Virus record (IMG/VR): IMGVR_UViG_3300020190_000299
Span: 1-27,179 of that record
Strand: one strand, 5' to 3'
Origin: a virus
DNA: 27,179 nt
Shown: one piece after another, positions 1 to 27,179 of the stretch
How the letters are laid out: every line of letters starts with the position of its first letter
Numbering within the stretch: the first letter of the stretch is position 1
Translations under genes and position numbers: made by a program
Notes under the pieces: model-generated
Databases searched by the model: none
Told to the model about the DNA's origin: nothing
What the model saw: the letters and a program-made list of their open reading frames with translations, nothing else

Positions 1-2
1 AA

Positions 3-449
3 ATGTTTTTACGTTTTGTTGAATTTTGGGAAACTTTTAAACCTGTTTTAATTGAAACAGAAGTCCATCTATTTTCAGATAAATTAAAAGTAGCAGGTAC
101 GTGTGATTTAATTGTTTCAATTGATAATAAATTATGGTTACTTGATATAAAAACCTCAAACCAACTTCAAACAACATATGAACTTCAAACTGCAGTTTAT
201 GGCCAATGTTATGAAGAATGTTTTGAAAAGGAAATAGACCATTATGGTATATTATGGCTAAAATCATCTAAACGTAAAGCATCTGCTGGGAAAATGCAAG
301 GTAAAGGATGGGAAGTAGTTGAATCGTCTCGCACATTTGAGGAAAATATTGACATCTTTAAAACAGTAAAACGTTTATTTGATTTAGAAAATCCAACCCA
401 TTCACCAGTATTTACTGAATTTAGAACAACAGCTAAACGAGAATTGTAA
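3..449 (+). CDS. PD-(D/E)XK nuclease, RecB/Cas4-like (5' end outside window)
   Basis: Probably the C-terminal part of a RecB/Cas4-type PD-(D/E)XK nuclease, which cuts DNA with two metal ions. Visible motifs in order are an acidic residue near E20, the GTCDLI strand with D35, the LLDIKTS strand with D48 and K50 (the D/E-x-K signature), and a following QTAVYG element (the Q-x-x-x-Y motif of the RecB/Cas4 subgroup). The ATG at position 3 may be an internal Met, because the reading frame is open to the window edge and the usual N-terminal helices are missing. The gene ends 11 nt before the next ATG, so it is probably co-transcribed with the kinase downstream. The fold assignment is fairly safe; the biological role (recombination, repair or host DNA degradation) cannot be read from the window. 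Confidence 0.75.
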   Translation: MFLRFVEFWETFKPVLIETEVHLFSDKLKVAGTCDLIVSIDNKLWLLDIKTSNQLQTTYELQTAVYGQCYEECFEKEIDHYGILWLKSSKRKASAGKMQGKGWEVVESSRTFEENIDIFKTVKRLFDLENPTHSPVFTEFRTTAKREL

Positions 450-460
450 TATGTATAAGT

Positions 461-1216
461 ATGATAAGTTTAGTTCAATTACTTAAGGAAGTTCAAGGAC
501 AACCTAAAGCTATTTTCATGGCTGGGCCTGCTGGATCTGGTAAAACAACTATACTTAATCAACTTGGGCTTAAAAATTTCACTATAATAAACGTAGATGA
601 CGTTTATGAAAAACTGTTAAAAACAGAACTAGGTAAAGAAGATTTTGTTTCTATGTCACCTGAAGAACTTTCATCTGCTGCCAAATTAATGGGCAAAGCC
701 AGAGCAATAACCAAAGAAAAAGAAACTCAACTTACCCAATCCCAAAAAAATATTATAATTGATGGTACAGGTGCTGCTTCAAATCCATTACTTAAGAAAA
801 AAAAGGATTTAGAGGCAATAGGATATGACACATTTATGATATTACTTTACGTATCACCTATGACTTCATTAACTCGTAATGCTCAACGTAATAGAAGTTT
901 ACCTACAATTGCTGTATTAAAAAGTTGGGAAGGCCTTATAAAAAATATTAATACTTATAAACAAGCATTTGCTAATAATATTACATTAATTAATAATGAC
1001 CCTCCAGGATATGAAGTTGATACTTCTTTTGATCCTGAAAGGATTCAAAAATTATTTCCTATGCCTATAGGAAAACAAAAATCCCCTGAAGAACTGGAAA
1101 GATCTAAAGCAGATAAAGAAAAAACAAATCAAGAAATAAAATCACTTTTAAATATAGAGCGTGAATTTGATACATTAGATGTAGCAAAAAATAAAATAAA
1201 TGAATTCGTTAGTTAA
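461..1216 (+). CDS. P-loop nucleotide kinase (AAA_33/zeta-toxin-like) with N-terminal leader
   Basis: 251-aa P-loop kinase. The Walker A motif GPAGSGKT lies at residues 22-29, followed by a TIINVDDVYEKLL segment and IIIDGTGAAS, the layout of zeta-toxin or polynucleotide-kinase-like phosphotransferases. LTRNAQRNRSLP is a plausible Arg-containing lid. The substrate cannot be told. The first strand of the fold (KAIFMAGP) starts only at about residue 16 and is preceded by MISLVQLLKEVQGQP. That leader resembles those of many neighbouring virion-type proteins and carries an L-K-E triplet like a T4 gp21 cleavage site. The other P-loop kinase in this window, at 14001, has no such extension. The last 17 nt overlap the next gene. 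Kinase fold confident; packaging into the virion is inference. Confidence 0.75.
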   Translation: MISLVQLLKEVQGQPKAIFMAGPAGSGKTTILNQLGLKNFTIINVDDVYEKLLKTELGKEDFVSMSPEELSSAAKLMGKARAITKEKETQLTQSQKNIIIDGTGAASNPLLKKKKDLEAIGYDTFMILLYVSPMTSLTRNAQRNRSLPTIAVLKSWEGLIKNINTYKQAFANNITLINNDPPGYEVDTSFDPERIQKLFPMPIGKQKSPEELERSKADKEKTNQEIKSLLNIEREFDTLDVAKNKINEFVS

Positions 1217-1430
1217 ATCACTTATACAACCTTTATTAGAGGAAACTAAACAAGGTATTGCTTTAATACCTGGTGGTTTTAAACCACCTACATTAGGTCA
1301 TTTTTATTTAGTTGATGAGGTTGCAAAACGTCCTGAAATGTCAAAAGTTATTATTTTAATAGGACACAAAGACAGGGATGGAATCACTAAAGAAGAAAGT
1401 GAACAAATATGGAATATCTACAGAAAATAG
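1200..1430 (+). CDS. Nucleotidyltransferase, N-terminal fragment ending at an in-frame TAG
   Basis: Encodes residues 1-76 of a cytidylyltransferase-like (HxGH-type) nucleotidyltransferase. The nucleotide-binding motif is seen as GGFKPPTLGHF, followed by VIILIGHKDRDGIT and EQIWNIYRK. It stops at TAG 1428-1430, but the same frame runs on without another stop through 1431-1556 into the ORF at 1557-2669. The second half of this domain's active site (RVSGTNARLAI, the counterpart of the ISSTxxR motif) lies after the TAG. The fragment alone should be inactive, so the TAG is either read through or a nonsense mutation or sequence error. The leader MNSLVKSLIQPLLEE precedes the first strand. The start overlaps the upstream kinase by 17 nt, indicating translational coupling. 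Confidence 0.7.
   Translation: MNSLVKSLIQPLLEETKQGIALIPGGFKPPTLGHFYLVDEVAKRPEMSKVIILIGHKDRDGITKEESEQIWNIYRK
1428..1430 (+). other. In-frame TAG codon splitting a continuous reading frame
   Basis: This TAG is codon 77 of an otherwise uninterrupted 490-codon frame running from 1200 to 2669. The frame is open on both sides and the two halves of one enzyme domain lie on either side. The context reads AAA-TAG-TTA, giving IYRK-stop-LPSNVE in protein. It could be amber readthrough or suppression, a recent nonsense mutation, or a single-base assembly error. None of the other genes in the window ends in TAG. Confidence 0.8.
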
Positions 1431-1556
1431 TTACCATCTAATGTTGAAATTCAAATTTCACAAAATCCTTCCCCTGTAACAGATGTAAATTCAATTATTA
1501 AAAATGACCCAACAAGTTTTTATTTTCCTATAGTAGGAATTAGAGGAGATGAAGAT

Positions 1557-2669
1557 ATGGGTGATGTAAAACGATTTGATAGTTTAAAAGGAAAATATGA
1601 TAACTTTGAACTTATTATAATTAAAAGTGAAGGAGAAGGAGATCGCGTAAGTGGTACAAACGCTAGATTAGCAATTTTAAATAATGAATATGAATCGTTT
1701 CAACGTTATTTACCTACTGAAATATCAAAAGAAGATAGAGATAAAATTTGGTCTATATTAACTAAAACTCCAATAGAAGAAGGAACTTGTGGTTATACTA
1801 CAGATGTAAAAACTAATAAAAAATTAACTACACCCGGAGGAATTAAAGAAATGTATGCTGAACCAAGCAAATTCAGTTACCCTACAATGTTATCATCTTT
1901 AATTCAATATATGTTAAGTAAAGGAATGAATATTCGTCCTTTACCTAAAGTTAAATTTATAGAGGATGATATAGAAAATGCTAGAGATTTCTTTGGTAAA
2001 ACAGCATATTATAATCCAAATGAAAAATCAATTGTGCTTTACACAATGGATCGTCATCCAAAAGATGTAATGCGTTCATTTGCACATGAAATGATTCATC
2101 ATCTACAAAATTGTGAAGGTCGTTTAGGTAATATTACAACTCAAAATACAAACGAGGAAGGAAATTTGCCTGAAATTGAAAAAGAAGCATATGAAAAAGG
2201 CAATATGACTTTTCGCAATTGGACAGATACTATTACTGAAGGTGTTTTAAGAGAAGAAACAGAAGATAGTCTTTTTTCATATTCTAGTGATTTTAAACCT
2301 GGAGTAAATATTACTGTTATATTTAAGGAAAATGAAAACTATAAAATTTTTAAACCATATTTTGATGAATATGGGTATGGTTTTTATTACCCACAAGATA
2401 AAACAATTTTTATTGATGGTGAAACCTTTATTAATTCTAATTTAGATAAAAATGATTTAAAAATTGTTGAAGCCCATGAAGTAACCCATTTACTTTTAGG
2501 ACATACAGGACCTTATTCAGCAGATGATGAAATGGATGCAGATTTAGGAGCCTATTTATTGTTAAAAAATAAAGGATTATCTACAGAAAAATTAGAAAAA
2601 CAATTTAAATTTCGACATGGAGTTGAGTTTAGTGAAGAATTACTTGAACGAGTAAAAGACATGTTGTAA
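1557..2669 (+). CDS. Nucleotidyltransferase C-terminal half fused to two HExxH metallopeptidase-like domains
   Basis: Continuation of the frame interrupted at 1428; the ATG at 1557 is probably an internal Met. Read through, the whole protein is 489 aa. The first part completes the nucleotidyltransferase (VSGTNAR). A first Zn-peptidase-like domain follows with HEMIH at fragment residues 177-181. A linker (TITEGVLREE) comes next. The second metallopeptidase-like domain has HEVTH at 307-311 and a downstream acidic DDEMDADLGAY segment that could hold the third zinc ligand, as in ImmA/IrrE-like peptidases. The linker itself contains an I-T-E triplet resembling a prohead-protease site. It is unknown whether both peptidase motifs are active. 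Alternatively, a free C-terminal protein could start at 1557. Domain calls rest on motifs only. Confidence 0.65.
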   Translation: MGDVKRFDSLKGKYDNFELIIIKSEGEGDRVSGTNARLAILNNEYESFQRYLPTEISKEDRDKIWSILTKTPIEEGTCGYTTDVKTNKKLTTPGGIKEMYAEPSKFSYPTMLSSLIQYMLSKGMNIRPLPKVKFIEDDIENARDFFGKTAYYNPNEKSIVLYTMDRHPKDVMRSFAHEMIHHLQNCEGRLGNITTQNTNEEGNLPEIEKEAYEKGNMTFRNWTDTITEGVLREETEDSLFSYSSDFKPGVNITVIFKENENYKIFKPYFDEYGYGFYYPQDKTIFIDGETFINSNLDKNDLKIVEAHEVTHLLLGHTGPYSADDEMDADLGAYLLLKNKGLSTEKLEKQFKFRHGVEFSEELLERVKDML

Positions 2670-2687
2670 ATTTATCCAAATTTTAAA

Positions 2688-3269
2688 ATGAAAAAAATAC
2701 CTACATTATTAGATTTATACGAATCAATTAGGCCTAAATATATTATTTTTTGTGATATGGATGGTGTATTAGCTGATTTTGATCAAGGATATGCTGATTT
2801 AACAGGAATGTCAACCCAAGAAGCTAATGCTATAGGCAAATCATATTTTTGGGAACTTTTTAGATCTAAATTTAAAGAAATACAAGACGAAAAGACTTTT
2901 TGGACAAATTTACCCCCTCAACCAGGAGGACCAGAATTATGGAATTATATTAAATCATATACCCCAAATATCCTTTCAGCTCCTGCAATAGATTTTAGTC
3001 TTCCACCTAGTGAACAATTAAGTTATGAAAAAAATCAAGCTATTCAAGGTAAAAAAGAATGGATTTCTAAAAATTTAACCAATGTGGGCAAAGAAATTTT
3101 TGTCCCTGCTTCTCAAAAAGCTGCATTTGCTAGTCCAAATCGAATACTTATAGATGATATGAAAAAAAATATTGATGCTTGGGAAGCAGCTGGAGGTATA
3201 GGAATCCATCATATCTCAACATCAAAAACAATTGAAGTATTAAAAACATTAGGCATATATGAAAGATAA
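2688..3269 (+). CDS. HAD-superfamily phosphatase, 5'(3')-deoxyribonucleotidase-like
   Basis: 193-aa HAD-fold hydrolase. Motif I is DMDGVLADFD, with the nucleophile Asp at residue 23 and the acid/base Asp at 25. The conserved ILIDDMKKNIDAW segment near the C-terminus matches motif IV, and the K in ASQKAAFA could serve as motif III. The pattern FCDMDGVLADFDQGY with a late IDD-x-x-x-N-I resembles NT5C-type deoxyribonucleotidases, which dephosphorylate nucleoside monophosphates. The fold proper starts at about residue 17 and is preceded by MKKIPTLLDLYESI, another leader of the shared type with an L-Y-E triplet. The gene follows the fusion protein after 18 nt and overlaps the next gene by 11 nt. 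Function in nucleotide salvage is family knowledge; delivery in the virion is inference. Confidence 0.75.
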   Translation: MKKIPTLLDLYESIRPKYIIFCDMDGVLADFDQGYADLTGMSTQEANAIGKSYFWELFRSKFKEIQDEKTFWTNLPPQPGGPELWNYIKSYTPNILSAPAIDFSLPPSEQLSYEKNQAIQGKKEWISKNLTNVGKEIFVPASQKAAFASPNRILIDDMKKNIDAWEAAGGIGIHHISTSKTIEVLKTLGIYER

Positions 3270-3831
3270 TGTTTTAAAAAAACAGTTTCAAAAACGAGAT
3301 GTAGAACGTCTTCGTAACCTTGTTAAAGGAAAACATGGTGATAGAACCACAGTTGGAATTGGTTATAATGGTGAAACACAAGAAGAACATAAAGAAGGTG
3401 ATGTTTGGGAACAAGGTGGAAAAACTTGGACTATTCGAAATGGGATTAAAGAAAATGTTACTAAATTAGATAAATTTAAAAAAACAGCAATTCCTTTATT
3501 TTGCCCTAAATGCAAACAAGTAATGGATAAACAATTAGATTCGTTTTACTTTAAATCATATGGGTGTTGTTTAGATTGTAGAACAAAATTTGAAACTAAA
3601 CTTAAAATAGAAGGTAAATGGGAAGATTATGTTAATTCTACATTTAATGCCGAAATTGATAAACAAATAGAAGAATATAAAAGTTATTTTGAATCTATCC
3701 TTTCAGAAGGAAATCAAAACTATGTTTCCGAAAATGGTGAAATTCAAAAATGGGTTGGTGGAATAGATAAAGAGCGTGCTCAAAACGCTTTAGATGAGAT
3801 GATTAAACATTTAAATTCTTTAAAAAAATAA
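3259..3831 (+). CDS. Zinc-ribbon phage protein of unknown function
   Basis: 190-aa soluble protein. A zinc-ribbon pair is visible: C82-P-K-C85 and, after about 19 residues, C104-L-D-C107. The N-terminal third is basic (KKQFQKRDVERLRNLVKGK), then comes a strand-rich stretch with GDVWEQGGKTWTIRNGI, a zinc-ribbon core, and a helical C-terminal tail. I recognise the layout as that of uncharacterised proteins of T4-like environmental phages but cannot assign a role; nucleic-acid or protein binding is the usual job of such ribbons. The start overlaps the HAD gene by 11 nt in another frame, and the stop shares a TAATG with the next start, so it sits inside a tightly coupled operon. Confidence 0.6.
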   Translation: MKDNVLKKQFQKRDVERLRNLVKGKHGDRTTVGIGYNGETQEEHKEGDVWEQGGKTWTIRNGIKENVTKLDKFKKTAIPLFCPKCKQVMDKQLDSFYFKSYGCCLDCRTKFETKLKIEGKWEDYVNSTFNAEIDKQIEEYKSYFESILSEGNQNYVSENGEIQKWVGGIDKERAQNALDEMIKHLNSLKK

Positions 3832-4454
3832 TGGAAAATTTTGCAATGTTTACAACTGTATTAGTAGCATTAATTACTGCTGTTGTAGGGCCTGTTATAG
3901 TTAATTGGGTTAAACATAAAATGGAGAAAAAATATAACAATACTCCAATGCATGAAGCTCTTGAAATTTCTACTTTAATAGATGGGCAATTAGAAGCAAT
4001 AATGGATGAATTAAATTGTGATAGAGTATGGTTAGCTCAATTTCATAATGGAGGGCATTTTTATCCAACAGGAAAATCAATCCAAAAATTCTCATTTTTT
4101 TACGAAAAAACCTCCCCAAACACCCCTCCAATCCAACATACCTTTCAAAATATCCCAGTATCTTTATTCCCTAAAGTACTTTCTAAAATATATAATGAAA
4201 ATGAAATATCCATAGATGACGTTAGTACAGTGGAAGACACTATTGGATTAGAATATTTAACTACTCAATTTAATACAAAATCTATTTGCATGCTTAGTGT
4301 ATATAGTTTAGACGATCATTTAATAGGTGTATTAGGGATATCATATAAAGATCCACACCATATGATAAAAGATGAATGGTCTTTTGCAAGACAAAAAGTA
4401 GGAGTTATAGGAACACTACTTTCCGAATATTTATACACAAATAATAAAAAATAA
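3831..4454 (+). CDS. Membrane-anchored GAF-like protein
   Basis: 207-aa protein with one N-terminal transmembrane segment at about residues 6-27 (a run of T, V, L, A and I ending PVIVNWV), then a short basic stretch KHKMEKK and a cytoplasmic or periplasmic domain. The domain has the rhythm of a GAF fold: DRVWLAQFHNGGHFYPTG, KFSFFYE, a central variable part, SICMLSVYSLDDHLIGVLGI, then a final helix. GAF domains bind small molecules or mediate signalling, but no ligand residues can be named here. It starts within the stop codon of the preceding gene (TAATG). Its membrane anchor suggests action at the host inner membrane, possibly in lysis control or superinfection exclusion; that is speculation. 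Confidence 0.6.
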   Translation: MENFAMFTTVLVALITAVVGPVIVNWVKHKMEKKYNNTPMHEALEISTLIDGQLEAIMDELNCDRVWLAQFHNGGHFYPTGKSIQKFSFFYEKTSPNTPPIQHTFQNIPVSLFPKVLSKIYNENEISIDDVSTVEDTIGLEYLTTQFNTKSICMLSVYSLDDHLIGVLGISYKDPHHMIKDEWSFARQKVGVIGTLLSEYLYTNNKK

Positions 4455-4455
4455 A

Positions 4456-5049
4456 ATGGCCGATAATTTTGACTTAAAAAAATTTTTAAAAGAAAGCAAA
4501 GCTTTAGAGAATTTAAATCCAATATTAAGAAAAGAAAACCTAAACGAAGGAGATCTTCGTGCTAAAATTAAAGAAATGATTTTAGCTGAGCTTGGAAATC
4601 CCGAATATTCAGACTATGATGAAATAGAAGATATATACAATGATGAAAAAGAAGCACTTAGATCTTTTGGTGTACGTGGTAATATGGATGAACCTATAGG
4701 TGATTATTACAGTGATGATTTTGATCCAAGGTTAATGGAAGCTAAAAAAGATGAAGAAGAAGTTGAAGTAGAAGATACTGAAACAGAAGAAGCACCTGCT
4801 GAAGAAACACCTAAAGATGAAGAAGCACCTGCTGAAGAAACACCTAAAGATGAAAAAGCACCTAAAGGTGGAGGTGGTTTAGAAGATGTAGCTGCTAATA
4901 TGGAGGGAACAGAAGGTGAACTTATGAAAAATTTAATGGATGCTCTTAAAATTGCTAAAGGCATGAATAATGAAAAGCTTGAAACACAAGTTGGAAATAC
5001 ATTAAAATTTTTCGTTAGTGAATATATTGGAAACGAAGAAGAAAAATAA
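4456..5049 (+). CDS. Acidic virion-type protein with leader and PEAT-rich repeat linker
   Basis: 197-aa strongly acidic protein. It opens with MADNFDLKKFLKES, almost identical to the leader of the gene at 9679 in both protein and DNA. A second helical module follows at about residues 32-49 (EGDLRAKIKEMILAEL), similar to elements in the genes at 5333 and 20869. Residues about 95-140 are a low-complexity Glu/Ala/Pro/Thr linker that includes an 11-residue unit repeated twice. A short helical tail (LMKNLMDALKIAKG) ends the protein. No enzyme motif is seen. Its composition and setting suggest a head-internal or scaffold-associated protein. The leader contains an L-K-E triplet where T4-type prohead proteases would cut. 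Function unknown. Confidence 0.6.
   Translation: MADNFDLKKFLKESKALENLNPILRKENLNEGDLRAKIKEMILAELGNPEYSDYDEIEDIYNDEKEALRSFGVRGNMDEPIGDYYSDDFDPRLMEAKKDEEEVEVEDTETEEAPAEETPKDEEAPAEETPKDEKAPKGGGGLEDVAANMEGTEGELMKNLMDALKIAKGMNNEKLETQVGNTLKFFVSEYIGNEEEK
4786..4851 (+). repeat. 33-nt direct tandem repeat, two copies
   Basis: Two identical head-to-tail 33-nt units (4786-4818 and 4819-4851), followed by a partial third copy beginning GAAAAAGCACCT. The repeat is in frame and encodes an 11-residue Glu/Ala/Pro/Thr/Lys/Asp unit of a disordered linker. Exact DNA identity suggests recent slippage or duplication. Confidence 0.85.
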
Positions 5050-5096
5050 AAATGTATAATATAAAAAAATTAATTTGTAATATTGTAAAAAAACTC

Positions 5097-5110
5097 ACCT
5101 TCGAAAAGGT
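5097..5110 (+). other. Small hairpin in the leader of the histone-like gene
   Basis: The arms ACCTT and AAGGT enclose a CGAA loop within the 111-nt gap between the acidic-protein gene and the histone-like gene. The neighbourhood (CTCACC before, GGGTGGTGTG after) is more GC-rich than its surroundings and could pair in a competing way. There is no T-run, so it does not look like an intrinsic terminator. It could be a processing site or a 5'-UTR element; support is weak. Confidence 0.25.
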
Positions 5111-5160
5111 ATGTTTCGGGTGGTGTGATACTAAATAATAATCTATATAAAATAAAATCT

Positions 5161-5331
5161 ATGAACACAACAGAAATTTTAGAAGCAATTAAAGCTGAAG
5201 TAGCTATTTTAGAAACAGAACATGCAAAAACTTCAAAAGCAGCTCGTAGTAGAGCTAGAAGTGCAGCTAATTCAATTAAAAAGTTAGCAGCTTATTTTAA
5301 AAAGACTTCAACTACAGAAGACAAAGCATAA
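5161..5331 (+). CDS. Histone H1-like small basic DNA-binding protein
   Basis: 56-aa protein starting at the ATG at 5161, preceded by an A-rich leader. A GTG at 5125 in the same frame would add 12 unconvincing residues. The N-terminal half is a helix (TTEILEAIKAEVAILETE) and the C-terminal half is Lys/Arg/Ala-rich (SKAARSRARSAANSIKKLAAYFKK). The length and the K-A-A-x-x-x-R-A-R pattern resemble the small histone-H1/Hc1-like proteins common in Bacteroidota and their phages, which bind DNA without sequence specificity. Its place inside a block of virion-type genes fits a role in condensing packaged DNA or acting on host DNA early in infection. Assignment rests on composition and pattern only. 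Confidence 0.55.
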   Translation: MNTTEILEAIKAEVAILETEHAKTSKAARSRARSAANSIKKLAAYFKKTSTTEDKA

Positions 5332-5332
5332 A

Positions 5333-6265
5333 ATGCAAAAACAAAGAACCAAAAAAGTAATTAACAAAACATCCAATGGAACTTCCGTTGGATCTTTTGG
5401 TTCTTTAAACGAAGGATTTATTCCAACTGCTGAACAATCTAAAGAGATAATAGATAAATTTAAATCAATTATTAATACTCGTTTAGATAAATTATATAAT
5501 GCTAAAGGTGCTGATGGTGAGTTATATGCTTATGGAATTGCTGTTAACCAAGTAAAGAAAAAAGCAGAACAACCTAAAGAAACACCTGCAGAAGAAACAA
5601 CAACTGAAGAACCAACAACTGAAGAACCAATGGATAAAGAAACTAAATTAAAAGAAATGATTCAAGCGGCTTTATCTAAGCCATTGTCTGAAAAGAAAAA
5701 ATCATTTCCTGATTTAACAGGTGATGGTAAAGTAACCCAAGCTGATATTTTAAAAGGTAGAGGTGTAATTGATGAATATGAAACCTCAGAAGAATTAATT
5801 GCAGATGAACCAATTTCAGAAGATTTAGATCTAGGTCATCAAGATGATGAACCACATATGCTTAAAGCAGATTTATATCGTATTGGAAAATACGCTATGG
5901 AACTTTATAAAATGATTGATCAGTTTGAAGGTGAACAAGAAGTTGATTTTCCACATTGGTGGCAATCCAAAATAATCAAAGCAAAAGACATGCTAGTCTC
6001 AGCAAAACATTATCTTGATTTTGAATTAAAAGAACCTCAAATTGATGCTATAGTTGATGTTGCTGCTCAAGAAGATATAATTAATGAAAAATTAAAACCT
6101 TCTATGGGTGCTGGTGCATATGTAGATGATTTTAAACAATCTGATGCACCACAGTTTAAAGGTAAATCAAAAAAGAAAAAACAAAAAATGGCTGTAGCAG
6201 CTTATTTGTCTGCTAAAGATAAAATTAAAGAAGCTATTCTAGCTAAACTTAAAGACAAAAAATAA
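5333..6265 (+). CDS. Virion-type protein with EF-hand/dockerin-like loop
   Basis: 310-aa protein. The N-terminus is basic (MQKQRTKKVINKTSNG), followed by a helical region and a Glu/Pro/Thr linker at about residues 80-102. A short helical module with (L/I)-x-E-like triplets follows (LKEMIQAALSKPLSEKKK), then a calcium-binding-type loop DLTGDGKVTQAD at 127-138 with Asp or Thr at the ligand positions 1, 3, 5, 9 and 12. After an acidic stretch comes a domain DEPHMLKADLYRIGKYAMEL...DFPHWWQSKIIKAKD, and finally APQFKGKSKKKKQKMAVAAYL. I recognise the last three blocks as recurring in uncharacterised proteins of marine T4-like phages. No catalytic motif is seen. The first 75 nt of the gene hold a strong nested inverted repeat. 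Probably a structural or head-internal protein. Confidence 0.6.
   Translation: MQKQRTKKVINKTSNGTSVGSFGSLNEGFIPTAEQSKEIIDKFKSIINTRLDKLYNAKGADGELYAYGIAVNQVKKKAEQPKETPAEETTTEEPTTEEPMDKETKLKEMIQAALSKPLSEKKKSFPDLTGDGKVTQADILKGRGVIDEYETSEELIADEPISEDLDLGHQDDEPHMLKADLYRIGKYAMELYKMIDQFEGEQEVDFPHWWQSKIIKAKDMLVSAKHYLDFELKEPQIDAIVDVAAQEDIINEKLKPSMGAGAYVDDFKQSDAPQFKGKSKKKKQKMAVAAYLSAKDKIKEAILAKLKDKK
5343..5406 (+). repeat. Nested inverted repeat (possible structured mRNA element)
   Basis: The outer arms AAAGAACCAAAA (5343-5354) and TTTTGGTTCTTT (5395-5406) are perfect 12-bp complements. Inside, 5371-5393 is a second inverted repeat: ATCCAATGGAA pairs with TTCCGTTGGAT with one G-U pair, giving a stem of about 9 bp with a loop of about 5 nt. 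The inner right arm abuts the outer right arm with one base between, so the helices could stack. The whole element lies in codons 4-25 of the gene beginning at 5333. Confidence 0.6.
5601..5630 (+). repeat. 15-nt direct tandem repeat, two copies
   Basis: The unit CAACTGAAGAACCAA occurs twice head to tail (5601-5615 and 5616-5630). It encodes a Thr/Thr/Glu/Glu/Pro unit of the acidic linker in the EF-hand protein gene. Confidence 0.8.
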
Positions 6266-6744
6266 TGACTCGCGATCAACTTAAAAACAGAATCAGAGGT
6301 TTAGTTAAACAGGTTTACTCTGTAAATCAAGTAACACCTGAAGAGGCTGCTCAATATGATGAGCTAACTAAATTTCCTGAACTTAAAAAAGTTATAGTTG
6401 ATTTATTGACAAACGAATACGATAATTTTTTAGACTCAATTGATTGGGTATCACCACGTCCAACCACATTTAGAATTAATTTAAAAAATGGACAAGAGAT
6501 TTATTTAATTTATGGTAAACGTAGTTGGATAACTCAAGTAGAAGGCAAAAAATATTATTTATTAAATTTACCTGAAGAAGAAAGAGCAGCACAAGCTATT
6601 GCTCGTATATTAAGATACGGAACAAAAGAGGAAGAAACAGAAACTGGAGGAGCAGCTGCAACACCCCCAGGAGGTGAAACCCCACTAGCATCAGAAGAAA
6701 CACCAGCTGAGACCCCACCAGCAGAAGAAACACCAGAGGCATAA
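6265..6744 (+). CDS. Virion-type protein of unknown function with Pro/Glu/Thr-rich tail
   Basis: 159-aa protein. The N-terminus MTRDQLKNRIRGLVKQVYS is an amphipathic basic helix like the other leaders but lacks an (L/I)-x-E triplet. A compact domain follows with strands TTFRINLKNGQEIYLIYGKRSWITQVEGKKYYLLNL split by turns, and a helix EEERAAQAIARILRYG. From about residue 122 to the end the protein is low-complexity Glu/Thr/Pro/Ala/Gly. The start overlaps the previous stop (TAATG), and the same arrangement links it to the next gene, so all three are translationally coupled. I do not recognise a function. The folded core looks like a small beta-rich module, probably structural or regulatory. Confidence 0.55.
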   Translation: MTRDQLKNRIRGLVKQVYSVNQVTPEEAAQYDELTKFPELKKVIVDLLTNEYDNFLDSIDWVSPRPTTFRINLKNGQEIYLIYGKRSWITQVEGKKYYLLNLPEEERAAQAIARILRYGTKEEETETGGAAATPPGGETPLASEETPAETPPAEETPEA

Positions 6745-7745
6745 TGGATATTTTAGAACAATTTTTACATAGTATAGCCTACAAGTTTCCTAAAGGATAT
6801 CCTGATATAAAGAATCCTAAAGATATGGAATTGTTAAATAAATTATTAAATGAAGTAGTTGATACAAAAACATCTCTTAATGAACAACAAACAGAATATG
6901 ACGATAGAATTAAAGAAACATTAAGTGTTGAGCAAATTCCTATTTGTCAAACCCCACTTGAACTAGGAAAAGATTTTAATTTAAGTGGAAAAGATGGTGA
7001 AATTTGGAAACAATTATTTGGTGTTAAACCAATAGCTGCTCGTACAGGTAAACAAACAGCAGGTTCAGGCAATGGTGAAGTTTCAACATATTGGGCTTTC
7101 CAATATAATAAAACTAAAAAATTCCAAGTAGAAGATGGACGAGGAGATGATAATCCTGATTTAATAATTAATAATTTAGGTGTTGAAATCAAGGATTATG
7201 GTTCTAAAATGATTACTTTAGGTAAATTCTTTAGGGATAAAAAATCATACGGTTTACTTAGTAACTTATTTGGCTTTAAAAGTTTATTAGAAGCAGTTAA
7301 AGATGGAAAATTCCCTGAAGAATCAGCCTCTAACCCAGGTACATTTAAACCATCAGAATTAGTTGATGCTTCTCGTTTAATGTTAAATTTTTATAAAGAA
7401 ACTAAATTAAAAGAATTTGCTGAAAAATATCAATTTGAAGTAATAATAAACTTGTTTAAACGAGTTGAAGCCATTTTACAAGAACTTGGGTTAAGTGGAA
7501 GCACTAGCCCTGAAGATGTAGCTAGTGGAATACTTAAAGTAATGATTAAAACTAAACTCAGTAAAAAACCTTTATTGGGTCAAGATAAAGGATATGTATT
7601 AAATGTAAATGTAAATGGATTAGGAGATTTCGTTGAAATTACCAACGAAAAAATAGATGCCTTAGATAATGAAGCTTTACTAGTCAACATAGCTGTAGCT
7701 TCAGCTGAAATGAAAATGAATTTTGACGCTTTATTTAGAGATTAA
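6744..7745 (+). CDS. Possible PD-(D/E)XK nuclease-like phage protein
   Basis: 333-aa protein. The opening MDILEQFLHSIAYKFPKGYPD is a pattern I associate with uncharacterised T4-like phage proteins. In the middle, NPDLIINNLGVEIKDYG gives PD at 138-139 and E148-I-K150, the D...(D/E)-x-K signature of restriction-endonuclease-fold nucleases, with a preceding conserved-looking GKQTAGSGNGEVSTYWAFQ block. The C-terminal half is helical and then strand-rich (GYVLNVNVNGLGDFVEIT). If the signature is real, the protein would cleave DNA with divalent metal. The short D-to-E spacing (9 residues) keeps this tentative. The start is coupled to the preceding gene by TAATG; the end precedes the next ATG by one nucleotide. 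Confidence 0.5.
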   Translation: MDILEQFLHSIAYKFPKGYPDIKNPKDMELLNKLLNEVVDTKTSLNEQQTEYDDRIKETLSVEQIPICQTPLELGKDFNLSGKDGEIWKQLFGVKPIAARTGKQTAGSGNGEVSTYWAFQYNKTKKFQVEDGRGDDNPDLIINNLGVEIKDYGSKMITLGKFFRDKKSYGLLSNLFGFKSLLEAVKDGKFPEESASNPGTFKPSELVDASRLMLNFYKETKLKEFAEKYQFEVIINLFKRVEAILQELGLSGSTSPEDVASGILKVMIKTKLSKKPLLGQDKGYVLNVNVNGLGDFVEITNEKIDALDNEALLVNIAVASAEMKMNFDALFRD

Positions 7746-7746
7746 T

Positions 7747-8421
7747 ATGGAACGTTTACGCAAACTTATAAAAGAAGTATTATCTACACCTCCAAAAAAG
7801 GACAAATGCAATTGTGGGTGCCACGATTGTGACAATGTAGGTAATGAAGGTATAGTATTAAACGAAAGTATAGCTCCAAAACAAATATTATCGGAAAATC
7901 TGCGATATCACGTTGAAAATAAATTGCCACTAACTGAAAACACGTTCCGTTATGGTTCAAAATCATTCCTTGATTTATGGGCAGAAGCTCGTGCTTTATA
8001 TTTACGTGAAATTATTCATGTAAATGATGACGATAAAGAAATTTTACTTGAAACAGATTTAGGTAACTACGGAATGTATGAAGGTAAAATGGTGGAATTA
8101 GATTTACCTATGTTGGAGGAAGATGAACTTGAAGAAGCAAAAGATAAAAAGAAAACTCCACCAATTGGAAAACCAAAACGTGGAGGATCCAAAAAATTCT
8201 ACGTTTATGTTAGAAAACCTGGAGGAGGAGTTAAAAAAGTATCTTTTGGTCAAGCAGGAATGTCTGCTAAAATTAATGACCCTAAAGCACGTAGAGCATT
8301 TGCTGCCCGCCATGATTGTGCTAATAAAAAAGATAGAACAAAAGCATCTTACTGGTCATGTAGGCTCCCAAGGTATGCATCTTTATTAGGCTTAAAAAGC
8401 TCTTTTAGCGGTTTTTGGTGA
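7747..8421 (+). CDS. Cys-rich virion-type protein with leader and basic C-terminal domain
   Basis: 224 aa from the ATG at 7747. An in-frame ATG at 7729 or TTG-type starts upstream would lie inside the previous gene and disturb the typical leader. The leader MERLRKLIKEVLSTPP contains an I-K-E triplet. A tight Cys cluster CNCGCHDC (residues 21-28) may bind zinc. A middle acidic region includes LPLTENTFRYGSKSF and LDLPMLEEDELEEAKD. The C-terminal domain is basic (KKFYVYVRKPGGGVKKVSFG ... ARRAFAARHDC ... YWSCRLPRYA), with Cys and His spaced for a metal site. This last domain recurs in T4-like phages with no known function. It is the first of several consecutive genes with leader plus Cys/Lys-rich domain. 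Confidence 0.6.
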   Translation: MERLRKLIKEVLSTPPKKDKCNCGCHDCDNVGNEGIVLNESIAPKQILSENLRYHVENKLPLTENTFRYGSKSFLDLWAEARALYLREIIHVNDDDKEILLETDLGNYGMYEGKMVELDLPMLEEDELEEAKDKKKTPPIGKPKRGGSKKFYVYVRKPGGGVKKVSFGQAGMSAKINDPKARRAFAARHDCANKKDRTKASYWSCRLPRYASLLGLKSSFSGFW

Positions 8422-8828
8422 TGGATAGATTAAACAGAATAATACAAGAAGTCCTACAAGAGAAAAAAGAAAAACGTGACCGTTGTCTTCGTATTGCAGA
8501 CCGCAAATACGACAAACCATCCGCTTACAAATCAGGTGCTGTAGTTAAGTGTCGTAAAGGAATGATTTGGAAAGGATTAAAAGAAGAATTACTTTTAGAA
8601 AAAGTTAAAGAAACATTACGCACTTGGTTTAAACGTAAAGGTGAACCTGGTGGAAAAGGTGGTTGGGTTGATTGCAACGCTCCAATTAGAAAAGATGGAA
8701 AAATTAAAGGTTATAAAGCATGTGGCAGAGAAAAAGGTGAAACCCGCTCAAAATATCCATCATGTCGTCCTACCCCAGCAAAATGTAAAGATAAAGGCAA
8801 AGGAAAAACATGGGGTAAAACAAAATGA
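8421..8828 (+). CDS. Small basic Cys-rich virion-type protein
   Basis: 135 aa from the ATG at 8421, which shares one nucleotide with the previous TGA. TTG and GTG codons just upstream are less likely starts. The leader MDRLNRIIQEVLQEKKE has I-Q-E and L-Q-E triplets. The first domain reads CLRIADRKYDKPSAYKSGAVVKCRKG and the second LRTWFKRKGEPGGKGGWVDCNAP ... YKACGRE ... YPSCRPTPAKC. The regularly placed Cys residues suggest one or two zinc sites, and the protein is highly basic, suiting contact with packaged DNA. Both domains are known to me as recurring modules in environmental T4-like phages without assigned function. The end overlaps the next start by ATGA. Confidence 0.6.
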   Translation: MDRLNRIIQEVLQEKKEKRDRCLRIADRKYDKPSAYKSGAVVKCRKGMIWKGLKEELLLEKVKETLRTWFKRKGEPGGKGGWVDCNAPIRKDGKIKGYKACGREKGETRSKYPSCRPTPAKCKDKGKGKTWGKTK

Positions 8829-9352
8829 TTTCTTTAATTAAAATATTAAACGAGATATTGTCTGAAAGTGACCCTAAAACAGGCACAGGTAAAAAACCTA
8901 AAGGATCAGGTCGTCGTTTATACACAGATGAAAATCCCAAAGATACAGTTAGCATTAAATTTAAAACTGCTCAAGATATAAAAGATACGTTATCTAAAAC
9001 ATCATTTAAATCAAAAAAACACGCTCGTAAATCTCAAATTATTAATTTGATTCACCAACGTGTTAGAGCAGCTTATGCTAAAGCAAAAGATCCTGAAGTT
9101 AAAGCTAGATTAAAAAAAGGACTTGAATATATTACTGCTAAAAAAGAGGCATCTAAAGAAAAAACAGAACGCTTACGTAAAATGAAAGAAGCCTCTGACC
9201 CTCAAGCAGGTAAAGCTGCACCTTATGGTTCAGGATATGCTCCTATACAACAAAATGAAGACTTATTAAATGAAAAATGTTGGAAAGGTTATACTCAAAA
9301 AGGAATGAAAAAGATGTTTGGTAAAAAATATCCTAATTGCGTAAAAAAATGA
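8825..9352 (+). CDS. Basic virion-type protein with leader and C-terminal Cys module
   Basis: 175-aa basic protein. The leader MISLIKILNEILSESDPK has L-N-E and L-S-E triplets and closely resembles MISLVQLLKEV of the kinase at 461. The body begins GTGKKPKGSGRRLYTDENP, then a helical DNA-binding-like region (KSKKHARKSQIINLIHQRVRAAY) and a long basic helix. It ends with a separate module ENLNEKCWKGYTQKG-like sequence (here NEKCWKGYTQKGMKKMFG, then KYPNCVKK) with two Cys. The same end module recurs in many cyanophage and marine-phage proteins of unknown role. Start and stop both sit in ATGA overlaps. No enzyme motif was found; DNA binding inside the capsid is a reasonable guess. Confidence 0.6.
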   Translation: MISLIKILNEILSESDPKTGTGKKPKGSGRRLYTDENPKDTVSIKFKTAQDIKDTLSKTSFKSKKHARKSQIINLIHQRVRAAYAKAKDPEVKARLKKGLEYITAKKEASKEKTERLRKMKEASDPQAGKAAPYGSGYAPIQQNEDLLNEKCWKGYTQKGMKKMFGKKYPNCVKK

Positions 9353-9675
9353 TAAAACTACTTGAAATATTAAATGAAGCAAAGAAGATAAAAGAAACTT
9401 TTGAAGAATTTGCTACCACACGAGCAGCAGGCGCTGCTAAAATTGCTGAAACTGCTAAAGAAAAAGGTGGACTAGCATTATTAACTTATAATCATTTTAA
9501 AGTAAAAGCTGCTTACTACAAAAAGGCAGCTGAAGGTAAATTTGATAAGGAAGCAGCTAAAAAAGAATTTAATGAAATATTAAAAGGCATATCTTTAGAT
9601 ATGGACCAAAATGAATTTCAACGTGAAGTTGGACGTTTAGAGGTATTAGGTGAATTGCTAATTAGAGAAAAATAA
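9349..9675 (+). CDS. Small Lys/Ala/Glu-rich helical virion-type protein
   Basis: 108 aa from the ATG at 9349, within the previous gene's stop overlap; the TTG at 9337 is less likely. The leader MIKLLEILNEAKK has L-L-E and L-N-E triplets and is the closest in the window to the T4 capsid-targeting style, in which a hydrophobic-x-Glu is followed by Ala. The rest is almost entirely predicted helix (KIKETFEEFATTRAAG, then GLALLTYNHFKVKAAYYKKA, then EVGRLEVLGELLIREK), like the small internal head proteins of T4-type phages. No catalytic or metal-binding motif. Function unknown; an internal-protein role is inferred from leader, size and composition. Confidence 0.55.
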   Translation: MIKLLEILNEAKKIKETFEEFATTRAAGAAKIAETAKEKGGLALLTYNHFKVKAAYYKKAAEGKFDKEAAKKEFNEILKGISLDMDQNEFQREVGRLEVLGELLIREK

Positions 9676-9678
9676 CTT

Positions 9679-10116
9679 ATGGATAATTTTGATTTAAAAA
9701 AATATTTAGCTGAAGGCAAATTATATAAAGCATTAATGGCTTGTCCTTTACCAACTCAAAACCTAGAACTAAATACTAGAAATAGAGACTCAGCTATTAA
9801 AGCAGATTATATCAAATATGGTCCTTTAAATGTTGATAAACCTGGTGATTATTGGGATAAGTTAGCAAAACATTGGAATACTACAGTTGAAGCAGCTAAA
9901 CAATCACTTTGTGCTAATTGTGCTGCATTTGATATTTCACCAAGAATGGAAGATTGTATGCCTGGACCATTATCAGATAAAGATGGAAGATTAGGATACT
10001 GTTGGATGCATAGTTTCAAATGCCATTCAGCTCGTACTTGTAGAACTTGGGCAAAAGGTGGTCCTATCGTAAAAGATAGTGTATCTTACGAATGGCAAGA
10101 GCGTAAAGAAAAATGA
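9679..10116 (+). CDS. Cys-rich metal-binding-type phage protein with leader
   Basis: 145-aa protein. The leader MDNFDLKKYLAEGKLYKAL matches MADNFDLKKFLKES of the gene at 4456. Six Cys residues lie in the C-terminal half: C78-x-x-C81, C93, C108, C115 and C121, with the local phrases CANCAAFD, GYCWMHSFKCHSART and CRTWAKGGPI. The pattern fits an iron-sulfur or zinc site and recurs in uncharacterised T4-like phage proteins. No enzymatic activity can be named. The gene starts 3 nt after the preceding stop and ends in an ATGA overlap with the next gene. Confidence 0.6.
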   Translation: MDNFDLKKYLAEGKLYKALMACPLPTQNLELNTRNRDSAIKADYIKYGPLNVDKPGDYWDKLAKHWNTTVEAAKQSLCANCAAFDISPRMEDCMPGPLSDKDGRLGYCWMHSFKCHSARTCRTWAKGGPIVKDSVSYEWQERKEK

Positions 10117-10373
10117 CCCCATACACAGACATAGAAGTTACAGACAAATATATTATTCGTGAGTTTAGCGAAAATATAGACCCAATTGAACTATTATGGC
10201 ATCGTGACAATGAAGATAGAACAGTTGAAATCTTAGAAGATACAAATTGGAAACTTCAATTAGATAATTGCTTGCCTACCTCACTAAAAGAACGTATATT
10301 TATACCAAGACATTTATATCATAGAGTCATTAAAGGAACAGGAACATTAAAACTAAAAATACATAAATCATGA
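10113..10373 (+). CDS. Small cupin-like phage protein
   Basis: 86-aa protein without a leader of the shared type. Its order of features resembles a minimal cupin barrel: LLWHRDNEDRTVEIL with a His and Glu, WKLQLDN, then IFIPRHLYHRVIKGTGTLKL, where P-x-x-x-x-H-R-V near the end is the usual second cupin box. Such proteins bind a metal or a small ligand. This one is short and could also be a small non-catalytic beta protein. It is translationally coupled on both sides by ATGA overlaps (10113-10116 and 10370-10373). Function unknown. Confidence 0.5.
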   Translation: MTPYTDIEVTDKYIIREFSENIDPIELLWHRDNEDRTVEILEDTNWKLQLDNCLPTSLKERIFIPRHLYHRVIKGTGTLKLKIHKS

Positions 10374-10798
10374 AGCTAGATAGCTTAAAAGAATTAGTAA
10401 AAGAGGAACTTAAACGTGCTTTAAGTAAAGGACGTCAAACCCTTCCACTTAAAGATTTAACTTTAGATATGTTAAAAGATATAGCTATTCCTGTTCAAAT
10501 GACTGGTATTAATCAATTAAATGCTAATTTACCACTTCCAACTAATTCAATGCTTGTGCTTGATTTAAATTATCAATTTGCTCAAGATAAACTAAATTCA
10601 TATAAAGATGATTTAGTTTCTCAATTTGGAGCAGATATTTTAAATGCTTCTGTAATATTAGATCCATCTAAAGTGTGGTATAAAAAAGTTAAAATTAATG
10701 ATCAAGAATTTAATAAAGCTAGAGAAAACTATTCTAAAGATGTATCTGATTGGGTAAATAATGAAAGAACAGTTGGCAGAACATCGGGATTGGATTAA
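10370..10798 (+). CDS. Virion-type protein of unknown function, last gene before terminator
   Basis: 142-aa protein. The leader MKLDSLKELVKEELKRALSK is long, charged and amphipathic with an L-K-E triplet. The body has the segments LTLDMLKDIAIPVQMTG, PTNSMLVLDLNYQFAQDKL, ILDPSKVWYKKVKIN and a basic/acidic C-terminal helix. No known motif was recognised. It is the last gene before the intrinsic terminator at 10854, marking the end of this virion-type gene block. Confidence 0.5.
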   Translation: MKLDSLKELVKEELKRALSKGRQTLPLKDLTLDMLKDIAIPVQMTGINQLNANLPLPTNSMLVLDLNYQFAQDKLNSYKDDLVSQFGADILNASVILDPSKVWYKKVKINDQEFNKARENYSKDVSDWVNNERTVGRTSGLD

Positions 10799-10853
10799 TA
10801 TGAACATATAGACAGATTCATAGCCTGTCGATTAAAAAAATTAATAGAGATCT

Positions 10854-10885
10854 GTGGCCTCCCTTGGGAGGTCACTTTCTTTTTT
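10854..10885 (+). terminator. Intrinsic terminator after the virion-type gene block
   Basis: The GTGGCCTCC arm (10854 onward) pairs with GGAGGTCAC (10867-10875) around a short loop, with one G-U pair. It is followed immediately by TTTCTTTTTT (10876-10885). A strong GC-rich stem in an AT-rich genome plus a T-run is a classic Rho-independent terminator. A weaker hairpin (GACAG/CTGTC) lies at 10811-10829. Confidence 0.85.
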
Positions 10886-10908
10886 GTATATTTAAAACAA
10901 TAAAAGTT

Positions 10909-11382
10909 GTGAATATATTTTACATTAATGAAAATCCGATCATTGCTGCTAGGGAGTTAGCAGATGATCACATTAGAAAAATGCAAATTGAATGTGCCCA
11001 AATGTGTTGTGTTGCTCATTGGATTAATGGTTCAACAGCACCATATAAACAATCACATACAAACCACCCTTCAACAAAATGGACAAGAGAATCTATACAA
11101 CATTATAGATGGTTAGTTAGTCATGGTTTAGAAATATGTAATGAATTTGAAAAACGATATGGTAAAAAACATAAAACAAAAGATGTACTCGAATGGCTTC
11201 GAGATAACGAACCTAATTTACCTGACAATGGATTCATGGATCCCCCTCAGTGTATGGATGGTAAGTATAAAGGGAATAATGTTGTAGAATCATATCGCAA
11301 GTTTTATATAGAAGAAAAAATTAAAAACAAAAATTTAAAATATAATAAATCCCCAAACTCAAAACCAGAATGGATATTTTAA
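10909..11382 (+). CDS. Conserved phage protein (NIFYINENP...H-x-x-KM-x-x-E-x-AQM type), unknown function
   Basis: 157 aa from the GTG at 10909. The frame is open to 10864, but that part lies inside the terminator. GTG is chosen because homologues as I recall them begin with a M-N-I-F-x-L-D/N-x-x-P phrase. Features are NIFYINENPIIAARELADDH, IRKMQIECAQMCCVAHW, then WTRESIQHYRWLVSHGLEI and FMDPPQCM with YRKFYIEEK. Several His, Glu and Cys residues could form an active site, but I know no assigned activity. It is a widespread small phage protein. It is the first gene after the terminator and overlaps the GIY-YIG gene by 13 nt, so that endonuclease may have inserted at its 3' end. Confidence 0.55.
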   Translation: MNIFYINENPIIAARELADDHIRKMQIECAQMCCVAHWINGSTAPYKQSHTNHPSTKWTRESIQHYRWLVSHGLEICNEFEKRYGKKHKTKDVLEWLRDNEPNLPDNGFMDPPQCMDGKYKGNNVVESYRKFYIEEKIKNKNLKYNKSPNSKPEWIF

Positions 11383-11915
11383 ATAATACAAACTATATTT
11401 ATTTTTTACATAAAAATGATAATGTTCCATTTTACATAGGGAAAACAAATAATATTTTTAAAAGAAAATTAAATCATAGGAAAAACTTTGGTTTTGATAT
11501 TTGTTTAGAGGTTATAGATGAAATTCCAAAAGATGAATGGAAATTTTGGGAAAAACATTACATATCTTTATTCAAATCTTGGGGTTTTAACTTATTAAAT
11601 AAAAATAAAGGGGGAAATGGTCCTGAATTTTTTCCTGAAAGTGCTAAGTTAAGATTAAGTCAACTCTTTAAAGGAAGAATATGTCCTAACAAAGGAAAAA
11701 AATTTCAAAACGTAGCCCCTAAAGTAAATACTGGAAGGAAAACCAAATATATTATAACTCAATATGATTTAAGTGGTAATATTATTAGAGAATGGCCAAG
11801 ACCTAAAGACATATCTACCACCTTAAAATTTGATTTATCTAGTATTAGACAAGTTTGCATAGGAAAACAACACACAGCATATGGGTTTAAATGGTCTTGG
11901 AAATTAAAAAATTAA
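11370..11915 (+). CDS. GIY-YIG homing endonuclease with NUMOD DNA-binding region
   Basis: 181-aa free-standing homing endonuclease. The GIY-YIG catalytic domain is at the N-terminus: YIYFLHK (the GIY strand), FYIGKTNN (YIG), the Arg/Lys-rich KRKLNHRK helix, and the conserved Glu in WEKHYISLF. A central NUMOD3-like segment (GPEFFPESAKLRLSQ ... FKGRICPNKGKK) is followed by a C-terminal NUMOD1-like helix-turn-helix block (YDLSGNIIREWPRPKDIS ... AYGFKWSW). Such enzymes cut an intron-less or endonuclease-less allele and spread by repair. It overlaps the preceding gene by 13 nt and lies immediately upstream of the dehydrogenase gene. Target site unknown. Confidence 0.85.
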   Translation: MDILNNTNYIYFLHKNDNVPFYIGKTNNIFKRKLNHRKNFGFDICLEVIDEIPKDEWKFWEKHYISLFKSWGFNLLNKNKGGNGPEFFPESAKLRLSQLFKGRICPNKGKKFQNVAPKVNTGRKTKYIITQYDLSGNIIREWPRPKDISTTLKFDLSSIRQVCIGKQHTAYGFKWSWKLKN

Positions 11916-11929
11916 TTAATAAATTTAAA

Positions 11930-11937
11930 TATAAATA
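11930..11937 (+). promoter_or_regulatory. TATAAATA box, T4-late-promoter-like
   Basis: An exact TATAAATA, the T4 late -10 element, ends 5 nt before the ATG of the dehydrogenase gene. A start site at the usual distance would give an essentially leaderless mRNA, so this copy is less convincing than those at 14537 and 19564. Confidence 0.3.
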
Positions 11938-11942
11938 ATAAA

Positions 11943-13256
11943 ATGGAAAAAAAGAAAATTGTAATTGTTGGTGGTGGAGTTGCTGGTATATGTGCTGCTA
12001 CTAAACTTGTAGACAATGGTTACCCTGGAGAATTTATTACAGTAATTGATATGGGTAAAGACCCTTACAAACGCCAACCAGATGAAGTCATGTCCGGTTT
12101 CATGGGGTGTGGACTCTGGAGTGACGGCAAATTGACATACCATACTTCTATTGGGGGACAATTATCTAAATATTGTGGAGAAGACAAAGCATACGACTTA
12201 ATGGATCAGGTTATAGAAATGGTAAAACGTTTTCATCCAAAACCAGAAGCTATCATGTACTCTAACCCAACAGAAGAACCAGACTTTATCAAACCATACT
12301 TCGGTCTACGTTTATTTGGGGTTTATCATATTGGCACTGACTACTTACACGAAATAGGAAAAAGATGGTACGATTATTTAGTATCTAAAGGAGTTAAGTT
12401 TGTATGGGAACGAAAAGTAGAATGGATTAATTTTAATAATAGTACTTTATTTTATAAAACATTAGATTCAATAAGTGGTTTAACTGTAGAGTACGATGAA
12501 CTTATCTTTGCAGTAGGTAAATCAGGTATTGATTTTGCCCAAGAAATAGCAAACGAATATGAACTCCCAGATGAACCAAAATCAGTGCAAATTGGAGTTC
12601 GATTTGAAGCACCACAAAAACACTTTCAAAAATTAATTGATATTTCATATGACTTTAAGTTATATAGAAAATTTGATGATAAAGGTGTTTCGCTACGTTC
12701 ATTTTGTACAAATAATAATGCGGCTTATGTTGCTGTAGAGGAAACATATGGAGATCATAGTTACAATGGCCATGCTAAAAAAGATGAGCGTTATCGAAAT
12801 GATATGACCAACTTTGGCATCTTGATGGAAATTAACGGTATTGAAGATCCATTTACTTGGTCACGTAACGTTGTAAATAAATTACAATTTAATGGTACTG
12901 GTTTATATTATAGTCCAACACGTACACCTTCAACAACATCAGAAGGTAATAATGTAACAGCATATCAAATTGAATTTTTGGATGGTGTGAGAGAGGTAAT
13001 GGGTGGTTATTTTCAATATGTAGAGGATTTTATTGAAGATATGAAAAAAGTATTCCCAACATTAGGAGATGACTGGGGGATCTATATACCCGAGTGCAAA
13101 TATCTTTCTGCAGAACCACTAGTAAATTATTCTGATTTATCTTTAATAAATTATCCAAATGTGCATTTTGCTGGGGATGCTTTAAGTGCAAGGGGAATTA
13201 GTGTTAGTGGAGCCCATGGTGTATTTATAGCTGAATCTATATTAAGAGAGGAATAA
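11943..13256 (+). CDS. FAD-dependent dehydrogenase/oxidoreductase
   Basis: 437-aa flavoprotein. The N-terminal Rossmann dinucleotide-binding motif is IVIVGGGVAG (G10-x-G12-x-x-G15) with a downstream acidic residue in ITVIDMGK. The C-terminal FAD motif is NVHFAGDALSARGISVSGAH. YDELIFAVGKSG in the middle is typical of FAD/NAD(P)-binding reductases, and the overall pattern resembles the uncharacterised FAD-dependent dehydrogenases of the COG2509 type. The substrate is unknown. No phage structural role is known for this family, so it looks like an acquired metabolic gene. It lies between two GIY-YIG endonuclease genes with gaps of 27 and 38 nt, which suggests movement with them. The start is preceded by A-rich sequence. 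Confidence 0.8.
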   Translation: MEKKKIVIVGGGVAGICAATKLVDNGYPGEFITVIDMGKDPYKRQPDEVMSGFMGCGLWSDGKLTYHTSIGGQLSKYCGEDKAYDLMDQVIEMVKRFHPKPEAIMYSNPTEEPDFIKPYFGLRLFGVYHIGTDYLHEIGKRWYDYLVSKGVKFVWERKVEWINFNNSTLFYKTLDSISGLTVEYDELIFAVGKSGIDFAQEIANEYELPDEPKSVQIGVRFEAPQKHFQKLIDISYDFKLYRKFDDKGVSLRSFCTNNNAAYVAVEETYGDHSYNGHAKKDERYRNDMTNFGILMEINGIEDPFTWSRNVVNKLQFNGTGLYYSPTRTPSTTSEGNNVTAYQIEFLDGVREVMGGYFQYVEDFIEDMKKVFPTLGDDWGIYIPECKYLSAEPLVNYSDLSLINYPNVHFAGDALSARGISVSGAHGVFIAESILREE

Positions 13257-13273
13257 CAGTTCCTGGCTCTGCC

Positions 13274-13294
13274 AATATTTATAATAAAAATATT
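13274..13294 (+). promoter_or_regulatory. Hairpin directly before the second homing endonuclease start
   Basis: The arms AATATTT (13274-13280) and AAATATT (13288-13294) surround ATAATAA. The right arm ends at the base before the ATG at 13295. Such a stem could occlude initiation, as in T4 I-TevI control. All pairs are A-T, so stability would be low. Confidence 0.3.
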
Positions 13295-13984
13295 ATGGGT
13301 AACTATTATGTATATTTTCATAAAAATCCAAAAACTTTAGAAGTGTTTTATGTAGGACTAGGTTCTCATATTTTATACCAAAAATATAAAAGAGCTGAAG
13401 ATTTAAAGAAAAGGGGAAAACACCATAGATATTATGTTAAAAAATATGGTAACCCTATTATAGAAATAATACATGATAACTTAACCCAAGAAGAAGCATG
13501 TTTGTTGGAAATACAATATATAGCTCAATATGGAAGAAAAAGATATGAAATTGATGGAATATTAGTAAATAAAAGCCTTGGAGGGCAAGGAGGAAAACAA
13601 GGAGTTATAGTAACTAAAAAAACAAGATTAAAACAATCATTAAAATTAAAAGGTCTACCTAAACCACCAGGATTTGGGGATAAAATAAAACAAAACCGAA
13701 ACCATAAAGATGCAGGTAAAAAATCATTTATTTCAAACCAAAAACATTACACCCAGGGAAGTGAAAGAAATAAAAAAATCTCCCAAAAGTTAAAAGGAAG
13801 AAAAGTAGACTGGACTGGAGATCACATATTGCAATTTGATCTTCAAGGAAACTTTATCCAAGAATGGCCTAGTATTAGACAAGCTGGTTTTGAATTAAAA
13901 GGAAACCAAGGTGAACCAATTAGAAAATGCCTTAAGGACTTACAAAAAACAGCTTATGGATTTATTTGGAAATATAAAAATTAA
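13295..13984 (+). CDS. GIY-YIG homing endonuclease with NUMOD3/NUMOD1 repeats
   Basis: 229-aa free-standing homing endonuclease. GIY-YIG elements are YYVYFHKNP (GIY strand), VFYVGLG (YIG), a Lys/Arg-rich helix (YQKYKRAEDLKKRGKHHRYY), the strand NPIIEIIHDNL, and the conserved Glu in CLLEIQYIAQYG. DNA-binding parts follow: NUMOD3-like repeats (KTRLKQSLKLKGLPKP and RNKKISQKLKGRK) and a NUMOD1-like tail (FDLQGNFIQEWPSIRQAG ... AYGFIWKYKN). The tail closely resembles that of the gene at 11370, so the two may be related or may have exchanged tails. It sits between the dehydrogenase and a small kinase. Confidence 0.85.
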   Translation: MGNYYVYFHKNPKTLEVFYVGLGSHILYQKYKRAEDLKKRGKHHRYYVKKYGNPIIEIIHDNLTQEEACLLEIQYIAQYGRKRYEIDGILVNKSLGGQGGKQGVIVTKKTRLKQSLKLKGLPKPPGFGDKIKQNRNHKDAGKKSFISNQKHYTQGSERNKKISQKLKGRKVDWTGDHILQFDLQGNFIQEWPSIRQAGFELKGNQGEPIRKCLKDLQKTAYGFIWKYKN

Positions 13985-14000
13985 TTAATATATTAAAGTT

Positions 14001-14531
14001 ATGAAAATAGGATTTTGTGGAACAATGAGTGTAGGTAAAACTACAATAGTTAATGCTTTAAGAGAACTACCAGAATTTAAAGAATATGAATTTAAAACAG
14101 AACGTTCAAAATATTTACGTGATTTAGGCATCCCATTAAATACAGATTCAACATTAAAAGGTCAATTTGTATTTTTAGCTGAACGTGCCTCTGAATTATT
14201 TTATAGTAATATCATTACTGATAGAACAGTTGTAGATGTTATGGCTTTTACACGTTTAGCTGAATCAATACCATATTACATAGCAGATGAAATTTGTCAA
14301 GCAGCATCACATTTAATTAAAGAATATGATTACATATTTTACATTTCACCTAAAGGAGTTGAAATAGAAGATAATGGTGTTAGAACAACAGATGCAGAAT
14401 ATAGAAAAGATGTTGACAAAGAAATTAAAAGTTTATTAAATAAATATGGTCATAAAAATCAAAGAATAGTTAAATTAACGGGTAGTGTTGAGGAAAGAGT
14501 ACAGAAAGTTAAACAGACGTTATTCTCATAA
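14001..14531 (+). CDS. P-loop kinase/ATPase (AAA_28, NadR-kinase-like)
   Basis: 176-aa P-loop protein starting directly with its first strand: MKIGFCGTMSVGKTT, with Walker A at about residues 7-14. Later features are RSKYLRDLGIPLNT, the ITDRTVVDVMAF motif with the D-R-T found in nucleoside- and nicotinamide-riboside-type kinases, YDYIFYISPKG, and an Arg/Asp-rich lid (GVRTTDAEYRKD). The pattern fits the AAA_28 family that includes the NadR kinase domain. The substrate is not determined. Unlike the kinase at 461, it lacks the packaging-type leader, so it is probably a cytoplasmic enzyme. It follows the second homing endonuclease by 16 nt and ends the accessory cassette. Confidence 0.7.
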   Translation: MKIGFCGTMSVGKTTIVNALRELPEFKEYEFKTERSKYLRDLGIPLNTDSTLKGQFVFLAERASELFYSNIITDRTVVDVMAFTRLAESIPYYIADEICQAASHLIKEYDYIFYISPKGVEIEDNGVRTTDAEYRKDVDKEIKSLLNKYGHKNQRIVKLTGSVEERVQKVKQTLFS

Positions 14532-14536
14532 TATTT

Positions 14537-14544
14537 ATAAATAA
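14537..14544 (+). promoter_or_regulatory. TATAAATA box, T4-late-promoter-like
   Basis: An exact TATAAATA, 12 nt before the ATG at 14557 and inside the 12-bp palindrome TATTTATAAATA. A nearly identical arrangement occurs at 19564 before another head-module gene. It fits a T4-type late promoter opening the lysis/packaging operon. Confidence 0.5.
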
Positions 14545-14556
14545 AAATATACTAAA

Positions 14557-15336
14557 ATGAAAAAAACCCGTTTACTCGAAATAGTACGTGAAGAAATTGC
14601 TTTTGCGTTAAATGAAAAACCTGATTTTGGTGGCCGATTTGATCAACAAGTAGCAGCAAAATATGGTGAAGAAGATACATTACAAACGGCTACAGATGAA
14701 ATTGTTGATAGAGTACTAAGAGATAGAGGTTTATCTAAATCAGATGTAACTAAAATGGAAAAAGAAGATCTTAAAGGTCTTTTAAAAGACATCCGTCAAC
14801 AAATCTCAGGTAAAAAACAAGATGTTCGAGTTAAACATGCTCTAGAAAAACAAATAGAATTTGACGATTCTGGAAGTAAATTACAAGACAATCAAACTAA
14901 CAATGCTATATTAAAATCTTTAGGTTTAGTAACCCCAGGACAACGTGGTAGAAAAGCAGACCCAAACAAACCAGAAAAAGCACCTTCAACAGGACAACGA
15001 GGAAGACCAGCAGGAACTAAAACAGCTACTCGCACACCAGGAGATGATGGATTTGATGATGTATCATATTCAGACGAAGAAGTAGAAGACACTTACTATA
15101 AAGATGAAGATGAAGATACTTTTGATACAGAAAAAGCCCCAGCAGGAGATATTGAAATAGAAAAAGCTGCTAGAGGCAAAGATGAACTAGTTAAACAGTA
15201 TAAATCTGAAGTTGAACCAGAATTAAAAAATAAAATTGCAAAAGCAAAAGAGGGAGATAAAGAAGCTATGGCTTGGTTAAAATCTAAACAAGATATTATT
15301 AAAAAATACAATCAAGCTAAACAAGTTAATATTTAA
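14557..15336 (+). CDS. Acidic virion-type protein with leader and AT-hook-like motifs
   Basis: 259-aa protein. The leader MKKTRLLEIVREEIAFALNE has L-L-E and L-N-E triplets. A helical region follows (ATDEIVDRVLRDRG, then KEDLKGLLKDIRQQISG). Two related basic phrases, PGQRGRKADP and TGQRGRPAGT, lie at about residues 127-152; the second contains the GRP core of AT-hooks, which bind the minor groove of AT-rich DNA. An extremely acidic Asp/Glu/Tyr stretch follows (DDVSYSDEEVEDTYYKDEDE), then a charged C-terminal helix. No enzyme motif. Probably a head-internal or scaffold-type protein; the AT-hook would suit binding to the AT-rich genome. It starts the operon behind a late-promoter-like box and is coupled to the lysis gene by a TAATG overlap. 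Confidence 0.6.
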   Translation: MKKTRLLEIVREEIAFALNEKPDFGGRFDQQVAAKYGEEDTLQTATDEIVDRVLRDRGLSKSDVTKMEKEDLKGLLKDIRQQISGKKQDVRVKHALEKQIEFDDSGSKLQDNQTNNAILKSLGLVTPGQRGRKADPNKPEKAPSTGQRGRPAGTKTATRTPGDDGFDDVSYSDEEVEDTYYKDEDEDTFDTEKAPAGDIEIEKAARGKDELVKQYKSEVEPELKNKIAKAKEGDKEAMAWLKSKQDIIKKYNQAKQVNI

Positions 15337-15692
15337 TGGTAAAAGATAAATCCATAACTTTAAATGTATCGCACCTAATTTTAGGTGCGATCATTTTACT
15401 CCTGTTATGGTTATTACTTAAACCTACTAAAGTAGATTTATCAAAATACGATAAACAAAAACAAGAAATTGATAGTTTAAATAATGTATTAGTAAATTTA
15501 CAAAAACACCAACTTGAATTAGATAAATCCATTTTATTCCACCAAAATAGAATTGATTCACTAAACAATGAAATAAGTAATACAAATAAAGAAATAGCAG
15601 ATGTACGTGAATATTATGGTAAAAAAATTAGGGATATTCTTAATTATACTCCACAGCAACTTGACGATTTTTTCTCAAAGCGATATAAATAA
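15336..15692 (+). CDS. Rz-like inner-membrane spanin candidate
   Basis: 118-aa protein with one N-terminal transmembrane segment (about residues 13-29, SHLILGAIILLLLWLLL) and a short cytoplasmic N-terminus. The rest is a periplasmic coiled coil (YDKQKQEIDSLNNVLVNLQ, NRIDSLNNEISNTNKEIADV) ending YTPQQLDDFFSKRYK. This is the architecture of i-spanins, which join the inner and outer membranes in the last step of lysis. The following gene begins inside its C-terminal codons in another frame, as in many Rz/Rz1 pairs. A perfect 10-bp inverted repeat lies in the codons of the membrane segment. Sequence similarity to a named spanin was not testable here. Confidence 0.55.
   Translation: MVKDKSITLNVSHLILGAIILLLLWLLLKPTKVDLSKYDKQKQEIDSLNNVLVNLQKHQLELDKSILFHQNRIDSLNNEISNTNKEIADVREYYGKKIRDILNYTPQQLDDFFSKRYK
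15368..15391 (+). repeat. Perfect 10-bp hairpin inside the spanin-like gene
   Basis: The arms ATCGCACCTA (15368-15377) and TAGGTGCGAT (15382-15391) enclose an ATTT loop. Half of the pairs are G-C, which is unusual here. Only four T's follow nearby, so it is at best a weak terminator. It could be an attenuator, a translational control element or an RNA-processing site. Confidence 0.6.
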
Positions 15693-16044
15693 AATTTGCT
15701 TTGACCATAAAACCGCTCAAAAAATAGCTGCAGATTTAGTTAAAGGTGATTCAGCAAAAGCTGAATTGCAAAAAACTCAAAAATTGGTTTTGCAACTAAA
15801 TGAGACTATAGTTGAAAAAGATAGTGTCATAAATGATTATATTAAAAAAGATAGTACTTGTATAAAACAAGTAGCTACTTTTAATGAGCTTAAACAAAAA
15901 CAAACCAGTATAATTACTGGTTTAGAAAAAGATGTTGAAAGTTTTAAAAGAGAAAACAAAAATCTTAAAACAGGTGTTAAATGGCTTGGTGGAGGGTTCG
16001 TGGGAGTGTTAATCTCTTTACTTACATTATCTTTAGTTAAGTAA
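15616..16044 (+). CDS. Second lysis-type protein with signal peptide and C-terminal membrane segment
   Basis: 142 aa from the ATG at 15616. An in-frame ATG at 15601 would add five residues in front of the KK of a good signal peptide. The N-terminus MVKKLGIFLIILHSNLTIFS is a likely signal sequence without a lipobox Cys. A coiled coil follows (AELQKTQKLVLQLNETIVEK, then LEKDVESFKRENKNL), and a C-terminal transmembrane segment LGGGFVGVLISLLTLSLVK. The first 77 nt overlap the preceding spanin-like gene in a different frame, and the next gene is the terminase. Two membrane-directed ends resemble a unimolecular spanin but without lipidation. It is a typical companion in Bacteroidota-phage lysis cassettes. 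Role inferred. Confidence 0.5.
   Translation: MVKKLGIFLIILHSNLTIFSQSDINKICFDHKTAQKIAADLVKGDSAKAELQKTQKLVLQLNETIVEKDSVINDYIKKDSTCIKQVATFNELKQKQTSIITGLEKDVESFKRENKNLKTGVKWLGGGFVGVLISLLTLSLVK
15902..15923 (+). repeat. Perfect 9-bp hairpin inside the second lysis gene
   Basis: The arms AAACCAGTA (15902-15910) and TACTGGTTT (15915-15923) enclose a TAAT loop. One or two AT-rich stems of this length would be expected by chance in a window of this size. It is listed because a second one lies about 500 nt upstream in the same cassette. Confidence 0.45.
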
Positions 16045-16045
16045 T

Positions 16046-17638
16046 ATGGCTAGCGAACTGAAACAAGCAATACGAGAAGAATATATTAAATGTGCTGCCT
16101 CACCAGCATATTTTATGAAAAAATATTGCTATATTCAACATCCAAAACGTGGCCGGATTCAATTTAACTTATATCCTTTTCAAGAACGTGTTTTAACATT
16201 ATTTCAAGAAAACCCATATTCAATGGTTTTGAAATCTAGACAGTTAGGGATTTCAACTTTAACTGCAGGATATTCGTTATGGTTGATGATGTTTTATCAA
16301 GATAAAAATGTACTTTGTATTGCAACTAAACAAGATACTGCAAAAAATATGGTTACAAAGGTTAAGTTTATGTATGATAATTTACCTTCTTGGCTAAAGT
16401 TTCCAACTAAACCTGATGAAGCAAACAAATTAACACTTCGACTACCAAACGGTTCCCAAATTAAAGCTACTTCAGCATCAAGTGATGCAGGTCGTTCAGA
16501 AGCAGTTTCTTTATTATTAATAGACGAAGCAGCTTTTATATATAATATAGGTGAAATATGGGCCTCAGCTCAACAAACTTTAGCTACTGGTGGAGGTTGT
16601 ATTGCATTATCTACACCTTATGGTACAGGTAATTGGTTCCATAAAACATGGATTGCTGCAGAAATGGGTGAAAATAGTTTTTTACCTATTAGATTACCAT
16701 GGAACGTACATCCTGAAAGAGACCAAACATGGAGAGATCAACAAGATGCTGATCTAGGACCTAAAATGGCAGCCCAAGAATGTGATTGTGATTTTAGCAC
16801 CTCAGGTGATACTGTATTTTTATCTGATGATATTGATTTTTATGAAAAATCTTTTATAAAAGAACCACTTGAAAAACGTGGAGTTGACCAAAATTTATGG
16901 ATTTGGGAACCAGTAGATTATTCTCGTAATTATTTAATAACAGCTGATGTTGCTAGAGGAGATGGAGCTGATTATTCTACATTTCATATATGGGATATAG
17001 AAACGTATAGCCAAGTAGGTGAATATAAAGGGCAAATTAGTACAAAAGATTTTGGCCATTTGTTAGTTGGAATTGCAACAGAATACAACAATGCTTTATT
17101 AGCCCCAGAAAATTCAAGTATAGCTTGGTCAACTATTCAAACAATTATGGATAGAGGATACCATAATTTGTATTATTCTCCTAAAGGAAATGCTTTAACA
17201 GTTGATACTTATTTTGATCCTTACATGGACCATAGTAAAATGACTCCTGGTTTTACAATGTCTTCTGCTACTAGACCTATATCAATTGGTAAATTTCAAG
17301 AAGCAATCAGAGATAAAGGTATTACTATTCAATCAATTCGACTTCTGGAGGAGATGAAAGTATTTATATGGAGAAACGGACGACCAGAAGCACAACCAGG
17401 ATATAATGATGACCTAATTATGGCAGCTTCTATTGGATGTTTTTTAAGAGATACAGCTTTTAAATTAAGACAGAATGGAATGGAAATGACTAAAAGTATG
17501 CTTAACAATATAAGTACTCATAATTACGGATACTCAGGGGGTTATTCAAACCAACAACCAAATAAATATCACAATAACCCATTCAAAATAGATAATCCTT
17601 ATTCAAATGATCAAGAAGATATTTCTTGGTTGATATAA
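16046..17638 (+). CDS. terL: Terminase large subunit (T4 gp17-like)
   Basis: 530-aa DNA-packaging motor: ATPase plus headful nuclease that cuts concatemeric DNA and drives it through the portal. The ATPase domain has KSRQLGISTLTAG (residues 63-75) at the Walker A position; the canonical GKT lysine is replaced by Ile, as in other terminases whose lysine lies earlier in the loop. Walker B LLLIDEAAF has D160 and E161, with the coupling motif ALSTPYGTGN following. The nuclease domain has ADVARGDGADYS with D301 and a C-terminal GYNDDLIMA with D455 and D456, matching the DDL of T4 gp17. It is shorter than T4 gp17 (610 aa). It begins one base after the lysis gene's stop and is followed directly by the portal gene. 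Confidence 0.95.
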   Translation: MASELKQAIREEYIKCAASPAYFMKKYCYIQHPKRGRIQFNLYPFQERVLTLFQENPYSMVLKSRQLGISTLTAGYSLWLMMFYQDKNVLCIATKQDTAKNMVTKVKFMYDNLPSWLKFPTKPDEANKLTLRLPNGSQIKATSASSDAGRSEAVSLLLIDEAAFIYNIGEIWASAQQTLATGGGCIALSTPYGTGNWFHKTWIAAEMGENSFLPIRLPWNVHPERDQTWRDQQDADLGPKMAAQECDCDFSTSGDTVFLSDDIDFYEKSFIKEPLEKRGVDQNLWIWEPVDYSRNYLITADVARGDGADYSTFHIWDIETYSQVGEYKGQISTKDFGHLLVGIATEYNNALLAPENSSIAWSTIQTIMDRGYHNLYYSPKGNALTVDTYFDPYMDHSKMTPGFTMSSATRPISIGKFQEAIRDKGITIQSIRLLEEMKVFIWRNGRPEAQPGYNDDLIMAASIGCFLRDTAFKLRQNGMEMTKSMLNNISTHNYGYSGGYSNQQPNKYHNNPFKIDNPYSNDQEDISWLI

Positions 17639-17644
17639 TAAATA
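17634..17644 (+). promoter_or_regulatory. TATAATAAATA motif before the portal gene
   Basis: TATAATAAATA overlaps the terminase stop and ends 4 nt before the portal ATG. The same 11-mer followed by AAAA recurs at 27154. It may be a variant late-promoter box or simply A-rich initiation-region sequence. Confidence 0.2.
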
Positions 17645-17648
17645 AAAA

Positions 17649-19547
17649 ATGGCAGATACTAGATTATTTTCAAGACTAAAAAGATTATTTTCAACAGATG
17701 TAATTATCCGTAATGAAGGAGGAACCCAACTCAAATTAATTGATATTAATAAAATCCAAATCTCGGGTGAATATGAAACAAATGCTCTAGTAGATAGATT
17801 TAACAGAATTTACACTAACTCTCACACATCAATATATGGATACCAAAGTAGCTTTAATTATCAAACATTACGCCCTACGCTTTATTCTGAATATGACTCA
17901 ATGGATACAGATGCTATTGTCGCCTCTGCTTTAGACATTATAGCTGATGAAAGTACTTTACGTAATGATATGGGTGAAGTATTACAGATTAAATCATCTG
18001 ATGAAGATATTCAAAAAATCTTATACAATTTATTTTACGATGTATTAAATGTAGAATTTAATTTATGGCCTTGGGTTCGCAATATGTTGAAATATGGTGA
18101 TTTCTTTTTAAAACTAGAAATTGCTGAAAAATTTGGTGTATATAATGTTATACCATATAATGCATTTCATATTGAAAGACAAGATGGATACGATAAAGAT
18201 CACCCTATGTCTGTAAGATTTAGATTTGATCCAGATGGTATTTCTTCCCCTTCAGATTACGGATATTACAATGTGCCTAACTCAGGAAATCACGCAAAAG
18301 ATATTTTCTTTGACAATTATGAAATGGCTCATTTCCGTTTATTAACAGATACTAATTTTTTACCTTATGGCAGATCATATTTAGAGCCTGCTCGTAAGTT
18401 ATTTAAACAATACACGATGATGGAAGATGCAATGTTAATTCATCGTATAGTTAGAGCACCTGAAAAACGTATATTTTACATTAATGTTGGAAATATTGCA
18501 CCTGCTGAAGTAGAAAATTTTATGCAGAAAACGATTTCTAAAATGAAACGTACTCCATATATTGATCAACAAACAGGCGACTATAACTTAAAGTATAACA
18601 TGCAAAATTTACTTGAGGATTTTTACATCCCAGTAAGAGGCACTGACCAAGCAACTAAAATAGATAATTTAGGTGGTCTGCAATACGATGGTATTCAAGA
18701 TGTTGAGTATTTAAGAGATAAATTATTTGCTGCTCTTAAAGTTCCAAAAGCATTTATGGGTTATGAAAAAGATTTAACTGGCAAAGCAACATTAGCAGCT
18801 GAAGATATCAGATTTGCTCGTACAATTGAACGTATTCAACGCATTATAATATCTGAATTAACTAAAATTGCTTTAGTTCATTTATATGCTCAAGGTTATA
18901 CTGATGAAAGTCTAACAAATTTTGAACTTTCATTAACTACTCCTTCAATAATATATGATCAAGAAAGATTAGCATTAATGAAAGAAAAAATAGAAGTAGC
19001 AAAAAGCATGATTGAAGCTAAAATATTCCCTACTGACTTTATATATGAAAAATTATTCCATATGAGTGAGGATCAATATGATGAATACAGAGACTTAGTT
19101 CTTCAAGATGCTAAACGTAAATTCCGTTTAACCCAAGTTGAAAATGAAGGAAACGATCCACTTGAAACAGGTAAATCTTATGGTACACCACATGATTTAG
19201 CCTCTTTATATGGAAGACAAAGATATGAAAGTGGAGAAGTACCTGAAGGATATGATGAAAAAGAACCTCTAGGAAGACCAAAAGAAAATGTAACTGATAG
19301 AAATACACAAGACAATGCTTTTGGCAAAGATAGAATTGGTACAGCAGGTGTAACTCAAGACAACGATGAATCAGATTCTATCAAACCTCAATACAAAGGT
19401 GGATCTCCTTTAGCATTAGAAACTAAATCAAAACGAAATAAAAACGTGTATGCTTTCAATAATATTAAAAATCAAAAGAAACAAATGATTTTTGAATCGG
19501 ATGTTAAAGGAAATTCATTATTAGATGAATCACAAATACGAGAGTAA
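17649..19547 (+). CDS. gp20: Portal protein (T4 gp20-like)
   Basis: 632-aa head-tail vertex protein that forms the dodecameric ring through which DNA enters and leaves; prohead assembly is nucleated on it. Recognisable gp20-family stretches are SALDIIADESTLRNDMGEVL, PYGRSYLEPARKLFKQYTMM, HRIVRAPEKRIFYINVGNIA, IPVRGTDQATKIDNLGG and KLFAALKVPKAFMGYEKDL. It is longer than T4 gp20 (524 aa); the extra length is mostly a hydrophilic C-terminal tail of roughly 110 residues (from about ENEGNDPLETGKSYGTPHD), rich in Glu, Asp and Gly. It directly follows the terminase, whereas T4 has the tail sheath and tube genes between them. Confidence 0.95.
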   Translation: MADTRLFSRLKRLFSTDVIIRNEGGTQLKLIDINKIQISGEYETNALVDRFNRIYTNSHTSIYGYQSSFNYQTLRPTLYSEYDSMDTDAIVASALDIIADESTLRNDMGEVLQIKSSDEDIQKILYNLFYDVLNVEFNLWPWVRNMLKYGDFFLKLEIAEKFGVYNVIPYNAFHIERQDGYDKDHPMSVRFRFDPDGISSPSDYGYYNVPNSGNHAKDIFFDNYEMAHFRLLTDTNFLPYGRSYLEPARKLFKQYTMMEDAMLIHRIVRAPEKRIFYINVGNIAPAEVENFMQKTISKMKRTPYIDQQTGDYNLKYNMQNLLEDFYIPVRGTDQATKIDNLGGLQYDGIQDVEYLRDKLFAALKVPKAFMGYEKDLTGKATLAAEDIRFARTIERIQRIIISELTKIALVHLYAQGYTDESLTNFELSLTTPSIIYDQERLALMKEKIEVAKSMIEAKIFPTDFIYEKLFHMSEDQYDEYRDLVLQDAKRKFRLTQVENEGNDPLETGKSYGTPHDLASLYGRQRYESGEVPEGYDEKEPLGRPKENVTDRNTQDNAFGKDRIGTAGVTQDNDESDSIKPQYKGGSPLALETKSKRNKNVYAFNNIKNQKKQMIFESDVKGNSLLDESQIRE

Positions 19548-19563
19548 TAATTTTTTACATATT

Positions 19564-19571
19564 TATAAATA
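19564..19571 (+). promoter_or_regulatory. TATAAATA box, T4-late-promoter-like
   Basis: An exact TATAAATA, 13 nt before the ATG at 19585 and inside the palindrome TATTTATAAATA (19560-19571), the same 12-mer found at 14533-14544 with almost the same spacing to its gene. Confidence 0.5.
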
Positions 19572-19584
19572 AACAAATATTAGA

Positions 19585-20442
19585 ATGCAAATAAAACATT
19601 CAAAGTATAAAAACACTGGTATACTTTTTGAACTTTTAGTTCGTCAAATCACTACAGATACGTTAGAAGGGAAAGATTCTTTAGCAAAAGATATACTTAA
19701 AAAATATTTTGTTAAAACAGAATTAGGACGTGAGTATAAATTATATGAAACACTATTAAAAAAAACTACATTAACTGAAGCAAAAGCTAATATTGTGATT
19801 TCTACATTAATAGATTCTTCTAAAACTCTAAATAGAGGAATACTTAAAAGACAAAAATATAATTTAATTTCTGAAATCCAAAAAAATTATGATTTAAACA
19901 TATTTTTTAATCATAAATTACCTAATTATAAAGCATATGCTGCTTTTTATACATTATTAGAAATAACACACTCTCAAGTTTCTATTGATCCTGAACAAAC
20001 CATTATAAATAAAGTTACTATACTTGAACATTTAACAGCTGCTCAAATTAAAGAAAATATTGTAAGAGATGAAGTACTAGAAGAAATAAAAAATTCTGAT
20101 AAAGATGTTAAATTTCTTACATATAAAATATTAATGGAGAAATTCAATAATAAATATGACAATCTGAATCTTAACCAAAAAATCATTCTTAAAGAATACA
20201 TAAATTCAGTAGACAATACTTCTCGTTTAAAAGAATTTTATACCACTAAAATAAACGAAATTAAAACTGAATTAAAAACCCTAAATAAAAAGACCCAAAA
20301 CCCAGTTACTAAAATTAAAATTGACGAAATTATATCTATAATTACTCCCCCAGTAAAAAATGCTAAAATAACAGATAATGATTTAGTTGATTTATTGCAA
20401 TACTGTGATTTAATTAATGAATTAGAAACTGTAAATGGATAA
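19585..20442 (+). CDS. Conserved head-module protein of unknown function
   Basis: 285-aa mostly helical, Lys/Asn-rich soluble protein. The N-terminal phrase HSKYKNTGILFELLVRQITT is one I associate with a conserved family located near portal genes in T4-like environmental phages. No catalytic motif is apparent. Helices dominate throughout (SLAKDILKKYF, LISEIQKNYDLNIFF, ILMEKFNNKYDNLNL), and the protein ends NELETVNG. It lies between the portal gene and two leader-bearing head-module genes, where T4 has the prohead core genes 67 and 68, but I see no similarity to those. It overlaps the next gene by 8 nt. An assembly or core role is inferred from position only. Confidence 0.55.
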   Translation: MQIKHSKYKNTGILFELLVRQITTDTLEGKDSLAKDILKKYFVKTELGREYKLYETLLKKTTLTEAKANIVISTLIDSSKTLNRGILKRQKYNLISEIQKNYDLNIFFNHKLPNYKAYAAFYTLLEITHSQVSIDPEQTIINKVTILEHLTAAQIKENIVRDEVLEEIKNSDKDVKFLTYKILMEKFNNKYDNLNLNQKIILKEYINSVDNTSRLKEFYTTKINEIKTELKTLNKKTQNPVTKIKIDEIISIITPPVKNAKITDNDLVDLLQYCDLINELETVNG

Positions 20443-20872
20443 GTTAAAGGAAATAGTCCGTAAAAAACTCAAAGAAATGAGTGCTACTAATATAGGTGGT
20501 GCTACTGCTACATCTGGAGAAGGAATTGGAATGGCTACGAAACCTGCTTTTAATAAAAATAAAAATATTTATTATTATAAGTTAGGATTTAAACCTGTTT
20601 CTAATATTAAACCTAAATCTTACGATATTAAAAAATTGTGGGAAGAAGAAAAGGAAAAAACTGGAGCAGATAAATTTCAAGATGATAGAGTTAAAGAATT
20701 TGATCAAGTTGAAAGTTTACTTAAACAATTATCTCCACTTATATCAAACGCAAAAAACGAAACTATAGAATATTACGCTGCTAACCCGGGATCGTATGAT
20801 ATCTATAAACCGTCTTCAATGGTTTTAGCATATATTCAAAAAGCAGTAGATTTATTAAAACAAAAACAATGA
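20435..20872 (+). CDS. Head-module protein with leader, unknown function
   Basis: 145-aa protein. The leader MDKLKEIVRKKLKEMSAT contains L-K-E triplets and is followed by a Gly/Ala/Thr-rich stretch (NIGGATATSGEGIGMAT) that looks flexible, then PAFNKNKNIYYYKLGFKPV. The C-terminal half is helical (EEEKEKTGADKFQDDRVKEF, QVESLLKQLSPLISNAKN) and ends in LLKQKQ. A similar Gly/Ala/Thr stretch after an N-terminal helix occurs in cyanophage head-region proteins as I recall them. It is coupled to both neighbours (8-nt overlap upstream, ATGA downstream). Probably a small core or virion protein. Confidence 0.55.
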   Translation: MDKLKEIVRKKLKEMSATNIGGATATSGEGIGMATKPAFNKNKNIYYYKLGFKPVSNIKPKSYDIKKLWEEEKEKTGADKFQDDRVKEFDQVESLLKQLSPLISNAKNETIEYYAANPGSYDIYKPSSMVLAYIQKAVDLLKQKQ

Positions 20873-22536
20873 AAAAAACATTACAAGATCAGTATTTATT
20901 AATTAAAGAGGGTAAAGGACATAAAGGTGTTTTCCTTGCAGATGCTAAACGTAATTTTCCCCATATTGTACCAAATTCTGCTACATTTGAGGAAGCTGCT
21001 GCTTCTCTTAAAACCAAAAACATTATCTCAGAAAATGTAATTGGTTTAACTGCTGTTGCTGGATATGAACCAAGAAAAAAAGAATCTTACGAAACGGCAT
21101 TTGAGGCATTTTTGGCTGAAGCTAGAAAAGCAAAAGAAAATGAAGACGAGAAAGTAAAAGCAGAAGAGAAAAAAGTCTCTAAACCTGTAGAAAAAGATCT
21201 TGAAAAAAACTTTGACTATTCAGACGATAAAAACCCAGATAATTTGATATTTGATCAAATCATGATGGGATATTACGCTGAAATGAAAGATCCTAAAAAT
21301 GCTGATAAAACAATGCAACAATTAAAAGACATTGTATTGAAAAATTTAGCAAAAGACCCAATTCACTATACAAAAGATGGTCAATTTGGTGTTAAAGATT
21401 TAGGATATGTGACTGAACATCCTGGTTTAGGTACTCCAAAAGAACCTAAAGGAAAATATGCTTCATCTGGATATGGTAATTTGAGTGAAGGTAAAGAAGA
21501 AAGAGGTGAAATTAAAACAAGCCTTGAAAAACAAATTAAAGAACCTTCAAGTAAAACAAAACCATCGGAAGAGCAAATTAAAGCTAAATTAAAACAAAAA
21601 CGTGAAGAAGAACTTAAACGTAGAAAAGAAGCAGGTGAATCACTTGAAGAAATTTCATTACGTAAAGCTATTCAAGAAATGATTGATGCTGAATTAGAAG
21701 AAGCATATCAATTAGTAAATATTCGCCCACAAGTAAGTGATAAAGAAAGAGAAGAAAGAGATCCACAACCTTTTCTTACTGTATATTTAACAGCTTCGAC
21801 TGAAAAATTAATGAAAAAAAACCAAGATCTAAGACTTTTAAGAAACCCCAAAAACCCAGAAGAAATTACAGGTATAGCTATTCGCTCTACATTATTAGTT
21901 TCTAAAAATTTAGAAACATTACCATATGATATAAATTCAATGTTTGCAAGTTTTTTAAATACTGCTAATAATATTGGGGGTAAAATTAATCTTCCTACAA
22001 AAGAAGGAACTATAGACAATTATACTGTTTTAAATAATGTTAATGTAGGAAGAGATGAAAGGCTTTCATTTAAAACTCCAAATCCAAAGTACCAAAAACC
22101 AATGGAAGAAATTTTACGTGAAGGTGTAGAAAAAGATTTAGCTGATATTAATAAAGAAGCAGAACATGAAGTTCTACAATCTAAACTAGATAAAATTGAT
22201 GCTTTAATTGATAGTCGTAAATCTAAACTTAGTAAATTAGACGAGGATGAAGATATGAAAGCTTTAACTGACAAGAAAAAAGTTAAAGAACTTGAAAAAG
22301 ATATTAAAGCTTTAGAAAAAGCAAAATCTAAGGTTGAAAAAATGCTTAGCAAAACTAAAGGTAAGAAAAAAGAAATCATTGATGAAGATGAACCAATTGA
22401 AGAAGCTGAAGGAGATTTAGATCCTAAAGAATTAGATGCTGCTGAAGCATCAATAAAAAGTATTCAAGCTTTAGCAGATAAAATATCTAAAACAAAACTT
22501 TTTGAAGAAGATCCTGAAGAATCTGAAGAATATTAA
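20869..22536 (+). CDS. Large charged helical head-module protein
   Basis: 555-aa strongly charged protein. The N-terminus MKKTLQDQYLLIKEGKGHKG contains an I-K-E triplet. A conserved-looking stretch follows (FLADAKRNFPHIVPNSATFE). There is a further FEAFLAEARKAKE module and, near residues 262-280, EEISLRKAIQEMIDAELEEA, which resembles the internal modules of the genes at 4456 and 5333. The C-terminal third is coiled coil (LQSKLDKIDALIDSRKSKL, then KELEKDIKALEKAKSKVEKM) and a very acidic end. No enzyme motif. Position just before gp21 and composition suggest a scaffold-core or internal head protein, possibly with several prohead-protease sites. Similarity to T4 gp67/gp68 cannot be judged by eye. 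Confidence 0.6.
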   Translation: MKKTLQDQYLLIKEGKGHKGVFLADAKRNFPHIVPNSATFEEAAASLKTKNIISENVIGLTAVAGYEPRKKESYETAFEAFLAEARKAKENEDEKVKAEEKKVSKPVEKDLEKNFDYSDDKNPDNLIFDQIMMGYYAEMKDPKNADKTMQQLKDIVLKNLAKDPIHYTKDGQFGVKDLGYVTEHPGLGTPKEPKGKYASSGYGNLSEGKEERGEIKTSLEKQIKEPSSKTKPSEEQIKAKLKQKREEELKRRKEAGESLEEISLRKAIQEMIDAELEEAYQLVNIRPQVSDKEREERDPQPFLTVYLTASTEKLMKKNQDLRLLRNPKNPEEITGIAIRSTLLVSKNLETLPYDINSMFASFLNTANNIGGKINLPTKEGTIDNYTVLNNVNVGRDERLSFKTPNPKYQKPMEEILREGVEKDLADINKEAEHEVLQSKLDKIDALIDSRKSKLSKLDEDEDMKALTDKKKVKELEKDIKALEKAKSKVEKMLSKTKGKKKEIIDEDEPIEEAEGDLDPKELDAAEASIKSIQALADKISKTKLFEEDPEESEEY

Positions 22537-22539
22537 ATC

Positions 22540-23172
22540 ATGAATAAGCAACTCTTAATAGAAACCAGACATTTTGTTCCCCAACCTGTTCGCCTTTTAG
22601 AAGGATTAAAAGGTAATGGAAATATCTTTGTTGAAGGTATTTTAGCTACCGTGGAGGTTAAAAACGGTAACGGAAGATACTACAAACGTGAGTTGTGGGA
22701 ACGTGAAATTGACAATTTCCAACAAAAAATAAACCAAAAAACAACAGAAACATGTGGTGAATTAGATCACCCTGATTCTCAAGTTATAAATTTAAAAAAT
22801 GCATCCCATGCCATTAGAAAAATGTGGTGGGATGGAGATGAAATATGGGGAACAGTTGAAATCTTTTCAGACCCAGGACCAAAAGGAACAGTATCTGGTC
22901 GTATAGCGGGTGCTTTAGTTAATAATGGTTTAACAATTGGTATTTCTTCTCGTGGAATGGGTTCCCTCAAACAAATGGGTGAAACAATGGAAGTACAAGA
23001 TGACTTTGAATTATTAACTTGGGATCTAGTTTCTAATCCTTCAAACCCTGATTCATGGATGAAAAATGGCCAATTAAACGAATCAAGAACAACATATTTA
23101 GATCCATATGCACGTACAAATTCAATTTTAACTGAGATTTTGTGTGCAAAAGGCACATGCCCGATATTTTAA
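22540..23172 (+). CDS. gp21: Prohead core protease (T4 gp21-like)
   Basis: 210-aa serine protease that matures the prohead by cutting scaffold, capsid and internal proteins, in T4 after (L/I)-x-E. The T4-like start MNKQLLIETR is followed by LYIEG-like NIFVEGILATVEVKNGNGRYY. The catalytic His is in CGELDHPD (H77), and the Ser in TIGISSRGMGSL (S136 or S137), matching T4 GELNHP and GVSSRGLGSL. PSNPDSWM also matches the T4 PSAPDAWV. The C-terminal SILTEILCAKG contains an L-T-E triplet where self-cleavage could occur. It lies in T4 order just before gp22 and gp23 and is followed by a terminator. Its presence underpins the leader-cleavage hypothesis. Confidence 0.95.
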   Translation: MNKQLLIETRHFVPQPVRLLEGLKGNGNIFVEGILATVEVKNGNGRYYKRELWEREIDNFQQKINQKTTETCGELDHPDSQVINLKNASHAIRKMWWDGDEIWGTVEIFSDPGPKGTVSGRIAGALVNNGLTIGISSRGMGSLKQMGETMEVQDDFELLTWDLVSNPSNPDSWMKNGQLNESRTTYLDPYARTNSILTEILCAKGTCPIF

Positions 23173-23195
23173 AATATACAAACCGGTGAAAAATT

Positions 23196-23219
23196 GCTTT
23201 CTTTTTGAGAGCTTTTTTT
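23196..23219 (+). terminator. Intrinsic terminator after gp21
   Basis: The arms GCTTTC (23196-23201) and GAGAGC (23207-23212) pair with one G-U around a five-T loop and are followed by seven T's and a further T-rich run. It separates gp21 from the highly expressed scaffold and capsid genes. The remaining gap to 23358 is non-coding, with a run of seven C's at 23240-23246 and AT-rich sequence that may hold a promoter, though no clear box was identified. Confidence 0.7.
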
Positions 23220-23358
23220 ATTTTTTGTAATTTTTCCATCCCCCCCACATATATATAACGTGAATATGCTGCCCCTCATAACTATGTAGCATTATATTAA
23301 TGAAATTCTATTACGTTTGATAAATAAACGTACTTTCCCAACAAAAAATTTAGGAAAA

Positions 23359-24654
23359 ATGGCAAAAAACAGAGAAATGCTCAAAGAAGCAATCGCTGAA
23401 GCTAAAGCTGTAAAAGAAATGGCAATAGCAAACGCAAAAGCAGCTCTAGAAGAAGCCTTTACACCTCAACTTAAATCAATGTTATCTTTGAAACTTCAAG
23501 AAATGGAAATAGAAGAAGCTAAAGACGTAGAAGAAACGAATGAAGCTGAATACACGGAAATGGAAGAAGTAAAAAAAGACACGATGGAAGTTGATTTGGA
23601 AGAGCTTTTAGCAGAGCTAGAATTAGAAGAAGATGATGATGTAGAAGAAAATCTTTATGAAGCTGAAGAAGAAGGCGAAAAAGAAGGTGAAGAGGAAGAA
23701 GGCGAAGAAGGTGACATGGAAATGGAAGACCTTTCAGACGATGAAATTAAGGAAATGATTGAAGACGTAATCGCACAAATGATTAAAGACGGTGAGTTAG
23801 AAGCAGGACCTGAATTCGAAGGTGAAGAAGAAGGTGAAGAAATGGAAATGGGTGCTGAAGAAGAGGAAGAAGTAGATTTAGCAGAACTTTTAAGAGAAAT
23901 TGAAGAAATGGAAGAAGAAGTGTACGAAAAAAAGGAAGAAACTAATGAAGTATTTGGATTTTTTAAAATAAATAATTTGCTAAATTATTTAATTGATGAA
24001 AAAAAAGTAGATAAAAAAGTTGCTAAGAATATTGTTAATAATCTTGATAAAAATCCAAATAATGCTGAGGCTCGAGAGGACCTTAAAAAATATATCACAA
24101 AAGAAGATATAAAGGATTTCTTAAACTATACAACGAACGATACAAGAGGACCTAAAAATCCATTAGTCGGTGCCCCTTTAAAAGATCTTCAAAACATAGT
24201 TACAACAGCCCTTAACGGTACTCCATATTCCCCAGTACCCACAACTTTTGGTCCAGACGGTAGAGGTGGTATTGATATGTCAACTAATGAATCTGAAGAA
24301 ATAAAAAAAGAACTTGAAGAAGCTTATTCTACAATTGAAACTTTAAAAACAGAAATTAACGAAATCAATTTACTGAACGCTAAGTTACTCTACTCAAACA
24401 AAATCTTCAAAGCTAAAAACTTAAACGAAAATCAAAAGGTAAAAGTATTAAGTTCATTTGACAAAGCTAAAAACGTAGGTGAAGTAAAAATGGTATATGA
24501 AACTTTAAACGAGGGTATTAAAGTTAAAAAAGAAATCATTAAAGAAAACCTAGGTAGAGCTTCAAAATCAACTGTTACTCCTACCGCAAAACAACCAATC
24601 GTAGAGTCAAACGATGTATTTAAAAGAATGCAAAAATTGGCTGGATTAATTTAA
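23359..24654 (+). CDS. gp22: Prohead scaffold (T4 gp22-like)
   Basis: 431 aa from the ATG at 23359 (MAKNREMLKEAIAEAKAV). The frame is open to a TTG at 23317, but that extension is unlikely. Gp22 forms the scaffolding core around which gp23 assembles and is degraded by gp21. Helical N-terminus with many (L/I)-x-E triplets (MLKEAIAEAK, SLKLQEMEIEEA, LEELLAELELEE), a long Glu-rich middle, and a C-terminal coiled coil ending FKRMQKLAGLI, typical of T4-like scaffolds. Between about residues 199 and 311 sits a non-acidic block (FGFFKINNLLNYLIDEKKV ... PVPTTFGPDGRGG) that looks inserted. It is longer than T4 gp22 (269 aa). It precedes gp23 by 31 nt. Confidence 0.85.
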   Translation: MAKNREMLKEAIAEAKAVKEMAIANAKAALEEAFTPQLKSMLSLKLQEMEIEEAKDVEETNEAEYTEMEEVKKDTMEVDLEELLAELELEEDDDVEENLYEAEEEGEKEGEEEEGEEGDMEMEDLSDDEIKEMIEDVIAQMIKDGELEAGPEFEGEEEGEEMEMGAEEEEEVDLAELLREIEEMEEEVYEKKEETNEVFGFFKINNLLNYLIDEKKVDKKVAKNIVNNLDKNPNNAEAREDLKKYITKEDIKDFLNYTTNDTRGPKNPLVGAPLKDLQNIVTTALNGTPYSPVPTTFGPDGRGGIDMSTNESEEIKKELEEAYSTIETLKTEINEINLLNAKLLYSNKIFKAKNLNENQKVKVLSSFDKAKNVGEVKMVYETLNEGIKVKKEIIKENLGRASKSTVTPTAKQPIVESNDVFKRMQKLAGLI

Positions 24655-24685
24655 TTAACTAATTTAAAAACTAAAAAAAACAAAA

Positions 24686-26362
24686 ATGTCAAGTATTAAT
24701 TCTCTTTTAGAAAGCTCAGCCAACGGGTGGAGAAACATGCAAAGTGATGCTGCACGTATGGCGAGCAAATGGGCTAAAACAGGCCTATTAGAAGGATTAG
24801 GAAGCGAAGTTGAAAAAAACAACATGGCTTTGATCCTCGAAAACCAAGCAAAACAACTTGTTGTTGAGCAATCTTCTATGACAACTGGTGGTGCCGGTAC
24901 TGGTACTTTTACAGCTGGACAAGGTGAGCAATGGGCTGGTGTAGCTCTTCCATTGGTACGTAAAGTATTTGGTTCTTTATCAACTAAAGAATTCATGTCA
25001 GTACAACCAATGAACCTACCTTCAGGTCTAGTATTTTTCCTAGATTTCCAATATGGACAAGATAAAGTTGCTCCTATCGGAAACTTTGGACCTGCTGGAA
25101 ATGTTTATGATGATAATGCTTCTATGTATGGTGATACTAACCCGGCTAATGGTGCAGACCCTACTAACGGTTTGTATGGTGCTGGTAGATTTGCTTATTC
25201 AATCAACCAATTTTCACAATCATTTACAATTGCTACTGGTTCAGTAGATTGGGTTGATGTTGAATACAATTCAACATACTCAGGTTCAGCAGCATTAGCT
25301 ACTCTTTCATCAATTACTGTATCTGCTGCTAATATTGCAGCATTGTCTCATTCAATTGATACTAAAGGTGTTCGTGCGTTTGCTTTAACAGATAATGGTG
25401 CTACTGTTGCTAATTTGTTACCACAATATACTACTTATACTGCAGCTGGTGATGTGAAATTTATCTTTAATTCAAACACAATAAATGGAAATGCATCCCG
25501 TACATTATTCTACAACGCTCAACCAGTTGATAACAAACGTGGTGATTTTGAAGATAATAGTGGTGCTGGATATGCAAATGCTGAATCAACAGCTGCTGAT
25601 GCATTAGCTATTCCACAAATTGATATTAAAATGAAATCTGAAGCTATTGTTGCTAAAACAAGAAAATTGAAAGCACAATGGACACCAGAATTTGCTCAAG
25701 ATTTGAATGCTTACCAATCATTAGATGCTGAAGCTGAATTGACTTCAATTATGTCTGAGTATATCGCTCTAGAAATTGATCTAGAAAACTTAGATATGTT
25801 GATCCAAGATGCTTCTGCAGCAGATGAATACTGGTATGCTGTTAATAATCGTGTATTGAATGCTGCTAAAACTAATTATGATAATGCTAATTTCTATAAT
25901 ACACAAGGCCAGTGGTTCCAAACTTTAGGAACTAAAATGCAAAAAGTTTCTAACAAAATTCACCAAAAAACATTACGTGGTGGTGCAAACTTCCTAGTAT
26001 GTTCTCCAAGTGTAGCAACTATCCTTGAATCAATCCCAGGATTTGCTTCAACTTCTGATGGTGATGCAGCAAAAGCAAGCTATGCATTTGGTATCCAAAA
26101 ATCAGGTAATTTAAACAACCGTTATACAGTATACAAAAATCCATACATGACTGAAAATGTAATTTTGATGGGTTATAGAGGATCTCAATTCCTTGAAACA
26201 GGTGCTGTATTTGCTCCATATGTTCCACTTATCATGACTCCATTAGTGTACGATCCAGAAACCTTTACACCAAGAAAAGGTTTATTGACTCGTTATGCTA
26301 AGAAAATGATTCGTCCTGAATTTTATGGTCGTATCTTTGTTAATGATTTACATGTTCTATAA
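24686..26362 (+). CDS. gp23: Major capsid protein (T4 gp23-like)
   Basis: 558-aa hexamer subunit of the head. Clear gp23 blocks are MSVQPMNLPSGLVFFLDFQYG, IVAKTRKLKAQWTPEFAQDL, DAEAELTSIMSEYIALEI, NFLVCSPSVATIL, YKNPYMTENVILMGYRG and FAPYVPLIMTPLV. The N-terminal region resembles the gp23 propeptide (ILENQAKQLVVE against T4 IFENQEKDF), and the Glu at residue 61 before QSSMTTGG lies close to the T4 cleavage site at Glu65. Residues about 185-305 are Ser/Ala/Thr/Asn-rich and have no obvious T4 counterpart; they may be a surface insertion. A-rich leader with no Shine-Dalgarno. It ends the head operon at a strong terminator. Confidence 0.96.
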   Translation: MSSINSLLESSANGWRNMQSDAARMASKWAKTGLLEGLGSEVEKNNMALILENQAKQLVVEQSSMTTGGAGTGTFTAGQGEQWAGVALPLVRKVFGSLSTKEFMSVQPMNLPSGLVFFLDFQYGQDKVAPIGNFGPAGNVYDDNASMYGDTNPANGADPTNGLYGAGRFAYSINQFSQSFTIATGSVDWVDVEYNSTYSGSAALATLSSITVSAANIAALSHSIDTKGVRAFALTDNGATVANLLPQYTTYTAAGDVKFIFNSNTINGNASRTLFYNAQPVDNKRGDFEDNSGAGYANAESTAADALAIPQIDIKMKSEAIVAKTRKLKAQWTPEFAQDLNAYQSLDAEAELTSIMSEYIALEIDLENLDMLIQDASAADEYWYAVNNRVLNAAKTNYDNANFYNTQGQWFQTLGTKMQKVSNKIHQKTLRGGANFLVCSPSVATILESIPGFASTSDGDAAKASYAFGIQKSGNLNNRYTVYKNPYMTENVILMGYRGSQFLETGAVFAPYVPLIMTPLVYDPETFTPRKGLLTRYAKKMIRPEFYGRIFVNDLHVL

Positions 26363-26372
26363 GAATAACAAT

Positions 26373-26423
26373 TAACTGAAAATAAAAGCCTCGCTAAAAG
26401 CGGGGCTTTTTTATTTTCAGTTA
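26373..26423 (+). terminator. Long hairpin terminator after the capsid gene
   Basis: The inner stem AAAAGCCTCGCT pairs with AGCGGGGCTTTT with one G-U, followed by T's. The outer flanks TAACTGAAAATA and TATTTTCAGTTA extend the inverted repeat to both ends with only a 2-nt bulge. A-runs upstream and T-runs downstream could let it work in both directions. The strength fits termination behind a highly transcribed capsid gene. Confidence 0.9.
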
Positions 26424-26447
26424 TATTTATTAGAGAAATATAGTTAT

Positions 26448-27146
26448 ATGACAGATTACAATCGCACTCCTAAAGCACAAGATGTTTTTAAAGCAAAAAG
26501 AAAACCAAAAGGTCCTATTAAGTTTAATATTTCATTAAACGAAGAACAAAAAATTGCTAAATCCCAAATATTAAATGATATTGTAACAGTTTTACGTGGT
26601 AAAGCAGGATCTGGAAAATCATTACTAGCAGCCAATATTGCTCTAGATTTATTATTTAATAAAGATATAGAAAAAATAGTAATTACTCGCCCTACAGTTG
26701 TTGCCGGTCAAGACATTGGTTTTTTACCTGGTGATGTTAATGAAAAATTAGCTCCATTTACTGCTCCTGTTTATGAAAATATGCATCGTTTGTATAGTAA
26801 AGAAAAAATTGAAAAATGTATATCTGAAGGTGAAATTGAAATTGTACCTGTATCATTTATGCGAGGTAGAAACTTTACAAATTGTTTAGTTGTAGTAGAC
26901 GAAGCCCAAAACTTAACAGATAACCAAACTGAACTCCTTTTAACCCGTATATGTTCAGGTAGTAAAATGATATTTTGTGGAGATAATTCTCAAATTGATT
27001 TAAAAGATAAAAAAACATCTGGATTTGATGTCATATGTAAACATATGAAAGAAGTACCTGGATTTAATGTAATAACCTTAGAAAAAAATCATAGACATCC
27101 AATAGTAGACGATATTCTTGAAGTCTACAAATCATTCAGAGGATAA
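26448..27146 (+). CDS. phoH: PhoH-like ATPase
   Basis: 232-aa P-loop NTPase of the PhoH family. Walker A GKAGSGKS is at residues 51-58. The family motif ITRPTVVAGQDIGFLPGDV follows, then MRGRNFTNCLVVVDEAQN with Walker B VVVDEAQN, GDNSQIDL, and a C-terminal NHRHPIVDDILEVY. PhoH proteins are helicase-like ATPases often carried by marine and other environmental phages; their role in infection is unsettled (phosphate stress or RNA metabolism have been proposed). This compact form lacks extra RNA-binding domains. It stands alone after the capsid terminator with an AT-rich upstream region (26424-26447) that probably holds its promoter. Confidence 0.92.
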   Translation: MTDYNRTPKAQDVFKAKRKPKGPIKFNISLNEEQKIAKSQILNDIVTVLRGKAGSGKSLLAANIALDLLFNKDIEKIVITRPTVVAGQDIGFLPGDVNEKLAPFTAPVYENMHRLYSKEKIEKCISEGEIEIVPVSFMRGRNFTNCLVVVDEAQNLTDNQTELLLTRICSGSKMIFCGDNSQIDLKDKKTSGFDVICKHMKEVPGFNVITLEKNHRHPIVDDILEVYKSFRG

Positions 27147-27153
27147 TTATAGT

Positions 27154-27164
27154 TATAATAAATA
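27154..27164 (+). promoter_or_regulatory. TATAATAAATA motif after phoH
   Basis: TATAATAAATA followed by AAAA, identical to the 11-mer before the portal gene at 17634. It lies in the last 33 bases of the window, after the phoH stop, and may be a promoter-like box for the next, unseen gene. Confidence 0.25.
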
Positions 27165-27179
27165 AAATTTATTTACATT

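Follow-up and report, generated by a model that had tools for sequence, protein, structure and literature searches.

A phage multi-enzyme chain with predicted prohead-protease sites at its module borders

A gene on the plus strand of virus record IMGVR_UViG_3300020190_000299 (positions 1200..2669, 489 codons, single in-frame TAG at 1428-1430) encodes in one chain a short leader, a nucleotidyltransferase and two zincin-like domains, and comparison with its relatives strongly supports the view that this chain is a polyprotein whose borders are predicted prohead-protease sites. The window, that is, the whole stretch of DNA analysed, is this record of 27,179 bases (GC 31%). The module structure, the enrichment and placement of the sites and the presence of an S77 protease in the same genomes are backed by computation; the cutting and packaging of the chain, its ejection and the functions of its enzymes are what we infer.

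We put at roughly three in four the probability that the leader directs the packaging of the chain, that the S77 protease cleaves it behind [LI]xE while the head matures, and that the freed enzymes are ejected together with the DNA. The amphipathic N-terminal leader would serve as a capsid-targeting sequence and carry the chain into the core of the prohead; the S77 (gp21-type) protease would then cleave the leader and every linker behind [LI]-x-E as the head matures. In the read-through protein, P0001, the predicted cuts lie in the leader (residues 12-15), in linker 1 (IEE 192-194, IKE 215-217) and in linker 2 (ITE 345-347, LRE 350-352). Once cut apart, the nucleotidyltransferase and both zincin-like domains would be present in the capsid as individual enzymes and would enter the host with the ejected DNA. 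There, the most likely role of the nucleotidyltransferase would be to synthesise NAD, or a related dinucleotide, at an early stage of infection, for NAD supply or repair, and the two zincins (modules B and C) would most likely act on host proteins by proteolysis.

The chain gene and its in-frame stop

The preliminary description had assigned a nucleotidyltransferase, two HExxH domains and a packaging-type leader to the open reading frame at 1557-2669. This frame is real (370 codons, including HEMIH and HEVTH), but it starts inside the nucleotidyltransferase domain and so does not hold a complete one, and the leader, which does exist, lies upstream of it at the gene start at 1200 (MNSLVKSLIQPLLEETKQ). 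Positions 1200-1430, upstream and in frame, encode this leader and the first half of the nucleotidyltransferase, ending at the TAG at 1428-1430. Because the motif GGFKPPTLGH lies 5' of the stop and SGTNAR lies 3' of it, the domain is complete only when the TAG is read through. As two contigs near-identical to the window, L002 and L004, have no stop at this position, with the chain gene intact in L002 and, across the portion present, in L004, we take the TAG to be either a variant or a mistake of assembly; the window's own copy of the chain is broken by it.

Recoding of TAG was considered and ruled out, since no other large gene of the window needs TAG as a sense codon and the near-identical contigs lack the stop. 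Under translation table 15, the other large genes of the window keep essentially the same extents as under the standard reading, and no tRNA genes were found in the window. The protein analysed throughout was the 489-residue read-through product.

Domains of the read-through protein

The structure model of P0001 (46 sequences, mean pLDDT 74.5) comprises three folded parts, at residues 19-188, 227-347 and 358-489, with low pLDDT mainly at residues 1-15, 190-225 and 346-356. The leader (1200..1253, +) has a predicted cut after LLE or LEE. It is followed by module A (1254..1766, +; model residues 19-189), a nucleotidyltransferase of the HIGH superfamily. Structure comparison aligned 156 residues of this module with the PPAT 5h16_B (Z 16.4, rmsd 3.0), and its sequence matched the cytidyltransferase family phrog_3041 (E 4e-11); module A thus has the NMNAT/PPAT superfamily fold, with PPAT and NaMN/NMN enzymes both matching.

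Linker 1 (1767..1877, +), with low pLDDT and the sites IEE and IKE, leads to module B (1878..2240, +), whose terminal linker site is ITE. Linker 2 (2241..2270, +), which carries LRE as its second site, precedes module C (2271..2666, +). The sequence TITEGVLREE, noted in the preliminary description between the HEMIH and HEVTH motifs, is indeed present there and provides both sites of this linker. Structure prediction, proposed at that time as a check, places both motifs in helices: HEMIH (296-300) in a helix at residues 287-305 and HEVTH (426-430) in one at residues 417-432. The outcome that was named there as refuting the fusion therefore did not arise.

Structure matches for these two modules (VIA) were obtained with a separate model of B and C, and they cover mainly B and say little about C. 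The leading matches of module B are mostly zinc metallopeptidases, headed by Wss1 (5xbn, Z 8.2, rmsd 3.0, 102 aligned) and including the DPC-repair protease 6mdx (Z 7.2, rmsd 3.6, 102 aligned), PprI (8sln, Z 7.2, rmsd 3.8, 90 aligned) and ArdC (6sna, Z 6.8, rmsd 3.1, 87 aligned). Since these Z values are modest (8.2 and below), we term module B 'zincin-like' only. Module C resembles IrrE/M78 proteins, with weak Pfam M78 and Foldseek matches; as its Pfam M78 score of 18.2 bits lies below the gathering cut-off of 22, we did not assign it to the Peptidase M78/IrrE family. Its best Foldseek match was IrrE (3dti, E 0.063, probability 0.80), and sequence searches of the PDB with module C and with a B+C profile returned weak matches, at E 0.11 and above. 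PADLOC gave no match for the chain or for module D (a third HExxH domain, see below) and a single marginal one, BrxF (E 0.026), for the neighbouring kinase, while NCBIfam models matched the chain only far under their cut-offs.

Head genes and leader-bearing neighbours

The proposed cutter is encoded in the window itself: the product of 22540..23172 (+) is an S77 (T4 gp21-type) prohead protease (PF03420, E 3.8e-26, 92.2 bits against a cut-off of 27). A T4-type portal (PF07230) and a terminase are also present, together with a Gp23-type major capsid protein (24686..26362, +), whose GLLE/G (the slash marking the likely cut) near residue 36 is probably a further site of the protease, independent of the chain. 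Among 11 capsid proteins compared, GLLE/G stands at the same place in eight, and all 11 have [LI]xE within residues 16-60. In a survey of 30 hand-chosen records, mostly longer contigs plus the isolate Flavobacterium phage immuto, S77 was found in 18 and a Gp23 capsid gene in 17; because 17/17 records with the capsid gene also have S77, records without the protease are most simply explained as fragments.

Upstream of the terminase, many products start with a short hydrophobic stretch that ends in [LI]xE. They include a stand-alone zeta/P-loop kinase (461..1216, +; leader MISLVQLLKE/V), a homologue of which lies within the chain of contig L153; a stand-alone HAD phosphatase (2688..3269, +; own leader MKKIPTLLDLYE/S), which is fused into the chain in relatives; and a stand-alone basic protein, module J (8825..9352, +; DPKTGTGKK, leader MISLIKILNE/ILSE/S), found within chains in relatives.

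Two further features of the head region were observed. Acidic, core-like head genes at 4456-7745 and 20869-24654 contain many [LI]xE triplets, as would be expected for scaffold or core proteins that are cut in pieces. The scaffold-like protein of the window (23317-24654) has the C-terminus RMQKLAGLI, and a leader of phage immuto (L211:23708-24172, N-terminus) reads FRRMQKLAGIITE; this leader may mimic the scaffold tail.

Relatives and module exchange

Searching viral contigs with P0001 returned 242 pattern matches with 230 related stretches among them, from which 79 loci were retained; the HAD protein and the basic protein, each used as a query in a further scan, added loci. The resulting set held 2,313 distinct plus-strand open reading frames from 210 loci and the window, some loci overlapping on one contig. 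Eleven module profiles were built, with names of our own except where backed by Pfam or PHROGs matches: the nucleotidyltransferase A, the HExxH domains B and C, a third HExxH domain D (HEIEH), a zinc ribbon E, the HAD domain F, G and H of unknown nature, a ParB-like module I, the basic module J and a copper-binding module K. At least one module occurs in 260 reading frames and at least two in 117, in 40 architectures, and a chain has two or three HExxH domains. We rejected a bacterial source for the chain, as none of 40 pattern matches in genome contigs was a relative.

In the phage collection, the isolates with records matching P0001 were Flavobacterium phage immuto (four records) and cyanophage P-RSM1 (two), six records in all. 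In immuto (host Flavobacterium sp. LMO8), the homologue, 907 aa long, bears the annotation 'NadR-like protein', the HAD gene adjoins the chain gene and the S77 protease gene lies within the same head region.

Several chains are of unusual composition. One of 1,614 aa (L153:3409-8253) combines the nucleotidyltransferase, two HExxH domains, an Fe/Mn superoxide dismutase (PF02777, E 1e-28), the basic module, a zeta-type kinase and HAD, mostly divided by [LI]xE. Two others (L188:1099-4938 and L052:2943-5918) carry a plastocyanin/azurin-type copper-binding domain, an odd cargo for a phage head, and the former also contains DUF192. Weak DUF6782 and ART-PolyVal matches occur among the chains, the chain of L074 being one with a weak ART-PolyVal match. 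The 'virion protein' SSCSM1_29 of cyanophage S-SCSM1 and the product of Bellamy gene 123 (L240:3227-4780, L241:2801-4657) consist of small modules in series, cysteine-rich or basic, with [LI]xE between several of them; one small module of this type (KCWKGYTQKGMKKMFGKKYPNCVKK) ends the window gene at 8825-9352. Spacers of the forms DKLGKDPFGLNQFAREL and DGKAAPYGSGYxxLxE recur between modules in L044, L060, L062, L072 and L074 and are perhaps internal targeting or spacer elements.

Stand-alone module genes, too, are found. The preliminary description had held that relatives encoding the domains as unrelated separate genes would speak against its proposal; most of these genes, however, have an [LI]xE leader of their own and so do not refute it in the sense intended.

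[LI]xE at module junctions

The chains contain 273 junctions, or 151 after removal of near-duplicates, and [LI]xE is present in 128 of the 151. Linkers longer than 60 residues (33) were dropped to keep chance occurrence low, leaving 118, of which 100 hold the triplet, compared with 40.9 +/- 5.0 after residue shuffling (maximum 55 of 300 shuffles) and with 11.4 +/- 2.9 (maximum 19) in windows of the same length inside modules of the same proteins. Control patterns in the same linkers, with shuffle means in brackets, gave 16 (32.1) for [LI]xD, 36 (40.1) for [LI]xxE, 27 (42.5) for [LI]E, 40 (42.5) for [LI]xK, 53 (41.2) for Ex[LI] and 26 (15.6) for [VM]xE. Eighteen of the 118 linkers lack [LI]xE; when V and M are allowed as well, a site is found in 113 and absent from 5. 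After thinning of the chains to below 90, 60 and 50% identity, the triplet was retained in 135/152, 16/21 and 9/11 junctions, respectively, each count exceeding all 1000 shuffles. Over 264 non-redundant module starts in all contexts, leaders included, 213 have a site within about 25 residues, against 95.8 expected.

The site is kept when the neighbour changes. Module D has it after B in 8/9 cases, after E in 6/6, after H in 1/1 and after a leader in 1/1. Alignment of 24 non-redundant module D sites on the conserved GxYD start showed E at -1 in all 24, L (19), I (3) or M (2) at -3 and N in 16 at -2, with no residue further upstream common to half of them. Non-redundant leaders end likewise, with [LI]xE in 27/29 before A, 18/21 before HAD, 19/26 before J, 3/3 before E and 1/1 each before D and I; before B in first position, it was found in only 2/7. 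Taken together, the module D and leader data indicate that the point of module exchange coincides with the site.

Could the linker triplets be remnants of leaders from formerly separate genes, now fused into a polyvalent protein that is packaged and injected whole? We consider this unlikely. Several stand-alone module genes do carry [LI]xE leaders, and the N4 virion RNA polymerase is an example of a polyvalent protein described as packaged unprocessed (PMC5512222). Yet many linkers keep the triplet without a leader helix (for example, PKPLNE/GRY), which is hard to reconcile with leader remnants alone, given that the site stands at the exchange point; before module D, moreover, conservation is limited to -3 and -1 (with mostly N at -2), and remnants would leave unexplained why the triplet is avoided in module interiors. 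Still less probable is that the linkers are processed by the chain's own zincin domains, with the S77 protease uninvolved. Each chain has two to three HExxH domains, and zincin autoprocessing has been proposed in print for polyvalent proteins (PMC5512222), but the linker motif equals the specificity of gp21, and the same triplet ends the leaders of the zincin-less HAD and J proteins and occurs in the major capsid protein.

[LI]xE inside modules

Within 175 non-redundant module cores, we counted 145 [LI]xE triplets, against 259.7 +/- 14.0 expected, with the controls [LI]xxE (252 versus 259.1) and [LI]E (243 versus 261.9) near expectation. Depletion was strongest in D (22 observed versus 72 expected) and A (39 versus 69) and weak in B (23 versus 31) and F (43 versus 62), while the small module G lay above expectation (11 versus 8). 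The leader-bearing kinase family reached 0.38 of expectation. In control sets, several of them small, the ratio of observed to expected was 1.28 for terminase, 1.02 for portal, 1.07 for PhoH, 1.09 for an FAD protein, 1.33 for a leaderless kinase, 1.19 for a GIY-YIG-like protein and 0.86 for HAD. Among the results that count against our reading, a leaderless exonuclease also reached only 0.73, and HAD cores are only mildly depleted in [LI]xE, with [LI]xxE low as well. In the window's chain, three triplets (LPE 323, IVE 422, LLE 481) fall in predicted helices of the folded parts and, if the reading holds, should be protected or left uncut.

Comparison thus lends strong support to the earlier suggestion of a polyprotein bounded by prohead-protease sites, through junction enrichment, depletion in module interiors, retention of the site across changing neighbours and an S77 gene in the window. 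A cytoplasmic multi-enzyme fusion that never enters the head, with leader and linkers as ordinary helices, is the least probable alternative: its domains are metabolic enzymes and we place the chain in the head by deduction, but it would account neither for the enrichment of the site relative to [LI]xxE, [LI]E and [LI]xD, nor for its depletion in cores and not in terminase, portal and PhoH, nor for the published virion location of relatives of module A.

Implications

More broadly, we lean towards the view that T4-like phages of aquatic bacteria use such chains as recombinable cargo, with modules swapped at [LI]xE joints, behind one leader, and cut in the capsid. The cargo would comprise the nucleotidyltransferase, several zincins, the HAD phosphatase, the kinase, ART-like, ParB-like and copper-binding domains and superoxide dismutase, and one gene would deliver a matched enzyme set at infection. 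If true, this would be a polyprotein strategy for head-packaged phage effectors, and a sequence rule (a leader and [LI]xE joints, avoided inside modules) would allow injected proteins to be recognised, true ends included, wherever a phage has an S77 protease. Enzyme fusions encoded close to head genes, which puzzle annotators, would then become candidates for early effectors. The chain would also offer a natural design by which a phage head could be loaded with several proteins. The chain reading is open to test in the isolate immuto.

Comparison with known systems

Nucleotidyltransferases of the HIGH superfamily, like module A, are known as NMNAT or cytidylyltransferase virion proteins of cyanophages (PMC9602691, PMC10665884). 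Mass spectrometry found the S-SCSM1 NMNAT among the virion proteins, although the authors of that study caution that carry-over is possible (PMC9602691), and NMNAT-like proteins were reported from virions of S-CBWM1, S-SZBM1 and S-CREM2 (PMC10665884). Among relatives of the chain, these cyanophage nucleotidyltransferases alone are reported as virion proteins. The S-SCSM1 gene starts MKSFLQFLKE/A, and this leader form, MKSxxQFLxE/A, is shared by the S-SCSM1 and Bellamy nucleotidyltransferases. Eight of ten phage nucleotidyltransferases inspected have [LI]xE at the leader end; of the exceptions, S-B43 has FSE, and Cr30 lacks such a leader and has several [LI]xE inside. Unlike the chain, the cyanophage NMNATs have no fusion to HExxH modules, and the accessible text of the two papers does not remark on the leader cut site. 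In giant phages, a gp21-related protease cuts head proteins such as the ejection protein gp53 of SPN3US after A-X-E, at several sites per propeptide (PMC10052503); according to the accessible text, all identified cuts except the protease's own yield N-terminal propeptides, not separate enzyme modules as predicted for the chain.

The preliminary description knew of no described fusion of this type, which was too broad a statement: polyvalent proteins (Iyer et al. 2017, PMC5512222) are likewise large, with disparate enzyme domains among which zincin peptidases are common, and the window's A-B-C chain combines at least two domains of disparate activity in one polypeptide, as they do. Polyvalent proteins also include ParB and ART domains, the latter with weak matches in the chains, and are predicted to be injected. 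Their processing was proposed to occur by their own zincins or by C-terminal assemblin-like peptidases, whereas the chains have a gp21-type site at most junctions and avoid it inside modules. In the accessible text of that paper, 'linker' and 'capsid-targeting' are absent, and the single mention of 'prohead protease' that it shows belongs to the reference list. The searched literature, which had most subscription papers outside its scope, contained no report of a phage whose cargo polyproteins are cut at sites of the prohead protease; multi-domain, zincin-bearing phage proteins predicted to be injected being already known (PMC5512222), the prohead-protease-delimited form, not found in print, appears to be the new part.

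The closest parallel in mechanism is phage T4, whose gp21 cleaves after L/I-X-E and whose internal proteins have targeting leaders of 10-19 residues (PMC9026906). The chain, too, has a short leader ending in [LI]xE (residues 1-15) and an S77 protease in the same genome. With an aspartate at the cut position of T4 IPIII, processing is blocked and targeting is not (PMC9026906), which parallels the lack of [LI]xD enrichment at our junctions and argues for site specificity. T4 IPI-III and Alt (PMC9026906) share with the chain the short leader ending in L/I-X-E, the gp21-type protease and, as predicted for the chain, ejected enzymes; they differ in that each gene provides one cargo protein, while the chain gene provides several modules with the same sites between them. 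In mechanism, then, the chain would amount to a polyprotein version of a T4 internal protein, with the build of a polyvalent protein.
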